Shown one piece after another: positions 1 to 64,000 of a stretch of 64,000 nucleotides of DNA. The stretch's first letter is position 1, and the number at the start of each line of letters is the position of its first letter. The notes below the pieces were generated by a model. That model was not told the DNA's origin and did no database searches. It saw only the letters and a program-made list of their open reading frames with translations. Origin of the DNA: a virus; IMG/VR virus record IMGVR_UViG_3300009152_000046, positions 1 to 64,000 of that record; one strand, given 5' to 3'. The position numbers were made by a program, and so were the translations under genes.

Positions 1-2
1 TA

Positions 3-185
3 TTTGGTATTAATATCCATAAAGCTGGTGCTGACTCTACCTATGTAGAAAACTGGTCAGAAGGCTGTCAAGTATTTAAAAAATCTGCGGATTTTGATGC
101 ATTTATGGCAATCTGCAATAAGGCAAAGGCGATTCACGGTAACTCGTTTACATATACTCTACTTGAAAGCAAAGATATTGTTTAA
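3..185 (+). CDS. C-terminal end of a cell-wall-enzyme-like protein (5' truncated)
   Basis: Only the last 60 codons lie in the window; the frame is open from base 3 and stops at 183-185. The peptide contains IHKAG followed by WSEGCQVF and a FDAFM segment. The spacing of a His, a Gly and an S-x-G-C motif resembles the H...SxGC active-site region of L,D-transpeptidase/YkuD-like folds and of many phage lysis-associated proteins. That family link is inference from a short fragment. A lysis or peptidoglycan-processing role would fit a late gene, and a late-boxed gene follows directly. The N-terminus is outside the window, so domain order and start cannot be judged. Confidence 0.5.
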   Translation, partial: FGINIHKAGADSTYVENWSEGCQVFKKSADFDAFMAICNKAKAIHGNSFTYTLLESKDIV

Positions 186-228
186 TATAAATCAAATAGA
201 CTCGATGAGTTTAGCGTTATTTGGTGGA

Positions 229-238
229 ATAAATAATA
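229..238 (+). promoter_or_regulatory. Late-type promoter box
   Basis: AATAAATAAT followed by an A-run. The box starts 27 nt before the ATG at 256 and resembles the T4 late -10 element TATAAATA. Confidence 0.65.
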
Positions 239-255
239 AAAAATAAAGAAAACAA

Positions 256-594
256 ATGGCAGCATTTAACACAATTCATGTATTCGGTTTTGGCGATACT
301 CAGCTTATCGCAAAAGAGAAGAGCGGCACAGTAAAGTCAGCTACTTTAACTAAATTGCAAGCGTTCATCGACCACGTAAAAACCTTCAAACCAGCAGACG
401 TAGTAGCCGCTGAAGCTCATGTAATCCACGTATTTGGAGACAGAGACGTTCGTTACTTAGGTCGTACTGAAAATCGTGAAGATAAAGGATCTTACTCTGT
501 AAAAATCACTGAACTTAGCGCAACTATTTACAACGATTTCGTAAACGAATTGGTTGCAGCAGTAGCAGCACTTCCTGCACCAGTACAAGAGTAA
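256..594 (+). CDS. Small late protein of unknown function (112 aa)
   Basis: I do not recognise a family. The protein has two similar halves: IHVFGFGD near residue 7 and IHVFGDRD near residue 57, each followed by a charged or aliphatic stretch, so it may be an internal duplication of a small beta-rich unit. The C-terminus is Ala/Val-rich and ends in APVQE. It has a well-formed late box, an A-rich leader without a Shine-Dalgarno sequence, and a strong terminator just downstream, so it forms a monocistronic late unit. The frequent cgt and gta codons look like those of the capsid gene at 61 kb, which suggests high expression. A virion decoration or other abundant structural protein is possible but unproven. 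Confidence 0.75.
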   Translation: MAAFNTIHVFGFGDTQLIAKEKSGTVKSATLTKLQAFIDHVKTFKPADVVAAEAHVIHVFGDRDVRYLGRTENREDKGSYSVKITELSATIYNDFVNELVAAVAALPAPVQE

Positions 595-636
595 TTACTT
601 TTCTAACAAAAAATAAAACACGGTGCCAGACTATAT

Positions 637-665
637 AAAAAGGACGTCAAATTGACTTCCTTTTT
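637..665 (+). terminator. Rho-independent terminator
   Basis: AAAAAGGA-c-GTCAA pairs with TTGAC-t-TCCTTTTT around a one-base centre, ending in a T-run. It closes the 256-594 unit. Confidence 0.75.
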
Positions 666-678
666 GTTTATTGAGACT

Positions 679-688
679 AATAAATAAC
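679..688 (+). promoter_or_regulatory. Late-type promoter box with short spacing
   Basis: AATAAATAAC lies only 15 nt before the ATG at 694, against 24-31 nt for most other boxes. If used as a promoter it would give a leaderless or nearly leaderless message. Confidence 0.5.
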
Positions 689-693
689 ACTAT

Positions 694-1014
694 ATGAAAC
701 ACATACAATTATTTGAAAGCTGGCAACGTGAAGAAGAGATCACTCTTACTTCAAGACAGGGCAGACCTATTATCGTAAAGACAAAACACGGTAAAATCGA
801 AGAGATAACTAATGACTCTGGAGTAAGTTTTCCTTTTCATGCTGGACAACCTGTTACAGTTTTTATGAAAGGTTGGGCATGTAATCATGGATTCAGGTGG
901 AATGGCAAAGATGCTTGCGATCCAGGAGAAAAGAAAGTATTTGGAATCAAAGCTAAGCATATTCCTAAAGGACACGAATGGCGCAGTATTTGGCCACACA
1001 AATTCAACGATTAA
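694..1014 (+). CDS. Capsid-cargo candidate with targeting-like N-terminus (106 aa)
   Basis: Unknown function. It opens MKHIQLFESW, where L-F-E before Ser fits the (hydrophobic)-x-E prohead-protease site of T4-type phages. After that site comes a compact basic/aromatic domain with one pair of Cys (WACNHGF...DACDPG) that could bind metal or form a disulfide. The gene overlaps the 3' end of the convergent gene 1011-2225 by four bases. It follows a terminator and has its own late box. I infer a small protein packed in the head; an ordinary small late protein is the alternative. Confidence 0.7.
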   Translation: MKHIQLFESWQREEEITLTSRQGRPIIVKTKHGKIEEITNDSGVSFPFHAGQPVTVFMKGWACNHGFRWNGKDACDPGEKKVFGIKAKHIPKGHEWRSIWPHKFND

Positions 1015-2225
1015 CTATTTAACCAGTTTCTAAAGTTTAGAACGTGTACACTCTCGCGAACTCCTCTAAAATCTACAAAGATATTTTGAGCTTCATCTCT
1101 ATTAATAATAATTGACTTATCCCAACCTGCAGTTTTTACATATGGAAATTCACTGCTTCGGGAATCAGTTGCAATATCAGTAACAGTTCCAGTATTTACT
1201 AACCAATCACCATTTGCAAGCTCCTTAGCTAGAGAAACAGTATCTCCTTTTTTAAGAACACGTTCAGAAGAAGTTCCAGGTGGATTAAATTTTGGTTCAG
1301 GCAACCAGTGCAACCATTTTTTACCGAGAGTTATCTCTATTTCGTTACCTGTTGCTCCTTTTATTTGTTTAGATTTCAGGATAGGTAAAGCTCCCCAAGT
1401 ATTAAACTTTTCGTTTCGTTCAACTACCCATACTTTATCTGGAGTTACGTTCATTTGTTTAGGCACGTTTTCAGGCACAAACATTTCTCCTCCAGTCTGA
1501 GGAATTAGGTATATCTTTTCTTGAGGCAATACTGTATTTGCTTTAACAAACTCTTCAAGCTGTTCACTTGGACTAAGGTTAGAAGTAAAATCCAGAGTTA
1601 CTGGCGGAATATTTGCCGGATTTAAGAGAACTCTGTGAATTTTTACTAAGTCTTCCCTGTCTGACGCTTTAAAATTAAATATTCTAGCCATTCTCTCCAG
1701 ATATCTTTCGTTTTCTCTAAGCAAGTGGTCAATTGATTTATTAATTAAGAAATCTCTACCTTGCGGAGTCTGTCCGTCTACATTATAAAGCTTTAAAGTC
1801 TTGGCAGTTGGGCCGACTGTGAAAATCCAAAAGTATTTTCCCTGTACCATTTTATTGACGGTTCCCTCTTTTCTTTCATATACTTCAAAGATCGGTTTAG
1901 CTCTAGTTCCATCAGATAGAATTACAGTCGGTAGTGCCAAGCGAACAAGTCCAATTTTATCGCTCGGCACATCTGCCGCTGCAAATACTGATCCTGTTTC
2001 TGGATTTGCCAATTGGTGTAGTGCAACTCTAAAAAATTTAGTAATATCTGCAAGTTCAGATGAGGATACTTCTACTCGAGAACCGTCTTTTCCTTCTAAT
2101 CCAACTACATCTAGTTTTGCTAATCTGTCCTCTACTCGATCTGAATAGTGTTGATCCTTTACACCAGCTGAATTTTTTGCTAATGCTAATGCTTCGTTAA
2201 TGAAACCTATAAAGTCTTTTACCAC
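1011..2225 (-). CDS. Large capsid-cargo candidate (404 aa)
   Basis: Start is GTG at 2225, placed 27 nt after a minus-strand late box. The N-terminus MVKDFIGFINEALAL carries I-N-E before Ala, the best form of the cargo/cleavage motif seen here. The extreme C-terminus, VHVLNFRNWLNS, repeats the aromatic pattern without the Glu. Between them the protein is soluble, alpha/beta in character and not recognised. It is a single minus-strand gene between plus-strand late genes, yet has its own late box rather than the early-type promoter of other minus-strand genes. That supports late expression with the head genes. Function after packaging is unknown. Confidence 0.75.
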   Translation of the reverse strand: MVKDFIGFINEALALAKNSAGVKDQHYSDRVEDRLAKLDVVGLEGKDGSRVEVSSSELADITKFFRVALHQLANPETGSVFAAADVPSDKIGLVRLALPTVILSDGTRAKPIFEVYERKEGTVNKMVQGKYFWIFTVGPTAKTLKLYNVDGQTPQGRDFLINKSIDHLLRENERYLERMARIFNFKASDREDLVKIHRVLLNPANIPPVTLDFTSNLSPSEQLEEFVKANTVLPQEKIYLIPQTGGEMFVPENVPKQMNVTPDKVWVVERNEKFNTWGALPILKSKQIKGATGNEIEITLGKKWLHWLPEPKFNPPGTSSERVLKKGDTVSLAKELANGDWLVNTGTVTDIATDSRSSEFPYVKTAGWDKSIIINRDEAQNIFVDFRGVRESVHVLNFRNWLNS

Positions 2226-2242
2226 GAATTGCTTACTTTCTT

Positions 2243-2252
2243 ATTATTTATT
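2243..2252 (-). promoter_or_regulatory. Late-type promoter box (minus strand)
   Basis: Reads AATAAATAAT on the minus strand, 27 nt before the GTG at 2225. It forms one arm of a perfect palindrome with the box at 2254-2263. Confidence 0.65.
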
Positions 2253-2253
2253 T

Positions 2254-2263
2254 AATAAATAAT
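2254..2263 (+). promoter_or_regulatory. Late-type promoter box (plus strand)
   Basis: AATAAATAAT, 26 nt before the ATG at 2280, back to back with the minus-strand box one base away. Confidence 0.65.
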
Positions 2264-2279
2264 CAAGAAAAGCTTAACG

Positions 2280-2708
2280 ATGATCGATTTCAAGAAATAT
2301 GAAACAGTCGCGGCAAAATTAACCTCTGCTGCAAACGCTTTATGGAATAAAGTAACATTTATTACAGTCGCTGATATCCTAGCGGGTGACGTTGATCTTA
2401 CTGGATTAGACAAGAAATGTTGGGAACTAATGGATGTAAACTCAAATGCCATGCGATCTCTGTCTAAAGAGGTAGATTCAGTACCAGAAGATGAGTATTT
2501 TGAAAAATATGAAGATTTACATAATGCTACTGAAAACCTCCTATATCAATCTAGTGACAAACTAAATGCTATTGATATTATTATTAGTGCATTCCGAGAA
2601 ATAGAATACAAAGCAGACGAAGATAATTTCAAGGACAAATTTGGTGATATTCAACAAATTAACCTAGGAGAATCAGTTATTCGTCTAGAACGAATTACTA
2701 TGCTGTAA
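2280..2708 (+). CDS. Unknown late protein, helical and acidic (142 aa)
   Basis: No family recognised. It begins MIDFKKYETVAAKL, which shares the short aromatic/basic opening of neighbouring cargo candidates but lacks a clear (hydrophobic)-x-E site within the first 20 residues. The body is rich in Asp, Glu and Lys with long predicted helices (PEDEYFEKYEDL and a central IDIIISAF segment), so a helical bundle is likely. It is transcribed from one half of the divergent late-box palindrome and is followed after 35 nt by another late-boxed gene. Structural or head-associated roles are possible; nothing in the sequence decides. Confidence 0.7.
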   Translation: MIDFKKYETVAAKLTSAANALWNKVTFITVADILAGDVDLTGLDKKCWELMDVNSNAMRSLSKEVDSVPEDEYFEKYEDLHNATENLLYQSSDKLNAIDIIISAFREIEYKADEDNFKDKFGDIQQINLGESVIRLERITML

Positions 2709-2715
2709 TTCGTAA

Positions 2716-2725
2716 GATAAATAAT
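2716..2725 (+). promoter_or_regulatory. Late-type promoter box
   Basis: GATAAATAAT plus A-run, 28 nt before the ATG at 2744. Confidence 0.65.
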
Positions 2726-2743
2726 AAAAAAAGATAAGTTAGA

Positions 2744-4099
2744 ATGTCAAATTCAATTAACAAATTTTGGGCAAAAACGTTCGAAAGTTTTATCAACTTC
2801 GACTCTATTTTTGAAGCGTCTACCCTAAGTAAGACTGGTATGCCAGATAAGATGGTGACCGCTATTCATAAAAAAGCTGAACACTGGGATGAATATCCAA
2901 GAATGGCGCACACTTACCGTGGAGGAACAGCGATTCCGATGCCGTATAAATATCATGCACCATCTCACGATATTGAAATTAGCGAGCCTAAAGTGTTTAC
3001 TGGTAAAAAGACTAATGTTGATCCATATAGTGGTCGCGAAATTAAAAGTTTCTACACTGACTTTCACTGGTTTATTGAGTCTCTACCTTTTGGACAAAAT
3101 CGTGTCTTGATCGCAAATCCTGACCTAGATTTTTACATGTATATTTATGATAAATCAAAAAGTAAGGGAGCTACTGGAATGCAGTATGCAATCTTATGGT
3201 GGGATAAAGATCGTAAGCGTGCAGTTGACTTCGGTTATTCTGAATTAACAACTCAAGCAGTTGACCGTTCTAGAATTCGTGTAGTACATGATACTAAAGG
3301 TGGAAACCGTAGTGATAAAATTCAAGAATTTATTAGATCAGCGACTAAAGAAGGTGAAAAAAATTATGCACCGTCTACTAGTAAACCATTATACGCATAT
3401 AACTTAGATGTAGACTATAGTGGACAAACTGAACCTAGAGCTACACGTAAGGGCAGAGCCGGTTCTGCCGCTCCAGTAACATCAGTTGCTCTAATCGATG
3501 TATTTGCAGAGCGTTATAAAAACTTGCTTTCTATTTCTAAAGATGCAGTTAAAGGTAAATTTGTAGCTCAAGTCAATGCTGCCGAAGGTTATGCTCAGCC
3601 TTCTGCTCCAGTAGAAGAACTTGCAAGCTCAATTGAAGTTGATGCTAACCAATTAATGTATTTCCTTTTCACTAAAGTTAGAGATTTTAGAAAAGAATTA
3701 TACGGACTTGGTGCTGGTGCATACTCTAAAACTACTGGCTTCGAATTAGAAGCTGAAAATAAAATTGCTGACTCTTTTCCAAGACGTTCATATGCTGCAA
3801 GATACGAAGTTTCTTCAAAGACATTTAGTCCAGACGAAGAGCGTGCAGATCCCGAACAAGGATTTAGAGAAGCTCAACCTGAAAAATACAGAAGATCTCT
3901 TCCTGTTGCTGGAGAATATGCATCTATTCCAAGTATTATTAAAAACCATACACTGGATGGAACTCTATTCCGTTTCTTATATTACACATTAAGTGGAAAA
4001 ATCAATGCACCTAAAGTTAATATTCTTGCTCTATTAGGAATCGATCCTGATCAAGAAGATTTTACAGGATTGCCTGATTTTGAAACTTGGACTCTATAA
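2744..4099 (+). CDS. Large capsid-cargo candidate (451 aa)
   Basis: Unknown function. Residues 7-27 contain two overlapping copies of the aromatic cargo pattern (FWAKTFESF, then FINFDSIFEAS), ending in I-F-E before Ala, a good match to a T4-type prohead-protease site. The mature part is a large soluble protein with an Ala/Pro-rich linker near residues 230-245 and an acidic C-terminus ending in ETWTL. It has its own late box. The following gene starts four bases after its stop, so the two are probably co-translated. I infer a protein packaged with the DNA; a large, non-capsid late protein remains possible. Confidence 0.75.
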   Translation: MSNSINKFWAKTFESFINFDSIFEASTLSKTGMPDKMVTAIHKKAEHWDEYPRMAHTYRGGTAIPMPYKYHAPSHDIEISEPKVFTGKKTNVDPYSGREIKSFYTDFHWFIESLPFGQNRVLIANPDLDFYMYIYDKSKSKGATGMQYAILWWDKDRKRAVDFGYSELTTQAVDRSRIRVVHDTKGGNRSDKIQEFIRSATKEGEKNYAPSTSKPLYAYNLDVDYSGQTEPRATRKGRAGSAAPVTSVALIDVFAERYKNLLSISKDAVKGKFVAQVNAAEGYAQPSAPVEELASSIEVDANQLMYFLFTKVRDFRKELYGLGAGAYSKTTGFELEAENKIADSFPRRSYAARYEVSSKTFSPDEERADPEQGFREAQPEKYRRSLPVAGEYASIPSIIKNHTLDGTLFRFLYYTLSGKINAPKVNILALLGIDPDQEDFTGLPDFETWTL

Positions 4100-4103
4100 T
4101 ACA

Positions 4104-4499
4104 ATGAGCCATAAGTACATCAAGCTATTTGAAAGTGTCGAGGATATTAAAGATAAAAATATCCTCGATAACTTAATTATTCTGGCTGAAACTGGAATAT
4201 TAGATATTACTGATACTGACTTTACTGATGTTGGACCACGCAACGAGGGCTACGAGATTTACCTGGTAACTGACGATGGGAATGTAGGTTTCCACTGGGA
4301 TTCGGAAGAGTCAACTGAATATACTGGCGACAGCTGGTGGGACATGTTAATCTATTATACTCGTACAATTGGAGATACTCGTTATTCTCTTATTATGAGA
4401 GGAAGCGGTAAGGGACATGGAGACGAGGTTGAACTTGAAGAAACTGAGTCAGTCTTAAGACTATATAGCAAACCTGCTACAGAAAAAGCCAGATTTTAA
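4104..4499 (+). CDS. Capsid-cargo candidate (131 aa)
   Basis: The ATG at 4104 is preferred over an upstream in-frame ATG at 4080, which lies inside the previous gene; the chosen start sits just after that gene's stop. The N-terminus MSHKYIKLFESVED has L-F-E before Ser, nearly the same as the opening of the 694 and 33393-33887 proteins. The remainder is acidic, with a WDSEEST...GDSWWDML aromatic segment and a basic C-terminus; I do not recognise it. The stop codon lies inside the loop of a terminator hairpin, closing the 2744-4499 late unit. Confidence 0.7.
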   Translation: MSHKYIKLFESVEDIKDKNILDNLIILAETGILDITDTDFTDVGPRNEGYEIYLVTDDGNVGFHWDSEESTEYTGDSWWDMLIYYTRTIGDTRYSLIMRGSGKGHGDEVELEETESVLRLYSKPATEKARF

Positions 4500-4507
4500 T
4501 CTGGCTT
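4484..4507. terminator. Terminator between convergent genes
   Basis: AAAGCCAGA and TCTGGCTTT flank a six-base loop, with a T-run on the plus strand. It ends the 2744-4499 unit and overlaps the stop codon of the 4104 gene. It may also act on the minus-strand exonuclease gene. Confidence 0.8.
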
Positions 4508-4510
4508 TTT

Positions 4511-5032
4511 TTATTTTAATTTAATATCAAGACCCATTTTCTGCATTTTGATAATGACTTCAGCATTACCCTTTGCATCATCTACTGGGTGATGCGTGTG
4601 TACAGTGTCTCTAAGATGTTTCCACTTTGCACGCGAATCTTTTACTAAGCCACAGTACATGTCTCCAATTCTTCTACCTGAATATCCAAATGGGTTTGAA
4701 CCCAAGAAATAGTGAAAGTAATAATTGACCCATTGCCAATCGAATGCAAGGTTATCTGAAATAAAGACCGGTCGGCCGCTTTGGTTATTAGCTTCAATCC
4801 AGTCTTTAAACTCCTGCATCACGATAGCCGGGTCTCTAAATCCCATATGCTGGTCTCGAGTAATGCCGCTTATTGCAAGAGATTCAGGTATCCATTCACC
4901 TGAAATTGGTGCTACTTCTCCATAAAATGTTTTGCTTAAGCTTGGTTCCACAATTACTGCGCCAAACGACACCATTGAATATTTGTGTGGAATCGGTCCG
5001 TCTGCTTCAATATCTACTACGATTAAACTCAT
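4511..5032 (-). CDS. DEDDh 3'-5' exonuclease (DnaQ/DexA-like)
   Basis: A 173-residue RNase T/DnaQ-fold exonuclease. ExoI is VVDIEADG (Asp7 and Glu9); an ExoII-like region is SDNLAFDWQW near residue 95; ExoIII is HHPVDDAKGN, where the His followed by the DD pair defines the DEDDh class. The length is close to a minimal exonuclease domain and shorter than T4 DexA. It should remove nucleotides from 3' ends of DNA or RNA with two metal ions. The start overlaps the stop of the upstream 82-residue gene by four bases, and it is the last gene of a minus-strand unit led by the AAA+ ATPase and its early-type promoter. Roles in host DNA turnover or recombination are plausible. Confidence 0.85.
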   Translation of the reverse strand: MSLIVVDIEADGPIPHKYSMVSFGAVIVEPSLSKTFYGEVAPISGEWIPESLAISGITRDQHMGFRDPAIVMQEFKDWIEANNQSGRPVFISDNLAFDWQWVNYYFHYFLGSNPFGYSGRRIGDMYCGLVKDSRAKWKHLRDTVHTHHPVDDAKGNAEVIIKMQKMGLDIKLK

Positions 5033-5277
5033 AATAATAAAAATTTCTTTAATTTGTTAGTTATTTCTTCTTCGAATACTCGAGTATAGCGATTGCCTTC
5101 AGTTGGAGTTTCGCCATTTTTTATGGCGCATACAATATTAACTTCTCTCCATTCTCCCTGAGAATCGTGATTGCCCCATTGATCCCATACCGAATAGCTA
5201 TGATCGACTATTGAATATCCTTCTTTTTGCAGAAACTCTTTCATTTCTGACTCTTTAAAATAAATGTCTAGTTTCAT
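5029..5277 (-). CDS. Small unknown early protein (82 aa)
   Basis: Not recognised. The protein starts MKLDIYFKESEMKEF, has a central tryptophan-rich stretch (VWDQWGNHDSQGEW), and ends in a basic/leucine tail. It sits between the AAA+ ATPase gene (one base apart) and the exonuclease gene (four-base overlap), so it is very likely co-translated with both. A small partner of one of these enzymes is a reasonable guess only. Confidence 0.7.
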   Translation of the reverse strand: MKLDIYFKESEMKEFLQKEGYSIVDHSYSVWDQWGNHDSQGEWREVNIVCAIKNGETPTEGNRYTRVFEEEITNKLKKFLLL

Positions 5278-5278
5278 C

Positions 5279-6250
5279 TTATTTGAATCCTACTTTACTA
5301 CCTTTTTTAATACGTGGTGCGTTTTTTAAATCTCCTAAGTGTTTGATTGACTCTTCGAATGTTTTTCCCATTACGATTACCGAAATAATAAGTTCCTTTA
5401 AGTGAGAAAGAGACATGTTTTCAGTAAGCTGGATCCATTCACCAATATTGATTCGATCTAAATCCTCTGCTGTAAGTTTTGATTTGATGTAAGCTTCTCT
5501 TACCTCGCGAGTTGGCATTTCAACTTGGTATCTTCTATCAAATCTGGCAGGACGATTCGTGATCCTCTCTTGTAACTTCTCGGGATAGTTTGTTGTCGCG
5601 ATATAAACTACATTCTCAATCTGTTTGATCCCATCCAGGATGTTCAGGAGCTTTGTGGTAGAGTACCGATCCTCTCCAGCTAAGGAGTCAATGTCTTCAA
5701 GGATTACAATCAGCGGTCGATCTGGCTCAATTATTTTAATCGTGGTGATAAACTCTGAAAAATAGCGGATTTCATCCTCGTCCTTAATGTTGATAACTAT
5801 TCCATTCTTCTTTTCAATAATGTGTTTTATACAAAGCTGGATAATACCTGATTTGCCACAGCCTGGGTCTCCATACAATAGAATCCCGCGTTTGTGTACA
5901 AAATTATAGTCGCGATAGGTAGAACGACGTTCCCAAAAACATTCAATATCTTCAAGAATACTCTTGATCTCAGCAGACGGTAGTTCATATAACTCGTCCA
6001 CGTTCATTGGTTGTTTCTTCAGGGTATGCGCTTGTAAAGAAGCATTCCACTTTATTTCGTATAAACCACTAGGAATTGTTGGAGTGGTTGGAAATGCAGC
6101 AACATACTCCTCTCCTTTCATCGAGCTCCAACAGCTTGGGTTGTCAGGTCTCGGTTCATCTTCAGTAGTGTCGTCGTCGTCCATTAAATCGGATACTATG
6201 CCGAGCTTTCTTTCAAGCTCATCGATCGTGAGTGTCTTGTTTTTTGTCAT
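5279..6250 (-). CDS. AAA+ ATPase, BCS1/FtsH-type module
   Basis: A 323-residue protein with one AAA+ module in its C-terminal two thirds. Walker A is GDPGCGKS at about residues 127-134, Walker B ILEDID at about 183-188, the sensor-1-like ATTN at about 218-221, and an arginine-finger region RPARFDRR near 233-240. The first 100 residues are acidic and unrecognised, probably a substrate or partner domain. AAA+ proteins of this type remodel or unfold protein complexes using ATP. It heads a minus-strand unit with a small protein and a DEDDh exonuclease, under an early-type promoter 13 nt upstream. The substrate cannot be inferred; a loader or remodeler for replication proteins is one option. Confidence 0.85.
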   Translation of the reverse strand: MTKNKTLTIDELERKLGIVSDLMDDDDTTEDEPRPDNPSCWSSMKGEEYVAAFPTTPTIPSGLYEIKWNASLQAHTLKKQPMNVDELYELPSAEIKSILEDIECFWERRSTYRDYNFVHKRGILLYGDPGCGKSGIIQLCIKHIIEKKNGIVINIKDEDEIRYFSEFITTIKIIEPDRPLIVILEDIDSLAGEDRYSTTKLLNILDGIKQIENVVYIATTNYPEKLQERITNRPARFDRRYQVEMPTREVREAYIKSKLTAEDLDRINIGEWIQLTENMSLSHLKELIISVIVMGKTFEESIKHLGDLKNAPRIKKGSKVGFK

Positions 6251-6262
6251 ATGTACAGTTTT

Positions 6263-6296
6263 TAATACTATACAAAGAAACCCGCAAAAAGTTTAG
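6263..6296 (-). promoter_or_regulatory. Early-type promoter (minus strand)
   Basis: On the minus strand CTAAACTTTT, a 14-nt spacer, then TATAGTATTA, upstream of the AAA+ gene. It matches in sequence and spacing the elements at 58035-58065, 33367-33396 and 18663-18696. Confidence 0.6.
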
Positions 6297-6303
6297 AAAA
6301 AGG

Positions 6304-7251
6304 TTATTTAATGTACTTAGAAAACCACTGAGGTTGTACATTCTTCTTGATGAGTTTATCAAGATCACCATCGTCACGTCGATACACTAGAGAATTAAGT
6401 CTCTTTTTAATTTCTTTAAGCTGTGGAGGTAGCTCATTTGGTGAGCCTCCATCTACAAAAAAGTCAGTAGTTTCAGTACCATCTAAATTAAATTCAATAT
6501 CAGTATACGGCGGAGTCCAGTAGTCTCCTGGATCATGATCCACGCGTATTTCAAATTCAGTACTAAACATAAAGGTCACATCAACTGCTGGATCCATGTC
6601 AAAATACTGCAAGTACTTTTCATATTTTTTGTCTTTACATAAGACTCTAAAATTTATGTCCCATTCTACTGGCGAGGCTGACACATCAGATGCATCACTT
6701 GCAGCATTTTTTAATTCATCGCTAACTTCGTGAGAAAGAATATCGATTTCTGGAATATTAAAAAATGCAGTGTTTGCAGTTTCAGTAACTACCATTGAAT
6801 AAAACTCGTTCCATAACTGATCTCGCTCTTCCATATTGGAGTCAGCTGATTCTAATATGTACTCTACTGGATCAACCACATCTTCGATTTCTCTAAGAGC
6901 AGACTGAAGATTTGCATGTTTTAAGGTCTTCCAATGCCATGGAGTTTTATTATTGTTTTTCACGACACTGATCTTGCCAGGAGTCTTAAGATTTAGGACT
7001 GATCTAAGTGCATCTTCACTTAAAAATGCTATTTTTGCACTACGCAACTGTCCATCTTGTCTAGTAATTCGATAAAAATCATTTGAAAGAAATAACATTG
7101 TTACTCCAGTGTGAAGCTCAGCACTGCCAATTACGTGGGTTGCGAACAGAGACTTTTTACCAGCCTTTTCTTTTCCCTTAATTAGGACCACTGCACCAAA
7201 TCCAACGGACTCATCTATCTTTTCAAAGTAGCTTTTTATATGCTTTGCCAT
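6304..7251 (-). CDS. Capsid-cargo candidate (315 aa)
   Basis: Starts MAKHIKSYFEKIDESVG, with I-D-E before Ser at residues 12-15 as a possible prohead-protease site. Next comes VVLIKGKEKAGKKSLF, which looks superficially like a P-loop but lacks the G-x4-GK[ST] spacing, so I do not call an ATPase. The middle is acidic, the C-terminus basic (YRRDDGDLDKLIKKN). No family recognised. It is a minus-strand gene with its own late box, divergent from the nucleotidyltransferase gene, which also carries the cargo motif. The early-type promoter of the next minus-strand unit begins just past its stop codon. Confidence 0.75.
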   Translation of the reverse strand: MAKHIKSYFEKIDESVGFGAVVLIKGKEKAGKKSLFATHVIGSAELHTGVTMLFLSNDFYRITRQDGQLRSAKIAFLSEDALRSVLNLKTPGKISVVKNNNKTPWHWKTLKHANLQSALREIEDVVDPVEYILESADSNMEERDQLWNEFYSMVVTETANTAFFNIPEIDILSHEVSDELKNAASDASDVSASPVEWDINFRVLCKDKKYEKYLQYFDMDPAVDVTFMFSTEFEIRVDHDPGDYWTPPYTDIEFNLDGTETTDFFVDGGSPNELPPQLKEIKKRLNSLVYRRDDGDLDKLIKKNVQPQWFSKYIK

Positions 7252-7269
7252 TATCTAGTATTTCTTTAT

Positions 7270-7279
7270 CTTATTTATT
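7270..7279 (-). promoter_or_regulatory. Late-type promoter box (minus strand)
   Basis: Reads AATAAATAAG on the minus strand, 28 nt before the ATG at 7251. Confidence 0.6.
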
Positions 7280-7304
7280 CTACAAATAAAAATAAGTTGT
7301 GATC

Positions 7305-7314
7305 GATAAATAAC
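7305..7314 (+). promoter_or_regulatory. Late-type promoter box
   Basis: GATAAATAAC, 30 nt before the TTG start at 7335; divergent from the box at 7270-7279. Confidence 0.6.
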
Positions 7315-7334
7315 ATAAATACTATATTTTCGTT

Positions 7335-8075
7335 TTGAAGAAAAATGTTTATACCTTTCGTCAGTGGTTAGCTGAAGAAGTTGAATATCACAAAGAGCTT
7401 TGTCCAAAGGTATGGAATAATCACCAGCTTGATCCAGAGGTAAGAAAAAAGTTATTAGCAATAGGTCAAGACTTTTGGGAATCACTAAAACTTGAAGTTC
7501 CAGTAGTGGATGTGCAATTAACTGGTTCACTTGCAAATTTTAACTGGACTAACTCATCTGATTTGGACGTACATATAATTATTGATTTTTCACAAGTTGA
7601 TAAAAACGTTGAGCTAGTACGAAAAGCGTTAGATGGTCAGAGATTTATCTGGAATCAACGTCACCCAGCTATCGTAAAAGGACATGATGTTGAATGTTAT
7701 GTACAACATAAGGACGAACAGCACGTTTCGTCTGGCTTGTTTTCAATCCTAAAGAATAAATGGTTAGTTACTCCTACCTGGAATCCTCCACAAGTTGACG
7801 AAAAAGACGTTAACGAAAAGGTAAGGGTAATTAAGTCTGAATTCAAAGAGATTAAATCAAGAATGCGTGGAGCATCGGCTGAAGAATCCCTTTCTCTATA
7901 TGATTATCTTGAACGTTTTAAGAAAAAGATTATGGCAGATCGTAAAGAAGGACTTGCTACTGACGGCGAGTTTTCAGTAGAAAACCTAGTATTTAAGGAG
8001 CTGCGTCGTGACGGCACCATCGAGGACATACTAGATACAATGAGTCAGATTTATACAAATATCTATCAAGATTAA
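7335..8075 (+). CDS. Nucleotidyltransferase-fold protein with cargo-like N-terminus
   Basis: Start is TTG at 7335, 30 nt from a late box. The first 14 residues (MKKNVYTFRQWLAE) match the cargo pattern with L-A-E as the possible cleavage site. Residues 62-82 hold the pol-beta nucleotidyltransferase signature: TGSLANF, then SSDLDVHI with the DxD pair at Asp76/Asp78; a third acidic position may be in HDVECYV near 118-122. This fold transfers nucleotides to proteins, RNA or small molecules (MNT, CCA-type and related enzymes). Substrate cannot be read from sequence. The C-terminal half is helical and charged. A packaged, injected nucleotide-modifying enzyme is my inference. Confidence 0.75.
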   Translation: MKKNVYTFRQWLAEEVEYHKELCPKVWNNHQLDPEVRKKLLAIGQDFWESLKLEVPVVDVQLTGSLANFNWTNSSDLDVHIIIDFSQVDKNVELVRKALDGQRFIWNQRHPAIVKGHDVECYVQHKDEQHVSSGLFSILKNKWLVTPTWNPPQVDEKDVNEKVRVIKSEFKEIKSRMRGASAEESLSLYDYLERFKKKIMADRKEGLATDGEFSVENLVFKELRRDGTIEDILDTMSQIYTNIYQD

Positions 8076-8084
8076 ATAAATAAT
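8075..8084 (+). promoter_or_regulatory. Late-type promoter box
   Basis: AATAAATAAT, 27 nt before the ATG at 8102. The leader after the box is almost identical to that before the gene at 62877. Confidence 0.65.
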
Positions 8085-8101
8085 AAAAATAACTCAAATA
8101 A

Positions 8102-8260
8102 ATGGCATTTATTAATTGGGGTTCTGAGAGCCCAGAACAACTAGCAATTAGGCGTCAAATCGAAGAGCAGACGATGTACGAACAGATGGTAATGATGGCA
8201 CAAAGCAGAGCAGGTCAAGCTCCTGGTGCTGCTGGAGTAGCTGGTGGCGGTGGCGGAGGT
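8102..8260 (+). repeat. Anchor module copy 1 (shared with 62877-63035)
   Basis: Codons 1-53 encode the same N-terminal module as at 62877-63035 with only a few substitutions, and the 27-nt leader is also conserved. Downstream coding sequence is unrelated. Confidence 0.85.
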
Positions 8261-9505
8261 CTCACTAACTTTGCTGCACTGTTCAGTCTATATGAAGGAC
8301 TAACAACATACGCACAAAGTGCAACCAGTGACGAAGCCGGTAACATATATACTTTATCTTCTGTAGAAACTGAAGGTGATAAAAATAATGTTCTACGTAA
8401 GATATCGTCTACTGGAGTTATTATTTGGGAAATCATAGTAGAGTCAAGTATGCCAGAATCCGATATTACGCCGAGTCGTATTAGATTGTCTCCTGATGGG
8501 TTTTTGTATGTGGTCGTAAGCGCAGGTATCTCAAAACATATGACAGAGGACGGTACTTTGCTTTGGACCTATTTAGTCGATACTGATGTTACTAACACAG
8601 ATATGATTTCTGTGGCTTTCTTGTCAGATGGAACACCAGTAACACTTTCTGACCTTGATGAATTTGATAATGGTATTGAAACATCTTTATTATGTACCTG
8701 GGATAAAATCACTGGTGCTAAACTTACAGAAAAACAATTTGACTTAGGAATCGGTGATCAATATTCCCAAGCCGATATTATGATTGACGCGGAAGATAAC
8801 GTAATTCTGGCCTTAGATTATGATGACGGTGGATATGGTACTGTGATAATAAAATGGAATTTATCTGACGATAGTGAAGTATGGCGTTACGATATCTATG
8901 AAGATGATTATGATGATCAAGATCAAGACGTTACTGGATTAGGAATGGATCAAGAGGGCAATATCTATGCTAATGGTTATGGCCGAGGACTAACAAAATT
9001 AAACTCAGACGGAGAATTGGTTTGGGCAAGGGTTATAGACGAAGACTTAAACTTATATGGACTAGCCGTTTCACCAGTTGGAGATTGCTATATGTATGGT
9101 GATGATTATGAAGCGCTTCAGGTTACTAAAATATCATCAGACGGAGATTTACAATGGAGCTATCGTGTTACTGCAGCAGATGATTTAGACGATTCAGGAT
9201 GGGACGATAACGCAATTTCTTCGGCACAATGGTCTAACGGCAAGCTATATTTAATGGCACGATATGACTGGGATGATGATTCTGATGAACAAGAACTTAT
9301 ACTTCGGGTTGGTGATCAGCAAATTTCGGGTGTCTATGGACCTTTTACTTTTACTCCATATTCTCAAGAGATGATAACAGTAAATCCACCAGATAATGGA
9401 CATACTGCAAGTACGGCTAATACCAATATTTTATCAAATAGCGGTGCTACATTAAATACTTTTTATACTAACCTCATAACAGTTGAAATAACAAATTTAC
9501 CATAA
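8102..9505 (+). CDS. Propeller-like virion/fibre protein with conserved N-terminal anchor
   Basis: 467 residues. Residues 1-53 are nearly identical to those of the protein at 62877: opening MAFINWGSESPEQL, a helical EEQTMYEQMV segment, and a Gly/Ala tail ending GVAGGGG. The rest is unrelated to that protein and shows repeated blade-like units (a GN/DG-x-[IF/LY]-Y strand followed by an acidic turn and a W near the next strand, e.g. GNIYTLSS, DGFLYVVV, GNIYANGY, GDCYMYGD), suggesting a beta-propeller. No catalytic site is seen. I infer an exposed virion protein attached by a shared anchor, possibly for receptor or glycan binding. The following small gene starts two bases after the stop. Confidence 0.7.
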   Translation: MAFINWGSESPEQLAIRRQIEEQTMYEQMVMMAQSRAGQAPGAAGVAGGGGGGLTNFAALFSLYEGLTTYAQSATSDEAGNIYTLSSVETEGDKNNVLRKISSTGVIIWEIIVESSMPESDITPSRIRLSPDGFLYVVVSAGISKHMTEDGTLLWTYLVDTDVTNTDMISVAFLSDGTPVTLSDLDEFDNGIETSLLCTWDKITGAKLTEKQFDLGIGDQYSQADIMIDAEDNVILALDYDDGGYGTVIIKWNLSDDSEVWRYDIYEDDYDDQDQDVTGLGMDQEGNIYANGYGRGLTKLNSDGELVWARVIDEDLNLYGLAVSPVGDCYMYGDDYEALQVTKISSDGDLQWSYRVTAADDLDDSGWDDNAISSAQWSNGKLYLMARYDWDDDSDEQELILRVGDQQISGVYGPFTFTPYSQEMITVNPPDNGHTASTANTNILSNSGATLNTFYTNLITVEITNLP

Positions 9506-9507
9506 AT

Positions 9508-9783
9508 ATGAAAACATTAATAGAAAATAGCATTTTGGTTAAACGCACAGGAAAAGGCAACCAAGTAAAAACAATTTTTAACTCTGCAGAAACAGAGTCA
9601 CAGAAGTGGTTTGATATCTCAGGACTTTCAGGAAAAAGAGTATCAGTTGAGTATTCTTACACTGAAGACTCCCTAACTAAATTCGGTTCTCTGTTTATCA
9701 GTATACCGGAGTCGTTAGATGAATCTGCTGTAAAGGAACACATAATTTCTGCAATAACAGAATTTTTATCAAATCCTGCATAA
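9508..9783 (+). CDS. Small unknown protein following the fibre gene (91 aa)
   Basis: Starts MKTLIENSILVKRTGKGNQ two bases after the fibre stop, so probably translationally coupled. The protein looks like a small alpha/beta domain: beta-rich first half (TIFNSAETESQKW, RVSVEYSY) and a C-terminal helix (VKEHIISAITEFL). Not recognised. Position suggests a fibre-associated accessory or assembly protein; no equivalent follows the second fibre-type gene at 62877. Confidence 0.7.
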   Translation: MKTLIENSILVKRTGKGNQVKTIFNSAETESQKWFDISGLSGKRVSVEYSYTEDSLTKFGSLFISIPESLDESAVKEHIISAITEFLSNPA

Positions 9784-9854
9784 ACGCCAAGTTTATTTTA
9801 ACGTGAATAGGCGAAGATTCCTTACACGAATTAAAAGAATACTTATAAGAAGTA

Positions 9855-9864
9855 AATAAATAAT
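9855..9864 (+). promoter_or_regulatory. Late-type promoter box
   Basis: AATAAATAAT and an A-run, 26 nt before the ATG at 9881. Confidence 0.65.
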
Positions 9865-9880
9865 AAAAAAAAGAAACTAC

Positions 9881-10933
9881 ATGCATCGTTTTATCGACTA
9901 TAGAAAAATTTTTGAAGCAGAAGAGACTGGAACCCCAATTGATCCTGCACAAGTAACTCAATCCCAACCTACACAAGCAGAAGCACCAGTTATGACTGGC
10001 ATTACCGCTCCATCTGGAAAAAACGCAATGTTGATAGTATATCTTACTGATGCGGATTCAGAACAATTATCTGATTTTGCACAACAAGGAAATCAAACTG
10101 GAGAAATATTTGTTCGTCCAGCGGTTTTAGTGGACAAGAAAAATCCTGATCCAGCAAAACCGCTAATCGTTCCTAATTTTCCAACAGACCTTAATGTTGC
10201 TCTTGCAGTGGCAGTAGACGATATGACAAAGACGTATCCTACAGCTGATGCAGCGCATGGAGTTACTGCGGAAAACACACTAGTATTTAACGTGTTACCA
10301 AAACAACTTTCTGGATTATCGGATATTGACTCCGGTCCAGTTACGCTACCTTTTAACACTAAAGCTGGAGATCCAAACTCAGCAATGAATGTAATGTTTA
10401 TTAAAACTCAAGCTGGTGCTCAAAATGCACCAACTGAACCGGCTGAACCGGCTGAAGCTACTGCATCTAAAACTCCTGAGATGATTCAACAAATGGCAGA
10501 CACTGGAACAACTGCTCCTGGTGCTCTTACCTCGACTGGTGCAAATCCTACTAAATCAATTAACAGCTTCGACGAATTCGTTAGCGAATCTAAAAAGAAA
10601 TGGATCGCAGATATTGATATGAAGAAAGGAGCTCTTCGTAAAGAGATGAAGAAGGGAAAAGAAGAAAAGATTACTAAAGCTGATATCTTAAAAAAAGAAG
10701 CTAGCTTGAAGAAAAAAGACAAGGACAAGAAAAAACCAGGTCTTCAATTAAATAAAAAAGATGCTAAGACTCACAAGAGAGATGTTCTTGCTCTTAACTT
10801 AATGAAAGCATCTGGTGCAATCAGCGAATCGAGACAAGAAAAAATCAAAGGTGCAAAAGATCAATTGGTGAAAATACACGAAGTTATTTCTAAAATGATC
10901 GAACAAACTGCACGTAAAAATAAAGGAATCTAA
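9881..10933 (+). CDS. Two-module capsid-cargo candidate with basic tail (350 aa)
   Basis: The N-terminus MHRFIDYRKIFEAEE has I-F-E before Ala. Residues 30-190 form a Pro/Thr-linked soluble domain; 190-225 is a low-complexity Ala/Pro/Thr linker. Then a second, internal copy of the cargo motif appears near residue 227: INSFDEFVSESKKK, with V-S-E before Ser. Everything after it is very basic and lysine-rich (MKKGALRKEMKKGKEE, KKKDKDKKKPG), ending in a helix. Cleavage at both sites would release an acidic domain and a DNA-binding-type lysine-rich domain. The next gene starts one base after the stop. Confidence 0.75.
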   Translation: MHRFIDYRKIFEAEETGTPIDPAQVTQSQPTQAEAPVMTGITAPSGKNAMLIVYLTDADSEQLSDFAQQGNQTGEIFVRPAVLVDKKNPDPAKPLIVPNFPTDLNVALAVAVDDMTKTYPTADAAHGVTAENTLVFNVLPKQLSGLSDIDSGPVTLPFNTKAGDPNSAMNVMFIKTQAGAQNAPTEPAEPAEATASKTPEMIQQMADTGTTAPGALTSTGANPTKSINSFDEFVSESKKKWIADIDMKKGALRKEMKKGKEEKITKADILKKEASLKKKDKDKKKPGLQLNKKDAKTHKRDVLALNLMKASGAISESRQEKIKGAKDQLVKIHEVISKMIEQTARKNKGI

Positions 10934-10934
10934 T

Positions 10935-11453
10935 ATGAAACTTAACGAATGTTCATGTGGCTGCGGCGGAATGTCAGATGGCTGTACTAGTAATCAAAAG
11001 GAACAGGAAAACTATATGTTTTTCGGAAACTTGGAAACTATTAAAAGAGCTGTTGATTCTCTTCTACAAATGGATCCACAAAAAGTTGACGCTATCCTAA
11101 AGGATGGACATAACTGGGCAGCAGATCATATTGCTACTTCAAAGGACGATATCGAAGAAGTTGCAGGATTCTTAATGAATCGTATGGGTGAAAACCAAAT
11201 GATGTCTCAACCTAACGAAAAGAGTATGGGATACGTACAAACATTTGAAAGTTTTGTTAAAAAATATGGAGAGAAAATAACTCCAGAAGAATTTAAAAAG
11301 ATTAAGAAAAATACTAAGATCGTATATTTAGGTACACCATACACTGTTGTAAAGAATGATGACTCAGTTCTGCATCTTAAATCTGAAAAAAGCGGTCACG
11401 AAAAAACAGTCAACTTAGGAATGTTTAATCATGGCGGCGCAATCACTGGATAA
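10935..11453 (+). CDS. Cys-cluster protein with internal cargo motif (172 aa)
   Basis: Begins MKLNECSCGCGGMSDGC, a cluster of four Cys in a glycine-rich context that could bind a metal. Residues 25-95 form a helical domain. At residue 98 a Met opens MGYVQTFESFVKKYGEK, the cargo-like aromatic motif, followed by a small beta-rich domain (IVYLGTPYTVVK). Internal initiation at the ATG at 11226, or cleavage nearby, would give a separate 75-residue product. Not recognised as a family. It lies between two other cargo candidates in one late operon. Confidence 0.7.
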   Translation: MKLNECSCGCGGMSDGCTSNQKEQENYMFFGNLETIKRAVDSLLQMDPQKVDAILKDGHNWAADHIATSKDDIEEVAGFLMNRMGENQMMSQPNEKSMGYVQTFESFVKKYGEKITPEEFKKIKKNTKIVYLGTPYTVVKNDDSVLHLKSEKSGHEKTVNLGMFNHGGAITG

Positions 11454-11472
11454 ACTAAAAAAATAATAAAGA

Positions 11473-11727
11473 ATGAACACGATTTACACTTTCGCAGAAT
11501 TTATCAATGAGGCAAAGAAAATGCCAAAGATGAAAGAGGAAGCTCCAGTTAAAAAGGTAGCAAAGAAAAAAGAAGAAAAAGCTCCAGCCAAAAAGGTAGC
11601 GAAGAAAAAGATAGATCAAGACGGCGACGGTGATATGGATTTTGCTGATGCAAAAATTGCTCAATACACTGCGGGTGGAATGGACAAGAAGAAAGCAGTT
11701 GCTGCTTCTAAGAAATTCAATAAGTAA
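11473..11727 (+). CDS. Histone-like, EF-hand-containing internal protein candidate (84 aa)
   Basis: The opening MNTIYTFAEFINEAKK is one of the clearest cargo motifs here (I-N-E before Ala, cleavage after residue 13). Residues 15-46 are H1-like: two KKVAKK blocks joined by EEKAPA. Residues 48-59 read DQDGDGDMDFAD, with Asp at EF-loop positions 1, 3, 5, 7, 9 and 12, Gly at 6 and a hydrophobic residue at 8, as in a calcium-binding EF-hand or dockerin loop. After cleavage this would be a small basic, probably Ca-binding, DNA-associated protein. An A-rich stretch at 11457-11467 precedes it, and a terminator follows. Confidence 0.8.
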   Translation: MNTIYTFAEFINEAKKMPKMKEEAPVKKVAKKKEEKAPAKKVAKKKIDQDGDGDMDFADAKIAQYTAGGMDKKKAVAASKKFNK

Positions 11728-11746
11728 TATTCTTTAATCAAAAAGG

Positions 11747-11769
11747 AAAGCCAGCACTAAGCTGGCTTT
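11747..11769. terminator. Terminator between convergent genes
   Basis: AAAGCCAGC and GCTGGCTTT around ACTAA, then a T-run. It ends the 9881-11727 late operon and faces the end of the minus-strand gene at 11771. Confidence 0.8.
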
Positions 11770-11770
11770 T

Positions 11771-12385
11771 TTAGTTTCCGATATAGAGTATCGTCGGATT
11801 ATTTTTGTGTACATCGATTCCAGGATATTCCCTCTTAAATTTTTCTAAGTTAAAAGGTTTAGTAATCAGGTGTATTCCATTTTTTGTTGAAATTATGTCA
11901 AGACATTTACTATTTTCTAAACTGCCATCTGGAGTTAGCTTAGTAATAGGCTCACATCTATATTCAATGAAAGCACACATCAGTGGACTCACTTGGTCGA
12001 CTCCATCTAAATCAATTATCCATCGCTTTTCCTTACCCGTTGCATAAGCTCCGCATACTGAATCATAGGCATTACGAACTGACTTATAATCACGGTTCAT
12101 AATAATATCTGTCACTTTTTTAAGCGTATGAAATGCAACCATCTCAAAAGATCGAACGTTAAGATTGATGTAGGCACGTGCTCCATGAAAATCACACAGA
12201 GCAACAATCTCAGGTTCGACTGCATCGAGGTGATTGACTGATCTGATATAATAAGTCTTAATCACTTGAGAGTTTGACCCAAGTTCAGGGTGTTCTTTCT
12301 TGCGTTTTAAAACCTGAAGATGATAGAAGTCGTCCTCACTTTCAAAGCGAATCAGTTTCATAATCTGTTTAAAATTATTGGTCAT
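11771..12385 (-). CDS. Primase-polymerase (AEP)-like protein candidate
   Basis: About 204 residues from the ATG at 12385, which overlaps the upstream stop; an ATG at 12361 is an alternative. Further upstream in-frame starts lie inside the previous gene. Three motifs fall in the order expected of archaeo-eukaryotic primase/PrimPol catalytic cores: WIIDLDGVD (a D-x-D pair), STKNGIHLITKP (the S/T-x-x-G-x-H region), and GIDVHK near the C-terminus. The length is short for a full AEP enzyme, and the family call is by motif only. It would be a second primase-type activity beside the DnaG-type protein at 27.2 kb. It is the last gene of the early-type minus-strand block 11.8-14.1 kb. Confidence 0.55.
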   Translation of the reverse strand: MTNNFKQIMKLIRFESEDDFYHLQVLKRKKEHPELGSNSQVIKTYYIRSVNHLDAVEPEIVALCDFHGARAYINLNVRSFEMVAFHTLKKVTDIIMNRDYKSVRNAYDSVCGAYATGKEKRWIIDLDGVDQVSPLMCAFIEYRCEPITKLTPDGSLENSKCLDIISTKNGIHLITKPFNLEKFKREYPGIDVHKNNPTILYIGN

Positions 12386-13190
12386 CTTTTTCTTTTTTTG
12401 GAATTGGGCCTTCTCCCTTTGTCCATTGTTTAAGATCTTCCAATGCATACCACCCATAATTATCCTGCGAGTCTTGTGGATTGAGCCAAAAGGTTATTTC
12501 CTTTTTTGATTCGTCTTTCCAACGAGGTGAAAGAGCATTAAACTTTTTGCCGGCTTTTTCAAGTATCTTATGAATACCTGTATTAACTACTGCTTTTTCC
12601 AAGTCTAATCTATCTTGGTCAGTATCAGTCATTGATTTTTTAAAATCTTCAGGTATTCTAGACACGATCGCAATAACTAGTCCGCCATTTTTAAATGCAC
12701 CAGAGCCACCAGTCCAAATTGCAATATCCTTATTTTGAAAAGCGGTTACAAACTCATCGCAAATTAACTCGTCTTCAACTAAAAATAAGAATCTAGACTC
12801 TGCCCAAAAACCAAGTACTGAGTCTCTAGTTGGATCCCAATGCGAAGACTTAGTTAACCATGAATAATCTGAATTGACTCTCCATGAATCCTTCATCGCA
12901 ATACCAAACAATTTCTTTTTGGTGCGCTTTACGCTTTTATCCATCGACCACTGTGGAACCTCAAGTTCTACCTTTTCAATGATACTGTCGCACTTAGTTA
13001 TTGTACGTGAGTCAATTCCGATCTTTGGAGATTTTATTCCAAAAAAAGATTTTTCCGAAGAAATACCAAAGCGACTATTGATTCCTTTGATACCCCATTC
13101 ATGTTCTGCACAGTAATCTGCACCTAAATTAACTGCAATAATTTCTTTGTCATCACCAATCCAGAATTGGCCATCTGTTCCTTTTCTCAT
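12375..13190 (-). CDS. Unknown early protein (271 aa)
   Basis: No family recognised. The protein is soluble, Trp-rich (EVPQWSM, DYSWLTKSSHWDP, GFWAES) and ends in a basic/acidic tail KKEKDDQ. A segment near residues 150-175 (DIAIWTGGSGAFKNGGLV) is glycine-rich and might form a turn or nucleotide-contact loop. The gene is tightly packed: its start abuts the stop of the 100-residue gene upstream, and its 3' end overlaps the primase-polymerase-like gene by 11 bases, so it may act with that protein. Confidence 0.7.
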   Translation of the reverse strand: MRKGTDGQFWIGDDKEIIAVNLGADYCAEHEWGIKGINSRFGISSEKSFFGIKSPKIGIDSRTITKCDSIIEKVELEVPQWSMDKSVKRTKKKLFGIAMKDSWRVNSDYSWLTKSSHWDPTRDSVLGFWAESRFLFLVEDELICDEFVTAFQNKDIAIWTGGSGAFKNGGLVIAIVSRIPEDFKKSMTDTDQDRLDLEKAVVNTGIHKILEKAGKKFNALSPRWKDESKKEITFWLNPQDSQDNYGWYALEDLKQWTKGEGPIPKKEKDDQ

Positions 13191-13492
13191 TATATTAAAT
13201 CAAATTTAGTTCCTAACTTTTGTTCTAATTCTTCAAGTGAAAATTTGTGAAATGCGGCAGAAAGTAATTCTAGTTTTTCTTGTCTTACTAAACCTCCGTC
13301 CATTCCTCGATCTTCGAAAAAGCCTACTGTTGCTAGATTAGAGTTGAGGTCAGACACTGCTTGAGCAATATTTTTCAATTCATCCTCACTAGCATAATCG
13401 TCGATGTATTCAATAATATCATCGTAATCAATTTCGATGTCAGCATCAACGTCTTTATACATCGTTCTGCCTCTTTTTCTTCCTTTTGTCAT
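13190..13492 (-). CDS. Small acidic protein of unknown function (100 aa)
   Basis: Opens with a basic patch (MTKGRKRGRTMYK), then a highly acidic helix (DVDADIEIDYDDIIEYIDDY), then a Leu-rich helical region ending TKFDLI. No motif recognised. It lies between the HAD phosphatase gene and the 271-residue gene with single-base or few-base spacing, so it belongs to the same minus-strand early unit. A second in-frame ATG at residue 11 is a possible alternative start. Confidence 0.65.
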   Translation of the reverse strand: MTKGRKRGRTMYKDVDADIEIDYDDIIEYIDDYASEDELKNIAQAVSDLNSNLATVGFFEDRGMDGGLVRQEKLELLSAAFHKFSLEELEQKLGTKFDLI

Positions 13493-13498
13493 GATTTT

Positions 13499-14068
13499 TT
13501 ATTTTAAATAGTTAATGATTTTTTCTTTAATTCCACACTGTTTTATTCCTTCTTTTGATTTAGGAGTTAACACAAAATTTTCTAATCCCCAATCTTCTCT
13601 CTTTTGCATTTGCAAGTCATCGACTGCAACCCAATGGGTAATCTCAGTATGCTCGCGTAAATACTGCAATATTTCTAGAGTACGACACTGTTCTCGATCC
13701 CGATTATATTGCCATGGAAAATCTTTAGGTTGTTCACAATTCTTCAAATCCGGAGTAAAGGCAATTGGTTTTTTTGCGATTCCTTGTTGTTCATAATAGT
13801 CTCCCATCTCCTCAACGTTTGCAAAGTTTTTCCAGTCAGAACTAACTACGATTTCTGCGTCAGTTTCTTCTAGGATTTTATTCAGTACAGTGATGGCTTT
13901 TTTATCAAAGTCGTCGAATCTACAGTCTACTGGCAATCCATAATTTGGAGAAGACATTTTAGGTTTTATGTCAGACTCTCTGTAAAATTTATCTTTTTTC
14001 TTTGCGCGACCTCCCCAGTTTTCAGCAAGGCAAATCACTCCATCATGATCTAAAAATATTACTTTCAT
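13499..14068 (-). CDS. HAD-fold phosphatase, RNA-repair-associated type
   Basis: The ATG at 14068 is chosen: an upstream in-frame ATG at 14116 would lie within the upstream hairpin/promoter region. The protein (189 residues) opens MKVIFLDHDGVI, the HAD motif I with Asp7 as nucleophile and Asp9 as acid/base. Motif II is EIVVSSDWK; a late acidic region is AVDDLQMQ. The insertion after motif I (ENWGGRAKKKDKFY) resembles HAD domains found with phage RNA-repair proteins. Substrate unknown; a 3'-phosphate or nucleotide is plausible. It heads the unit reaching to 11771 and is preceded by a conserved hairpin element. Confidence 0.75.
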   Translation of the reverse strand: MKVIFLDHDGVICLAENWGGRAKKKDKFYRESDIKPKMSSPNYGLPVDCRFDDFDKKAITVLNKILEETDAEIVVSSDWKNFANVEEMGDYYEQQGIAKKPIAFTPDLKNCEQPKDFPWQYNRDREQCRTLEILQYLREHTEITHWVAVDDLQMQKREDWGLENFVLTPKSKEGIKQCGIKEKIINYLK

Positions 14069-14103
14069 ATTGTATAATTTTTGTTTTACATACTTATAAC
14101 AAA

Positions 14104-14134
14104 GTGTAAAAAACATTAAAACGATTTTTTACAC
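14104..14134 (-). promoter_or_regulatory. Hairpin element copy 1 upstream of the HAD gene
   Basis: A perfect 10-bp inverted repeat (GTGTAAAAAA / TTTTTTACAC) encloses the 11-nt centre CATTAAAACGA (plus strand). The copy at 14396-14426 has the identical centre but a different, equally perfect stem. Both are followed on the minus strand by TTTGTTATAA, a possible -10 region, and lie 28-42 nt upstream of a start codon. Confidence 0.6.
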
Positions 14135-14141
14135 TCAACCG

Positions 14142-14354
14142 TTATAAAGAATTTATTGTTAAATAAGTTAAACAATCTTCAACACACTCATCAATAGTGT
14201 CAAAACCGAACCAATTTCTTGTTTTTACTCCATCAACATCCCAAATATATTTGTAATAAGTTTCCTCACTTTTTGTTCTCATTACCTTTTCAATCTTAAC
14301 AACATTTCCTGAGTTGAAGATTGCTCTCATTTTTTCTTCTAATGTAAATTCCAT
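14142..14354 (-). CDS. Small unknown early protein (70 aa)
   Basis: MEFTLEEKMRAIFNSGN followed by a two-strand region (VMRTKSEETYYKYIWDVDG, TRNWFGFDT) and a C-terminal helix (IDECVEDCLTYL). This alpha-beta-beta-alpha layout suggests a small stand-alone fold; I do not recognise it. It has its own copy of the conserved hairpin upstream and another copy just beyond its 3' end, so it seems to be regulated in the same way as the HAD gene that follows. Confidence 0.7.
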   Translation of the reverse strand: MEFTLEEKMRAIFNSGNVVKIEKVMRTKSEETYYKYIWDVDGVKTRNWFGFDTIDECVEDCLTYLTINSL

Positions 14355-14395
14355 CGTATTTTATATTTTATTGTTAATAAACTCTTTATAACAAA

Positions 14396-14426
14396 TGATA
14401 AACAACATTAAAACGATTGTTTATCA
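14396..14426 (-). promoter_or_regulatory. Hairpin element copy 2 upstream of the 70-residue gene
   Basis: Perfect 10-bp inverted repeat TGATAAACAA / TTGTTTATCA around the same 11-nt centre (CATTAAAACGA) as copy 1, followed on the minus strand by TTTGTTATAA. Flanking CGTTAT on the outer side is also shared. Confidence 0.6.
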
Positions 14427-14472
14427 TCGGACGTTATGCCCAGATTTTCTAAAGATATTATACTAAAATTTT

Positions 14473-14482
14473 AATAAATAAT
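14473..14482 (+). promoter_or_regulatory. Late-type promoter box of a small plus-strand unit
   Basis: AATAAATAAT within a minus-strand block, 28 nt before an ATG at 14501 and just before a run of hairpins. Confidence 0.55.
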
Positions 14483-14485
14483 AAA

Positions 14486-14610
14486 GACCGGCGGACTTAA
14501 ATGTCCCACATTAGGACCGGTTATAGTTTAGGCTATAAGAAAACGTCGACCTCGCTAGTCGACGTTTTCGCTTTCTATCGACCTGCGGTAAGTTTGTGTT
14601 TTACTGCAAG
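14486..14610 (+). ncRNA. Candidate structured RNA (tandem hairpins) behind a late box
   Basis: Four hairpins can be drawn in series. H1 closes with ACCGG/CCGGT (14487-14521) and has an inner AATGT-ccc-ACATT. H2 is TTATAG-TTTAGG-CTATAA (14521-14538). H3 has a 12-bp perfect stem, GAAAACGTCGAC/GTCGACGTTTTC, with a 7-nt loop (14539-14569). H4 is GCGGTAA/TTACTGC with one G-T pair (about 14585-14610). A late box precedes H1. The same region also contains a 50-codon reading frame, so an RNA and a small protein are competing explanations. Confidence 0.4.
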
Positions 14611-14653
14611 CTATTATCATAACTTAATAATACTACAAGTTTTGATAAAATAA
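14501..14653 (+). CDS. Possible small late protein (50 aa), alternative to the RNA
   Basis: ATG at 14501 lies 28 nt after a late box, the usual spacing here. The frame encodes MSHIRTGYSLGYKKT, a Ser/Thr-Val stretch, and a C-terminal half with hydrophobic segments (VSLCFTASYYHN, LIILQVLIK), stopping at 14651-14653. Against it: the DNA is dominated by inverted repeats, which constrain the codons. Either the hairpins or the peptide could be the functional product. Confidence 0.3.
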   Translation: MSHIRTGYSLGYKKTSTSLVDVFAFYRPAVSLCFTASYYHNLIILQVLIK

Positions 14654-14654
14654 A

Positions 14655-14679
14655 AAAGGATCTCAAAAAGAGATCCTTT
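14655..14679. terminator. Terminator hairpin beyond the zinc-ribbon gene
   Basis: AAAGGATCTC and GAGATCCTTT around AAAAA; on the minus strand it is followed by a T-run, ending the 14701-15456 gene. Its plus-strand side also closes the small late unit. Confidence 0.75.
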
Positions 14680-14682
14680 AGC

Positions 14683-14693
14683 AAGAGCCTGAC
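14683..14693. repeat. 11-bp inverted repeat, left copy
   Basis: AAGAGCCTGAC, the exact reverse complement of GTCAGGCTCTT at 15544-15554; the pair brackets the zinc-ribbon gene. Confidence 0.7.
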
Positions 14694-14700
14694 GTTAAAT

Positions 14701-15456
14701 TTAGAATTGAGTGCCGCAGCTTGGACAGAACTTCCAATTTGCATGTTTGATGCGAGTTCCACAGTTACTACAGTAATTGCGAATGTCTGATGCCTCTACT
14801 GGTTTGCTAGATTCTGGTAAGATCTGTAGTTCAATTGATTTTGAACACCAACTAGAATAATTAGACGAATCACTGCTAAACTGTTGGCTTGACATTTCTC
14901 CTCGTTCTGCACGACCAGTCTCAAGTGAACCAACTGGCTGCAAATTAGAATTAGTAAACGAAGCATTTACTCCAATTGAACCAGTAAGATCAGCTGAAGT
15001 GTTAGAATAAAGACAGTTAACTGTAGTGCCTCCAAATACTGGAGGATTCCAGTGCTGTGGTCCGGTTGTGTAAACATATGTTGAGATAGACGGATAGTTA
15101 ATCGTCTGTTCATCATAGAATTCTACACGGAGTTTTCCATTATCCGCAATTGCTTCCTTCGCGTCAGTTGAATCCTCAACTTCGTAGGTTTCAAAGAGGA
15201 ATTTTTTTGACTCATCAAGCCATCGTTCTAAGAAAACTCTTTGGCCTGGACGAATCACAATTCCAGATGAGGAAATTGAGATCCCATTCAAGTAGATCTT
15301 TGCGAGAATTTTTATACTTTTTGGATTGAATAATTCTATCTCAAAGTGAGTCTTGTCTTTAAGATAGACTTTATCGCCGTAGTGTTTAAGGCGATTTCGG
15401 TTTACTGCGATAGTCGCAGTGGGTTGTTGCCAACCTGTAAGTGTTGTATGGTACAT
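14701..15456 (-). CDS. Zinc-ribbon-tailed protein of unknown function (251 aa)
   Basis: The N-terminal 130 residues are beta-rich with a characteristic line: LNGISISSSGIVIRPGQRV then FLERWLDESKKFLFETY. The middle (140-225) is Asn/Ser/Thr-rich and low in complexity. The C-terminus is a treble-clef/zinc ribbon with Cys229, Cys232, Cys244 and Cys247 (CSNCG and CPSCG). No catalytic motif is seen; a nucleic-acid or protein-binding role is possible. It is monocistronic: a roughly 100-nt structured 5' region, a terminator after its stop, and an exact 11-bp inverted repeat on both sides set it apart from neighbours. Confidence 0.75.
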   Translation of the reverse strand: MYHTTLTGWQQPTATIAVNRNRLKHYGDKVYLKDKTHFEIELFNPKSIKILAKIYLNGISISSSGIVIRPGQRVFLERWLDESKKFLFETYEVEDSTDAKEAIADNGKLRVEFYDEQTINYPSISTYVYTTGPQHWNPPVFGGTTVNCLYSNTSADLTGSIGVNASFTNSNLQPVGSLETGRAERGEMSSQQFSSDSSNYSSWCSKSIELQILPESSKPVEASDIRNYCSNCGTRIKHANWKFCPSCGTQF

Positions 15457-15543
15457 AGTTTACCTGATTATTTTTAATTAAGCAAACGTCTTTATGGCGA
15501 TGAAACCATTCTAAAGCCACTAGGACTCGACGCCGACTAGAGT

Positions 15544-15554
15544 GTCAGGCTCTT
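15544..15554. repeat. 11-bp inverted repeat, right copy
   Basis: GTCAGGCTCTT, complement of the left copy at 14683-14693. On the minus strand it precedes the 5' leader of the zinc-ribbon gene. Confidence 0.7.
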
Positions 15555-15567
15555 ATAGTTATATACT

Positions 15568-15879
15568 CTAAATGGTAAAAGAGGTTTCGTTGACTGGGAT
15601 TACTTGATAATTAGGAGGTCCCATTTGCTTGTCGTACTTTAGGATAAAGTTAAAAAGCAAAGAAATTTCAGCAAAGTCGCTATAGTCAATTTCCTTACCC
15701 ATTTTTTCAGAAAGCTTGATCTCGTTTCCAGTATCGAGTGCAGACAAGATTAATTTATTAGGATAAGTCCAGTGGCTTGCACTAGAATAATGTAATGAAT
15801 ATTTAGTACCAGCATCTATATCTTCTACGAAAATTTCGTATTCATGTTTATTATTTTCAAATACTTTAAATTCCTTCAT
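15568..15879 (-). CDS. Small unknown early protein (103 aa)
   Basis: MKEFKVFENNKHEYEIFVED opens a beta-rich protein with repeated strand-turn pairs (TKYSLHYSSASHWTYP, LILSALDTGNEI) and a C-terminal TSFTI. The first eight residues contain V-F-E and so look superficially like the cargo motif. However, the gene sits in an early-type minus-strand block with no late box, so I regard that as chance. Overlaps the DUF4326-type gene by four bases, indicating co-translation. Confidence 0.65.
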   Translation of the reverse strand: MKEFKVFENNKHEYEIFVEDIDAGTKYSLHYSSASHWTYPNKLILSALDTGNEIKLSEKMGKEIDYSDFAEISLLFNFILKYDKQMGPPNYQVIPVNETSFTI

Positions 15880-16322
15880 CTTCTTTTTTTATTTAATAAA
15901 TCCTTTAATCTTTTAATTTCAGCAATTACATCATCACCTAATTCAATTTTAGACATCATTGATAAGTCTACCACTTGAGAGTATAATACATCAATTAACT
16001 CTTGTTGTACTTTGATTGTTTCTTCGTTATTCATCTTTTTTCTTTCGTTTATTATTTCTATTAGTGCATTACCGTGGCATAATTTGGGTGCACACCAGCA
16101 CCCGAGAGTCTTTCCTTCTAACTCATGTAAATGATCTAATAACCATTTACCGTCGCCTTCTAGAATCCACTCCTTGTATTTCTGAACGGCTTCTTCTCGA
16201 CTAGCAACAATAAATTGTGCGGCGGTCTTTTTATCAGCGATATGGGTAAATGGATTCCCCCATTTGCTCGGTCGTCCGATATACACGTCGTGTGGGTCCC
16301 TTTTAAAATGTACTACTTTCAT
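15876..16322 (-). CDS. DUF4326-type protein with C-terminal helix
   Basis: 148 residues. The N-terminal 95 match the pattern I associate with DUF4326, a small domain common in phages: VYIGRPSKWGNPF near residues 12-24, a REEAVQKYKEW helix near 43-53, and LGCWCAPKLCHGN near 73-85 with conserved Cys and His. The biochemical function of that family is not known to me; the Cys/His cluster suggests metal or nucleotide binding. The last 45 residues form a charged helix (MMSKIELGDDVIAEIKRL). It lies in a run of overlapping small minus-strand genes. Confidence 0.75.
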   Translation of the reverse strand: MKVVHFKRDPHDVYIGRPSKWGNPFTHIADKKTAAQFIVASREEAVQKYKEWILEGDGKWLLDHLHELEGKTLGCWCAPKLCHGNALIEIINERKKMNNEETIKVQQELIDVLYSQVVDLSMMSKIELGDDVIAEIKRLKDLLNKKRR

Positions 16323-16324
16323 CC

Positions 16325-16573
16325 TTAATATCTTTTTAACATTGGATATTCAATAATGGTAACGAACCTTTTGTCGATTTCATAATGGTGTTCCAGTACT
16401 TCTTTTAATAACTCATCTTTAGTGTCTTTACAATACATGTACCAAACACTGTCTCCGCTACATGCCATTTGCCAATACCCAATATGCTTCCAACCTAACC
16501 AGGTTTTCTTTTGAATTAGATAATCCTTTGCTGGATTGCCACGTTCAATAAATCTTATTTTTATCTTTTTCAT
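16325..16573 (-). CDS. Small unknown early protein (82 aa)
   Basis: ATG at 16573 is chosen because it overlaps the end of the upstream gene; the longer in-frame start at 16606 lies inside that gene. The protein starts MKKIKIRFIERGNPAKDY and contains KKTWLGWKHIGYWQMACSG, a Trp/Tyr-rich strand region, then a helical DTKDELLKEVLEHHYEI segment. Not recognised. It is tightly packed in the minus-strand early block. Confidence 0.65.
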   Translation of the reverse strand: MKKIKIRFIERGNPAKDYLIQKKTWLGWKHIGYWQMACSGDSVWYMYCKDTKDELLKEVLEHHYEIDKRFVTIIEYPMLKRY

Positions 16574-16574
16574 A

Positions 16575-16847
16575 TTATATAAAAAATGTTGATATCCATA
16601 AGCCAATTAATCCACCGAATGCACCGCCAATCGCATAACCTGCCCATTGGTGTAGAGCGTCCTCACTCTTTGCAATCTTACGAACTACAAAAAAGTTGAA
16701 GGAGGCAATGATAAAATCAGTGATGACTGTGCCTGGATAATTTACCCATGCAACAAATCGATAGTTGATAACGAGTAGCAAATACAAGAGTAACTGTATT
16801 GCAAAAAAGAGGAAAAATTCCTTGAGTTTAATTTTATTGATTTTCAT
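16575..16847 (-). CDS. Small membrane protein (90 aa)
   Basis: Three hydrophobic segments are visible: residues 11-27 (FFLFFAIQLLLYLLLVI), 38-54 (GTVITDFIIASFNFFVV) and 67-88, with GYAIGGAFGGLIGLWIS forming a glycine-zipper-like helix. A basic N-terminus (MKINKIKLK) suggests the start faces the cytoplasm. The pattern recurs in small phage inner-membrane proteins of unknown role. A holin is possible by topology, but its place in an early-type block beside a thioesterase argues for a host-membrane effect instead. Overlaps the thioesterase gene by 14 bases. Confidence 0.7.
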   Translation of the reverse strand: MKINKIKLKEFFLFFAIQLLLYLLLVINYRFVAWVNYPGTVITDFIIASFNFFVVRKIAKSEDALHQWAGYAIGGAFGGLIGLWISTFFI

Positions 16848-17283
16848 ATTGTAGTCTTTCGTCGGCGTTTAATAAGCCTTTGCCGTATTTTTCAATTCGC
16901 TTATTATATCTTTCTTTTACATAGTCATGGATTCGTAATGAATTTCCTTCGTCATCAATACGTACAAACTTAATATTGGTGTGTACAACTACACTTTGTT
17001 TACCTGTGTAGACATTGTGCTTACGAACTTCAAGATAAACCGTCACTGAAGTATTACCAAATTCAAAAATGTTACCGTATACTTTAAGGATATTACCAAC
17101 TTTTACTGGATGCTTAAAGATAAGCTCGTCAATTTTTAGAGTGACGACACGTTGAGTGTCGCAAATTTGAGAAACATAAGAAGCTGCAGCATCATCAATA
17201 AGAGATAAGATAGTTCCACCGAACATATTATCATGCACTCCAATATCACTCTTCTTACAGATATACGTAGTAATTAATTCCAT
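16834..17283 (-). CDS. Hotdog-fold acyl-CoA thioesterase-like protein
   Basis: 149 residues, the size of a single hotdog domain. Residues 15-35 read GVHDNMFGGTILSLIDDAAA, the typical N/D-x-M-F-G-G-x-x-L helix region of YciA/BFIT-type acyl-CoA thioesterases; the DD pair and the following strand-rich half (VVTLKIDELIFKHPVKVGN, VYLEVRKHNV) fit. Such enzymes hydrolyse acyl-CoA thioesters in the cytoplasm. A host-metabolism gene carried by the phage; the acyl substrate is unknown. It overlaps the GT25 gene by one base and the membrane-protein gene by 14, so lipid or envelope modification is a natural guess. Confidence 0.8.
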   Translation of the reverse strand: MELITTYICKKSDIGVHDNMFGGTILSLIDDAAASYVSQICDTQRVVTLKIDELIFKHPVKVGNILKVYGNIFEFGNTSVTVYLEVRKHNVYTGKQSVVVHTNIKFVRIDDEGNSLRIHDYVKERYNKRIEKYGKGLLNADERLQYENQ

Positions 17284-17924
17284 TAGCTTTGAATATTTGA
17301 TTCAAATGATTTGTTTTGTGCAATCTGATTAAAAGGTAAAACCACTCTAATGTTATACTTGCCAGATTGATTATGGTTATAACTCATGTGCTGAATTATT
17401 TTTGCATAAAAATTATCCATTTCCATGCCAGAGCCATCTGCCATATTGATAATATCATCAAATACTTTGCTCTTTACTGCATATGCGTGTAAACACACAA
17501 TCTGATTTCTAAAAAACGGTTCAATTAGTCCACCGAAATAGAGCACGTCCCAATCATGTAGAATTTCTTGGTTTTGAGTGAGCAGCTGATTTGGATCTTG
17601 CAAAAAAGTAATATCGTCCTCTAAAATAAGAACTCTCTCATAACCTCGAGTTTTCGCTAATTCAATACACTTAAGCTGTGCAGCTTTACAGCCTAACTGA
17701 CCTAGTCGATATTTCATATCGCCCTTTATAAAATTACGATATAACTTAGGCGATGGTAATTCAGTAAGTTGTACTCCTTCTACTCGTTCAAAATTTTTAA
17801 TTCTAAACTGGTTAAACTGTGTAAGGATATGCTCATTGCGGGCAACATCCTTACTCATATTGATATAAAAAATTCTATCGAAATAAGAGTCTAATGTTAT
17901 TCTAGGATAGGTAAAATCAGCCAT
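17283..17924 (-). CDS. Glycosyltransferase family 25-like protein
   Basis: 213 residues. DRIFYINMSKDVARNEHI near residue 14, GCKAAQLKCIELAK near 77-90, RVLILEDDITFL near 95-106 (the EDD metal/sugar-nucleotide motif) and YFGGLIEP near 130 together fit the GT25 (LPS-type galactosyltransferase) family. It should transfer a sugar from a nucleotide donor onto a glycan or protein. Unlike the other glycosyltransferases of the window, it stands in the early-type block next to a thioesterase and a small membrane protein, so host surface modification is more likely than virion decoration. That role is inference. Confidence 0.8.
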   Translation of the reverse strand: MADFTYPRITLDSYFDRIFYINMSKDVARNEHILTQFNQFRIKNFERVEGVQLTELPSPKLYRNFIKGDMKYRLGQLGCKAAQLKCIELAKTRGYERVLILEDDITFLQDPNQLLTQNQEILHDWDVLYFGGLIEPFFRNQIVCLHAYAVKSKVFDDIINMADGSGMEMDNFYAKIIQHMSYNHNQSGKYNIRVVLPFNQIAQNKSFESNIQS

Positions 17925-17927
17925 TAC

Positions 17928-18158
17928 TTATAGCGAGAGCAAATTAATTTCTCTTTTCCAAATAAGTTCTTCGCCACACCAGATTTCAATAACTTTTTGA
18001 TCAGTCTTCGCATGGTTAGCATACGCAGCGACATTTTTAATTTTATCATATACACGTCGTTCTCCGTTGCTATGGACTAGAGTCACAACATCTCCTCCTG
18101 GAGTTAAGCTAAGATCGTTTTTTCTGTGTGAGTCGTTTACTATAATTTTTCTAGGCAT
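17928..18158 (-). CDS. Small unknown early protein (76 aa)
   Basis: MPRKIIVNDSHRKNDLSL followed by two strand pairs (DVVTLVHSNGERRVYDKI, VIEIWCGEELIWKREI). The layout suggests a small all-beta domain with a basic face. Not recognised. It lies three bases from the GT25 gene and ten from the cyclic-phosphate receiver gene, inside one minus-strand unit. Confidence 0.65.
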   Translation of the reverse strand: MPRKIIVNDSHRKNDLSLTPGGDVVTLVHSNGERRVYDKIKNVAAYANHAKTDQKVIEIWCGEELIWKREINLLSL

Positions 18159-18168
18159 ATTGTTTGAG

Positions 18169-18630
18169 TTATTTTTTTACGGTATGTTCTATGTTAACTC
18201 GGATGCAAGTTTGAGGTTGGGCTTCATTCATTAAAAAATTATTAATGTATCCCATGATATTTGCAGAGCCGATTGGGTTTGCGGAATGAGTTACGACGAT
18301 TGGGAAACGGACAATTGACTCTTTTTTTTCCGGTCTAGATTTTCCTTGCCATTCTGGATTAGTTGTATAAAATTGACGAACTAACCATTTAGCACTGTCC
18401 ATGCCAGTAGATTCAGTAATATTTACATAGTCCAGTTTATAGTGTGGACTTACATTAGTGAAGTATTCATGCATTGCCGAATCATCAAGATCGTGATCCA
18501 GGGAGATCATTTGAATATTTTCCAAGCCCAATTCAACAACTTTTGATACTAATTCATCATGCGTCCTAACTACGATCCAGTCATGGTCAACCGGAGTTCT
18601 AACATCGTCTAAATATATTCTATTTTTCAT
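18169..18630 (-). CDS. Cyclic-phosphate-processing receiver-like domain (cREC)
   Basis: 153 residues. Receiver-like features: IYLDDVRTP near residues 5-13 (acidic pair Asp8/Asp9), a WIVVRTHDEL strand-helix, and MISLDHDLDD near 40-50 (second acidic cluster), then a TGMDSAKWLV helix and a conserved late strand/turn (FPIVVTHSANPIG). This fits the cREC group of receiver-like domains linked to cyclic-phosphate or RNA-end processing, as I know it; the exact substrate is unknown. First gene of the minus-strand block, with an early-type promoter 33-66 nt upstream. Confidence 0.75.
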   Translation of the reverse strand: MKNRIYLDDVRTPVDHDWIVVRTHDELVSKVVELGLENIQMISLDHDLDDSAMHEYFTNVSPHYKLDYVNITESTGMDSAKWLVRQFYTTNPEWQGKSRPEKKESIVRFPIVVTHSANPIGSANIMGYINNFLMNEAQPQTCIRVNIEHTVKK

Positions 18631-18662
18631 TATCGTGTAATATAATTAATTGTTTGATTTAA

Positions 18663-18696
18663 TAATACTATATTGAACCATAATATTAAAATTTGG
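18663..18696 (-). promoter_or_regulatory. Early-type promoter (minus strand)
   Basis: On the minus strand CCAAATTTTA, a 14-nt spacer, then TATAGTATTA. The -10 part is identical to that of the AAA+ gene at 6263-6272; the -35 part is a weaker match. Confidence 0.45.
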
Positions 18697-18709
18697 TGGC
18701 TACTTTATT

Positions 18710-18719
18710 GATAAATAAC
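18710..18719 (+). promoter_or_regulatory. Late-type promoter box
   Basis: GATAAATAAC, 28 nt before the ATG at 18738. Confidence 0.65.
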
Positions 18720-18737
18720 TAAAAATAACTTACTGAC

Positions 18738-19364
18738 ATGCCAGGAAGAATTCTAAACTTTTCAGAGTTTTTTGGTAAATATTCTAAAGATACTGAAAAG
18801 AATCTAGACGATTTTACTAATGCTGCATCTAACTTCGAAGAAGGATTTGATGACGAAACATACAATCAAAATCAAATTGGACCAAATCGCCCAGTTGCTG
18901 GTGGAACTGAAGTAACACCTCCTCAACCTGGTGAAACAGGTTCACCAAAATTTACATCACAACCTGATACTGAAATGAATGCTCCAGAAGAGGAAGAATT
19001 AGAAGAGACTCCTGCGGAACAATCTGCTGAAGAGACTGAAGAGGCACCTGAAGCTCCAGAAGAAGAGGAAGGAGATGAAACTCCTGAGCCAGAAATGGGA
19101 GCAAATCCTGAAGAAAGTAAAGAAGGTGAAGAAAAAGTAGAAGAATCACGATTAGTAAAAGGATTTCATCAATTTATTTCAGAATCCTACCATGATGCTG
19201 ATTATTTGAGCGACGATTGGAACGAAGAGGAAGAAGATGAAGATTGGAAAGAAGATCGTTTTGATGATGGAGACGATACTGAAATTTACGACAAGCACGG
19301 ATACTGTGAAGACTGTGGAGAACCAAATGATGAGTTTGGATCAACTTGCGGTTGTAACATGTAA
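18738..19364 (+). CDS. Acidic capsid-cargo candidate with internal site and Cys tail (208 aa)
   Basis: Starts MPGRILNFSEFFGKYSKD, the aromatic cargo pattern without a clear Glu site. Residues 50-135 are extremely acidic and Pro/Glu-rich, a likely disordered core-type region. Near residue 138 an internal copy of the motif, LVKGFHQFISESYHD, has I-S-E before Ser. The C-terminal 40 residues contain YCEDCGEPNDEFGSTCGC, a possible small zinc knuckle. Acidic, cleavable proteins of this sort are typical of prohead cores in T4-type phages, where they are packed and cut during maturation. A short plus-strand gene with a membrane segment follows. Confidence 0.7.
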   Translation: MPGRILNFSEFFGKYSKDTEKNLDDFTNAASNFEEGFDDETYNQNQIGPNRPVAGGTEVTPPQPGETGSPKFTSQPDTEMNAPEEEELEETPAEQSAEETEEAPEAPEEEEGDETPEPEMGANPEESKEGEEKVEESRLVKGFHQFISESYHDADYLSDDWNEEEEDEDWKEDRFDDGDDTEIYDKHGYCEDCGEPNDEFGSTCGCNM

Positions 19365-19384
19365 AAACTACTAATTGTAAAGAG

Positions 19385-19978
19385 ATGACTGAAATTATAA
19401 TTGCTTTCTTGACAGGTATATTGGGCCCAATCGTGGTTCTACTAGTCAAGCATATATTAAACACGAGAAAAACTCCAGATCTTATTGCAGAAGCAGTAAA
19501 CAATGCAAATGTGATTAATGACGAGATTGAAAAGATTATGGAGGAGTTTACTCCAGACAGAGTATGGATTGCACAATTCCATAATGGAGGTCACTATTAT
19601 CCAACTGGCAAATCTATCCAAAAATTTAGCATCTTCTTTGAACAAGTAAAGCATGCTAAAGATACTACTCGTGATAATTTTCAAAATATCCCAGTAAACC
19701 TATTTAGTAAATCATTTAGCCGAGTTTTAACTCACGATTATCTAGCTATCCACGATTTTAAAGACGAGACTCTTGCTACATATGGCTTAAAATATATTGC
19801 AGAAGAAAATGGAACTAAGAGTTCCTACATATTTGCAATCAGAACCGTTGAAAATAGACTAATTGGATTACTTGGAATTGACTATACTACTAGAAAAAAG
19901 ACGCTAGACTCTGAAGATATTATTGAGCTACGTTTAGAAGCAACTAAACTTGGCGGAGTCCTAATGAGTCAATTATAA
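19385..19978 (+). CDS. Membrane-anchored GAF-like sensor-type protein (197 aa)
   Basis: Residues 4-23 form one transmembrane helix (IIIAFLTGILGPIVVLLV), then a short charged linker with a helix (NDEIEKIMEEF). The soluble part resembles a GAF-like domain: RVWIAQFHNGGHYYPTGK, a phenylalanine-rich strand (FSIFFEQV), and C-terminal strands RLIGLLGIDYTTRKK plus a helix. Proteins with this N-TM/GAF-like layout occur in several marine and T4-type phages, with no defined role known to me. Its stop overlaps the start of the following 49-residue gene (TAATG). Confidence 0.65.
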   Translation: MTEIIIAFLTGILGPIVVLLVKHILNTRKTPDLIAEAVNNANVINDEIEKIMEEFTPDRVWIAQFHNGGHYYPTGKSIQKFSIFFEQVKHAKDTTRDNFQNIPVNLFSKSFSRVLTHDYLAIHDFKDETLATYGLKYIAEENGTKSSYIFAIRTVENRLIGLLGIDYTTRKKTLDSEDIIELRLEATKLGGVLMSQL

Positions 19979-20127
19979 TGAAGAAGCTGGTCGAAAACTT
20001 CCTCGAATTTATTCAAACAGCTAAGGTTGCACAGGAGCCTGAGTCCTTCAGAATATACAGTGCAAATCCTAGAAAGAAATCTCGTAAATTAGCGATTGCT
20101 CGATACGCAAAGAAGTGTAAAGCTTAA
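19978..20127 (+). CDS. Very small capsid-cargo candidate (49 aa)
   Basis: ATG overlaps the previous stop (TAATG) and the stop is at 20125-20127. The peptide opens MKKLVENFLEFIQTAKVAQE, very close in pattern to the 21616 gene's MEKLVKTYQEFVNEATK but with Gln-Thr-Ala in place of the Glu site. The second half is strongly basic (ANPRKKSRKLAIARYAKKCKA), as expected of a small DNA-associated internal protein. Its 3' end overlaps the convergent gene at 20124 by four bases. Confidence 0.6.
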   Translation: MKKLVENFLEFIQTAKVAQEPESFRIYSANPRKKSRKLAIARYAKKCKA

Positions 20128-20393
20128 TCTTCATCGTCATCATACTGATCATCAAAATCATCATTTATAAATCCTGGACTGGACACAGTACGAATGCCAG
20201 CGTCTTCCCAGTTAAGTAAGACGTCATCTAATTCATCAGTAACCATCGTTAGAATCTGTATATTTTCCCTAACTGTGCCATCAGAATAGGTCAGTATTTT
20301 TACCTTGATTGCATCAAGCTTCTTCAATATTGTAGTTTCAAGTTCCTTTCGAACTGCTTGATACTTTTCGATTTGAGAGTTATCCATTTTCAT
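20124..20393 (-). CDS. Small unknown protein with acidic tail (89 aa)
   Basis: MKMDNSQIEKYQAVRKELE and two more helices (ILKKLDAIKVKILTY, LTMVTDELDDVLLNWED) followed by a strongly acidic C-terminus (DDFDDQYDDDED). A helical hairpin or small bundle is likely; not recognised. It is a lone minus-strand gene between late genes; a sequence like the early-type -35 (AGAAACTCTT) with TAGAAA 13 nt on lies upstream at about 20440-20470, a weak promoter candidate. Confidence 0.65.
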   Translation of the reverse strand: MKMDNSQIEKYQAVRKELETTILKKLDAIKVKILTYSDGTVRENIQILTMVTDELDDVLLNWEDAGIRTVSSPGFINDDFDDQYDDDED

Positions 20394-20440
20394 ATATTAC
20401 TTATTACTTATTATATTACACAATCTGCGATTGGTTTCTA

Positions 20441-20451
20441 AATAAATAAAC
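20441..20451 (+). promoter_or_regulatory. Distant late-type box
   Basis: AAATAAATAAA at the end of the 20.4 kb gap, about 47 nt before the ATG at 20488, farther than other late boxes. It may be the late promoter for the 20488 gene. Confidence 0.35.
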
Positions 20452-20487
20452 TAAAGAGTTTCTAACTTATTAAAATAACGAACAAGA

Positions 20488-20946
20488 ATGAAAAACTACA
20501 AAAACCTTAGAAGAATTTACGAGGACGGTATTCCAGCAACTCCAGCTATTGATGCTGCTGACGCTCAAGAACTTGGAATGCAACCTGAAATGGCACATAA
20601 TCAAGAAATGCCTGAAATGCCAATTGATTATCCAGCACAACAGCTTGCACTTCCAGCAGAAGGTCAAACCTCTGCTGCGCCAGATCCAATGACAATGACT
20701 GTTGGAGATTTCTTAGGTAAATGTAAGGAAGTTGACCCATTAGTATGTATGGGAATCCAATCATTTATTGATAAAAATATGCATGCGTTTAGCGCACCAG
20801 CTCAACCAGCAGCAATGCCAGGAATGGAAGCAGAACCAGATTTAACTTTCTCAAATGCAGTTGCACCAGAAGGACACATGACTCCTGCTCCAGTACCAGC
20901 ATTTTCGTTAGACCAATCACCTGAAACTTTAAATTTTCCAGGTTAA
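20488..20946 (+). CDS. Pro/Met-rich capsid-cargo candidate (152 aa)
   Basis: N-terminus MKNYKNLRRIYEDGIPA has I-Y-E before Asp, a weaker variant of the cleavage site. The next 60 residues are low-complexity, with repeated PEM/EMP units (MQPEMAHNQEMPEMP). A helical core (TVGDFLGKCKEVDPLVCMGIQSFIDKN) follows and the C-terminus is again Pro/Ala-rich. Not recognised. The next gene starts three bases beyond its stop; both belong to the 20.5-22.1 kb run of cargo candidates. Confidence 0.65.
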   Translation: MKNYKNLRRIYEDGIPATPAIDAADAQELGMQPEMAHNQEMPEMPIDYPAQQLALPAEGQTSAAPDPMTMTVGDFLGKCKEVDPLVCMGIQSFIDKNMHAFSAPAQPAAMPGMEAEPDLTFSNAVAPEGHMTPAPVPAFSLDQSPETLNFPG

Positions 20947-20949
20947 TCG

Positions 20950-21231
20950 ATGGTAAGAAACTTTAATACTTACTTAGTTGAAGTAATGGGTGCAGACTCA
21001 ATGGAAAGGGATCCAGCGGATATTATACTTAGTCCAGATACTAAACGGGCTAGTGTAATGTCATTTTATGCAGGTTCATCTGGTACAATTCCTACTCATT
21101 GGAATAATTCTCCATTCTTAACTGGCGGTAGATTAACCAGTGCCTTTGGATTAAACCCAAGTAAGGTAAAGAAAAAGAGTGTACTCTCTTACCGCGAGTT
21201 CATACAGACAACTAAAGGATTTTCAAAATAA
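20950..21231 (+). CDS. Capsid-cargo candidate (93 aa)
   Basis: N-terminus MVRNFNTYLVEVMGAD has L-V-E as a possible site. The extreme C-terminus, VLSYREFIQTTKGFSK, carries a second aromatic motif, so targeting-like elements are found at both ends, as in the 404-residue protein at 1011-2225. The middle contains a Gly/Ser/Thr stretch (FYAGSSGTIPTHWNN). Not recognised. A late box for the next gene overlaps its stop codon. Confidence 0.65.
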   Translation: MVRNFNTYLVEVMGADSMERDPADIILSPDTKRASVMSFYAGSSGTIPTHWNNSPFLTGGRLTSAFGLNPSKVKKKSVLSYREFIQTTKGFSK

Positions 21232-21236
21232 ATAAT
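21227..21236 (+). promoter_or_regulatory. Late-type promoter box
   Basis: AATAAATAAT, 24 nt before the ATG at 21251; overlaps the stop codon of the preceding gene. Confidence 0.65.
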
Positions 21237-21250
21237 AAAAAGAAATTACA

Positions 21251-21616
21251 ATGGGATCACATATTGCAAGCTTTAAGAAATTCATGAAATCTGAAGAAAA
21301 GAAAGCAGAAGAGATTGGAGCTGCACCAATGGTCGACGAACAAGCCGCACCAGGTGCAGGAGATAATATTGGCGGACCCACTACTCCAGCGGCAACACCT
21401 CCAGCTGCACCAGTAGTTGTAAGTGTTGAGGCAAACCCAGCAGTAATCGCAGCTCGGCAAGCAGCAGCGGCAGCCGTTGCAAACCGAGATAAAGTAGTTG
21501 CAGCAAAACAAGCAGAACTTGATAAACTTAAAACTGACCAAGACACTTTCGTAAATACTGCAAACACAAACTTAAATAAAGCTTTACAGGATGCTGGAAA
21601 AGCAACCACCACATAA
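21251..21616 (+). CDS. Ala/Pro-rich coiled-coil cargo or core candidate (121 aa)
   Basis: Opens MGSHIASFKKFMKSEEKKAE, the aromatic cargo pattern followed by Ser-Glu-Glu. Residues 25-60 are Ala/Pro/Gly-rich and probably disordered. Residues 65-115 form a long Ala/Lys/Asp helix with heptad-like spacing (AARQAAAAAVANRDKVV, AAKQAELDKLKTDQD), a likely coiled coil. Such a shape suits a prohead core or internal protein. Stop and next start overlap as TAATG. Confidence 0.65.
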   Translation: MGSHIASFKKFMKSEEKKAEEIGAAPMVDEQAAPGAGDNIGGPTTPAATPPAAPVVVSVEANPAVIAARQAAAAAVANRDKVVAAKQAELDKLKTDQDTFVNTANTNLNKALQDAGKATTT

Positions 21617-22062
21617 TGGAAAAATTAGTAAAAACATATCAAGAGTTTGTAAACGAAGCTACAAAAGAAGTAGTTTATCCTACTAACTTTAAAGGCCAAG
21701 TACAGAGTGCGCTAGCTGGAGTTTATACTTCAGTAATGGCAATCGCTCAGGAATTAGCAAATGAAAAAGCTGCTCGTAATCCTGGAAGATATACTGGAAC
21801 TATTGAAGAAGTAGATATTACTAGAGCAATGAATCTTATTTTTCATAGCGACTGGAAAAAGAAATTAAAACAACAAGCATTAGGCCAAATGGTATATAAA
21901 TCAATGGAACGTGCTGGTAAACAGGATAATGTAGTTGCAAAGAAAAATCAAAGAGCAATGGGTCGTATGTTAGGAGATAAAGACTTTAATTTAAACATCG
22001 ACAAATCAAGCACAAGATTTAGTGACAAACGCCAAGGCACTGGCCCTGGATCAAATCAATAA
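21616..22062 (+). CDS. T4 internal-protein-like capsid cargo (148 aa)
   Basis: The strongest cargo case: it begins MEKLVKTYQEFVNEATKE. From memory, T4 IPIII begins with a near-identical KTYQEF-[IV]-x-E-A sequence, whose removal by gp21 after the Glu releases the mature internal protein. The rest is basic and helical (EKAARNPGRY, FHSDWKKKLKQQALG, GKQDNVVAKKNQRAM) and ends in a Gly/Ser tail. I infer a DNA-associated protein packed in the head and delivered with the genome. A homing endonuclease gene has been inserted just downstream. Confidence 0.8.
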   Translation: MEKLVKTYQEFVNEATKEVVYPTNFKGQVQSALAGVYTSVMAIAQELANEKAARNPGRYTGTIEEVDITRAMNLIFHSDWKKKLKQQALGQMVYKSMERAGKQDNVVAKKNQRAMGRMLGDKDFNLNIDKSSTRFSDKRQGTGPGSNQ

Positions 22063-22069
22063 TTAAAAG

Positions 22070-22717
22070 ATGATAGTTTCAGGAATATATCAAATACGGA
22101 ATTTAATAAATAATAAGATTTATGTAGGTTCTGCAAAAAGTATTAGACATAGATTTAATAGTCATGTGTCGACATTACGCCGAGGAATACATCATTCAAT
22201 TCTTCTGCAAAATGCATGGAAAAAATATGGAGAAAAAATGTTTATTTTTGAAATATTGGAAGAAACTAATAATTTAATAGAAAGAGAACAATTTTATATT
22301 GACCAAACTGAATGCTTTACTAAAGAGCGCGGATATAATATTAAAAGAATAGCAAATAGTAATCTTGGAGTATATCCATCTGCTGAGACTCGAAAGAAAA
22401 TGAGTGATTCTAGAAAAGGTCGCAAATTTTCAGAAGAACTTAAAATGAAATTATCAATTTCCGCTAAAAATAGAGCAAAGCCATCAATCGAAACTAAGAA
22501 AAAAATATCAAATTCTCAAAAGGGTAAAATGAAAAATAGATTACGTTTAAAATTGATTAATATTGCTACGGGAGAAGAAAAAATAGCGAATAATATAAAG
22601 GTTTGCTTGGAAATATTGAATATTTCACCAAGCAGAAGAACTCGAATTTATTCTGTAATAAATGGAATCGCTGATTCAATAAATGGATATAAAATAATTA
22701 ATTTACGAAATGAGTGA
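22070..22717 (+). CDS. GIY-YIG homing endonuclease with NUMOD-type repeats
   Basis: 215 residues. The GIY-YIG core is at residues 5-21 (GIYQIRNLINNKIYVGSA), with the catalytic Arg region SIRHRFNSH next and the metal-binding Glu in EREQFYID near residue 76. Residues 105-160 hold repeated SAETRKKMSDSRKG / SIETKKKISNSQKG units, the NUMOD3-type DNA-binding repeats, followed by an IENR1-like helix-turn-helix tail. It should cut DNA at a specific target and copy itself there. It has no late box and its end overlaps the next gene's start by eight bases, as expected of an intergenic insertion. Confidence 0.9.
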   Translation: MIVSGIYQIRNLINNKIYVGSAKSIRHRFNSHVSTLRRGIHHSILLQNAWKKYGEKMFIFEILEETNNLIEREQFYIDQTECFTKERGYNIKRIANSNLGVYPSAETRKKMSDSRKGRKFSEELKMKLSISAKNRAKPSIETKKKISNSQKGKMKNRLRLKLINIATGEEKIANNIKVCLEILNISPSRRTRIYSVINGIADSINGYKIINLRNE

Positions 22718-23444
22718 ACATGAATTAATAGAAGACATTAATAATGAGATCACCTTTTCTGGTGCACTTCCTTATTCTCTTCCGGAAAAAGAGATTAAAC
22801 GTATTATCTTAAACGATTCAAGATATTTTTGGGATAACTGGAGATATGCAGTAGAAAGTAGATATATGTTGCTTACTCCTCAGATCTTCAATAATCCTAC
22901 CTTTAAGAAATTAAGACAGATTCAGTTACCGGATTGCGTACAGTTCGTTGTTGATTTTAAAGAAGCCAAAGGAGGATCTATTTTTGCTACGATTGACCGA
23001 GATTTTGCCGAACAAAAATTTATTGGTTCTGAGATCTATTTGACTCCATTCATTGGAGAAAGTATTATGTATAGAACAGTTATCTTCTCATTCCTTGATT
23101 TAACTAAGAGTATGATGATTGACTCTATTGCATACGACTACAATAAGAATACTAAAATGCTTGGAGTAATCGGTAGAACTCCAGCAACAAATGCAGTTAT
23201 TCGAATCTATAAAAAACTTGATCAGGATAAATTGTTTGAAGACGAAGTTTTTCAACGATATGTTCGTGCTCATGCTAAAGTTCGTTTAGCACACATGTTA
23301 CAAACTTTTAACTATACTCTACCTGGAGACGTTACTGTAAATTATCAAAACATCACGACTACTGCTGAAAAGGAGATGGAAGATGTTAAATTGATGATGA
23401 AGGGAGAAAACACTCCAGATTGGATGTATTTATATCATCAATAA
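22710..23444 (+). CDS. Unknown virion-type protein next to gp25 (244 aa)
   Basis: Not recognised with confidence. The protein is well folded in appearance, with alternating strands and helices (CVQFVVDFKEAKGGSIFAT, YDYNKNTKMLGVIGRTP) and a helical C-terminal third ending KGENTPDWMYLYHQ. Its stop is five bases from the start of the gp25-like gene, and it is located between internal-protein genes and baseplate genes, which suggests a structural (neck, tail or baseplate) protein. Its start lies inside the end of the homing endonuclease gene. Confidence 0.65.
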   Translation: MSEHELIEDINNEITFSGALPYSLPEKEIKRIILNDSRYFWDNWRYAVESRYMLLTPQIFNNPTFKKLRQIQLPDCVQFVVDFKEAKGGSIFATIDRDFAEQKFIGSEIYLTPFIGESIMYRTVIFSFLDLTKSMMIDSIAYDYNKNTKMLGVIGRTPATNAVIRIYKKLDQDKLFEDEVFQRYVRAHAKVRLAHMLQTFNYTLPGDVTVNYQNITTTAEKEMEDVKLMMKGENTPDWMYLYHQ

Positions 23445-23449
23445 TTAAT

Positions 23450-23827
23450 ATGGCAAACCTTAGAGATTTTTATCTTAGACCTGAAACAGATCCTGCATTT
23501 CGACCAGAACAGTTAGAAGTGTATGATGAACTTGAATCGTGTCTACAACAAATTAAGATGACTCTTTTTACTCAAAAGGGAGAAGTACTTGGTGAACCTG
23601 AATTTGGTTTAGAAGTAGAGAAATACTTATTTGAATTTACAATTGATCCGTTTGCTCTTACTAAAGAGGCCGGCGGTCAAATAACTAAGTATGTCGGTGA
23701 AGCTCGTAAAAGAAATATTGGAGTTAGACCCGCATCATACAAAGATGATAGAGCTGGACGAGAAATTTTTGTACTATTAATTGATATTCCAGAACTAAAG
23801 AATCCTCTTTCTATTTTCTACGATTAA
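23450..23827 (+). CDS. Baseplate wedge protein, gp25-like
   Basis: The ATG at 23450 is preferred to one at 23420 that lies within the previous gene. The protein (125 residues) has the gp25/GPW signature: ELESCLQQIKMTLFTQKGEV, then EPEFGLEVEKYLFEF, then a TKEAGGQITKYVGEARKR helix and a final strand set (REIFVLLIDIPE). gp25-like proteins form part of the inner baseplate wedge and trigger sheath contraction. Length fits the family. It is the last plus-strand gene before the minus-strand portal block. Confidence 0.85.
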   Translation: MANLRDFYLRPETDPAFRPEQLEVYDELESCLQQIKMTLFTQKGEVLGEPEFGLEVEKYLFEFTIDPFALTKEAGGQITKYVGEARKRNIGVRPASYKDDRAGREIFVLLIDIPELKNPLSIFYD

Positions 23828-23940
23828 TCTATTGAACCGAACCCGCGTTCGCGGCATTTTATTCGTTCTGTCTCTACAACAGAGATAAATTCCCATGCAG
23901 TTTTACATGTTTTACTAAGATATGAGATAAGTCTTTTCAT
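23824..23940 (-). CDS. Possible very small protein downstream of portal (38 aa)
   Basis: ATG at 23940 starts four bases after the portal stop and the frame stops at 23824-23826, overlapping the gp25 stop on the other strand. The peptide MKRLISYLSKTCKTAWEF continues with a basic region and ends GFGSID. In T4 the portal gene is also followed by a very small head gene (67), but I see no sequence similarity. The call rests on tight coupling only. Confidence 0.4.
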   Translation of the reverse strand: MKRLISYLSKTCKTAWEFISVVETERIKCRERGFGSID

Positions 23941-23944
23941 GTTT

Positions 23945-25651
23945 TTATAATTGGCCGGTGCCCTTTACTTCGCCACCTTCAGTAGTTTCTGATCCACCTT
24001 CTGCTGGCGTCTCTGCTGCTGTTGCGGCTGGTGCTCCTCCTCCGCCTGCTGGTGCAGCTCCTCCGGCTGCAGCTGCTGCCTCATCTGCTTCATCTTCTTT
24101 AGAATCAAGCCACTGTTGATTTGATTCAATCTCCTCTTCAGTCATTCGAAGTTCAGTTCTAATTAAGTATTCAGTTGCAAAGTATGGAGTTCCGTCATCA
24201 TTTACAATACCTTTTTTAGCAGTAAATGCAGCAATACGTTTAGCTTCAATCTCGTTCTTCTTCATCTCTTCGAAGACGTTATCGTTGTTGTAGATAAGAC
24301 CGATTGCATTATTGAATTTATGATCGTCACCGAGTTCAGGAAAATCTAAACACATTTGTAAATACCATGGTTTAACAAGTAGTTCAGAAAAAGCAGAACG
24401 TAATCTTTTAATAAATTTCTGATAACGAACTTCCTCTCTAGTAATACCTTCCGCATTGAGTGTAAATGCACCCATACCGCTTTGGCCTTCCCAACGTGAA
24501 TATGGAATCTTTGAATCCATTTTCAGTTTTTTATAGAAGTAATTTAGTAATTCAGAACCAGAAAGATTTGGTCCTGGGTATTGTAATGGCTCTATTTTTA
24601 CAGATTGATTTTGATCGTTTACTGGCAATACATAGTTCTTATAGAACATCATGTTTGGTTTACCGTCTACTTGTAATTCACCCGAATCTCCATTAAAGTA
24701 AATATCTTCTTTTAAGAGGTTCATAAATTCACGAACGTCCTCTTGACTCTTTTGTAAACTCTTTGATCCGACTGGAACAGTTGTTGTCAAACGAATTGGA
24801 GCGTTCATTACGTGCCAAATAACTTTACTGTGCTCAATAATTCTAAGCAAGTTAAACGATCGAATCAGACGTTCTACGAAAGAAACGCGTTTTGTTCTAA
24901 AGTGGTTGGCATAAGAAATATAGATGATCTGTGAATCGTTTAACATTCGGGTTCCACCAGTGGCTTGGTCATACTGTACCCATTGTAAAAACAATTTACC
25001 TTTAGTATCCTTTTGTAATTGAGGAGCAATACTTGCTGGATCAAGTTCCTTGAAACCAATAATTTCAGTAGGCTTCTCTAAGTTATCATAGATGATCTCA
25101 AAAGAAAGGTGACCTTCTACTAAGAATTGAAATGCATATTGCCATGCTGCAATTCCTTCAGCAAATCCCCAAGCATTGTATATCTTTTGGAAGTTATCTG
25201 TATGCTTACGTACGATTTTTTCTTGGAAATTAAGACGCTCATCTTTTGTATTTCCACGATACATCATTTTACCAGTAAGATCGTTTGCATAGCAGAAACG
25301 ATTTTCATCATCAAATACAATCATATCATCAACGATTGTCTCTAGGATAAATTCTATTTCTCCATTGGAGGCAACATCTCTTAACCGTTCTCTTTTTACT
25401 ACATAGTCCAATTGGAAAAAGGCGATTGCTTTGCTTCTTAATTGGGAAGTAGTATCGGCAATTGCCATTGAAAACTTGAGCAGGTCATCTCCAGGACCAA
25501 GTCGAGTTGATCTGGCCGAAATCTGACTTTCGATAAAACCGATTGCTTGAGAGTTTTTAAGTAGTAAGTCTTCGTATCGAGTACCGAACTTACTTAATCC
25601 TGAAAGTTTACCTCCAGTGAATCCGCGTTGTGTATCTAAAAATCCTGCCAT
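23945..25651 (-). CDS. Portal vertex protein, gp20-like
   Basis: 568 residues, near the size of T4 gp20. Features consistent with the family: an N-terminal IEFILETIVDDMIVFDDEN region, a central VERLIRSFNLLRIIEHSKVI helix with NAPIRLTTTVPVG, a long FMNLLKEDIYFNGDSGELQV segment, the KFIKRLRSAFSELLVKPW clip/stem-type helix, and a low-complexity Ala/Gly/Glu tail after residue 520. The portal forms the 12-subunit DNA entry ring at one head vertex and nucleates head assembly. It overlaps no other gene and follows a 206-residue protein. Orientation is opposite to the protease-scaffold and capsid genes, unlike T4 where they are contiguous. Confidence 0.8.
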   Translation of the reverse strand: MAGFLDTQRGFTGGKLSGLSKFGTRYEDLLLKNSQAIGFIESQISARSTRLGPGDDLLKFSMAIADTTSQLRSKAIAFFQLDYVVKRERLRDVASNGEIEFILETIVDDMIVFDDENRFCYANDLTGKMMYRGNTKDERLNFQEKIVRKHTDNFQKIYNAWGFAEGIAAWQYAFQFLVEGHLSFEIIYDNLEKPTEIIGFKELDPASIAPQLQKDTKGKLFLQWVQYDQATGGTRMLNDSQIIYISYANHFRTKRVSFVERLIRSFNLLRIIEHSKVIWHVMNAPIRLTTTVPVGSKSLQKSQEDVREFMNLLKEDIYFNGDSGELQVDGKPNMMFYKNYVLPVNDQNQSVKIEPLQYPGPNLSGSELLNYFYKKLKMDSKIPYSRWEGQSGMGAFTLNAEGITREEVRYQKFIKRLRSAFSELLVKPWYLQMCLDFPELGDDHKFNNAIGLIYNNDNVFEEMKKNEIEAKRIAAFTAKKGIVNDDGTPYFATEYLIRTELRMTEEEIESNQQWLDSKEDEADEAAAAAGGAAPAGGGGAPAATAAETPAEGGSETTEGGEVKGTGQL

Positions 25652-25657
25652 ATTATG

Positions 25658-26278
25658 TTATATTATTGAATTTGTAATAAACTGTTCAAAAATCTCAACG
25701 ATATTAATTGTATCTGGGAAAAGCCCAACCTGTGAAACTTTAGGTCTGACTAACATTCCAAAATTATCCCAATCAATTAATCGAGCTTCTGCAATAGTGT
25801 CTATATTATATTTATTTATTGAATAGTTTAAATTTGAAACCCCTATGATCTGGCTCAAAATGGTCGTGGTAACAAAGTAGAACTTCCTGTCCAGAAGTCT
25901 TCTCTCATTTAGATCAATTAACTCTTCGTCTTTAAAAAGACCTGGCATTCCATTTTGTGACGAGAAGGCATAGTATGCTTCCATTAATTTGGCACATACT
26001 GGAGTCGGAATTACTTTAAGATTAAGAATTAGTGCAGTTTCTTTCCAATTTTCATGGAATAGAGCAAGTCCGCATGGTCTAAGATCTAAGTAAGGTTTTC
26101 CGTCATTAAGAAACGGAACATTTTGTTCAGTAAGATTCGGTACTTGGCTAGCTATTTTAAAGGAATAAAATCTTCCTGGAATAAATTGCGACCTATTTTG
26201 AGTGATTCCGACATTTTCTGAAACCTGTTCTAATGTGTACTGCCCATTGTTCTTCTCTATGTCTTCGAATCTTTTCAA
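25658..26278 (-). CDS. Unknown protein between portal and gp4 (206 aa)
   Basis: Start is TTG at 26278, 21 nt after the gp4-like stop. The protein is alpha/beta with a RPCGLALFHENWKETA region, a FLNDGKPYLDLRP segment and a hydrophobic C-terminal helix (INIVEIFEQFITNSII). I do not recognise it. Position between the head completion protein and the portal suggests a head-tail connection or DNA-end protein, but no motif confirms this. Confidence 0.6.
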   Translation of the reverse strand: MKRFEDIEKNNGQYTLEQVSENVGITQNRSQFIPGRFYSFKIASQVPNLTEQNVPFLNDGKPYLDLRPCGLALFHENWKETALILNLKVIPTPVCAKLMEAYYAFSSQNGMPGLFKDEELIDLNERRLLDRKFYFVTTTILSQIIGVSNLNYSINKYNIDTIAEARLIDWDNFGMLVRPKVSQVGLFPDTINIVEIFEQFITNSII

Positions 26279-26298
26279 ACTAATAAACTTTAGATATT

Positions 26299-26799
26299 TT
26301 ACACCTTATTGAATAAAAAGTTTTCAGTAATAATTCCAAATCGCATTGAGTTCTTGTGAGCATAGACTTGAGCTGCCTTAAACTTTGCAGTATTAATGAT
26401 GTATGCCTTTGCATGTCGTGCATAGTTTAGTGTCTGTTTTTCAGTCAGGCGTTTTGGAGGCTCAGGGGGCGTAAGATACTTGTTTGGTTTGATTTCTATT
26501 AGCCATTTAGTAAGAGTCCCGTCTGGACTCTTTGTAACCATATAGCAATCTATCCAATAAGTACTTTCTTTCTTTAGGATCGGATTATTGTATGCAATAC
26601 CTACTGGTTCGGCAATATATTCTACAATCGACTCGTTATTATCACAATAGGTCAGAAACTTAAGTTCCCAACTAGAACGATAAATGATTTTAGAAAGATC
26701 GCCTTTATACTTATGTGGATTTTGAGGAGTAAAATACCCTTGCTTAACCCTACCGTTTTGCGGTTTCAAGAAATCTTGAATGTCCCTTTGTTTCTTCAT
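26299..26799 (-). CDS. Head completion protein, gp4 (gp50)-like nuclease fold
   Basis: 166 residues, close to T4 gp4. The line HKYKGDLSKIIYRSSWELKF near residues 29-48 matches the family opening (YKGDP...IIYRS-x-WELKF), followed by YIAEPVGIAY, STYWIDCYMV (Asp) and KWLIEIKPNKYL (Glu-x-Lys). This is the TnsA/Holliday-resolvase-like nuclease layout of phage head completion proteins, which act on the DNA-filled head before tail joining. The spacing of the acidic and Lys residues looks intact. It lies with portal and primase in a minus-strand run. Confidence 0.85.
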   Translation of the reverse strand: MKKQRDIQDFLKPQNGRVKQGYFTPQNPHKYKGDLSKIIYRSSWELKFLTYCDNNESIVEYIAEPVGIAYNNPILKKESTYWIDCYMVTKSPDGTLTKWLIEIKPNKYLTPPEPPKRLTEKQTLNYARHAKAYIINTAKFKAAQVYAHKNSMRFGIITENFLFNKV

Positions 26800-26816
26800 A
26801 GTTGGACGGGATTAGA

Positions 26817-27143
26817 TTACTCTAAGTGGTCTGCGATAAACGAATCAGCTTCGTCTGGACCAAGTTTGCCCATTTCAACTAATTTAACAACCAGTGCGGC
26901 AATCGCAAGTTTTTCAGGAACTGACTCTTCAGACATTTCAAGTTCATTCTTTTCGAATGCTTCAGTAAGATCGTTGAATGATGCTTCAGCTGCTGCTTCT
27001 ACTTCTTCTTCTGACCCTACTAACTCAACTAGTGCATCTAGGATATCGTCACCAATATTTAATTCTTCAGATGGCTCTGCTCCCATTTTATATGAAGCTG
27101 AAGAGCTACTGTATTCCAAAAGAGACATGATTTTATTGTTCAT
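26817..27143 (-). CDS. Acidic late protein, possible core or cargo (108 aa)
   Basis: Opens MNNKIMSLLEYSSSSASYK; L-L-E at residues 8-10 could be a cleavage site. Residues 20-108 are strongly acidic and Ala/Glu/Leu-rich, with long helices (LNIGDDILDALVEL, EAAAEASFNDLTEAFEKN), resembling a small prohead-core protein. It has its own minus-strand late box although the flanking primase and gp4 genes are not obviously late, which is why I group it with head components. No sequence family recognised. Confidence 0.65.
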   Translation of the reverse strand: MNNKIMSLLEYSSSSASYKMGAEPSEELNIGDDILDALVELVGSEEEVEAAAEASFNDLTEAFEKNELEMSEESVPEKLAIAALVVKLVEMGKLGPDEADSFIADHLE

Positions 27144-27160
27144 TATTGCTCAATATTTTT

Positions 27161-27170
27161 ATTATTTATT
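27161..27170 (-). promoter_or_regulatory. Late-type promoter box (minus strand)
   Basis: Reads AATAAATAAT on the minus strand, 27 nt before the ATG at 27143, touching the stop codon of the primase gene. Confidence 0.65.
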
Positions 27171-28311
27171 AAACAAGTAATAAGTCGAAGGCTGAATCGG
27201 AAAAGTATTTGTCTAGTGTCTCATTAAATTCATTAAAAGTAAGAGCTGGCTGCTGATTTAGCATAAATCTAAAGAGATCATTAACGTCTTTGATCTTAGT
27301 ATTGATCTCTCTAGTTAAAGCTGGGTAAGTTTTTCTTAAATCAGTAATTAGTAAATTCCATAAGAACACTGAGTAACCTTTCATTAGCAATTCAATTGAG
27401 GCTTCCTTACCGGCTCTATCATTATCAAAAAAGATTCGCGAGTTTTCTTTCGTAACTAAGCTGGCCAGTAACTGCTTACTTTTTGTAACTCCGGTAGTGG
27501 CAATACAGTTTCGGACAAACATTGAATCAATTTGGCCCTCAGTAATAGTGATCTTTTGGGTAAAATTTATGTTTAGTATATTAAAATAATTGTTTAGTGA
27601 GTTAACTTGAGTGATAAAATCTTCATCTAGATCTGGAACAAGTCCATTCTTCTTAAATTCAGTATAGTTCTTAATATCGTATTTTGGACCCGGATAATCA
27701 TCGTTAATACGACGTAATGCAAAGCCAATAACTTTTCCTGATTTAATGTCAAGGTTAAAAATATACACCTTGTCTTGTCGAGAATCATAATAACAGCTCT
27801 GTTCAAATACTGGAAGTTTATTAATTTTTCGTTTTTCAATAAATATTCCAATCGGGCTGTCGGCTTCTGCATCTTTACATGGAATAAGAGAAAAACGATC
27901 AACTACCTCACTAAATACAAGCAGTTGCTTACCTACTTCTCGGTTAATTAAGAATTCAATTAGGAAACCTTTCTTCTTGATCGAAGTTGCAGGTTTATAC
28001 TCTACTTTCTTCTTCTCTACTCCAGGAACACCTAGTGTATATTTAAGAGCAAACTTTGAGATAAACTTTTCAAGAGGAACCCAAGTAGAACACCCATCGT
28101 TGTAGCATTTATAAGTTTGCGTACTCAGGTAAAGGTGGCCCCTCTTCTTATTTGGATCAGTTAGTGAGTCACCGCAATACGGGCAGGCAAAATTAAGCTT
28201 ATCCTCATCGGTATCATTTATTTTTTGTCGAAGAGGATCTCCTGGAAATCTCTTCTTAAGAACATCTTCGACAAATTTAACAACTGTGTAACTCACGTCT
28301 AATTTAAACAT
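27169..28311 (-). CDS. DNA primase, gp61/DnaG-like
   Basis: 380 residues. The N-terminal zinc ribbon uses Cys43, Cys46, Cys69 and Cys74 (ACPYCGD, KCYNDGCS), for template recognition. The TOPRIM core follows: ITITEGQIDSMFV near residue 258 and RIFFDNDRAGKEA near 292 (the Glu and D-x-D metal ligands). The arrangement and size fit T4-type gp61 rather than full-length bacterial DnaG, and no helicase-binding domain is evident. It makes RNA primers for lagging-strand synthesis with the replicative helicase, which is outside the window. The polymerase C-half gene ends five bases upstream, so both are co-transcribed. Confidence 0.85.
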   Translation of the reverse strand: MFKLDVSYTVVKFVEDVLKKRFPGDPLRQKINDTDEDKLNFACPYCGDSLTDPNKKRGHLYLSTQTYKCYNDGCSTWVPLEKFISKFALKYTLGVPGVEKKKVEYKPATSIKKKGFLIEFLINREVGKQLLVFSEVVDRFSLIPCKDAEADSPIGIFIEKRKINKLPVFEQSCYYDSRQDKVYIFNLDIKSGKVIGFALRRINDDYPGPKYDIKNYTEFKKNGLVPDLDEDFITQVNSLNNYFNILNINFTQKITITEGQIDSMFVRNCIATTGVTKSKQLLASLVTKENSRIFFDNDRAGKEASIELLMKGYSVFLWNLLITDLRKTYPALTREINTKIKDVNDLFRFMLNQQPALTFNEFNETLDKYFSDSAFDLLLV

Positions 28312-28316
28312 ATTTT

Positions 28317-29741
28317 TTATTCTACTTCTTCCTCTTCAACTTCTGCAACTGGTACTTCTTTCTTCTTTGCAAGGCGCTTGAGATATTTTTCAAGTTCAAA
28401 CTTCGGAACTATTATTGAATTTAGACCATACGTAGTTATTAATGATAGATACTCAGCAAAATTGCTTTCTGGAATATCTGCATCAGGATTACCGATAATC
28501 TTCCAAAACTTTTCTGGAACTTCTACTGATGCTAGTGACTCTTGGTCAACTACATAAAGAGGATATATCTGATCGTCAGTTAATGGTTTTTTACTCTTTA
28601 TGGTTATTACATCGATGCTACGTTTTAGATGTATGTCTATTGCACCAACTTTCATGGCAGCAAGTAACTTATTTACAGGTTCAATAATTAACATAAAGAA
28701 CTGATGGTTCATATCGATCGGCACAGCAAGCTCTGCTGGAAAACTTGCAGGGGAGTAGGCAAATACATCAAAATTATGCTCATTTGGTGCACAGTGATAG
28801 AATTTAATCTTATCCTTTTCTCTAAGTGGAGCATACTTTGCATTTAATCCGGTCTTAATAAGAAGATGATTATAATACGCTGCAGATCTTGCGAATATTG
28901 ATATGCCTTTTCTTAAAGAACAGGTTTCAATATTATCAATATACTTATCAAATACTGTAATTTTAAAGTTTAGCGCAACATCATCTATTGATAGGCCATT
29001 AAATTCTTCTTTTAATTCCTTTAATTTAGGAAGAACATCGCGTTCAAGATCTAGAGTCTTTCCTATCTCCATGATATATTCAGTAAGAGCAACAAGTTTT
29101 TTTCTTGCCCAGACTGGATACGAGCCTTTAATTGAATCTAATCCCTTTATGACTAAGTATCTCTTTTCATTAGTCATTAGTTCCATTGCTGGATTTGGGT
29201 CATACGCTACTTTAATCGCATAATTCTTCTTCTTTAGCCAGATACCGTATTCTGATAAGTTTTCAAGCTTAAATTTAAGACGATTTCGAGTATTAAAGAT
29301 TCGCCCGTATTTTTCAAAGCAGATATCAAAATATTTAGAAAGACGATTATTGTCTATCGCGACGCATATCTTTAAAGCTTCTTCTCGAGTAAAGGTCGCA
29401 CCCTCAATTGAATGGATTGCAGATTCAAACTGCACATAAATGGAGTCAGTGTCTGTATAAATTGCCGCTTCTTCTGTAATTTGATTTATTTTATACTTAT
29501 CAATACCTAGGAGTTGGTGTAGCTCAGTATCGAGGTGCCAACGATCCATAAAGTAGTGGTTTACTGCCTTAATGCTAAACTTAATTAGGTCCTGACCTTG
29601 TAAAGTAATCGATTGGGCAATATCTGGATTATAGAAATAAAACCATTTGTTACCAAAAGCTCCATAAATGGAATTAATTAAGATTTTTATCGCGTTTTGC
29701 TTAAGATCGAGCTTTTTGATCTGGTTTGAGTTGTCTTTCAT
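28317..29741 (-). CDS. DNA polymerase family B, C-terminal fragment (gp43-like)
   Basis: 474 residues. The first motif is motif B (KQNAIKILINSIYGAFGNK at about 14-32), then motif C YTDTDSIYV at about 95-103 with the two catalytic Asp. The thumb follows (RLKFKLENLSEYGIWLKKK, AYDPNPAMELM, RRDLERDVLPKL-type helices) and an acidic tail (EVEEEEVE). The 3'-5' exonuclease and the motif A strand (normally D-x-x-SLYP) are absent, and the gene begins cleanly at ATG 29741, after a 170-bp gap and a divergent gene. The N-terminal part must be encoded elsewhere. Together they would form the replicative polymerase. Confidence 0.85.
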   Translation of the reverse strand: MKDNSNQIKKLDLKQNAIKILINSIYGAFGNKWFYFYNPDIAQSITLQGQDLIKFSIKAVNHYFMDRWHLDTELHQLLGIDKYKINQITEEAAIYTDTDSIYVQFESAIHSIEGATFTREEALKICVAIDNNRLSKYFDICFEKYGRIFNTRNRLKFKLENLSEYGIWLKKKNYAIKVAYDPNPAMELMTNEKRYLVIKGLDSIKGSYPVWARKKLVALTEYIMEIGKTLDLERDVLPKLKELKEEFNGLSIDDVALNFKITVFDKYIDNIETCSLRKGISIFARSAAYYNHLLIKTGLNAKYAPLREKDKIKFYHCAPNEHNFDVFAYSPASFPAELAVPIDMNHQFFMLIIEPVNKLLAAMKVGAIDIHLKRSIDVITIKSKKPLTDDQIYPLYVVDQESLASVEVPEKFWKIIGNPDADIPESNFAEYLSLITTYGLNSIIVPKFELEKYLKRLAKKKEVPVAEVEEEEVE

Positions 29742-29782
29742 ATAAGATCTTACTTTATTTTTTTAAAATGGTTTATTAATTG

Positions 29783-29807
29783 GTCACCTGGAGATAATAC
29801 AGGTGAC
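29783..29807 (-). promoter_or_regulatory. Hairpin in the leader of the polymerase fragment
   Basis: GTCACCTG and CAGGTGAC (8 bp) around a 9-nt loop, 42 nt upstream of the ATG at 29741. A candidate RNA operator or processing site; only the inverted repeat is seen. In T4, gp43 is known to repress its own translation through a leader hairpin. Confidence 0.45.
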
Positions 29808-29886
29808 TATTTTTACTGATATATGGCAATTTACCAAAAAAGTTAATTCTATTTTCCTAAGTAACTATACTAAGAAAATCTGAAAG

Positions 29887-29896
29887 AATAAATAAT
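29887..29896 (+). promoter_or_regulatory. Late-type promoter box
   Basis: AATAAATAAT, 25 nt before the ATG at 29912. Confidence 0.65.
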
Positions 29897-29911
29897 AAAA
29901 AGAGGTTTTAG

Positions 29912-30529
29912 ATGAGTGAAAATGATTCACTGGATAAAACTTCAGAGTTATACAAAAACTTACCTTTTATGGAAGCATTTCCATTTAAGGAGTACGAAAT
30001 AACACTGGAAACCGAAGGGATAGATTCTGCAGAACTTGGAATTGCACCAATTTTGCTCAATACACTAGGCACGTTTGGCACGGAGAACCACATTAACTTT
30101 AATTATATTGAAAACGACGAAATCGTCCTAATCTCATTCTATCTAGAAGACGTGGTTCACGTTTCTAATATTTCACAAAAAATAAAAAAACTAAATTCAG
30201 TAAAAGATGACCTAGACGAAGGGTTGTCGAGCAATTCTTTACAAGTAAAAATTGACCACATAAAGAAGAGTAAAAAATTTATTAAGCTCTTAGAGTCAGA
30301 AAACCTAGAATGTGCACCATTTACTGATGTTCTACAGGATATGATGTCAATTAATGATGTTATCCTAACCTCACAACAAGTTCTTGGAATACAAAAATTA
30401 AATTTACTTAAAATTCAAGAGGAAGATTTAGTAACCAAGCAAAGAGAAGTAATTGTCTCTTTTCTCAACTTTCAATTACACTATGCTCGAATAATATTAG
30501 GCATAGTTATTGCAGCTAAAATATACTAA
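29912..30529 (+). CDS. Unknown protein (205 aa) upstream of PhoH
   Basis: Begins MSENDSLDKTSELYKNLPFM. N-terminal half is beta-rich (YEITLETEGIDSAELG, NFNYIENDEIVLISFYLED), C-terminal half a long helical region with a heptad-like section (VKIDHIKKSKKFIKLLESENLE) and a hydrophobic end (LHYARIILGIVIAAKIY) that could touch a membrane. Not recognised. It has a late box and is five bases upstream of the PhoH-like gene, so the two are co-transcribed. Confidence 0.65.
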   Translation: MSENDSLDKTSELYKNLPFMEAFPFKEYEITLETEGIDSAELGIAPILLNTLGTFGTENHINFNYIENDEIVLISFYLEDVVHVSNISQKIKKLNSVKDDLDEGLSSNSLQVKIDHIKKSKKFIKLLESENLECAPFTDVLQDMMSINDVILTSQQVLGIQKLNLLKIQEEDLVTKQREVIVSFLNFQLHYARIILGIVIAAKIY

Positions 30530-30534
30530 CAATT

Positions 30535-31302
30535 ATGACAAGACGCAAGAACAAATTCACCAAAGACGAAATAGAAGATATTTCAAATTGGGACAGTGAG
30601 AGAAGCTCAGTAATGAATACTAAAGCTCTTTCAGGTAAACTTGATATTAAATGTAGGTCGAAAGCACAAAAAGACGTTCTTGTAGCAATTGAAGACAAAG
30701 TAATATCAGTAATTATTGGTCCTCCAGGTACAGGTAAAACGTATCTCTCTTGCGCTAGAGCTCTAAAGTTTATTAAAGAAGACTCAATGACTTATAAGAA
30801 AATAATTTTGATTAAGTCAGTGAATGTACCAAAGGACGAAGAGATTGGATATTTAAAAGGCACGCTTGAAGAAAAGATGGAAATGTACATGTATCCATTT
30901 ATTAGTAATTTTCACAAAGTAATTGGTAAACTTGCAACTGAAAATCTAAAGAATAATGGAGTAATAGAAATTCTTCCAATTAAGTTTGCATTAGGCGTTA
31001 CTCTAGACGATGCGATTATTATTATCGATGAGGCACAACAAATTTCTAAAGACAATTTAAGAACGTTAATCACCAGAATTGGAAACAACTCTAAGATGAT
31101 ATTCTTGGGAGACGTTAAGCAAAAATCAGTAAATAAAAGAGAAAAGAGTGCACTTGAAATCTTGATAGAACACTTTACGAATATTCCTGAAATAGGAATA
31201 GTTCGACTTGGAAAAGAGGATATTGTAAGACATCCTATTATTAAAAAGATAGAAGAAATTTTCGATAAGATAGAAGACTCTGAAAAACTAAATGGAAAAT
31301 AA
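30535..31302 (+). CDS. PhoH-like ATPase
   Basis: 255 residues, a stand-alone PhoH domain. Walker A is IIGPPGTGKTYL near residues 60-71, Walker B AIIIIDEAQQIS near 160-171, and the sensor region KMIFLGDVKQKS near 182-194. PhoH proteins are cytoplasmic P-loop ATPases related to superfamily 1 helicases and are very common in marine phages; their phage role is unsettled (RNA-related or phosphate-linked roles have been proposed). It follows a late-boxed gene and ends at a bidirectional terminator shared with UvsW. Confidence 0.9.
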   Translation: MTRRKNKFTKDEIEDISNWDSERSSVMNTKALSGKLDIKCRSKAQKDVLVAIEDKVISVIIGPPGTGKTYLSCARALKFIKEDSMTYKKIILIKSVNVPKDEEIGYLKGTLEEKMEMYMYPFISNFHKVIGKLATENLKNNGVIEILPIKFALGVTLDDAIIIIDEAQQISKDNLRTLITRIGNNSKMIFLGDVKQKSVNKREKSALEILIEHFTNIPEIGIVRLGKEDIVRHPIIKKIEEIFDKIEDSEKLNGK

Positions 31303-31330
31303 AAAAAGAGCAGCGTTAGCTGCTCTTTTT
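31303..31330. terminator. Bidirectional terminator between PhoH and UvsW
   Basis: A 12-bp stem, AAAAAGAGCAGC / GCTGCTCTTTTT, with loop GTTA. It serves the plus-strand PhoH gene and overlaps the 3' end of the minus-strand helicase gene. Confidence 0.85.
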
Positions 31331-32887
31331 TGTTAAGTCTATTTCTTTTTTGGCTATCTCAAATTTTTGATCCTTATAAATTATTTCACGTTCAGCTGCA
31401 TGTTTTACCATATATCCATCTAATTGATCTACTAGATCCCAAATGTAAACTTTATTTTTTTCAGCAAGTTTACGCATACCTCTACCTATCGACTGACGAA
31501 TTGTAATTTCAGCTTTAGTCGATTCGGCAAAAACTATATGATGCACATTTTTAAGGTCAATTCCAGTAGAGAAGGTACCAAAAGATGCAACGATAATTAC
31601 GCTGTTTTCGGCTTCCATTTTTTCTTTAAATAGATCGCGATCTGAAGACTCTACTTCACCATCAATATAAAAAGTGTTCTCATTCCATTCAGATATTTTC
31701 TGTTGAATCTTTTTACCATATCCATTTTTTACATCTGAAAAAAGAATAAGAGTATTTTTATTTAGCTTTTGAATAAGGTCACTAATAAAATTAAGACGAG
31801 CTGCACTTTCAAAAAGAAAACCTCTTTCAATAGATAACATGTCTCTGCCGTAATCTTTAGCATTTTTGTACATGTCCTTTCCATCTTTCTTGAGTGCCCA
31901 ATATTTTTGAAGGTATTCATCGTTTTGATCGTACCTAAGATTTAGGATTTGAATTTTAATATTTGGTGAATAACCATTATCAATTAAGTGTTTTGCAGAA
32001 AGTACCATTACTAGCGGACCGACATTTTCCTGTACTCGATAAAAATCTGAAAACTTCTCGTCGATCTTTACTGTTCCAGAAAGACCCAATCGATATTTCC
32101 ATTCAGTACATGCAAGAAGAATATCTCGAATTACATTACCTCTACTCTTATGAGTTTCGTCAACGCAAACTACTGCAAATTTTTTGAATATTTCAGGTGC
32201 AAGATTTTGTAAACTCTGATAGGTAGAAATTACAACTTCGCACTCATCGAATTTTTCTTGCTTAAATTTATTATCGCCTCCGATTTGACAAATCTTCCAT
32301 CCTTTTTTTCCAACTGAATAGAGATCAAATTTATCGGCAGTCTGACCAACTAATGAAATATTTGGAACTATAATAAGTGCCTTGTTTTCAGGATCTATTT
32401 TTCTTGCGTCTCTTAAAAAAGAATTATAAATATAGAAGATGAGAGTTTTACCAGCAGAGGTAGCTAACTCTTGAGTACAGAATCTATATTTGATTGCTCG
32501 GAATGCACCTTCGATCTGATAATCTCTAGGCACAATCGATAAACCTTTTTCGTCCACTACGCCACTTAAGAGAGATTCGACATATTTAAGATATTTGGTA
32601 TTGTCTAATCCTAGATTTAGAAAGTCATCGATTCCGTCAATCTCACAGTCGTATCCATAAAGATCGGCAAAATTGTAAATCTCTTTCCAAAGACCGACTG
32701 CAATCTCTCCCTCCTTTGTAATAAAAGTATCACAACCATCCCAGATTCCACGATCAACCAAAACATTAAATGCGGCTTTTTTTGATTTCTTCTTAAAGAA
32801 GGAAAAAAGGTCTCGACGTTCAGAGTTGAGACTGAAATCAACTAACTTAATAAATTTTTTGTCTTGGGTAAGTTCGAACTTTAACAC
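31316..32887 (-). CDS. UvsW-like superfamily 2 helicase
   Basis: 523 residues, near T4 UvsW (about 500). Motif I is ATSAGKT at about 142-149, motif II VCVDETHKSRG at about 241-250, motif III GLSGTV, and motif VI RQSIGRGMRK in the C-terminal RecA lobe; an additional N-terminal domain of about 110 residues precedes motif I, as in UvsW. The family unwinds branched DNA and RNA-DNA hybrids and helps move phages from origin-dependent to recombination-dependent replication. It is co-transcribed with the UvsY-like gene 14 nt upstream from an early-type promoter. Confidence 0.9.
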   Translation of the reverse strand: MLKFELTQDKKFIKLVDFSLNSERRDLFSFFKKKSKKAAFNVLVDRGIWDGCDTFITKEGEIAVGLWKEIYNFADLYGYDCEIDGIDDFLNLGLDNTKYLKYVESLLSGVVDEKGLSIVPRDYQIEGAFRAIKYRFCTQELATSAGKTLIFYIYNSFLRDARKIDPENKALIIVPNISLVGQTADKFDLYSVGKKGWKICQIGGDNKFKQEKFDECEVVISTYQSLQNLAPEIFKKFAVVCVDETHKSRGNVIRDILLACTEWKYRLGLSGTVKIDEKFSDFYRVQENVGPLVMVLSAKHLIDNGYSPNIKIQILNLRYDQNDEYLQKYWALKKDGKDMYKNAKDYGRDMLSIERGFLFESAARLNFISDLIQKLNKNTLILFSDVKNGYGKKIQQKISEWNENTFYIDGEVESSDRDLFKEKMEAENSVIIVASFGTFSTGIDLKNVHHIVFAESTKAEITIRQSIGRGMRKLAEKNKVYIWDLVDQLDGYMVKHAAEREIIYKDQKFEIAKKEIDLTKKSS

Positions 32888-32901
32888 ATAGACTCATTTT
32901 T

Positions 32902-33348
32902 TTAAAGACCGAGAGTCTTTTCAATATCTAACCTGGTTTTTATACCAAAGATGATATTATCAATTGTCTTGATTGATTCATTAAAGAATGAGACTTGATT
33001 TTCAAAGATTTCAAGATATTCCTTAGTGCTAGAGGTCTTGCCCTCAATTACAACGTTCTTTTCGTTAGATTGATAACGAAGTTGTAGGTTCTTTGAAAGA
33101 TTTTCCATTACTTCTGCTTTTTCGTCCCTAAATTTTTTACGAAGCATAGTTATATGTTCTAAAAGAGTATGATTGTCCTCAAGGAGACGTTGTCTAAGTG
33201 AAAGCATGTTTACTTGAGCATCTTTTAGAGTCTTAAGATTAGAAAGCTTTTCGATATTTTCGTAGATTTCTTTAGAAACATCAGCTCTTCTTGCTTGGAA
33301 TTTTTCAGCAATATTTTTCTTAGTATCTTTGGATCCAGTTTCGCTCAT
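32902..33348 (-). CDS. Probable UvsY-like recombination mediator (148 aa)
   Basis: A small, mostly helical protein: RADVSKEIYENIEKLSNL, MLSLRQRLLEDNHTLLEH, FRDEKAEVMENLSKNLQL, and a final NESIKTIDNIIFGIKTRLD helix. Size and overall layout resemble T4 UvsY (137 residues), which loads UvsX on SSB-coated single-stranded DNA, and in T4 uvsY and uvsW are near neighbours. Sequence identity looks low and I rely largely on size, helical content and the neighbouring UvsW. It heads the unit and has a well-matched early-type promoter. Confidence 0.5.
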   Translation of the reverse strand: MSETGSKDTKKNIAEKFQARRADVSKEIYENIEKLSNLKTLKDAQVNMLSLRQRLLEDNHTLLEHITMLRKKFRDEKAEVMENLSKNLQLRYQSNEKNVVIEGKTSSTKEYLEIFENQVSFFNESIKTIDNIIFGIKTRLDIEKTLGL

Positions 33349-33366
33349 GTTAATAAAAATTTAGAG

Positions 33367-33396
33367 TCTTATACTAAAGAAGACTAAAGAGTTTAG
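33367..33396 (-). promoter_or_regulatory. Early-type promoter (minus strand)
   Basis: On the minus strand CTAAACTCTT, a 13-nt spacer, then TATAAGA, upstream of the UvsY-like gene. Confidence 0.6.
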
Positions 33397-33887
33397 CCGA
33401 CAAATTCAATGAATCGATAGTAATGAGAACCTAATTTAAAGTAGTCTTCAGTACTAAAATCACTTGGAGTAAGAGAAGAAACGATCTCATTACCAAAATC
33501 GCTAGACGTTCCATCCTGAGAGTATAGTGTAGAATACTCAGAACCGCCTTTACCTAGAATGATTTGTTTAATATCAAATTTTTCGTAAAGTCTCTTTATT
33601 TCAGTTCTAAAGTCTCGATCGCTGTCTAGAATAAAGAAAATCGATGGATACTTAAGTGACTTGCCGTCTCGCCTCATGATTGCAGTCTGCTGAATATAGT
33701 CAGTTTCATTAAAATATGAGTCTAGCGCATCATTATAACTATCAACTTTTCTAAACACTACAATAACAAAAGGTCTTTTTAATTGGATTGCATCTCGAAC
33801 ATCAGTCCAAGTGTGAGAAGTCTCAGCACCAGCTGTTTTTAGGTCCCTGGTGTAATCTTCGAATAATTTTATGAACTTTTGAGGCAA
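33393..33887 (-). CDS. Capsid-cargo candidate (164 aa)
   Basis: Start TTG at 33887, 27 nt after a minus-strand late box. N-terminus MPQKFIKLFEDYTRD has L-F-E before Asp, nearly identical in pattern to the 4104 protein (KYIKLFESVED). The mature part is alpha/beta: FVIVVFRKVDSYNDALD, YPSIFFILDSDRDFRTEIK and QIILGKGGSEYST, without a recognisable catalytic set. A lone minus-strand gene with a late box between an early-type UvsY unit and the HAD/kinase unit; this pairing of late box and cargo motif is what suggests packaging. Confidence 0.7.
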   Translation of the reverse strand: MPQKFIKLFEDYTRDLKTAGAETSHTWTDVRDAIQLKRPFVIVVFRKVDSYNDALDSYFNETDYIQQTAIMRRDGKSLKYPSIFFILDSDRDFRTEIKRLYEKFDIKQIILGKGGSEYSTLYSQDGTSSDFGNEIVSSLTPSDFSTEDYFKLGSHYYRFIEFVG

Positions 33888-33893
33888 TTTCGT

Positions 33894-33923
33894 TAAAACT
33901 TTTTATTATTTATCAATACAAGA
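33894..33923 (+). promoter_or_regulatory. Early-type promoter (plus strand), overlapping a late box
   Basis: TAAAACTTTT, a 13-nt spacer, then TACAAGA, upstream of the HAD gene at 33942. The minus-strand late box 33905-33914 lies entirely in its spacer. Confidence 0.5.
33905..33914 (-). promoter_or_regulatory. Late-type promoter box (minus strand)
   Basis: Reads GATAAATAAT on the minus strand, 27 nt before the TTG at 33887. Confidence 0.6.
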
Positions 33924-33941
33924 CAGCATAATCATAACTAA

Positions 33942-34517
33942 ATGGACAAAGTAACAAGACTACAAGTATTTGATTTTGATGATACTTTATTTAGAATTCC
34001 GACCTACACCAGTAAGATACACTTAGAAGGCTTGGGCTATACATTTAATGATCTCTATGAGTTTTACGATCATAATATTTCGTTAGACGAGTCGCTACAC
34101 AACATTCAACTAATTGGTCCAGTGTACGATGCATGGAAAGAAGGAAAAGATGATCCTGCATGTATGCAGCTCTTAATTACTCATCGAGTGACTGCAGTAG
34201 AAGATGCACTCATGAAAGTCTTGGATAAGAGAGACATGAGTTTCGATAAAATCTTTATCCTGAGCAGAAAGACTGAAAAGGTTGACTCTATGAAAGAAGT
34301 GATGAGTATTTTGCCTAACCTGGAGACAATCGAAATATATGAGGACTCAATAGATCAAATAATAAGATACCAAGAAAACTGTCAACGCATCAATAATTTA
34401 TTGTATATTGATAAAAAGCCCTATTTGAATATTAAGATTTATATTGTTGATAAATCTAAAATGTACCGGATAGAAAATGTAAAACTTTCAGAAAAGAAGA
34501 GAATAACGCTAATATGA
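33942..34517 (+). CDS. HAD-fold phosphatase
   Basis: 191 residues. Motif I LQVFDFDDTLF has Asp11 (nucleophile) and Asp13; LLITHR near residue 75 is a motif II-like Thr region; a Lys/acidic region follows (KIFILSRKTEK, TIEIYEDSIDQI). The layout is like HAD domains of RNA-repair proteins. It may remove a 3' or 2',3'-cyclic phosphate from RNA ends, a role that would pair with the P-loop kinase whose start overlaps its stop by four bases. T4 Pnkp carries both activities in one chain; here they would be split. Substrate is inference. Confidence 0.75.
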   Translation: MDKVTRLQVFDFDDTLFRIPTYTSKIHLEGLGYTFNDLYEFYDHNISLDESLHNIQLIGPVYDAWKEGKDDPACMQLLITHRVTAVEDALMKVLDKRDMSFDKIFILSRKTEKVDSMKEVMSILPNLETIEIYEDSIDQIIRYQENCQRINNLLYIDKKPYLNIKIYIVDKSKMYRIENVKLSEKKRITLI

Positions 34518-35110
34518 TAATTTTTATAGAAGGGCCGCGGCACACTGGCAAGACCCACTTGATGGAAGAGTTCTTTAAACAGAACCAGAATCCAAATGTT
34601 CTCTATTATAAATTTGCTTTTGCAAAGTATATTGAAGAACTTGGTATGAGAGACCAGGAAACTGGTCCAGGAGTACACTATTTTAGTATTGCAAACGTAT
34701 TAACTATCCTAGAATTAAATAAAGAGATCTTAAAAGACAAAGTTATTGTATTCGATCGTTCTATTTTTTCAGCGTACGTCTGGTCGATCTATCGGGAACG
34801 AATGGATAAGCAGAGATTACTAAACGAGTTTGAAAAAGTGCTAGATAGTGACCTCTATCAAAACTGCGCTCTAGTATATTTGACTAGAAAAGAGATGGAG
34901 ACTCCAGAAAAGAGGGACAAAGACTATTTTGGTAATTTCGAAAACTATGATGCTGAGAAAAAGGTTTTTGAAGAAGTATTAGAGATGGCCAGTCAATATA
35001 CATCAGATTCAAGCAAAAGAAACTTTAATATTATGTACTTAAACAACTTTGATACTAAGAGCGTGGCTCTTTTTTGTCAGATGCTCAATGACATAGCAAA
35101 TCTAGGCTAA
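34514..35110 (+). CDS. P-loop kinase, nucleotide/polynucleotide type
   Basis: 198 residues. Walker A is GPRHTGKT at residues 7-14; VIVFDRSIFSAYVW near residue 78 resembles the D-R-[SY] motif of deoxynucleoside/thymidylate kinases; LVYLTRKEME near 117 is the next strand, and an adenine/lid region with Lys/Arg follows. It could phosphorylate a nucleotide or a 5'-OH polynucleotide end. Gene overlap with the HAD phosphatase and a ligase-domain gene 0.6 kb downstream favour a nucleic-acid repair role, but a dNMP kinase is an equal alternative by sequence. Confidence 0.7.
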   Translation: MIIFIEGPRHTGKTHLMEEFFKQNQNPNVLYYKFAFAKYIEELGMRDQETGPGVHYFSIANVLTILELNKEILKDKVIVFDRSIFSAYVWSIYRERMDKQRLLNEFEKVLDSDLYQNCALVYLTRKEMETPEKRDKDYFGNFENYDAEKKVFEEVLEMASQYTSDSSKRNFNIMYLNNFDTKSVALFCQMLNDIANLG

Positions 35111-35118
35111 TCTTCTTT

Positions 35119-35128
35119 AATAAATAAT
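35119..35128 (+). promoter_or_regulatory. Late-type promoter box
   Basis: AATAAATAAT, 25 nt before the ATG at 35144. Confidence 0.65.
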
Positions 35129-35143
35129 AAAAAACTATTTAAA

Positions 35144-35713
35144 ATGGCTAAAGATATTAAGCTCTTTACTCAATACCTTAAAGAGGAAGAGGAAAAATCG
35201 GGAAATGCAGACCGTCCATTAAAAGGCTACACATCAGATCAAATTATTGGCAGAATTGGTGATTTAATGGAAATCCTGTCAGATGATATACGTTTTGGTG
35301 TCCCTTCTGATACTTTAGGCAGAGCTACAACTTATCGTGATGCAAATGGAGCAATCCAGAAAATCAAAGACATGCAGCACTATTACGATAGTAAAAATGA
35401 GGATATACGTTTCTATTGCTGGTCAATCAGTTACAATGGAAGCTGGAAAGCAACTAAAAATTTAAAACAAAAAATAGAAGCTGCTGGTGGATTCGGAGAA
35501 GAAAAGTTGAATATGAACTTAAAGAAAATTATTTCATACTTCACTGAAAACGCAGAGGATTCAGATAACGTTCGCAGTATCTCAATTAGTATGGATGCAC
35601 TAAGCATTAGGAAAGCAATGAGCAAAGAAGAAGAACCGATTGAGGGAGAAAAAGTGTCGGCTGAGGCACCAGCTCCTACACCAAACGAACAACCAACTGA
35701 AACTCCAGCATAA
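35144..35713 (+). CDS. Capsid-cargo candidate (189 aa)
   Basis: N-terminus MAKDIKLFTQYLKEEEEKSG has L-K-E as a possible site. The core is alpha/beta with basic patches (DMQHYYDSKNEDIRFYCW, ATKNLKQKIEAAGGFGEEK), and the last 40 residues are Glu/Pro-rich and probably disordered (EGEKVSAEAPAPTPNE). Not recognised. It has its own late box between an early-type kinase unit and the ligase-NMNAT gene, which begins nine bases after its stop; the two are thus co-transcribed late. Confidence 0.65.
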   Translation: MAKDIKLFTQYLKEEEEKSGNADRPLKGYTSDQIIGRIGDLMEILSDDIRFGVPSDTLGRATTYRDANGAIQKIKDMQHYYDSKNEDIRFYCWSISYNGSWKATKNLKQKIEAAGGFGEEKLNMNLKKIISYFTENAEDSDNVRSISISMDALSIRKAMSKEEEPIEGEKVSAEAPAPTPNEQPTETPA

Positions 35714-35721
35714 TATAAATC

Positions 35722-37650
35722 ATGGCAGGTATAAACAATTTAAAGGAAGTTTACGAAAAAAGAGGTGAAGATTTTTTAAAGAATCTTCTGAATAGTTATG
35801 TCATCATCAATGAAAAAGTAGATGGTACCTTTTTTGGAGTAAAGAAGAGCAAGAACGATCAATTCAGATATTTTAAAAAATCTGGAGAGATTAGTTATGT
35901 TGATCGAGTATTGATGAAATACTATAATTCAGCGATTGCATATTTTGAACAAATTTCTCCTGAAAAAAGACAGAGGATTCCGGCTAATTTCTATTTTGGA
36001 TTTGAGTATTTTACAAACGGTGATTCCCTAAATCATAGATATGACCGGCTTCCAAAAAACAATTTAGTCCTTTCTTATATCCATAAATTGGATGATTCTG
36101 GAGCAGTTGTTTCGACTATTCAAAATAAAGAGCAACTTGACAAATGGGCAGATTATCTTGGAGTAGAGAGACCGCCAATTATTTTCGAAGGTAACTTAAC
36201 AGATGAACAAAAAACTGCAATCCTTGAATTTGTGTATGCACCATCTGAGGAGTTATTTAGTAAATTTAAAACTCGATCATTCACTAAATATATTTTATCA
36301 ATATTAAATGATGAGCAGTCTTCTTCATTTTTAAAAGACACTGCAAACGGCAGTATTGATACTATCGTTTTTAGATTTTATGACGAAAATGTAGAGGATC
36401 CAGAAGCAGCAGTGTTTCTTGCAAAAATGGTCGACCCTATCTTTAATCATGAAAAAACAGTTAAACCAAAAGAAAATAAATCGCAAGATTATATTTGGCT
36501 TATTGTAATTGACGTGATGAACCATTTCGAAATGTATGACGTTGCTGATTTGAAGAAAATGGCAAGTGTCGGAAATACATTTGACGAAAAATACGTTGCG
36601 CTAATAAATACAATGTTCAAGGATTTTATTAAAGAATATTCTGGAAAATATGAAGGTCTTCGCCTTGAGATTCCAGACTATTTAAAGAGACCTGAATTTG
36701 AATTGGATAAAACTCTCGTTAACGATCCAGCAGTAATTAAGTTATTAAAGGACGACACTTATTCTGAGATCTATAAAATACTTTTAAATTTCTTTAGAAG
36801 AAATAGAAAGAACTCTTCATCTGGCTTTTTTACTCCTGAGTTATTGACTCAACTTAATTTGATCGTTAATAAGATTAGGAACGTTATTATGGGCGATGAA
36901 GTATATGAGAGTTTATTTCCTAGCTTTAGCGAATTTGTTGGAACCAATGGTGACGATTCAATGTTAAGTGAAAAAGAAGTTGCTGAAGGTAAGCATAAAA
37001 AACCGGTGCAAACTGAAGTTAACTTATTGATTGGTAATTTTCAACCAATTACAATGGGTCATATTAAAGCGGCTCAAAAATTAAAAGAAAAGAATGATTG
37101 TAAAACAGTATTCGTTGCAATCAAACCTGAAAATCCAACTCAAAAATCTCCGTTCTCAGTAAGAGAAACAAGAGTAATGCTTGAAAAGGTTCAGCAAGAA
37201 TATCCTGATCTAATTACTGATATTTGCTTAATTAAGTCTGGACAAATTGAAGAAATATTAGACGCGCTACAGCCAAAGTATAAACCATTATTATGGGGAA
37301 CATCTGAGCGTCGTCTCAAAGATTATGTTCTACAATTAGATTATATTAAAAAGAAGAGTATTCCTTTACGATTAGACAAAGGATTTAAACTTGTTGAATT
37401 ACCGGTTTTTGTAAAATCAGAAGATGTAGTAAACTCAATTGTAAAATCTGATTTTGCAGAATTTAAAAAACTAGTACCTACCTCGATAGCCTCTGAATTT
37501 TTTAATCTACAAAAAGAATTAGAAAAGAGCGTAAGCGAAGAAGTTAAACCAGCTTCAAAATTTAGCGCAATTTTTGAAAATCAAGATATTGTAGCCGATG
37601 TAGTTGATTCTGATGATACAGAAGAAGATATTACGAAGGAAGATATTTAA
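35722..37650 (+). CDS. Fusion of a nucleic-acid-ligase-like and an NMNAT-like domain
   Basis: 642 residues. N-terminal domain: NEKVDGTFFGVKK at residues 30-42 is the K-x-D-G motif of ATP/NAD-dependent ligases and capping enzymes (Lys32 nucleophile); FYFGFEYF near 94 (motif III), DTIVFRFYD near 213 (motif IV) and FLAKMVDP near 233 (motif V) fit. C-terminal domain: LLIGNFQPITMGHIKAA near 435-451 is the cytidylyltransferase/NMNAT nucleotide-binding loop, with SPFSVRETRVML later. Between them is a cargo-like LFPSFSEFVGTNG; another, FSAIFENQ, lies near the end. Possible chemistry: RNA sealing coupled to NAD synthesis, or nucleotide transfer to RNA. The role is not known. Confidence 0.7.
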   Translation: MAGINNLKEVYEKRGEDFLKNLLNSYVIINEKVDGTFFGVKKSKNDQFRYFKKSGEISYVDRVLMKYYNSAIAYFEQISPEKRQRIPANFYFGFEYFTNGDSLNHRYDRLPKNNLVLSYIHKLDDSGAVVSTIQNKEQLDKWADYLGVERPPIIFEGNLTDEQKTAILEFVYAPSEELFSKFKTRSFTKYILSILNDEQSSSFLKDTANGSIDTIVFRFYDENVEDPEAAVFLAKMVDPIFNHEKTVKPKENKSQDYIWLIVIDVMNHFEMYDVADLKKMASVGNTFDEKYVALINTMFKDFIKEYSGKYEGLRLEIPDYLKRPEFELDKTLVNDPAVIKLLKDDTYSEIYKILLNFFRRNRKNSSSGFFTPELLTQLNLIVNKIRNVIMGDEVYESLFPSFSEFVGTNGDDSMLSEKEVAEGKHKKPVQTEVNLLIGNFQPITMGHIKAAQKLKEKNDCKTVFVAIKPENPTQKSPFSVRETRVMLEKVQQEYPDLITDICLIKSGQIEEILDALQPKYKPLLWGTSERRLKDYVLQLDYIKKKSIPLRLDKGFKLVELPVFVKSEDVVNSIVKSDFAEFKKLVPTSIASEFFNLQKELEKSVSEEVKPASKFSAIFENQDIVADVVDSDDTEEDITKEDI

Positions 37651-37678
37651 AACTTTATATTCATAAAAGAATATAAGA
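37648..37678 (+). promoter_or_regulatory. Early-type promoter (plus strand)
   Basis: TAAAACTTTA, a 14-nt spacer, then TATAAGA, upstream of the phosphoesterase gene at 37701; overlaps the end of the preceding gene. Confidence 0.55.
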
Positions 37679-37700
37679 ATTATAAATTTGTAAAGCACTA

Positions 37701-39272
37701 ATGAAGTTTACTGAACTAGAAGACGCGGACATTGAATATATTGCAGAGACATATTTCAATAAATCTATTTCTTGGGATCAACGCCTAGATTTACTTGCGC
37801 AAAGATTTAAAAGATCTGAACGAACAATACAGCACTGGATTGCAAAACTTGGATATAGTACTAAACAAGTCGAGGAGTCACCTCAATTAATTGCAGCAAA
37901 AGCAAAAGAATTTAATCGCGAAAAAAAGAGATTTATTATAACTTGGGCACAGAATGATACTCCTGTGAATGAAGAGTTTATTGTAAATCTTGAAAAATAC
38001 GCAGAATTCGTTGATGCAGACATTCATGTTATTGCAGGTCGCTATAAAAATCCAACCTCAGTATTTACTGATAAAAATTACGAAACCTGGTCAGATAGAA
38101 TTATTGATTACCTAGATGCAAATCGTCACGATGTGCATAAGTATCTTTCAATTATGTCAGACGTAAAGATTCAGCCGACCGCAGTAGACCCAATGACTGG
38201 TTTACAAGGAATGAGCGGAATTAACTCATGTGTGTTTGGTTCGCCGCGCGTACAATTAGAAACCATCCCAGTATTAGAAGGAAATCGTCCAAAAATGATG
38301 GTTACTACTGGTGCGTGTACAGTTTCAAATTATACTGACTCTAAGTCCGGTAAAAAGGGAGAATTTCATCACACGTTAGGATTTGTTATTATTGAAATAA
38401 AGGACGACGATAAATTCTTTATTCGTCAAGTAACTGCAACTGATGGTGGAAACTTTACTGATCTCTATCACAATGTTACATACAATTTAGTTACTCAAGA
38501 AAGTGTTATCACTAGAGTAACTAGTGTAGCGGCAATCGTTTGGGGAGATATCCATTACGGCAAACATGATCAGCGTGTATTTGATTCTACCTTTGACTTA
38601 ATGGCAAAGATCCACCCAGAATACGTTGTCTTACATGATGTATTTGACGGCGATTCAATTAACCATCATGAAATAAAGGATCCGTTTATTCAATATGAAA
38701 AGGAGATGAGCGGAGCAAACTCATTGAAACGAGAGATTGATGAATTATTAGTTGGACTAGAAGAATTTCAAGACTATAATGTAATTGTAGTTCGCAGTAA
38801 TCATGATGATTTCGTAGATCGGTGGTTGAAGGACACTGATTGGAGAAGAACAGTTACTCCAAAGAATTCTTTAGAATATATGCAGTTCGCAGCGGCGATC
38901 CTGAGTAAAGAAGCACCAAATGGAGTAATTCCATATGTTATCAATAAGAAGTTCCCTCAGTTTAAAACTCTAGGCCGCGGGGATAGCTTTATTATAAAAG
39001 ATTGGGAACTCGGTCAACATGGAGATATTGGTTCAGGCGGAAGTCGAGGATCTCTTTTACAATTTAGAAAATTAAACACAAAGATAGTAGTAGGACATTA
39101 CCACTCTCCTGGTAGAAAGGATGGAGCACTAGCTGTCGGAACCTCAACTCACCTTAGAATAGGATATAATAGAGGAGCCAGTAGCTGGTTACAGTCACAT
39201 GTGATTATTCATAATGATGGAAAAGCTCAACATATCCATTTTATCGGAGGAGAATATACTACCTTAAAATAA
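37701..39272 (+). CDS. Calcineurin-like metallophosphoesterase with N-terminal helix-turn-helix
   Basis: 523 residues. Residues 20-55 contain a helix-turn-helix of the homeodomain-like type (RFKRSERTIQHWIAKLGY). The C-terminal half has the full metallophosphoesterase set: GDIHYGKHD near residue 282 (D-x-H), LHDVFDGDSINHHE near 313 (GD), VRSNHDDFVDRW near 367 (NHD) and VVGHYHSPG near 464 (GH-x-H). Such enzymes cleave phosphodiesters in DNA, RNA or cyclic nucleotides with two metals. The N-terminal HTH suggests a DNA-bound nuclease. It has an early-type promoter. It does not look like T4 gp47 (no associated SbcC-like gene nearby). Confidence 0.8.
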   Translation: MKFTELEDADIEYIAETYFNKSISWDQRLDLLAQRFKRSERTIQHWIAKLGYSTKQVEESPQLIAAKAKEFNREKKRFIITWAQNDTPVNEEFIVNLEKYAEFVDADIHVIAGRYKNPTSVFTDKNYETWSDRIIDYLDANRHDVHKYLSIMSDVKIQPTAVDPMTGLQGMSGINSCVFGSPRVQLETIPVLEGNRPKMMVTTGACTVSNYTDSKSGKKGEFHHTLGFVIIEIKDDDKFFIRQVTATDGGNFTDLYHNVTYNLVTQESVITRVTSVAAIVWGDIHYGKHDQRVFDSTFDLMAKIHPEYVVLHDVFDGDSINHHEIKDPFIQYEKEMSGANSLKREIDELLVGLEEFQDYNVIVVRSNHDDFVDRWLKDTDWRRTVTPKNSLEYMQFAAAILSKEAPNGVIPYVINKKFPQFKTLGRGDSFIIKDWELGQHGDIGSGGSRGSLLQFRKLNTKIVVGHYHSPGRKDGALAVGTSTHLRIGYNRGASSWLQSHVIIHNDGKAQHIHFIGGEYTTLK

Positions 39273-39281
39273 TCACAGGCC

Positions 39282-39476
39282 GTGAAACATGAAAAACCAG
39301 AAAGTTGGAAAAACTTAGAAAACTACAGAAAGGGTAAAGAACAGTTAAAAAATGCAATAGTTCAGCACCCAGACGACGAACCCAAGACTTCAATCTACGA
39401 TTATGTCAAAAAGAACGTTAATCGAAAGCTATGGGTGATACCATTTGACAAATTTAAAAGAAAAGGCGGTAAATAA
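39282..39476 (+). CDS. Small basic unknown protein (64 aa)
   Basis: GTG start at 39282, nine bases after the phosphoesterase stop. Sequence MKHEKPESWKNLENYRKGKE with a second basic part (VNRKLWVIPFDKFKRKGGK). Likely a small helical, nucleic-acid-contacting protein; not recognised. It closes the early-type unit led by the phosphoesterase, and a terminator overlaps its last codons. Confidence 0.6.
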   Translation: MKHEKPESWKNLENYRKGKEQLKNAIVQHPDDEPKTSIYDYVKKNVNRKLWVIPFDKFKRKGGK

Positions 39477-39484
39477 CTGCCTTT
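39462..39484 (+). terminator. Terminator after the phosphoesterase unit
   Basis: AAAGGCGGT pairs with ACTGCCTTT (one G-T) around AAATA, then a T-rich run. Confidence 0.7.
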
Positions 39485-39493
39485 CTTTTTTAT

Positions 39494-39503
39494 GATAAAT
39501 AAC
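39494..39503 (+). promoter_or_regulatory. Late-type promoter box
   Basis: GATAAATAAC, 30 nt before the ATG at 39524. Confidence 0.6.
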
Positions 39504-39523
39504 TAAAATATAGCGTATACACA

Positions 39524-41251
39524 ATGACGTTTTCCAAATACTTATTCACACTTTTAAACAAAGATAGACTTATCGTTGAAAATGCAGGTGCTCCAAGTAG
39601 CCCAGTAATAGATGTTGACTCGATCAAAAATCAAATTGAGTCCGGCGTCGGTGGTGATATTACGCAAAAGGATGCGGTTACTGCATCTTTTGAGGCCCTT
39701 GAGAAGGCATTTGACTCAATTCCATTAGATTATTTAGAAAAAGCTGAAAATCCTGGGCTAGAAGACATTTTTACTGAACTTGCTAAGTCAGATAAGCTTG
39801 ATTTTCTAGAAAAATATGCCCAAAATGAGAAAAATGCGATCGAGGGAGTTGCAAAATCGATGGAAACCATTGATAAGGAACGTGATGAAGTAAAATTCAT
39901 AAATTATCTTCGTGACTATTCTAATATTTCAGAAAGATTACTTAAAATTTACAGACTTTGCGCTGGCCAGATCGGTTTATCGCTAACTGAGGCAGTAAAT
40001 TTAGAGCCTGAAGTAAAGAGTAAAGTAGAACGTATTATCAAATTAAGTAAAGAGGGTGCAGCTAGTACCTGGAAGAAGATCTTAGATGCTGAAGCTAAAA
40101 ATATTGATTCTTTACCAGAAACTCCAGAAGGAGCACAAAAGTTTTATGAGTATAAAGACTTATTAGAACTACTTGGACTTACTCAATTCCTAAAGGATGC
40201 ACTTGCAGCAAAAGAAAAGGAGGTAGCTGCAAAAGAAAAGCCAGAAAGCGTAAGCACCAAACGAAAAAAGAGAATTATTGATAATCGTCTTATTAAAGGT
40301 ATTCAGTATGCTGAACTACCAGTAATTTCAAATGATATTGCGGAAGTTCCGGGTGATCTTTTCAAAATGTTTAAAGCTCTAGAGAAACAAAATTCTGCAT
40401 GGATGAACTCTTCACTAAGTAAGTATGTGTTTGCGGCCGGCGATTCAGCTAGAGCAAAGGAATTTGATACTACTGCTCGACAAACGGAAAGCGTTAAAGA
40501 AGAAGATCAGCTGGCCTATTTAATGGCATGCCGTTCATGGTCACTAAGCTATATTAAAGGTTTAGTTGATGGAGATCTTACTGAAAAGGAAGAGTCAAAT
40601 TATGTAACTAAACTTGAAAATGTTTCTTCTGAAAAAGAAAGAGAAATTAAAAATTATTACCTATCTAGAGATTTTAATCTTGGTAACTTCGGTGGAGTTC
40701 AACTTACACCAGAAATTAGATTACCTTTATACGCTAGAGTAAAATTACCAGTAACTGATGAGGACCGTAAAAAAGAAAGTCCACTAAGAAATATATTAAA
40801 AGGGCTTGGTCAAATTGTGACTGGTTTATTTGGTGCAATTCCAGATAAAGGAAATGAAGCAGTTGCAAAAATGGCAAGAAACAGAAACCTTGCAATATTT
40901 AATGGACTCAATGCGATCGTTAAAGGAACAGTTACTGCAGTCGGTGGAAAACAGGCAGGTCGTGATTATTCTGAAAAAGTAGATAAACTTGTTCCTGGTA
41001 AAGCAGTAGTTAAGGAGGATATGCTTTCTCTAGGCGATGCACCAGGAGTAGTTGTAGTAAATCCAGAATCTCCAGGTCAAGTAATGCAAACGCCGGACTC
41101 TCTACCTGGTAATAATATGGATATTTTTTCTTTAGCTGGACCGGGTAAAAAAATTACCTCGACTAAGAAAAGTAAAAAGAAGAGCAAGAAAAAAGCGGCT
41201 AAAGTTAATCATATAGTTTCTAGCTTTTCAGACTTTATGCAGCGCAAGTAA
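39524..41251 (+). CDS. Large capsid-cargo candidate with basic tail (575 aa)
   Basis: Opens MTFSKYLFTLLNKDRLIVENAG: an aromatic stretch followed by I-V-E before Asn. The body is helical and Lys/Glu-rich (KLDFLEKYAQNEKNAIEG, ALAAKEKEVAAKEKPESV), with an amphipathic Gly/Leu-rich segment near residue 430 (ILKGLGQIVTGLFGAIP) that could interact with a membrane. The C-terminus is strongly basic (STKKSKKKSKKKAAK) and ends with a second motif, IVSSFSDFMQRK. Not recognised as an enzyme. It is the largest cargo candidate of the window and has its own late box; a genome-ejection or internal-body protein is conceivable. Confidence 0.7.
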   Translation: MTFSKYLFTLLNKDRLIVENAGAPSSPVIDVDSIKNQIESGVGGDITQKDAVTASFEALEKAFDSIPLDYLEKAENPGLEDIFTELAKSDKLDFLEKYAQNEKNAIEGVAKSMETIDKERDEVKFINYLRDYSNISERLLKIYRLCAGQIGLSLTEAVNLEPEVKSKVERIIKLSKEGAASTWKKILDAEAKNIDSLPETPEGAQKFYEYKDLLELLGLTQFLKDALAAKEKEVAAKEKPESVSTKRKKRIIDNRLIKGIQYAELPVISNDIAEVPGDLFKMFKALEKQNSAWMNSSLSKYVFAAGDSARAKEFDTTARQTESVKEEDQLAYLMACRSWSLSYIKGLVDGDLTEKEESNYVTKLENVSSEKEREIKNYYLSRDFNLGNFGGVQLTPEIRLPLYARVKLPVTDEDRKKESPLRNILKGLGQIVTGLFGAIPDKGNEAVAKMARNRNLAIFNGLNAIVKGTVTAVGGKQAGRDYSEKVDKLVPGKAVVKEDMLSLGDAPGVVVVNPESPGQVMQTPDSLPGNNMDIFSLAGPGKKITSTKKSKKKSKKKAAKVNHIVSSFSDFMQRK

Positions 41252-41278
41252 TCGTATGCAGCATAATTTTACAATTAC

Positions 41279-41288
41279 AATAAATAAT
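41279..41288 (+). promoter_or_regulatory. Late-type promoter box of the baseplate operon
   Basis: AATAAATAAT, 27 nt before the ATG at 41306; serves five tightly packed genes up to 47222. Confidence 0.65.
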
Positions 41289-41305
41289 AAAAAGAAATAT
41301 AGTAA

Positions 41306-43249
41306 ATGAGCATAACTGATCCTAATTTACTTGGAGCAAACTCGAACACTGGTGAAGCACCTAAATCATCTACAAATGATTTGCTTGGCATAACTGATGC
41401 TTCATGGTCTTCTTTAAATAATACTCACACGGAAAAAATATACGGAGCATCCGATGCTGCAGGTAAAGAGGCAAAAGCGGTATTAGGAACTGACTCTATC
41501 TTTAATCCATTTTATGTATTTAGATATGCAAAATATGGAAGTATTTCCGGCGATAATTATTCTCCGGAATATCACAAAGATACTCAAGATGTAGTTTCAA
41601 ATGTTCTTGAAGCATTTGCATTAACTCCATTAGATAAGATTAAAGAGCAGAAAAAGGAATCAGAAAACCCGACTGCTGGAGAAATTATCCGTTGGGCTCA
41701 AAGCAATGCCGATCAAAATAAAGGTGATACTACTTTTGGTGCAATGCCGTATCAATGGAACGATTTCTTATGGTGTAAGTGGTATGGTAAAATGCCCAAT
41801 AATAGAATGTTGACACTACGCAGATTTCCAATTCCAGTAGAGGATAATTTACAAATTGCTGAATCAAAAGCCCCATTGGTGCCAATTGCACAAGCCGTTA
41901 CCTGGTGGGGAGGAGATACTGGAAATAAATTATCTAGTGTATTAAATATTGATTATGGATATAATTGGATACCGAAAACGGCTAAGATGCAGGACGTTAC
42001 TGGTAATGAAATTTCAGCAGATGCACTATTAGACGCAGCAGGATTAACACAAACAGATAATCCTAACCTTAGAAAGATTTTACTTGCGACTCTTTTTCAA
42101 AATAACGATAATCCATTTGCAGCAACAGGATACGACGGAAAAGTACAAAACTGGCTTACAACTGCATACGGCGAAGAAGGTCAATATTGGAATCGTGTGC
42201 GTGGTCCACTTAACGTAATTAACTCAACACTAATTAGAAACACTGGGTTCACATATCAACACCCAGTAACGATGACATTTAGTTATAAATTAAGATCGTT
42301 TTCTAATATTAATCCTAGGATTGCAATGTTAGACCTAATTAGTAACTTTTTATCCTTAACATATAGCAAAGCTGAATTTTGGGGTGGAGGAATCCGATAT
42401 TTTCAAAAAACTGGGTTTATTCTTCCTGGAATGCCAAGTCAAAAGTTTGAAAATGGCGATTTTATTGGAGGTATACAGGACACAATTACGTATATGCTTG
42501 GAGAATTCCAAAAGAAAGGAAAAGACTTAGCTGAAGGTGTCGCGGCACTTACGAAAGGAGTCGGCGATGCTGATCTTACTGGAGTAGCAAACACGCTAGG
42601 GGCTTCACAGACTGCACAAAACATTGCAGGTTCATGGGTATCAGAACTTATGCAGACTCCTCTTACGATGCGATCATTCCTAGACGGTCGAGCCGTTGGT
42701 GAATGGCATCTTACGGTAGGTAACCCAATGAATCCACTGGCAGTAATGGGAAATCTGTGCTTAAAAAGCACTAGTATGTCATTCAACGATTCATTAGGTA
42801 TGGATGATTTTCCAACTGAAGTTACTTTTAAAGTAATTTTTGAACACGGCAGACCTCGAGCAAAACAGGATATTGAATCAATGTTTAACTTTGGTGGAGG
42901 CGCATTAACCTTTACTCCATTACCTCAGCCTTCTTCTTCATATAACTCACTTGGAGAAAGAAATAGTATTGCCGCAAATAATGCAATAAATGGTAGAAGC
43001 GACACTACTCCAGGTTCAACACAAAGCAGCACAGCAACGTCAGTCGGACAAGTGTTTGAAGCTACTTCTGGTGGAACAAAAAATAGCAGTACTGGTGCAA
43101 ATAAAGAAAGATTTGATCAGTTTGACGATAAAACTAAAGATCAAATTGCAGGTTATATAAAAAGCAAAGTTGCAAGAGCATACGGAACAAAATTTGCAGC
43201 GTCGCCAGTTTTGGTAGACTACTTCCTAGACTTAAAAACAAAAGACTAA
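41306..43249 (+). CDS. Tail/baseplate structural protein (647 aa)
   Basis: First gene of the hub operon. The protein has a Trp-rich N-terminal third (FLWCKWYGKMPNNRMLTLRR), a TFSYKLRSFSNINPRIAM-like strand-rich centre, a variable Gly/Ala helical insertion near residues 415-440, and a conserved-looking GEWHLTVGNPMNPLAVMGNL...FPTEVTFKVIFEHGRP region, then a Ser/Thr/Asn-rich low-complexity tail. I cannot assign it to a T4 gene with confidence. Position before a LysM-type protein and the gp27-like hub suggests a baseplate or tube-initiator component (gp48/gp54 position), which is inference. Confidence 0.65.
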   Translation: MSITDPNLLGANSNTGEAPKSSTNDLLGITDASWSSLNNTHTEKIYGASDAAGKEAKAVLGTDSIFNPFYVFRYAKYGSISGDNYSPEYHKDTQDVVSNVLEAFALTPLDKIKEQKKESENPTAGEIIRWAQSNADQNKGDTTFGAMPYQWNDFLWCKWYGKMPNNRMLTLRRFPIPVEDNLQIAESKAPLVPIAQAVTWWGGDTGNKLSSVLNIDYGYNWIPKTAKMQDVTGNEISADALLDAAGLTQTDNPNLRKILLATLFQNNDNPFAATGYDGKVQNWLTTAYGEEGQYWNRVRGPLNVINSTLIRNTGFTYQHPVTMTFSYKLRSFSNINPRIAMLDLISNFLSLTYSKAEFWGGGIRYFQKTGFILPGMPSQKFENGDFIGGIQDTITYMLGEFQKKGKDLAEGVAALTKGVGDADLTGVANTLGASQTAQNIAGSWVSELMQTPLTMRSFLDGRAVGEWHLTVGNPMNPLAVMGNLCLKSTSMSFNDSLGMDDFPTEVTFKVIFEHGRPRAKQDIESMFNFGGGALTFTPLPQPSSSYNSLGERNSIAANNAINGRSDTTPGSTQSSTATSVGQVFEATSGGTKNSSTGANKERFDQFDDKTKDQIAGYIKSKVARAYGTKFAASPVLVDYFLDLKTKD

Positions 43250-43250
43250 T

Positions 43251-43838
43251 ATGTTAATAACTAGATTACTTCGACTTAAGAATATTTTTACGACAGCTGC
43301 CGGCGACGGAATAGTTGACTTAATTAGTTCAACTTTTAGTTTTGCAAAGGATTCAGGAATTGCACAAAGTGTAATCAGAGTACAGGATGAAGAGGCAATG
43401 CGCCCAGACTTAATATCCGTTCGTGTATATTCAGATCAGCAATACTATGAAGCTCTAATGAAATATAATGGAATATCGAATCCATTTGCAATTGCGCCAA
43501 ATGATATATTATTTGTACCTGCATTCAAGAGCCTTGAAAAGATGATGGTTACTCCAACTAAAGTAATTGATAAGGGAGCACAGAAGAAAGATAATAACGA
43601 AGCTAAACTCTTAAATCCTAAAACAGTTAAAGATAAAAAGAGATTAGAGGCGCTAAAGGATAAGGTTAAAGAAATTGTTCCGCCAAACGTTAACACTACT
43701 GGAAACAAGAATGTTAAGGTGAGAGACGGTAAAGTAATTTTCGGTGAGGACGTTACTCAAGTAAATAAAGATAATTGTCCAGTACCTATCTCAAGAGCTA
43801 GACTAATTCAGCAGTTAACTAAAGCAAATTTATTTTAA
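43251..43838 (+). CDS. LysM-like baseplate protein (195 aa)
   Basis: Residues 50-85 resemble a LysM-type repeat in phage baseplates: YYEALMKYNGISNPFAIAPNDILFVP, the same plan as gp53/gpX-type LysM proteins, where the module ties wedge or hub parts together. The C-terminal half is lysine-rich and probably extended (AQKKDNNEAKLL, KKRLEALKDKVKE), ending in SRARLIQQLTKANLF. It starts one base after the 647-residue gene and overlaps the hub gene by one base (ATG at the stop), a sign of strict stoichiometry. Confidence 0.7.
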   Translation: MLITRLLRLKNIFTTAAGDGIVDLISSTFSFAKDSGIAQSVIRVQDEEAMRPDLISVRVYSDQQYYEALMKYNGISNPFAIAPNDILFVPAFKSLEKMMVTPTKVIDKGAQKKDNNEAKLLNPKTVKDKKRLEALKDKVKEIVPPNVNTTGNKNVKVRDGKVIFGEDVTQVNKDNCPVPISRARLIQQLTKANLF

Positions 43839-45331
43839 TGTCATTTGGTCAAATCATAAAAGGTACATTACTACCAAAGGTTCAGTTAAAAACGTTATAT
43901 GAAGAGGATACTTCATCTGATAGTACAAATCCGTCATCATATAAAGCGCCAAAAAGCATGCCAGATTCTGGCCAAAAGACCGGTGCAACTGAACCTTATA
44001 TTAAAATAGGTGGACAAATAGTTAAGGGTATTGAAACAATGATACTTGATGAAACGGGTTTTATTCCAACTATCTCTCTTACGTTTGTTGATAATTTTGG
44101 TGAATTTGCAGGGGATTACTTTCCTAAGACTGATCTACTTATGAGTGTCTACTTGAAAGTCGGTACTGAAAAATTAAAACCGATTCGTTGCGACTTTTTA
44201 ATTACTCATGTAAAATCTATCCCAGCAAAATATACAGGTGATCGTAAGGGTATTTCTATTGGCACTACTTACTTAATTAAGGGAGAGCTATATGTTCCAG
44301 GTATCTATGCAAATATTTCTAGAAGTTATTCTGGTCTAAATTCAAAGGACGCATTAAAAAAGATATGTGGCGATTTAAGTCTAGGCTTTGCAGAAAACGA
44401 GAATACTCCTAATGATAAGATGACTTGGATTAATACAAATATGAGTACTCTTGCTTTTATGCAAACTATTGCTCAACATGCATATCAAGACGATGATTCT
44501 TTCTTTATGACGTTTATTGATAAGTACTATTACTTAAATTATGTTGAAGTAAATCGTCAATTAAAAGTAGAAGAGGCTCAGAAAACCTTCTTGACTTCAG
44601 CGAGACCGTTGGCTAGTGGAATCAATCAACAACTAAAGGATTCACCAGAAAGAGCCCAGTTAGAAGAGGAGACTATGGTAAATTATCTTACTACTGAACT
44701 TGAATACAAAGGTAAAGCTAATTATATTACTTCACTAAACTTGATTTCTGATCAGGGACAAATTGTTAAGAGCCAAGGTTATAAGAAACATATTTTCTAT
44801 TACGATCACCTCAAGTCTACCCAGACTCCATCTGAAAAGTTTAAAGACTTTTTCATGAGCCCGCTTAAGAGTATTGATCGTAATCAAGACCAACACCTAG
44901 TGCCAGCTGACCAACAATTAGCAGAAAACGAGATTAAAAAATGGATGAATATTGACTATGGTAATAATCATCCTGAATGGAATGCTGCACGTTTATTGAA
45001 TGCGCATAATTTAAAGGAATTAGATAAAATAAGACTTAAAGTTACTCTGAATAATATAAATTTTCAGGCAGTTAAAGGATTTACGGTGCCGATTTACATA
45101 TCCGTACAAGAGGCTGAAAATACTTTAAAGGCTACAAAATCAACAGAAGAGCAAGACGCAAAAATAAAGAATGAAAACGGTCTAGGCGCACAAACATTTG
45201 ATGCTCAATTAAGCGGTTATTATTATGTATCAGGTGCAAAGTATTACTATGATAAACTTAACCCAAATGGATTGTATACTGAACTCTTCTTATCAAGAAG
45301 AGAATGGGCTCCTTCTAAAAATAATAACTAA
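43838..45331 (+). CDS. Baseplate hub protein, gp27/gpD-like
   Basis: 497 residues. Hub-type features: two beta-barrel-like halves, with IVKGIETMILDETGFIPTIS near residue 60, FGEFAGDYFPKTDLLMSVYL near 88, a long helical/strand TLAFMQTIAQHAYQDDDSFF segment near 207-226 (the cell-puncturing hub domain equivalent of the DALKKICGDL...W...FI-Y pattern in gpD-type proteins), and a NNINFQAVKGFTVPIYISV strand near 405. It should form the trimeric hub under the tube to which the spike binds. Position just upstream of the spike gene supports the call. Confidence 0.75.
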   Translation: MSFGQIIKGTLLPKVQLKTLYEEDTSSDSTNPSSYKAPKSMPDSGQKTGATEPYIKIGGQIVKGIETMILDETGFIPTISLTFVDNFGEFAGDYFPKTDLLMSVYLKVGTEKLKPIRCDFLITHVKSIPAKYTGDRKGISIGTTYLIKGELYVPGIYANISRSYSGLNSKDALKKICGDLSLGFAENENTPNDKMTWINTNMSTLAFMQTIAQHAYQDDDSFFMTFIDKYYYLNYVEVNRQLKVEEAQKTFLTSARPLASGINQQLKDSPERAQLEEETMVNYLTTELEYKGKANYITSLNLISDQGQIVKSQGYKKHIFYYDHLKSTQTPSEKFKDFFMSPLKSIDRNQDQHLVPADQQLAENEIKKWMNIDYGNNHPEWNAARLLNAHNLKELDKIRLKVTLNNINFQAVKGFTVPIYISVQEAENTLKATKSTEEQDAKIKNENGLGAQTFDAQLSGYYYVSGAKYYYDKLNPNGLYTELFLSRREWAPSKNNN

Positions 45332-45333
45332 CG

Positions 45334-46395
45334 ATGCCTCATAATTTCTATGGAATAAAAAATAAAGTTGATAATTTCAGAAAGGGTACTTTTATGGATC
45401 CGTATGATGAGCCTACGTTCCTGACGTTTGCACTAGACTTTAAATTTGAAGATACATCATCGCTTGTGCAGGACACTCGACTTTCTGAGTCTCCTCTTTT
45501 TATTGAAAGAAGTGGAGGAATTGTTGAGTTCTTGAAGAACAGAGGCCATGCTGACAAAGCTCATGGCATGAAAGTATTTAAGAATATTTTATCTTACTTA
45601 ACCTTTGATGCTCCATGGTATTTCCAAAGTATTTCAGGTTTAGGTGCGATGTGGAAAGGAGCGACAGATATTGAATCTGGTTGGAAAGGTAAAAGTGCAA
45701 CGATTACTATAGACACATTAGAGGCAGTTGACCTAAGAATAAACGAATTAGCTGATATCTATCGTAATGCAGTATATGATAAAATCCACATGAGAGAAAG
45801 AGTGCCAGATAATTTAAGATGGTTCTCAATGGATATTTATGTGGCAGAGGTTAGAAACTTGCGTTATCGAATTCCAGGAGTTGGACAAAACGCTGCTAAC
45901 TTGTTAGGAATAAACACTGGTATTATTGGAAATATCGTAGGTGGAGGTAATATCTTATCTAACGTATTAAAACAATACGGCTATATTAAATTTAGATGTA
46001 GGCAGTGCGAATTTGATTTTTCAGACACTTTTGCTGGCGGCTCCGGCAAACTTGAAGTGACTCCAAAAAATACACCTGCCACTAATTCATTTAAAATTAA
46101 TATTGGTTTCTTTGAAGAAGAGAGCACATATGCAGATGGCAGTAAATTATTTGACGATCATATCAAGTCTGAACTGCATAATCCATGGAGTGCACGAAAT
46201 GTTGGTACGAATGTTCAAAACACTGCATCTTTCTTGTCTGGCTTACCGGTAATTGGAGAGTCAATTCAAAATGCTGGTGAAAGCGTGCAGAACGCTCTTG
46301 CTCAAGTAGGAGGATTAATTAATCCAGCATTGGGCGCAGCAAGTAATTTCTTAGAACCGCCAGTAACTGATCTCGGTAATGTATATGGCCGATAA
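45334..46395 (+). CDS. Baseplate/tail-tube-type protein (353 aa)
   Basis: Between hub and spike genes. LRWFSMDIYVAEVRNLRYRI and a later strand (IKFRCRQCEFDFSDTFAGG) resemble the strand-turn plan of tail-tube-like barrels, which also occur in tube-initiator and hub-cap proteins; an extended Gly/Asn-rich stretch lies near residues 190-210. Not assigned to a specific T4 gene. The region near residue 300 (IQNAGESVQNALAQVGG) is amphipathic. Starts two bases after the hub gene. Confidence 0.6.
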   Translation: MPHNFYGIKNKVDNFRKGTFMDPYDEPTFLTFALDFKFEDTSSLVQDTRLSESPLFIERSGGIVEFLKNRGHADKAHGMKVFKNILSYLTFDAPWYFQSISGLGAMWKGATDIESGWKGKSATITIDTLEAVDLRINELADIYRNAVYDKIHMRERVPDNLRWFSMDIYVAEVRNLRYRIPGVGQNAANLLGINTGIIGNIVGGGNILSNVLKQYGYIKFRCRQCEFDFSDTFAGGSGKLEVTPKNTPATNSFKINIGFFEEESTYADGSKLFDDHIKSELHNPWSARNVGTNVQNTASFLSGLPVIGESIQNAGESVQNALAQVGGLINPALGAASNFLEPPVTDLGNVYGR

Positions 46396-46430
46396 CTAAA
46401 CCAAAAGTACTTTTTTAGATATAATTTAAT

Positions 46431-47222
46431 ATGGATAATCACGATATAGAATCACGAAATAACCGAGACTTAGTTGACAAACAATTTCTTGGCATAGTTG
46501 AGGACGCAAACGACCCTCGAAAAGAAGGTCGCGCAAAAGTTAGAGTTATTAGCCTATACGATGATATTGCAGTAGCTGATCTTCCATGGGCGTATCCAAA
46601 ACAAAAGAGCGCTTTTTTCGGTAAGAAAGGCAAAGGAGGTTCCTTATCGGTTCCTAAAAAAGGATCGATCGTTGCAGTTAGATTCGATAATGGAAATCCC
46701 TATTCACCAGAGTACTATTCCTTGCATGAAATTGCAGACGATGTTCGAGAAGAGTTAGGCAAAGACGGAGAATATTTAGGTTCACATATTGTGCTATTCG
46801 ATGGTGACGAAGAGTTAAAAATCTGGTTCAGTATTAGTAAAGGAATTACAATGCAATTAAAAGGATCTCGAGTAAATATTGGTCGCGATAAAGCGATTAC
46901 TATTGAACACGATCAAACACAATCAGTTATTGAATTAAGAGGCGGTAATATTACGATCCATGCAAATTCCAGAATTGAAATGTCAAGCGGCAGCGAAATT
47001 GAAGCAGCATCAAACGATATTTGGATCAATGGTAATTTCGTAAAAGTAGGTCATAATCCAGTAAATGGACCGGCTGTGCTTGGAGATAAGCTGTTTCTCC
47101 TATTAGAAGCGATGGGCAGTGCAATCGATGCAAAATTTCCACCAACACCTGGAGCAATAACTGCAGCTGTGAGCTCATTTAAACCAGCAGTATTATCAAA
47201 TACGGTAAAGGTTTCACTATAA
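46431..47222 (+). CDS. Baseplate spike protein, gp5/gpV-like OB-fold plus beta-helix
   Basis: 263 residues. Residues 15-95 form an OB-type domain (FLGIVEDANDPRKEGRAKVR, DLPWAYPKQKS, GSIVAVRFDNGNPYSPEYYS), the standard plan of gp5 N-domains and VgrG/gpV spikes. Residues 115-215 are a repeat-rich beta-helix (LKGSRVNIGRDKAITIEH, IELRGGNITIHANSRIEMSS, EIEAASNDIWINGNFVKVG). No lysozyme domain is present, unlike T4 gp5. The protein should cap the tail needle and pierce the envelope. Last gene of the operon; it converges with the glycan island. Confidence 0.85.
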   Translation: MDNHDIESRNNRDLVDKQFLGIVEDANDPRKEGRAKVRVISLYDDIAVADLPWAYPKQKSAFFGKKGKGGSLSVPKKGSIVAVRFDNGNPYSPEYYSLHEIADDVREELGKDGEYLGSHIVLFDGDEELKIWFSISKGITMQLKGSRVNIGRDKAITIEHDQTQSVIELRGGNITIHANSRIEMSSGSEIEAASNDIWINGNFVKVGHNPVNGPAVLGDKLFLLLEAMGSAIDAKFPPTPGAITAAVSSFKPAVLSNTVKVSL

Positions 47223-47837
47223 AGATTTCTTGTAGAGATTTCCAATATTTTCATATCGGAAAAGCTTGTTTAATCTAGAATTTGGAGTGACTGATATAAT
47301 ATCATAATTATGGGTCTTCAGCTTCTTAAAATTAGTTAGCATTGCTTCAAATCGAGGAAGGTACCAGTCGGCGCCAACAGTATTTGCAGAAGTATGATTT
47401 TCATCTTTCCAAAAATGACTAGGCTCTTGCCAAGTCAAAGAGATTCCAGCTAAATAAAATGTATATTGTTCATGCGGATTATTACGAATATCTCTAAACA
47501 ATTCAATAGAGTTAGTCACTGAATCTGGAAAAGCTCGTTTATTTTTTCTAGGATAAACCTTTGTCCATGGTGGAATAGCTGCATCATTTGATTTCTTTGC
47601 TTTTCTAATCCAATCGCTAGAAAAAATAGTAGAGTGCTGTTTAAGCTTCGCTAAAGTTTCAGGGTATCTGGAAAGTTCATTATTGATTACTAAGTCATTG
47701 AAGAAAAAATAATTTGGAATATATTTTAACCATATCCTGTTTATTCCAAGAGTAATAATGGATCGATCTAATTTATCAAATTCAATTGAATTGATTTGAG
47801 GATCGTTTCCTAAAACTAAGACTTTAACTTTTGCCAT
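47217..47837 (-). CDS. Glycan-island protein, MptE/DUF115-like or transferase-like
   Basis: 206 residues. It opens VKVLVLGNDPQINSIEFDKLD, a Rossmann-type loop (G-N-x-P), then ITLGINRIWLKYIPNYFFFND, the pattern seen in DUF115/MptE-like and sialyltransferase-type proteins of surface-glycan clusters. A NHTSANTVGADWYLPRFEAML segment is near residue 145. It is the 3'-most gene of the minus-strand island, overlapping the HAD gene upstream by 14 bases. It resembles in plan the gene at the other end (57394-58011), so the island is flanked by two related Rossmann-like proteins. Exact activity unknown. Confidence 0.6.
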   Translation of the reverse strand: MAKVKVLVLGNDPQINSIEFDKLDRSIITLGINRIWLKYIPNYFFFNDLVINNELSRYPETLAKLKQHSTIFSSDWIRKAKKSNDAAIPPWTKVYPRKNKRAFPDSVTNSIELFRDIRNNPHEQYTFYLAGISLTWQEPSHFWKDENHTSANTVGADWYLPRFEAMLTNFKKLKTHNYDIISVTPNSRLNKLFRYENIGNLYKKSL

Positions 47838-48129
47838 TTAACCAGTCTCTTGAATTTATATTTTTATCGTCAATGAAGAAATCATACGTCGGCTTTCCGA
47901 ACCTTAATTCGTGATATAGGACGCCCCAGGAAGAGAGTTGACCCTCAGTTAATTGTCTCCAATCCAATCCAGAAGAAGTCCCCCTAGCGGTCCAGAAAAC
48001 GATAGTATGTCCAGCTAAATATAGGTCATTCACCTTCTTAACCGCGTCTGGAATAGGTACTGCAGATTCGTATTCCATGTGATTAGCAAGAGTACAAATA
48101 GTATCGTCAATATCAATGAAATATATCAC
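47824..48129 (-). CDS. HAD-fold sugar-phosphate phosphatase-like protein
   Basis: 101 residues. Motif I MIYFIDIDDTICT (Asp6, Asp8), then PIPDAVKKVNDLYLAGHTIV, FWTARGTSSGLDWRQLTEGQ with the motif II Thr, and KPTYDFFIDDKNINS with the final acidic pair. This compact HAD type is common in capsule and LPS gene clusters, where it likely removes a phosphate from a sugar precursor, for instance a nonulosonic acid 9-phosphate. The specific substrate is inference from context; the pattern of motifs is directly visible. Overlaps both neighbours. Confidence 0.8.
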   Translation of the reverse strand: MIYFIDIDDTICTLANHMEYESAVPIPDAVKKVNDLYLAGHTIVFWTARGTSSGLDWRQLTEGQLSSWGVLYHELRFGKPTYDFFIDDKNINSRDWLNGKS

Positions 48130-48415
48130 CAGTAATCTCTAGGTTATTTTCCAATTTATATTTTTCCCAGTCTTCTGCATTCATTAGATCTGGAAATCTT
48201 TCTCCCTCATTACAAGAAACGTTGACATACATTTTTCCTGGTGTAGAACAGCCACAATATTTACAGTAGCCCTGTACCATGCAATCATCTTTACAGATTT
48301 CAGAACGATATAGCACTTGCTCACGCTCATGTTTTGGAAGAAGATGCATTTTATCGCCTAGCATTTTTAGGTTGCCTTCAATAAATTGAAAGACCTTTTT
48401 TGGTGTAATTTTCAT
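48113..48415 (-). CDS. Small Cys-rich protein in the glycan island (100 aa)
   Basis: Contains CKDDCMVQGYCKYCGC near residues 41-56 and a further Cys in VNVSCNEGERFP, a likely zinc or iron-sulfur site. The N-terminal 30 residues are basic and helical (KKVFQFIEGNLKMLG). Short Cys-rich proteins of this sort are found beside surface-sugar genes, with no established role known to me. It overlaps the NeuB-like gene by four bases and the HAD gene by 17, so it belongs to the same translated series. Confidence 0.6.
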   Translation of the reverse strand: MKITPKKVFQFIEGNLKMLGDKMHLLPKHEREQVLYRSEICKDDCMVQGYCKYCGCSTPGKMYVNVSCNEGERFPDLMNAEDWEKYKLENNLEITGDIFH

Positions 48416-49302
48416 TTTCCTCTAAGTGTTTTTCTTTTTGCAAGCTCAGATGCGATTACTTCACGTGGTCCATATCCGCCACGAGCAGCTTCAACATCAC
48501 GGATACTCTTTACTAATTTAATGAGTCCTTGCGGTTCAACTGATGCCATCTGATCGCTACCCCAAAGAGAGCGGTCTAGCGTAATATGTCGTTCTACCCA
48601 AGTTGCACCTAATATTGTAGCAGCAACGGTAGTCGTAAGACCAAATTCATGGCCAGAATAACCGACTTCAAATTTCTTTTCAAAATCATTACCTCTATTA
48701 ATATGTGATAAGTATGTAATATAGTCTAGGTTTAATTCTTCAATTGGCGATGGATATGTTGAATTAGTATGGAACACAACATCAGGTCGACCTGCTGCAA
48801 TGGCAAGATCAATTTCTTCTTGCGTGCTCATTCCAGTAGAAATTAGCAAAAAGTCAGAATTCTCTCTAGCATACTCTACTAAAGTTAGGTCATTAATTAA
48901 AGCTGAAGGTATTTTAGTCATAACTCCCCATTTACCATTAGGTAGCATTGTTTCAAAACCTCGCATAAAATCAACTGCACCCTTATCCCAAACTGAAGCA
49001 AACCACTTCATTCCTTTAGAATCACAATACTTGTCAATTTCTTTGTATGTTTCCTTTTCAAATTCAATATCACGCTTATATTGAAAGTATGTAGTTTCCT
49101 CTTTTCTCCAAGGAACGTTCTTTGCTTTTAATCTCTCAGCTTGAGGTACACATAGCTCTGGAGTTCTTTTTTGAAACTTAACATAGTCGACGCCAGCGAT
49201 AGACGCAACATCGATAAGTTTCATAGTATGCGCTAAAAACTTTTCAATATGGGTACCGTATGCATAATTAATTCCAATTTCAGCAATAATTTTAGTTTTC
49301 AT
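48412..49302 (-). CDS. neuB: Nonulosonic (sialic) acid synthase, NeuB-like
   Basis: 296 residues. The NeuB TIM-barrel signature is clear: AEIGINYAYGTH near residue 6, YVKFQKRTPELC near 40, MKWFASVWDKGAVDFM, LLISTGMSTQEEID near 150, VVFHTNSTYPSPIEE near 172 and GYSGHEFGLTTTVAA near 213, then ERHITLDRSLWGSDQ. The enzyme condenses phosphoenolpyruvate with a hexosamine-derived substrate to give a nonulosonic acid such as Neu5Ac, legionaminate or pseudaminate. The usual C-terminal antifreeze-like (SAF) domain of about 60 residues is missing. Which sugar is made cannot be read from sequence. Confidence 0.9.
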   Translation of the reverse strand: MKTKIIAEIGINYAYGTHIEKFLAHTMKLIDVASIAGVDYVKFQKRTPELCVPQAERLKAKNVPWRKEETTYFQYKRDIEFEKETYKEIDKYCDSKGMKWFASVWDKGAVDFMRGFETMLPNGKWGVMTKIPSALINDLTLVEYARENSDFLLISTGMSTQEEIDLAIAAGRPDVVFHTNSTYPSPIEELNLDYITYLSHINRGNDFEKKFEVGYSGHEFGLTTTVAATILGATWVERHITLDRSLWGSDQMASVEPQGLIKLVKSIRDVEAARGGYGPREVIASELAKRKTLRGK

Positions 49303-49307
49303 TTAAT

Positions 49308-50018
49308 TTAATTATTTTTCGAATACTGTTCCTCATCGTGATAACAAGTAAATTCATTTATGTAATAACTTTTTAGATTATTTTTTTTGATAAAGTTCCT
49401 AGACCTTTCCCACAAGTCTGCGTCGGCAGGTAACCCAACCTTTCCAGTTTCGGCAAAAAGATCCCTATATAGTAGAGGAATTTTTTTAAAATTCATACAC
49501 ACTGATGAGTGAATTAATTTACTGGATATTGGATAACCCTCAACAAATTTGGATTGAGAATAGAAATCTGGTAAAATTCGAATTGGCGTAATATGTGTGG
49601 ATTTAGTACACATCCAGTCTGCGCCAGTTCTAATTATACAATTATTAATTTCAGCCAAGTGATTTGGTTTCCAGTGGTCATCATGGTCAAGGTGACAAAT
49701 ATACTTAAATTCCTCTGCTTGTGCTGTTTCAATTGAACGATTAAGTGCGTTAACTCCACCGTATGACCATAGTGCTTTTTTATCAGTGTAATTATCTCGT
49801 TCCTTTGCAACATTAAGATTTTCAAAATGTAATTTATCAGATGGGTACTGAGAAATAATATCATTAATTTCTGTTAAATTTTCATATCGATCACCAATTA
49901 GAAATATTTTAAAATCAGAGTACGTCTGATTAAAGATTGAGTTAAGCGCTCTCTTTAAATAAAATGGAGTCTTATTGTCTGCACGTTGATAGGTCGCAAT
50001 TGAAATTGCAAGTTTCAT
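49308..50018 (-). CDS. GT2-type glycosyltransferase
   Basis: 236 residues, GT-A fold: ISIATYQRADNKTPFYLKRA near residue 4 (N-terminal nucleotide-binding strand), IFLIGDRY, ALWSYGGVNALNRSIETA, and YICHLDHDDHWKPNHL near 112 with the D-x-D-type metal site (DHDD). A single catalytic domain without membrane segments, so it acts in the cytoplasm on a soluble or membrane-bound acceptor. Sits six bases from the NeuB-like gene in the island. Confidence 0.8.
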   Translation of the reverse strand: MKLAISIATYQRADNKTPFYLKRALNSIFNQTYSDFKIFLIGDRYENLTEINDIISQYPSDKLHFENLNVAKERDNYTDKKALWSYGGVNALNRSIETAQAEEFKYICHLDHDDHWKPNHLAEINNCIIRTGADWMCTKSTHITPIRILPDFYSQSKFVEGYPISSKLIHSSVCMNFKKIPLLYRDLFAETGKVGLPADADLWERSRNFIKKNNLKSYYINEFTCYHDEEQYSKNN

Positions 50019-50038
50019 TTTCTACTAAATATTTTTTA

Positions 50039-50797
50039 TTAAATTAGCGTCCACTCACTAAGATACGTATCTGGAATAATATATTTTACATTTATGGTAT
50101 TGTCTTTAAACCATAGCCGTGGGGCAATCGTTTTAGCATTTGACAAATATGATCCCCACCAAGAAAAAGTACTATTTGCCATTACGAGATGTTTTGCCTG
50201 GGTTAAAACATAAAAATCTTCAATAACTGAATTTTTTATGTATTCACAATCTAATCCAATTGTATTTTTTGCTGCAACAATATTATCAGTCACGACTATT
50301 ACTCGTTTTGTTGGAAAAAAGGTTAATGCTTTTTTATAATATTCCCTATCTAATTGGTGCCAGGTAGTATGTCCTCCACCGGCATAGTCTCGATAATGCA
50401 TAATTACGCATTCATCAAAATCAATATTCAAATGATTGGTAATTGGCTTGGGTGTCAAAAAATGTTTAATTATGTCTGGACAATGATTAAAATATTTAGG
50501 TGAACCTAAATAGCCGTGTATGTTAACATTATCTGGAATATTGAACCCAACAAATCCGACATCTGCCCCATATAAATTTTTGGTCATTGCATGGATTCGA
50601 TAGGAGCCCGGTGACTCTATTTTAGGTAACGGATTAGTAAAATGTTCTTGATGTATCCATTCTGGAAAACCGTAAGAGAAGCCATTGTTAGTAGCTATTC
50701 CAATAACACTGGCGATTCTAAATAAAATGTTTCCTAAGCCACTATCACCTTTTCCAGTAAGCATAGTGTTATTATTGAGTAGAGATGTTGTAATCAT
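50039..50797 (-). CDS. Fucosyltransferase-like protein (GT11 type)
   Basis: 252 residues. GDSGLGNILFRIASVIGIA near residue 18 (the G-x-G-N-x-x-F motif of GT11 alpha-1,2-fucosyltransferases), a central VIMHYRDYAGGGHTTW region near 132, VIVVTDNIVAAKN near 165, and LVMANSTFSWWGSYLS near 205 (the S-T-F-S-W-W-x motif). The arrangement is that of GDP-fucose-dependent transferases. Donor identity (GDP-fucose or a related sugar) is family-based; no GDP-fucose synthesis gene is seen in the window. Confidence 0.8.
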   Translation of the reverse strand: MITTSLLNNNTMLTGKGDSGLGNILFRIASVIGIATNNGFSYGFPEWIHQEHFTNPLPKIESPGSYRIHAMTKNLYGADVGFVGFNIPDNVNIHGYLGSPKYFNHCPDIIKHFLTPKPITNHLNIDFDECVIMHYRDYAGGGHTTWHQLDREYYKKALTFFPTKRVIVVTDNIVAAKNTIGLDCEYIKNSVIEDFYVLTQAKHLVMANSTFSWWGSYLSNAKTIAPRLWFKDNTINVKYIIPDTYLSEWTLI

Positions 50798-50801
50798 AAT
50801 T

Positions 50802-51584
50802 TTAAATTATATTAATATTTTCACTTTTATGCCAAGGTCTAGATGGAGCACCGGCATATGGATCTAGCGCTGCTCCAACATCAATTTGAGTGATGTTTGG
50901 ATATTTAAAAAACATTTTACTAAACAGCATTTTACCAGTAACTGCACATCCATATATTATTACAGGATCTTTTATTTTATCTAAAAGTAAAGTAAGGGAC
51001 TCCTCATAATTTTCGTGGTATTCCCAAGAATAAGTTATTGGGGTGGTAATATGATATTTTTCGATACACTGAAATTTCATATTTTTTTGATGATTCGGTC
51101 CGACTAGTATAACTCGTCTATCTCTAAGAGATTTAAAAAACTCATTAAGCCCATAGTAAACATACATATGCATAAAAGTTATGCAATTAATAGATAAGGC
51201 GTCAGTATGTTTAAACCTTTGATAAAAGGCATCAAGTATAGAACTATAGTTTTTATGGCGGGTATAGATATCATCTATACACGGTGTTCTATTTTCTATA
51301 CCAATTGTTAGATTTAGATCATTTGTCTCTTCTTTATATTTAAAGATTGGGTCGAGTGACTTTTCATAAATAGTTCGATATGGCTCTTCAAGTATAGTAT
51401 TTTGAGGAATGTTTAAATACGCTTTTATATCACCATCCCCCATTCTTAAAAAAGAAAAATTAATATTATTTTTAATTAATTGTATAATTTTATTATACGT
51501 TTCTTCAGAAGAGTGGGGAGTAGTCGGATACGTCCATTTTTCCCAGTTTTTCGCAATATGCGTATCGTTTCGTTTAGGCAGCAT
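50802..51584 (-). CDS. GT-D-fold glycosyltransferase-like protein
   Basis: The ATG at 51584 is preferred; a GTG 48 nt upstream would overlap a small frame on the same strand. 260 residues: FSFLRMGDGDIKAY near residue 41 (the GT-D metal/sugar-nucleotide D-x-D region), RVILVGPNHQKNM near 153, PVIIYGCAVTGKML near 206, and QIDVGAALDPYAG near 233, typical of the GT-D family found in surface-glycan clusters. The donor is unknown. Base composition is markedly AT-rich. Confidence 0.7.
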   Translation of the reverse strand: MLPKRNDTHIAKNWEKWTYPTTPHSSEETYNKIIQLIKNNINFSFLRMGDGDIKAYLNIPQNTILEEPYRTIYEKSLDPIFKYKEETNDLNLTIGIENRTPCIDDIYTRHKNYSSILDAFYQRFKHTDALSINCITFMHMYVYYGLNEFFKSLRDRRVILVGPNHQKNMKFQCIEKYHITTPITYSWEYHENYEESLTLLLDKIKDPVIIYGCAVTGKMLFSKMFFKYPNITQIDVGAALDPYAGAPSRPWHKSENINII

Positions 51585-51588
51585 AAAT

Positions 51589-51699
51589 TTATATCTTTTC
51601 TCTAATTGATGAATTTGTGCCAAAATAAACACAGTCTCCTATTACTATTGCGCGACTATCATCTGGGCAATATGCAGTAATTGAGATTAAATCTTTCAT
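51589..51699 (-). pseudogene. Possible remnant of a glycosyltransferase N-terminus (36 codons)
   Basis: An ATG at 51699 overlaps the stop of the dioxygenase gene (ATGA) and opens MKDLISITAYCPDDSRAIVI, a sequence typical of the first strand of GT-A-type glycosyltransferases, but the frame stops after 36 codons. It overlaps the 5' part of the GT-D gene in another frame. Either a short real peptide or, more likely, a truncated gene head left by recombination. Confidence 0.35.
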
Positions 51700-52490
51700 A
51701 TTATTTGATCCTGGTCTTTTTTATAAAATCTTTTATTTTCAGGTTGGTACCATTCATACAAAGATGCAGGTACCCTTGAGTGATATCCTAATAATTGTTG
51801 TAATTCAAAACTAAACTCATCAATCCTGTCGTAACCAATTGCTCTTGGGTAATCTAATAATTGTTTCATGAACGGTTTACTTACGGTTATTGGGATTGCT
51901 CTTCTATGATCTTGTGTTATATTTAGTGCCGATGAATGCCAAACATTAGCGTTAAAAACTATCATGTCGCCCTTTTTACCAACGGCTTGTATAGCGTTTT
52001 GAAAAAATTCTTCGTCACTTGGTTTTTTTTTATCTAAATGAGAATAAGGCAATAGATATGTCGCTCCATTTTCAATTGTAAAATCATCCACCATTAATAA
52101 ACAATTTAACATAATTGGGAAATCACCAGAATAAAATCTTAAATCTCGGTGAACAATTGCCGAGAAATTTGGTTGATTTGGTAGATTATCCAATCCACTA
52201 AATGAATTAATAATACACTTACTATTAAAAAAAGATTCCGAAAGGAACTCAAAGAATTTTTTACTTTGAATATCTTCCAATAAATTAATGAATATTGGAT
52301 TACTTAATAACACATGAAGAGCAACTCCATTAGTTTGAATATCATTATTGTTATTTAATTGAGTTTCTCTATGCTCAATAAATGCTTTGTCCAAAGCATC
52401 CCTTAACAAATCTAACCAATTTTCATTGACTAAATTTCGGATAATTGTATACCCTTGTTCTTTTAACTCTATGCTATTTTCTTTTTTCAT
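51696..52490 (-). CDS. Phytanoyl-CoA dioxygenase-type (PhyH) Fe(II)/2-oxoglutarate enzyme
   Basis: 264 residues. The dioxygenase metal triad is visible as H-x-D in AIVHRDLRFYSG near residue 113 and the distal His in NANVWHSSALNIT near 181, followed by RRAIPITVS with the 2-oxoglutarate-binding Arg. Size and plan match PhyH-like proteins. In surface-glycan clusters such enzymes hydroxylate or oxidise a sugar or lipid group. The substrate is unknown. It overlaps the NeuD-like gene by four bases. Confidence 0.75.
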   Translation of the reverse strand: MKKENSIELKEQGYTIIRNLVNENWLDLLRDALDKAFIEHRETQLNNNNDIQTNGVALHVLLSNPIFINLLEDIQSKKFFEFLSESFFNSKCIINSFSGLDNLPNQPNFSAIVHRDLRFYSGDFPIMLNCLLMVDDFTIENGATYLLPYSHLDKKKPSDEEFFQNAIQAVGKKGDMIVFNANVWHSSALNITQDHRRAIPITVSKPFMKQLLDYPRAIGYDRIDEFSFELQQLLGYHSRVPASLYEWYQPENKRFYKKDQDQII

Positions 52491-53152
52491 TTTAAAAATT
52501 TTTCGTTTTGAGCTCTTTCTCTTATAATTTTAGCAGGATTTCCATATGCTAAAACATTTGGTGGTAATGATTTAAGAACAACGCTACCAGCACCAACAAC
52601 TGTATTTTCTCCAATTTCTAATCTATCTAAAACAGTAACGCCTAAAGTTAATGCGGAGAATTTACCCATTTTAACATAACCACCAGTCACTGAACCTGCA
52701 GAAATACTTGCAAAATCAGAAATTACACAATCATGTTCGACTTGTGCACCGGTTGCAAAAAATGTAAAATCACCAATTGTAGCTTTTGGATTAAATATTA
52801 CTCCAGCCATTGCAACAACACCAACACCAATTGAAACGTAATTTCCAATTATGACTGATGGATGTATTGCATTTACAAATTCGAAATTAGGCATTCTACT
52901 AACAATGTCATTATAGACTAATTGTCTTGACCAATTATCTCCAATGGTTATGATACCACAATCAATGTAATATCTTTTGCATAATTCAACAATATCAGTT
53001 TGTCTTCCAAGGACTGGATAATCAAATCTAATACTTCCAATTTCTTGAACTGAATCGATTATACCAACAATGTTGTACTTACCTTCACGTTCAATAATAT
53101 CTATGCAATAATGTGCTTGGTTTCCTCCACCAATTAAAACTATATTTTTCAT
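52487..53152 (-). CDS. NeuD/PglD-like sugar O/N-acyltransferase
   Basis: 221 residues. An N-terminal Rossmann part (NIVLIGGGNQAHYCIDII, residues 3-20) for substrate binding is followed by a left-handed beta-helix of hexapeptide repeats (HPSVIIGNYVSIGVGVVAMA, TIGDFTFFATGAQVEHD, VISDFASISAGSVTGGY, IGENTVVGAGSVVLKS) ending NVLAYGNPAKIIRER. This is the NeuD/PglD family, acetyl-CoA-dependent acyltransferases acting on UDP-sugars or nonulosonic acids. With NeuB, NeuA and an aminotransferase nearby it would add an acetyl group to the sialic-acid-like sugar. Catalytic His is expected at H in VEHD. Confidence 0.85.
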   Translation of the reverse strand: MKNIVLIGGGNQAHYCIDIIEREGKYNIVGIIDSVQEIGSIRFDYPVLGRQTDIVELCKRYYIDCGIITIGDNWSRQLVYNDIVSRMPNFEFVNAIHPSVIIGNYVSIGVGVVAMAGVIFNPKATIGDFTFFATGAQVEHDCVISDFASISAGSVTGGYVKMGKFSALTLGVTVLDRLEIGENTVVGAGSVVLKSLPPNVLAYGNPAKIIRERAQNEKFLK

Positions 53153-53778
53153 TTTTTATAAATTTCAAATTTTGATAAATCAGGATAAGGTAATTCTAAA
53201 TCAGCATTATGTTTTTTAGTACCATCGGTATTATAGAACTGGCCCATTAATAGAAGTCCACGAGCAGCTAGTTCAGGCATCATATAAAAATTCCATCCTA
53301 ACATATCAAAATTATCATCATGATATGAACATTCACGGCGACCGCTATATCGAGCTCGTTTAAACCACATGTATGCATCATGATTATCAGTTAAGATCGC
53401 ACCGCCTTTACTTAATTTAAAGTGTTTGTATGGACCAGTAAATGAGATACACATATGAGTTCCAGGTTTATACATGTCTGCAGTAAAGCTTAATGCTGAA
53501 TCCCAAACATTACTTGGAGCCAATTGATATGCACCTTTAATTGTTCGCCCTTCAACTGGTGTAAAATTTATTTTAGCGCCAGCATGGATAATTTCACAAG
53601 GAACAGAAGGATATGTTCTTGCAGGTATCGTGATTTCCATACCTTCTACTTTTTCGTACATTAACGCTAAAAAAAGCGCATTACTTTGATTATCGACAGT
53701 TATTACATATGGGGCGCCAGTGTAGTCGCCTAATGCTTTTTCAAAGTCTTCAGTTATTTTGTATACTCCGTTTGCCAT
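53149..53778 (-). CDS. DegT/DnrJ/EryC1-type aminotransferase, short form
   Basis: 209 residues, about half the usual length (near 370). Visible are YVITVDNQSNALFLALM near residue 24 (PLP-phosphate-type loop), ITIPARTYPSVPCEIIHAG near 48, VWDSALSFTADM near 92, and CISFTGPYKHFKLSKGGAILT near 110-130 with the Lys expected to bind PLP. The C-terminal domain of the family is largely missing. It could aminate a nucleotide sugar, but full activity from half a chain is uncertain. Preceded by a minus-strand late-type box. Confidence 0.7.
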   Translation of the reverse strand: MANGVYKITEDFEKALGDYTGAPYVITVDNQSNALFLALMYEKVEGMEITIPARTYPSVPCEIIHAGAKINFTPVEGRTIKGAYQLAPSNVWDSALSFTADMYKPGTHMCISFTGPYKHFKLSKGGAILTDNHDAYMWFKRARYSGRRECSYHDDNFDMLGWNFYMMPELAARGLLLMGQFYNTDGTKKHNADLELPYPDLSKFEIYKK

Positions 53779-53799
53779 GTTATTCTATTTTTTTTATAT

Positions 53800-53809
53800 T
53801 TTATTTATT
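53800..53809 (-). promoter_or_regulatory. Late-type box inside the glycan island
   Basis: Reads AATAAATAAA on the minus strand, 31 nt before the ATG at 53778; overlaps the stop codon of the GT2 gene upstream. Suggests the 3' half of the island can be made late. Confidence 0.45.
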
Positions 53810-54512
53810 TTATTTTTGAGAAGGTCGGTTTAAAATTACAGTATTCAAAACACACATCGAGTCTTCCATGTGGGAAACCTAATTTTTTATATTCAGATAT
53901 ATCTTTATTTGAAATTCCAGGAATTCTAGGAGTCACTCCTTGAAAATGTATTATTGGAGAACTAGTAGCGATTGCAAATTTCCAACCTTTTTTATATAAC
54001 ATTTCATACAAGTAATCGTCTCCACAGAAAAAGCTTAGAGTCTGAGGTATTTGAGAGTATGCAGAACGCCTCATTGTAAAATCCCAGCCCTGACGATATT
54101 TGTCTGAAAAAATTTTATAATTTAGTGGAGTGCAGGTTTGATAGTTAAGATGATTTGTAGCATGCGACACACAGCCAACAGTTGATTCTTTTTCAAAAAT
54201 ATCAAGAGTATCCTTTACAAAATTTTTAGGAATAATTACGTCATTATTTAGAAAGCAGTAATACTCATATTGATTTTGGCGTACAAATCCATTCCATAAA
54301 TGGTTCAATGGAATATTTTGTCCATTGTATTGTATGCGCTCAATAAAAGGATATTTTAGTGAACTTAAAATATTTTTAGTATTTGGCTCAGTTGATCCAT
54401 TGTCAATTATAGTCAACTTAAAATCAGTAGACGTCTGTTCAGAAAGTTGTCGAACGACGTCAGCGGTATAATTGATATGGTTTCGATTAATTACAATTAT
54501 TCCAAGTTTCAT
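53805..54512 (-). CDS. GT2-type glycosyltransferase
   Basis: 235 residues, GT-A fold. GIIVINRNHINYTADVVRQL near residue 4, LTIIDNGSTEPNTKNIL near 33, YYCFLNNDVIIPKNFV near 85 with the N-D-D/N-N-D metal-type motif, and FFCGDDYLYEMLYKKGWKFA near 162 with the catalytic-region GDD. Rhamnosyl- or glucosyltransferase-like, but the donor is unknown. Overlaps the GT4-type gene by four bases. Confidence 0.8.
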   Translation of the reverse strand: MKLGIIVINRNHINYTADVVRQLSEQTSTDFKLTIIDNGSTEPNTKNILSSLKYPFIERIQYNGQNIPLNHLWNGFVRQNQYEYYCFLNNDVIIPKNFVKDTLDIFEKESTVGCVSHATNHLNYQTCTPLNYKIFSDKYRQGWDFTMRRSAYSQIPQTLSFFCGDDYLYEMLYKKGWKFAIATSSPIIHFQGVTPRIPGISNKDISEYKKLGFPHGRLDVCFEYCNFKPTFSKIK

Positions 54513-55372
54513 AAAGTATCGTATATTTTAGTAAATTCATTGACTATTGTTTGAGGATGCCAATGTTTATTCATCCAAGCACGACTTGCATCTCCTTTAC
54601 TTAAGATTGATTCAATTCCGCTATCAATAATTTTACAGAGTTCAAGTTCTAAGTCAGTGCTCCATATGTTAACAAATGGAGAAATAGTTGCACCAGACGA
54701 TGATAATAAAACCCGTTCTACTTCAGGAGAAAGAGAGCAAATTGTCATCTTTCCAAGAGCCAGGCCCTCTAGTCCAGAACGGTGATAACTTGCAGTCACA
54801 CATTCATCAATAATAATATTACAATTAGACTTGCGAGCAATACATTGATCTAGAGGAACTCCAGTAATAATGTCGATTTCAACGTCAGTTCCATATATTT
54901 TTTTAATTTTAGTTAGAACAGCAAGTGTGACTGAATATCCTTTATCATGCCATTGACCCATTTTAGTAGACCTGCTTGGAGAAAATCCTATTCTAACGAC
55001 ATTGCTTATAGACTTTGGTGTGTATTGAGCAGTTGTGAAATCGATAACATTTCTGACAATTTTGCAATTTGAATATTGAGGAAGAGTTGCATGGTATTGC
55101 GAAATAACAAGACGATTATCGACTCGGCTTTTTAGGTCTACTTGAAACGGTTCGCTATGATATTGCAAAATAGTTTTCTTACCTCGATTTACTGAAGGAA
55201 GACGATTATGCGCATGTAAAATATCATATCGAGCAGCTGACTCTGGTCTAGCTGCTCCATGCCCTATCATAGAACATCGATAACTTTTGCTAAATTTATT
55301 AATAGCAGAAGCAAGTTCGACTGGAGCTTTTGCTATTGGAGTAGCGCTATAATGATATACTGTTTTTATCAT
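54509..55372 (-). CDS. GT4-type (GT-B) glycosyltransferase
   Basis: 287 residues. VYHYSATPIAKAPVELASAI near residue 4, a short N-lobe with DILHAHNRLPS near 50 and KTILQYHSEPFQVDL near 65, then IGFSPSRSTKMGQWHDKGY near 128 (C-lobe nucleotide site) and YHRSGLEGLALGKMTICS near 196, where the E-x-x-A-x-G/S pattern of GT4 donor binding appears (EGLALG). Somewhat shorter than typical GT4 proteins. Overlaps the next gene by four bases. Confidence 0.75.
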   Translation of the reverse strand: MIKTVYHYSATPIAKAPVELASAINKFSKSYRCSMIGHGAARPESAARYDILHAHNRLPSVNRGKKTILQYHSEPFQVDLKSRVDNRLVISQYHATLPQYSNCKIVRNVIDFTTAQYTPKSISNVVRIGFSPSRSTKMGQWHDKGYSVTLAVLTKIKKIYGTDVEIDIITGVPLDQCIARKSNCNIIIDECVTASYHRSGLEGLALGKMTICSLSPEVERVLLSSSGATISPFVNIWSTDLELELCKIIDSGIESILSKGDASRAWMNKHWHPQTIVNEFTKIYDTL

Positions 55373-56760
55373 CTTTGATTTTTTTTAAAAACTCCAGGTA
55401 ATATTTCCTTAAATGTTTTCTTTAGGTATAATTGTTCCGTCGCATACTCGTGGACATTTGAAATGGCCAGTGAATCATTTGATCGAAGAACAGATAATTT
55501 ACCATTTTCATATCCATTAAATCCAAATAATGCTAATTCATAGTTAGTTAACCTTAGCTCGTCAATTAAAATAATTATAGCTAGACCGGATGTTGGGACG
55601 AGCGTATCTTTACGAAAAGTTCGAGTTATACTAGATTTGTCTGGATAATTATAGTTTATGATACGCTTCGATGGATAACTTGAAAGTATTTCATCTACTG
55701 CATTTTTCCATGGAGATATAGGTTTGGATAAAATAATTAAATAATCAGAATCAAGATCTAAATTAAATCGGGCTTCTCTAAATATGCAATGAATATTAGT
55801 TTTGGTTCCAGTATGCTTAGTTGAGGTTACATAACCATTAAATCTGATAATTATGTCATATGAATCAATGAGTTCTCCATATTGATAATTAAGAAGTTCT
55901 GCTGAATTTGCAACAACTGCTATTTTTTTACCATTTAGATATTTAAAAAGAGTTTCTCTACTTATAAGTTGAGTTGAGTTAGTAATTTTAGCTAACGGTT
56001 CAGGCGGGTTTACAGCTAACTTAGCGGTTACTTCCTTTTTTTGTTCACGTACTGCAGAATTAAAATTTAAAGGTTTACTCAATTTATGATTAAGTAAATG
56101 ATTTTGATATAACCATACCTGATTGATTTTTCCATATTTAGGATTAGTATATGCTATGGTATCATAATCAATAAAACTTGCATTTGCTAATGCTCGAGCA
56201 AGTTGCATATACTTTGGATCTGGTACAGTCGATGCTAAAACTCCAAGCGTATCAGTATATTCAACGTTATTAGTTTGAAGTAAACTATTTTTTAGACAGT
56301 TTAAATAAGAATCAGTTGATGTTTTATTTAGTGAATCTGTATACGCAGTGTTTGGCGAATCTACATAAAAAATTGAATAATTACCAGCGACCATTATTTT
56401 ATTTGGTTGTAAAATAGAAGTCACGTCCTTCATAAAAAGACAAGTATTACTAAAAAATAATAATTTACTTGGAGCAAAAGAAAAAATAAAGCACCTAAGT
56501 TGGTCTTGAACATGGGCTGGTGTTATTTTTAATCTTGGTGAAATTGCGACTGCTTGGGAAAATAGTACTATTTCAATATTTTGATAAATTGCTTTTAATT
56601 TTTCAAAGTTTAGACTTGAAAGAGGAAAGTTTGGATGTACAACTAGTGTTATTTTTCCGTTGAACCAGGTGTTGGTTTCAAGGAAACTGTGCACGCTTAC
56701 TCTAGCTAAGTGGAACTGTGCATCGCTGGCAATTGTTACTGCATTTATCTTATTTTCCAT
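55369..56760 (-). CDS. Two-domain transferase with C-terminal sialyltransferase-like domain
   Basis: 463 residues. N-terminal part: AVTIASDAQFHLARVSVHSF near residue 8, with FSPSKLLFFSNTCLFMKDV-type lines, resembles a GT-A-like transferase (GT8 type by plan). C-terminal part from residue 272: KKIAVVANSAELLNYQYGEL, IIIRFNGYVTSTKHTGTKTN near 310 (L-motif-like region of GT29 sialyltransferases), TSGLAIIILIDELRLTNYEL near 392 (S-motif-like), and HEYATEQLYLKK near 437 (His of the VS motif). With CMP-sugar synthesis genes next to it, transfer of a nonulosonic acid is the natural reading. The start overlaps the NeuA-like gene. Confidence 0.7.
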   Translation of the reverse strand: MENKINAVTIASDAQFHLARVSVHSFLETNTWFNGKITLVVHPNFPLSSLNFEKLKAIYQNIEIVLFSQAVAISPRLKITPAHVQDQLRCFIFSFAPSKLLFFSNTCLFMKDVTSILQPNKIMVAGNYSIFYVDSPNTAYTDSLNKTSTDSYLNCLKNSLLQTNNVEYTDTLGVLASTVPDPKYMQLARALANASFIDYDTIAYTNPKYGKINQVWLYQNHLLNHKLSKPLNFNSAVREQKKEVTAKLAVNPPEPLAKITNSTQLISRETLFKYLNGKKIAVVANSAELLNYQYGELIDSYDIIIRFNGYVTSTKHTGTKTNIHCIFREARFNLDLDSDYLIILSKPISPWKNAVDEILSSYPSKRIINYNYPDKSSITRTFRKDTLVPTSGLAIIILIDELRLTNYELALFGFNGYENGKLSVLRSNDSLAISNVHEYATEQLYLKKTFKEILPGVFKKNQR

Positions 56761-57397
56761 CGAATTTATCTAAATCTTTTTGTGTATCAACATCAACTAC
56801 TTCCGGAATTTCATAAAATATAGTAGAGTCGCAATATAAGTTCCTGTTTAATTTATATATTGCGCTGGACTTAAAAATACAGAGATAATGACTTATTTCG
56901 AAGCATTTTGGGTAGTCCTGGCGTCTATATAGATCATGGGGTGTAATTTGGGTACCGAATATACCATTTGATCCAAGCTCCTGTAAACAAAGATATGGGT
57001 GAGTCTGAGTCTCCTTCTTACATAAGAGGGAATCAGTTATTCCGAGCTTATAGTAATCTAAAAAGAACGTTAATGCCCTACCGATGTCCTCCCAAGTACG
57101 TTCAGGATAGGTTAAGTACAACATTACTATAATATCATCTGGTGTAGAGTCAATTTCGGTGAGTGCATGTAATAAGACATCACGAGTAGAAGTAGTGTCC
57201 CTTCCAAGGGAGTCAGGTCGTCTAATTACATTAAACCCATGGTCATTGGCTAGGGTTGCAACAATCGGATCGTCGGTAGTTACCCAAACTGATTTTTTAT
57301 ATTCTTCTGGAATAATATTTGCAGTGTGCTTAAAAAGAGTACGATTTTTAAAAGGAAGTCCCTTTGATCCTAGTCGGGCTGGAATTATTATTTTCAT
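56750..57397 (-). CDS. neuA: CMP-nonulosonic (sialic) acid cytidylyltransferase, NeuA-like
   Basis: 215 residues. IIPARLGSKGLPFKN at residues 3-17 is the CTP-binding P-A-R-x-G-S-K-G-x-P-x-K-N motif of CMP-NeuAc/CMP-KDO synthetases; VWVTTDDPIVATLAND near 42, RPDSLGRDTTSTRDVLLHAL near 60, VMLYLTYPERTWEDI near 90 and the final PEVVDVDTQKDLDKF near 200 (the metal-binding D-V-D) complete the fold. It activates a nonulosonic acid with CTP for transfer, and the sialyltransferase-like gene overlaps it by 11 bases. Specificity (Neu5Ac, Leg, Pse) is not determined. Confidence 0.9.
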   Translation of the reverse strand: MKIIIPARLGSKGLPFKNRTLFKHTANIIPEEYKKSVWVTTDDPIVATLANDHGFNVIRRPDSLGRDTTSTRDVLLHALTEIDSTPDDIIVMLYLTYPERTWEDIGRALTFFLDYYKLGITDSLLCKKETQTHPYLCLQELGSNGIFGTQITPHDLYRRQDYPKCFEISHYLCIFKSSAIYKLNRNLYCDSTIFYEIPEVVDVDTQKDLDKFDGK

Positions 57398-58011
57398 AGT
57401 TTATCGAATGCCTCGATAGATATTTTTGGAAGATCGACTCTACTTGTAGCGCTAAGATTATATAACCCTACTCCTCTTTTTTCAAGAGCTATTCGATAAC
57501 TATTGTATGCTGAGTTAACTTTTGGTAAATTCCTGATCTTAATAATTTGGTGTTGTCCATCCTTCGGATTGTAAAAATGACCGTCTGTAAAATCAACTCC
57601 AATTAAGCCAATATTCTTTGCGCCCATTTTATAGGCAAGTCCAATTGCAGTATATGGAGAATTTTGAAAATGGTCAAGATGGTTGGGCTTATCTAAACTT
57701 GAAATAGAGGTTGTACCTAATTCAAAATGAGCAATATTTTTGTGTCTCCAACCAGCAACACAGGTAAAGAGACACTTTGCAGTTGACTCATTGACGAGCT
57801 TACGACGAGAATCAGTAAATCTCTGTGGAACATCGGTAACTAACAGATAAGTCGGCTGAAACAGTGCAGGTACATCGTTTACCCCTATTGTGATATATTT
57901 TGAATAAATATTCTTAAGCTGTAAAAGAGAAGTACCACATCCGCACACAATAATCTTCGAATCGGGATGAATCCCAACAAATTCGCTCATATTTTTCAGT
58001 AGTGCTGACAT
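57394..58011 (-). CDS. MptE/DUF115-like Rossmann protein
   Basis: The ATG at 58011 is chosen since the longer in-frame TTG at 58044 would fall on the promoter -10 region. About 205 residues: KIIVCGCGTSLLQLKNIY near residue 15 (Rossmann loop), ITIGVNDVPALFQPTYLLVTD near 38, and GLAYKMGAKNIGLIGVDFTDG near 123. This is the pattern of DUF115/motility-accessory-type proteins found with nonulosonic acid glycosylation genes. It may act in transfer or handling of the activated sugar. First gene of the island, directly after an early-type promoter. Confidence 0.65.
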   Translation of the reverse strand: MSALLKNMSEFVGIHPDSKIIVCGCGTSLLQLKNIYSKYITIGVNDVPALFQPTYLLVTDVPQRFTDSRRKLVNESTAKCLFTCVAGWRHKNIAHFELGTTSISSLDKPNHLDHFQNSPYTAIGLAYKMGAKNIGLIGVDFTDGHFYNPKDGQHQIIKIRNLPKVNSAYNSYRIALEKRGVGLYNLSATSRVDLPKISIEAFDKL

Positions 58012-58034
58012 TCGAGTAGAACTTTTTCTTTTTT

Positions 58035-58065
58035 TGTTATACAATATAGAAGAATAAAAGTTTAG
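58035..58065 (-). promoter_or_regulatory. Early-type promoter of the glycan island
   Basis: On the minus strand CTAAACTTTT, a 14-nt spacer, then TATAACA, 24 nt before the ATG at 58011. The -35 decamer is identical to that of the AAA+ gene. Confidence 0.6.
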
Positions 58066-58081
58066 AAAAAAACTGATAAAA

Positions 58082-59056
58082 ATGGATTATTATGCAATAT
58101 TAGGAGTTCCGAGAACATCAACTGATACTGAAATTAAAAAAGAGTATCGCAAATTGGCATTAAAATATCATCCAGATAAAAATGCAGGTGATAAAACGGC
58201 AGAGGAACAGTTTAAAAAGATTGCAGAGGCGTATGGGGTATTGGGAGATCCGGAAAAAAGGAGAAAATACGATGCACCACATAGTGCTGGCTCATTTAGC
58301 TTTGACGATTTCGTTAATGGTTTCGGCAGTCAAGGATTTAGAGAAAGACAGACACAATCTAGTGGTCGTGCTCGATCAAGCCAACATAGAACGCACACAC
58401 CTCCACCAGCAACTGAATACTTAGATATTAAAGTATCGGCTAGCATAGACTTAGCCGAGGCAGCTCAAGGTAAAAAGATTGAACTTAATTTTTCAAGAAA
58501 AAAGATCAATTATACTGGCAGAAGTGGTGACTTAATTACCTTTGTAAAAGAGGACGAGGAGAAGGAGATTAAGATTCAGTTAAATTTAAAAAAGACTTAT
58601 CTTCAAATAAAGAAAGAGGGTAATCGGTATCTTTCAAAAGTAAGAGTCGGCAAACTTGGACACGAGGATGTTTATTCTAGAACGAATATTTGGGGAGAGC
58701 TTGAACAGCTACCTCTATTTGGAGATCTCTATGTGGAAATTGAAATTATCGTACCAGATAGTATAACACTAGAAGGCAATAATATTGCACAACGAGTAGA
58801 TATTCCACTGTATAAAGTTATCACAAAAGGAGAAAAAATACGTATCGAAACTATCTTTAATAAGAAGTACGATGGCGAAATAAATCAGCCTCAAACACTT
58901 ACTGATTTGAAATTTATTTTATCTTCTGAGGGTATAATTGACGAAAAAGGAAAGGTTGGAGACTATATAATAAAGTTTGATATCCTTACACCTGATGTAA
59001 CTAAGCTAAACAAAGAAGAAAAAGCTGCTTTCCTATCCTATTTGAGCACCATTTGA
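58082..59056 (+). CDS. DnaJ/CbpA-like J-domain co-chaperone
   Basis: 324 residues. J domain at residues 1-65 with HPD at 30-32 ([11 protein letters not shown]) and the usual flanks ([36 protein letters not shown]). Then a short Gly/Phe/Ser region ([14 protein letters not shown]) and two beta-rich substrate-binding domains resembling CbpA-type C-terminal domains; no Cys-rich zinc finger is present. It would direct host DnaK/Hsp70 to chosen substrates in the cytoplasm. Placed just before the protease-scaffold and capsid genes, help in head-protein folding is a reasonable inference. Transcribed divergently from the glycan island. Confidence 0.9.
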
Positions 59057-59089
59057 TAAGTGTACCATGAATTTTTTTACAAAAGCCTT

Positions 59090-59099
59090 AATAAATAAT
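59090..59099 (+). promoter_or_regulatory. Late-type promoter box of the head genes
   Basis: AATAAATAAT plus A-run, 26 nt before the TTG at 59116. Confidence 0.65.
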
Positions 59100-59115
59100 A
59101 AAAAAATTTAAGGCT

Positions 59116-61095
59116 TTGATAAATTCAAACAATAAGTCCAATAGTGAGGATGTAGTTCTTATTATTGAGAATGTTGGTCAGAAACTTGCCATACAAACTA
59201 ACACCAAGAACGGAACCGTTTTAGAAGGTGTGTGTGCAGTATTTGGTGAAATGAACAACAATCGTAGAGTTTACGAGAAAAACGAGTATTTGCCTCATCT
59301 TTCCTATCTTAATGAGAAGATCGCAAAAAACCAACTAGTTGGTGCTCTAGATCACCCACAACATTTTGAGCCAAAACTAAGTGAAGCTTCACATATCATT
59401 GAAAACTTATCACACGATGGTGGTAACAAAGTAATGATTAAACTTCGAATCTTAGAAAACACGCCAAATGGTAAAATTGCAAAAGCCCTATTAGATGGAG
59501 GAGTTCAATTATCAATTTCTTCAAGAGCAGCTGGAACAGTTAATGAAAGTGGCCGTGTTACTTTACAAAGAATATTTACATATGACTTAGTTGGAGAACC
59601 TGGTTTTACTGATGCTGTCCTAAAACAAACAGTAAGCGAGTCTCTAAAAAATGAGTTTCAAATGATTACTGAGAGCTATTCTCACCTAAAAGAAATATCA
59701 TTTATTTCTGCTAAAAAATTACAGGACGTTTCAGAAAGTTTGAATTTTGCAGATAATTTTAAAGTCTATAAGATAAATAATTCAAATAAAGAGTTAGGAA
59801 ACGTATTTCAACCGACTCAAAAAACACAAAAAAATAGCACAACAATGGCCGATTTTGTAACAAGAGAACAAATGGATCAGTACTCAGAAGTTTTGAAAAA
59901 TCAGTTTTCTGGCATTAAAAAAGAGCTTAAAGCTCAAAAAGTAATGTTTGAATCAACTGGTTCAGGATCACCTGAAGTAGATAATTTAAAGCTTGTAGGT
60001 TTCGTTAACTACTTAGCAGAACAACTTGAAGGAGTTGTAAACTACGCAGACTATCTTTCTAACAAACTTAACGAGTCTATTAAATATACTGAACATGTAG
60101 CTGAAACTACAAACAGCGGTATTGAATATTCTAGTTATGTTGGTGAAAGATTAAACCAAAGCATTAATCATCAAGATTACCTAGCTGAAAAATTAAATCA
60201 AACGATTAATTATTCAGAGTATATTAAAGAAAATTTAAACAACTCTATTAAGTATCAAGGTTATTTAGCTGAAGAGTTAGATAAAGGACTTCAATACACT
60301 GAATATGTTGCTGAAGGAGCAAACAGAGGAATTGAATACTCTGAGCACTTAGCAGAAAACATTAATTTGAACCGTGAATATCAACAATACGTTGCTGAGA
60401 AATTAGGTCAAACTATCGGTTACACTGAATACCTTGCAGAATCTTTAAATGAAGGAGTTACAACAGGCGGAAAACGCAATGTTTTAGGTGGAGTTTCTAA
60501 ATTAGATGAATCAACTTCAGTTGATGCGCTAATCGCAAAAGTTGACCAAGTAATCACTGAAGTAAATGATAATTCTTCTAAAGCAGTTCTTGAAAACAAA
60601 TATCCTTTCTTAAAGGTTATGACTGATGCTAAGAAGAAAGCATTCTATACACTAGATGCAGAGAATAAACAAGCGATTGTTGAAACTCTTAACGCATCTG
60701 TTTGGTTCAATGAAGCTGATGTAACTGGAATCATGGAAGCAGTAATTGCTCACAAAAACGAAAACGTTCCTGCACATATTAAATTCATGCCAGCTGATTT
60801 CAAACAAGCATGGTCATTAATGAATGAAAATGAAAAAGCAAGAGTTAATGCAAAAGCTCAATTATATACTATCAAAACTCCATACCAAGCTATGACTTTC
60901 TGGAGCGAAATAGATATGAGAGGACTTAATGAAAGAGTAGAAATTCAAAAGAATAACGCAAAAATAGAAGCACAGCTCAACGAAAGCCAAGGTACAGAAG
61001 GCCTAATACCTGTAAATCAGGTTGTTGAGATGCAGAGAGGTTACTCTCAAGGTTACTTAGAAATGTTATCGCGTCAAGCAGACTATCGAAAGTAA
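59116..61095 (+). CDS. Prohead protease fused to scaffold (gp21-gp22-like)
   Basis: 659 residues from a TTG start. Residues 1-230 are a gp21-type prohead protease: VCAVFGEMNNNRRVYEKNEY near residue 35, LVGALDHPQHFEPKLSEASH near 75 (His), and LSISSRAAGTVNESGRVTLQ near 135 (catalytic Ser), followed by a LVGEPGFTDAVLKQ region. The remaining 415 residues are a scaffold, including eleven 14-residue coiled-coil repeats (residues 295-448) whose units carry L/V-A-E, a motif that matches the protease's own site. An internal ATG at 59845 in frame could give the scaffold alone. Protease and scaffold are separate genes in T4. Confidence 0.85.
   Translation: MINSNNKSNSEDVVLIIENVGQKLAIQTNTKNGTVLEGVCAVFGEMNNNRRVYEKNEYLPHLSYLNEKIAKNQLVGALDHPQHFEPKLSEASHIIENLSHDGGNKVMIKLRILENTPNGKIAKALLDGGVQLSISSRAAGTVNESGRVTLQRIFTYDLVGEPGFTDAVLKQTVSESLKNEFQMITESYSHLKEISFISAKKLQDVSESLNFADNFKVYKINNSNKELGNVFQPTQKTQKNSTTMADFVTREQMDQYSEVLKNQFSGIKKELKAQKVMFESTGSGSPEVDNLKLVGFVNYLAEQLEGVVNYADYLSNKLNESIKYTEHVAETTNSGIEYSSYVGERLNQSINHQDYLAEKLNQTINYSEYIKENLNNSIKYQGYLAEELDKGLQYTEYVAEGANRGIEYSEHLAENINLNREYQQYVAEKLGQTIGYTEYLAESLNEGVTTGGKRNVLGGVSKLDESTSVDALIAKVDQVITEVNDNSSKAVLENKYPFLKVMTDAKKKAFYTLDAENKQAIVETLNASVWFNEADVTGIMEAVIAHKNENVPAHIKFMPADFKQAWSLMNENEKARVNAKAQLYTIKTPYQAMTFWSEIDMRGLNERVEIQKNNAKIEAQLNESQGTEGLIPVNQVVEMQRGYSQGYLEMLSRQADYRK
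59845..61095 (+). CDS. Nested in-frame scaffold gene (internal start)
   Basis: ATG at codon 244 of the fusion, preceded by an A-rich, Shine-Dalgarno-less stretch like other starts here (AAAAAAATAGCACAACA). The product would be about 416 residues beginning MADFVTREQMDQYSEVLKNQ, a scaffold without the protease. Phage lambda's C/Nu3 pair uses the same arrangement. The extra start would set the scaffold-to-protease ratio; initiation here is inferred, not shown. Confidence 0.5.
   Translation: MADFVTREQMDQYSEVLKNQFSGIKKELKAQKVMFESTGSGSPEVDNLKLVGFVNYLAEQLEGVVNYADYLSNKLNESIKYTEHVAETTNSGIEYSSYVGERLNQSINHQDYLAEKLNQTINYSEYIKENLNNSIKYQGYLAEELDKGLQYTEYVAEGANRGIEYSEHLAENINLNREYQQYVAEKLGQTIGYTEYLAESLNEGVTTGGKRNVLGGVSKLDESTSVDALIAKVDQVITEVNDNSSKAVLENKYPFLKVMTDAKKKAFYTLDAENKQAIVETLNASVWFNEADVTGIMEAVIAHKNENVPAHIKFMPADFKQAWSLMNENEKARVNAKAQLYTIKTPYQAMTFWSEIDMRGLNERVEIQKNNAKIEAQLNESQGTEGLIPVNQVVEMQRGYSQGYLEMLSRQADYRK
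59998..60459 (+). repeat. Eleven tandem 42-bp (14-residue) scaffold repeats
   Basis: Each unit is exactly 14 residues, two heptads. Consensus: [NKE]-Y-x-[DE]-Y-[LV]-A-E-x-L-N-x-[ST]-I. Examples are NYADYLSNKLNESI, KYTEHVAETTNSGI and NHQDYLAEKLNQTI. At DNA level the units have diverged, so the repeat is old or under protein selection. Confidence 0.9.
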
Positions 61096-61122
61096 TAAAA
61101 TTTAAAAAAATCAACAAAAACA

Positions 61123-62790
61123 ATGGCACGTACTAAAATTTTTAGACGTTCAAGCGACGCTCGCTTGTCAAACACTTGGAAGCCTGTTCTTGAAGGATAC
61201 GGAGCAGATATGTCGAAGACTCCATGGTTAGCTGAGTACGCTCACAACCACGCGATTTTCGATAATACTACACCATTATTCGAACAAGCAACTCCAGGAT
61301 TATTTTTCCAACAACCATCTTCTTTAGGCGGTTATATGGGAGCACCAACTGCACCAACTTCTGGACAAACTCCATTTTCAATGGGTGCAAAAAATTCTTA
61401 CTCAGATTCTGGATCTGGTGACAAATTCCCTTCACTTTTACCTGTAGCTATCCAAGTTGCAGCTAAAACAATCGGATTTGACTTAGTACCAGTAATTCCA
61501 ATGGATTCTCCAGTAGGTTTCTTACCGTACTTAGATTACGTTTATGCAGGTGGTCGTACAGACAACCCTAACGGTAATGGGAATAACTTTGATCCTTATT
61601 TGATTAAGGTTGAAGGTCTTACTTACAATGAATTTCCAAGTGCAACCTCTGGTGATACTGTAAATGGTGCTGCTGACTTTACTGCAGAATTCGTAGGATT
61701 CTCTCGTATCGATGGTAATGTAATCATTAAAGTAAAAACAGATATTTCAACTGCAGGTGAAGGTTTCGTATCGGATAACGTACTTGGTTTCCTTGCTCCA
61801 CTTACTATTAATGGTGACGGTCCATTTACAGGTACCGCAGTATCTTTAGTTTCTGCACTAGAAAACCACATCTCTGGTTTCACTTCAGTATCTGATGCTG
61901 ATTATGCTACTACAGACTTCAATGGTCCATACTTACCAACTACTGGTACTGTACCGGGATCTATGAAGAGAGATAAAGCTGAGCTTTCTAAATTCCGTCA
62001 AATGGGATTAAGAATGTTCACTAAATTCGTAGAAGCAGAAGGTGACCAAGTGTCTATCTCTGCAACTGTAGAACAAATCCAAGATTTGAACCGTGTATGG
62101 AATTATGACGTAATCTCTATGTTAGAGAACGTTGCAGTTAACGACATCGCTCAATCTATCAACAAGCGTTTAGTTGACAGAGTATTAACTCTTGCGGCTA
62201 CTCACTCTACTGAAGTAGCATTAGTTGAAGGTGCAGGTATCACTAACCTAGACCTTACTGCTGGTGGTGGTGGATTCGAAAACGTTTCTACATTACAACG
62301 TCGATTAGCGACTAAAGTTCTTGAAATGGCTAACTTGATTTATCATAGAGGTCGTTTCGGAGCAGCTACCTTCATGGTAACTAACGGTCGTATCGCTTCT
62401 GCTCTTGCAGACGTTGCTGGTTACTCAATTGCTCAAGTTCCAACCGATATGGCTGGAGTAGCAGGTAACCTTTACCCAGCTGGTAAAGTTTACGGAGTAC
62501 AAGTATACGTAGATCCTAACATGCGTTGGGGAGATAACCGTGTAGTATTAGGCCGTAAAGGTGCTGATGAAGAACCAGGTATCAAATTCATGCCGTATAT
62601 CATGGCTGAGTCTTTACAAACAATTGCAGAGGGTACATTCTCTCCAAAAATTGGTATGAAGTCTCGTTATGCTATCACAGAAGCAGGATGGCACCCAGAA
62701 ACTCAATACATTAATATCGAGATCGATCCTAATGCTATTGGAGTTCTTACTGGAAGCACTGCTCCTGCTACATCATACGGTACGCTTTAA
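61123..62790 (+). CDS. Major capsid protein, gp23-like
   Basis: 555 residues, near T4 gp23 (about 520). The N-terminal stretch MARTKIFRRSSDARL...HNHAIFDNTTPLFEQATPG contains L-F-E at residues 52-54, a probable prohead-protease cleavage site. The remainder has gp23-type HK97-fold lines: VPVIPMDSPVGFLPYLDYVY near 120, RQMGLRMFTKFVEAEGDQVS near 290, RVWNYDVISMLENVAVNDIA near 325, YHRGRFGAATFMVTNGRIAS near 408, and EPGIKFMPYIMAESLQTIAE near 485. It builds the shell. It follows the protease-scaffold gene by 27 bases, ends at a strong terminator, and shows codon use suited to high expression. Confidence 0.9.
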   Translation: MARTKIFRRSSDARLSNTWKPVLEGYGADMSKTPWLAEYAHNHAIFDNTTPLFEQATPGLFFQQPSSLGGYMGAPTAPTSGQTPFSMGAKNSYSDSGSGDKFPSLLPVAIQVAAKTIGFDLVPVIPMDSPVGFLPYLDYVYAGGRTDNPNGNGNNFDPYLIKVEGLTYNEFPSATSGDTVNGAADFTAEFVGFSRIDGNVIIKVKTDISTAGEGFVSDNVLGFLAPLTINGDGPFTGTAVSLVSALENHISGFTSVSDADYATTDFNGPYLPTTGTVPGSMKRDKAELSKFRQMGLRMFTKFVEAEGDQVSISATVEQIQDLNRVWNYDVISMLENVAVNDIAQSINKRLVDRVLTLAATHSTEVALVEGAGITNLDLTAGGGGFENVSTLQRRLATKVLEMANLIYHRGRFGAATFMVTNGRIASALADVAGYSIAQVPTDMAGVAGNLYPAGKVYGVQVYVDPNMRWGDNRVVLGRKGADEEPGIKFMPYIMAESLQTIAEGTFSPKIGMKSRYAITEAGWHPETQYINIEIDPNAIGVLTGSTAPATSYGTL

Positions 62791-62810
62791 TTAATAGTTT
62801 ACTAAATAAG

Positions 62811-62836
62811 AATAGAGAGCCCGTAAGCTCTCTATT
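62811..62836 (+). terminator. Terminator after the major capsid gene
   Basis: AATAGAGAGC and GCTCTCTATT around CCGTAA, followed by a T-run. Confidence 0.85.
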
Positions 62837-62849
62837 TTTTTGTTATAAG

Positions 62850-62859
62850 GATAAATAAT
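62850..62859 (+). promoter_or_regulatory. Late-type promoter box
   Basis: GATAAATAAT, 27 nt before the ATG at 62877; its leader matches that of the 8102 gene. Confidence 0.65.
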
Positions 62860-62876
62860 AAAAATAACTCAAATAA

Positions 62877-63035
62877 ATGGCATTTATTAATTGGGGGTCA
62901 GAGAGCCCAGAACAATTGGCAATACGTCGCAGATTCGAAGAGCAGACGATGTACGAACAGATGGTTCAAATGGCACAAAGTAGAGCAGGTCAAGCTCCTG
63001 GTGCTGCTGGAGTAGCTGGCGGTGGCGGGGATCCT
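62877..63035 (+). repeat. Anchor module copy 2 (shared with 8102-8260)
   Basis: Codons 1-53 are the second copy of the shared N-terminal module; similarity stops sharply after the Gly-rich tail. Confidence 0.85.
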
Positions 63036-63815
63036 TTAACTGGTCTATATGGAGTAGGAGCAGACGGTCTTATCTATAACTTAAATCGAGGAGAAGCAAA
63101 TTGGCCTTATAATTTTGAGTCATTTTCTAACGTTACACAAATCACCTTAAACGGAGACGATGGGTTCCTATATGCAATAGTAGATTCTGGAGGCACTGTT
63201 GATTTTATAAGAATTGACAGGACAACTAGAGAATTTACATTTATTGACAACGATATTTCAGATTATGCGATGAAGGGAGCCTCGTCTCTCTATTATGAAG
63301 GAGACGGTAAATTTATCTACCTAGATAACCTATATAAAAAAGCAATTAGTAGTATTATTCGAATTGAACTAGACCCACTTTCACCAGAAGTAGCAACGGC
63401 AACTGAAGTTTCAGAAGTGGATGAAGGAGTAACTGGTTATATACTTAGAAACCTATTTCTCTATGAAGGAGTCACCTGGGCAGTTGCAATAGATACTGGG
63501 TCCCCAGTCTTTATTACTGGACCATTTAATATTAATTCAGGCACGTTTGACTATTCTAATATATTAGCCCCTTCACCAAGTGAATCTAATATTAATATTG
63601 TATCAATCGAAACAGTACTTGGAGTAGTTGAGCATAATGGCGTCGTATATGTAGCCGCAGTATGGTTCGATCCTGAAGTTAATTACTATTTTGGGCTATT
63701 TAAAATGGACACGGACAACGGCGGAGCTGTCGCCCCATATTATTTGACCTTTGTTAAAGACTTAATTATCGCGGAAGCCGAGGACGTTCCGATCGTTTCA
63801 ATCACTCGTTTCTAA
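62877..63815 (+). CDS. Virion/fibre protein sharing the 8.1 kb anchor (312 aa)
   Basis: Residues 1-53 repeat the anchor of the protein at 8102 (MAFINWGSESPEQL, then EEQTMYEQMV and a Gly-rich tail) with a handful of changes. The rest (LTGLYGVGADGLIYNL, ITLNGDDGFLYAIVDSGGTV, EGDGKFIYLDNLYKKA) has a repeated strand pattern with G-D-G-x-[FL]-[LI]-Y units, again propeller-like but with different sequence and shorter length. I infer a second exposed virion protein using the same attachment. A Cys-containing gene starts 16 bases later. A different sugar or receptor specificity for the two proteins is speculative. Confidence 0.65.
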   Translation: MAFINWGSESPEQLAIRRRFEEQTMYEQMVQMAQSRAGQAPGAAGVAGGGGDPLTGLYGVGADGLIYNLNRGEANWPYNFESFSNVTQITLNGDDGFLYAIVDSGGTVDFIRIDRTTREFTFIDNDISDYAMKGASSLYYEGDGKFIYLDNLYKKAISSIIRIELDPLSPEVATATEVSEVDEGVTGYILRNLFLYEGVTWAVAIDTGSPVFITGPFNINSGTFDYSNILAPSPSESNINIVSIETVLGVVEHNGVVYVAAVWFDPEVNYYFGLFKMDTDNGGAVAPYYLTFVKDLIIAEAEDVPIVSITRF

Positions 63816-63830
63816 AAAAAATTTAATTAT

Positions 63831-64000
63831 ATGAAATTGTGTATACTATGCGAAGACGCAAACATCACCGAGGCTCGCAAAACCTCAGCTGATGTTTTAC
63901 CAAAATACGAATTTGCTGAGAGATTACTTGAATTAAAAAAGAGGAAAGATCCTGAAGCGGCACTAGAACATTTAAAAATACCTCTTTCCCCAACTGGAGA
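63831..64000 (+). CDS. Unknown protein, 3' truncated by the window end
   Basis: ATG at 63831, open to the end of the window. It starts MKLCILCEDANITEARKTSA with a C-x-x-C pair and continues LPKYEFAERLLELKKRKDPE, a helical charged segment, then LSPTG. No family call is possible from 56 residues. Only a weak A-rich leader precedes it, without a late box; co-transcription with the fibre-type gene is likely. Confidence 0.55.
   Translation, partial: MKLCILCEDANITEARKTSADVLPKYEFAERLLELKKRKDPEAALEHLKIPLSPTG

Follow-up and report, generated by a model that had tools for sequence, protein, structure and literature searches.

In bacteriophage T4, the prohead protease gp21 cleaves after L/I-X-E. Digestion of the core proteins yields multiple fragments, most of which leave the head (PMC9026906). 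Redundant cut sites are found in the propeptides of phiKZ (PMC9026906), and in SPN3US long propeptides are cut at multiple sites (PMC10052503). The T4 scaffold protein gp22 is itself rich in such sites, with 16 [LI]xE motifs in 269 residues. Hence, the demolition of a scaffold via many sites, for which a preliminary description of the present locus had pointed to T4, was already known. What is new here is a modular array.

The window, i.e. the whole stretch of 64,000 nucleotides that was analysed, is part of a 66 kb virus record and contains an open reading frame of 659 amino acids in which a protease and a scaffold are fused (Table 1). The gene of a gp23-type capsid protein lies directly downstream, so that the order of protease, scaffold and capsid protein is the same as in T4 genes 21-22-23. 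The protease domain comprises the first ~200 residues. The fusion protein matched Peptidase_S77 (PF03420, 6e-11) and S80 (PF20034, 2e-7) in Pfam, both above cut-off, as well as phrog_207 'head maturation protease' in PHROGs (2e-37). A Foldseek comparison of its AlphaFold2 model with the crystal structure of T4 gp21 (5jbl) gave an E-value of 6e-11 and a TM-score of 0.73 on the target. The domain is thereby confirmed as a T4 gp21-type prohead protease. D-H-P (His80) and S-S-R (Ser135/136) are invariant in 36 sequences and, by analogy, His80 and Ser135/136 are the putative catalytic residues. Cutting after hydrophobic-x-Glu is the predicted activity, with indirect support from the capsid motif described below.

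To collect relatives, viral contigs were scanned using the window protein and five of its relatives as queries, and phage records were searched by tblastn. The sequences form three clades. Clade A includes the window protein (identity 61% and more), clade B the 635-735 kb phages LR756501, LR756502, LR756504 and LR745206 together with some 80 contigs, and clade C phage LR756500 (462 kb) with its own relatives. All three clades share the repeat array described below, which occurs in more than 100 contigs and in phage genomes of 462-735 kb; tblastn of phage records with the scaffold part alone matched only six huge-phage records. Most clade A relatives have an in-frame TTG at the place that matches the start of the window gene, and one (L006) has ATG.

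Table 1. Features of the protease-scaffold locus and of the adjoining capsid gene (positions in the window).
Feature	Position	Strand	Basis or remark
Late-promoter-like element TAATAAATAA, just 5' of the TTG	59089..59098	+	Recurrence in the window, conservation
Protease-scaffold fusion gene	59116..61095	+	ORF; TTG start shared by most of clade A
Prohead serine protease domain (gp21/S77/S80 type)	59155..59610	+	Pfam, PHROGs, Foldseek 5jbl; invariant columns
A-rich element CAAAAAAAT before the internal ATG	59827..59835	+	Seen in the clade A sequences inspected; L007 has GAAAAAAAT
Probable internal start codon, Met244 (scaffold of 416 aa)	59845..59847	+	Conserved Met, synonymous peak, GCC codon
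Predicted continuous helix, residues 286-429	59971..60402	+	AlphaFold2, low pLDDT (40-60)
Array of eleven 14-residue units, residues 294-447	59995..60456	+	Repeat analysis
Predicted cuts within the array			After E302, E330, E344, E358, E372, E386, E400, E414, E428 and E442; in unit 2 after E320
C-terminal helical domain of the scaffold	60529..61092	+	pLDDT about 70-80 at residues about 493-610
Major capsid protein, gp23 family	61123..62790	+	PF07068, 1.6e-36
Glu54 of P-L-F-E, predicted capsid propeptide cut site	61282..61284	+	Motif conservation

The AATAAATAAT element upstream of the fusion gene recurs in the window, shortly 5' of some ten further genes, and ATAAATAATAAAAAA is invariant in 13 relatives. 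Copies resembling AATAAATAATAAAAA near gene starts are located at 228, 2717, 8075, 9855, 21227, 29887, 35118, 41279, 59089 and 62851 on the plus strand and at 27171 on the minus strand, and this recurrent element is likely a T4-type late promoter. At the fusion gene it is surrounded by an inverted repeat, GCCTTAA-N-TTAAGGC (59082-59113), which adjoins the TTG start. Most clade A relatives retain its arms, and some of the changes in them are paired. An RNA hairpin formed by these arms at the TTG start was considered and dropped, because it would enclose the promoter-like element, so that its 5' arm would precede the transcript start. The same promoter-like leader precedes two otherwise dissimilar late proteins, the first 36 residues of which are nearly identical (8102-8209 and 62877-62984; MAFINWGSESPEQLAIRR..., 33/36). 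The two proteins may thus have a module for targeting or attachment in common. A block of sugar genes on the minus strand (48412-58044) immediately precedes the head genes and encodes NeuB, a cytidylyltransferase-like protein, a sialyltransferase-like GT29, GT11, GT2, a DegT aminotransferase, a PglD-like protein and PhyH. The block resembles a phage-borne pathway for sialic or nonulosonic acid.

The scaffold part had been described as eleven units of exactly 14 residues at 59998-60459, eight of them carrying L/V-A-E at the same place. Both observations were reproduced: the units are consecutive and in frame in the fusion gene, and L/V-A-E is found in units 1, 3, 5, 7, 8, 9, 10 and 11. Our register begins one codon earlier, at 59995, which makes the first I/V position 1. 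As unit 4 has VGE and unit 6 IKE, hydrophobic-x-E occupies positions 7-9 in 10 of the 11 units. Unit 2 contains YLSN where the motif is expected, and L-N-E|S follows four residues further, at positions 11-13. The unit consensus among close relatives is I-x-Y-[TS]-E-Y-[LVI]-A-E-x-L-N-x-[SG]. Residue identity amounts to 30-35% at lags of 14, 28, 42 and 56 and to at most 12% at other lags, and the protein repeat is well above chance. Tandem Repeats Finder detected no DNA tandem repeat at the array; the repeat is therefore old and visible in the protein only.

The hydropathy of the array has a period of exactly 3.5 residues, with a power of 296 compared with a shuffle mean of 9, and none of 5000 shuffles reached as high a value. 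With this peak, and with unit spacings that change in steps of 7 or 14, the heptad phase is kept throughout, which supports an array in the form of a heptad-phased helix and bears out the helical part of the coiled coil initially proposed. AlphaFold2 folds a clade B relative (L078) into a single 171-residue helix with a pLDDT of about 80 over most repeats. The predictions are monomer models only, and the rods may pack as coiled coils. Position 9, which holds the Glu of the motif, is 162 degrees from the hydrophobic face and is the most exposed position of the helix. Tyr residues at positions 3 and 6, conserved at 80-93% in clades A and B, both face away from the core and perhaps serve lateral packing of the rods.

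Clade A arrays have 11 units, clade B arrays have 13-16, and most clade C arrays have 9 or 12; copy number shifts mostly by whole units (values of 9, 11, 12, 13, 14, 15 and 16). There are also departures from the 14-residue step. Three clade A relatives (L142, L143 and L150) carry the 7-residue insertion IKTLN[SN]S after unit 6, and in one clade C array (L105) two units are separated by a step of 35 residues. Judging from these alignments, the strictest constraint is the heptad phase, and 14 residues is the usual module.

Compared with shuffled composition, the fusion protein is enriched in [LI]xE (z 4.4) and [LIVM]xE (z 6.2), and among 30 ORFs of the window it alone stands out so strongly. 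Glu occupies position 9 in 83% of clade A units and 92% of clade B units, whereas Asp was found there once in 394, even though clade B units often have Asp at position 12. No other polar position of the unit varies so little. On the other hand, the residue following E9 is variable (K, N, Q, G, T or E), whereas the gp245 protease of SPN3US favours Ser after Glu (PMC10052503), which speaks against cut sites. A more informative picture is obtained from the units that have lost E9. We counted such events in 25 clade A arrays by parsimony on one FastTree of non-array sequence. The E9 site was lost 11 times, and in 8 of these cases a substitute [LIVM]xE was present at positions 11-13 at the end of the branch, compared with 41 of 450 branch-units (9%) in which Glu9 was kept (Fisher 1.2e-6). 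Three of the compensated losses passed through a state with both sites. In unit 8, where position 11 is Ala, Ser or Thr and not hydrophobic, Glu9 was lost twice and never compensated. At least one site is present in 268 of the 275 clade A units, whereas 5000 shuffles of the substitute sites within each protein averaged 244 such units and never exceeded 253, and every clade A array retains a cuttable site in 10-11 of its 11 modules. Clade C loses sites more often (the E9 site was kept in 28 of 46 units of a first sample, and Glu9 was present in 134 of 171 distinct units of a larger one), but the association between E9 loss and the substitute site recurs among its distinct units (p 3e-5, kinship ignored). 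The sequence comparison thus supports selection that maintains one motif per module, with shifts of the site compensating for losses.

The same data have to be weighed against a purely structural unit, i.e. a two-heptad coiled-coil repeat that spread by duplication, inherited its L-A-E from one ancestral unit and is cut, if at all, at a few places elsewhere. Such a unit would explain why the heptad phase is the strictest feature, with spacings within arrays of 14, 28 and 42 or of 21 and 35, and why the architecture persists in clade C even though about 40% of the units in the first sample are devoid of the E9 site. Furthermore, enrichment in [LIVM]xE extends to the protease domain and the C-terminus, and L-A-E suits a coiled coil in being hydrophobic, small and of exposed charge. 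However, a site-for-site, Glu-specific compensation that needs a hydrophobic position 11 is not expected from it, and we regard this explanation as unlikely.

The whole-unit changes in copy number point to another possibility, namely that the number of modules acts as a ruler that sets the size of the core and of the capsid, the cut sites being secondary. Records of 462, 636, 642, 635 and 735 kb have 12, 13, 14, 14 and 16 units, respectively. However, these are only five genomes of known size, four of them from one clade and none from clade A, in which all arrays have 11 units, and we consider a ruler with secondary cut sites quite improbable. A combined version, in which one module is at the same time a building block, a unit of length and a point of demolition, is a tentative idea that we find rather unlikely. 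In this version very large phages would tune core length by gain and loss of modules, and as every added module would carry its own cut site, a longer scaffold would remain fully removable.

The weakest alternative, that an exposed acid at position 9 or 13 merely preserves salt bridges or net charge and thus mimics compensation, agrees with the location of both positions on one helix face (162 and 147 degrees), with an E9K/K13E swap in unit 7 of L007, with the partial retention of charge in the Q13E/E9x exchange and with the fact that a single base change turns Gln into Glu at position 13, which explains part of the preference for Glu as the gained acid, but it is very unlikely, as clade A units that lost E9 show no clear gain of acid at positions 2, 4, 5, 10, 12 or 14, the acid gained is always Glu and never Asp at position 13, and unit 8 lost E9 twice and gained none. 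This pattern, in which only Glu is gained and position 11 has to be hydrophobic, fits a protease site better than it fits a charge.

We now return to the protease sites and to the size of their products. The preliminary description had envisaged cut sites spaced every 14 residues along a coiled coil, with a product of regular size. The computations support a heptad helix, an exposed position of the sites and their maintenance by selection, but not a fixed spacing. The 14-residue product is not conserved, because sites slid by four residues in 8 of the 11 losses and a heptad can be inserted. Even in the window protein the fragments would not all be 14-mers, as the predicted cut in unit 2 lies 18 residues after the first site. 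What is conserved, as far as the alignments tell, is the phase of the heptads and the presence of a site in each module. The predicted 14-mers, with computed masses in Da, are TTNSGIEYSSYVGE (1505.65), RLNQSINHQDYLAE (1699.83), KLNQTINYSEYIKE (1741.89), NLNNSIKYQGYLAE (1625.81), ELDKGLQYTEYVAE (1656.79), GANRGIEYSEHLAE (1544.72), NINLNREYQQYVAE (1752.84) and KLGQTIGYTEYLAE (1584.80). An 18-mer, QLEGVVNYADYLSNKLNE (2068.01), and a 10-mer, SIKYTEHVAE (1175.58), are predicted around unit 2.

The scaffold probably also exists in a free form that starts at the internal ATG. An internal Met occurs in each of the three clades, but at shifting positions within clade C. In clade A, synonymous conservation peaks at this ATG, where a ratio of 1.5 (about 2.9 sd) ranks with the highest intervals; it is weaker in clade B, and clade C is poorly alignable. 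The Ala codon that follows the ATG is almost always the rare GCC, which accounts for only 46 of the 928 Ala codons in these ORFs, these included. The clade A element CAAAAAAAT is found at a near-constant distance from the ATG and resembles the A-run before the start of the capsid gene. It is plausible that TTG for the fusion and ATG for the scaffold would yield scaffold in excess of protease. T4 gene 21 has an internal start too, but it is inside the protease (PMC9026906).

A hydrophobic-x-E motif is also found in the N-terminal arm of every capsid protein examined, at places that differ among the three clades: [LIV]FE in 24/24 proteins of clade A and, a few residues earlier, [IM]xE|N in 54/54 of clade B and L[YN]E in 24/24 of clade C. 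Where B and C have I/L-x-E, clade A shows I-F-D|N, with [LIV]-F-E six residues later (61123-61290), and the propeptide site seems to have moved in clade A.

In summary, the most likely explanation is that the fusion joins a T4-type protease to a modular helical scaffold of its own, with a predicted cut in each module. Eleven 14-residue modules would form a rod-like heptad helix in the middle of the scaffold, and such rods would pack as the prohead core during assembly, with the shorter product of the internal ATG adding scaffold without protease. The C-terminal helical domain is a candidate for the end that binds capsid or portal. Closure of the shell would activate the protease, which would trim the capsid protein at P-L-F-E54 and cut the rod after the Glu of each module ([LIVM]-x-E), and the resulting peptides, mostly of 14 residues, would exit before DNA entry. 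The sequences show the identity of the domains, the repeats, the heptad phase and the upkeep of one motif per module, whereas we infer the coiled-coil packing, the free scaffold, the cutting and the escape of the peptides; the scaffold most probably works in the manner of T4 scaffold demolition. A modular rod in which each module has a selected site would bear on how phages clear their scaffolds fully and at the right moment, and on what determines capsid size when genomes reach 400-700 kb. It is a simple design rule that predicts exact peptides, and in such a system the number of modules and the number of sites can be changed separately.

Compared with T4 gp21, gp22 and gp23, the window has the same protease fold, the same capsid family and a helical scaffold rich in [LI]xE (gp22 z 5.0). 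However, the T4 protease and scaffold are separate, whereas here they form one ORF, and gp22 has no periodic repeat. The scaffold matched no scaffold family in Pfam or PHROGs and is, by sequence, not a member of the gp22 family. It does have gp22-like traits, being a helical protein encoded beside the capsid gene and rich in protease motifs, and by analogy its removal at maturation is predicted. Repeat-built phage scaffolds were not found in the open-access papers searched. ORFs of the Lak phages and of Streptococcus phage GXN1 have the same N-terminal protease domain, but their middle parts, acidic and of low complexity in Lak and coiled-coil-like in GXN1, lack the 14-residue unit by eye. A protease and scaffold in one frame, with a nested start for the scaffold, are known from lambda C/Nu3. 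The herpesvirus UL26/UL26.5 frame is built in the same way (PMC4498786), and the window gene, which has protease and scaffold in one frame, would resemble it further in its likely nested start. However, cutting of the herpes protein occurs mainly at two sites (R and M), compared with a predicted one per module in the window array, and herpes proteases gave only weak, non-significant fold matches in Foldseek. Tenacibaculum phage PTm1 (BBI90692.1; L021:3564-5258) also has a protease-scaffold fusion that is rich in [LI]xE (z 5.7) and contains a periodic region with repeated L-S-E sites. Its period is 16/32 residues instead of 14 and its unit sequence is unrelated, and the PTm1 repeat is possibly an independent case of the same design.
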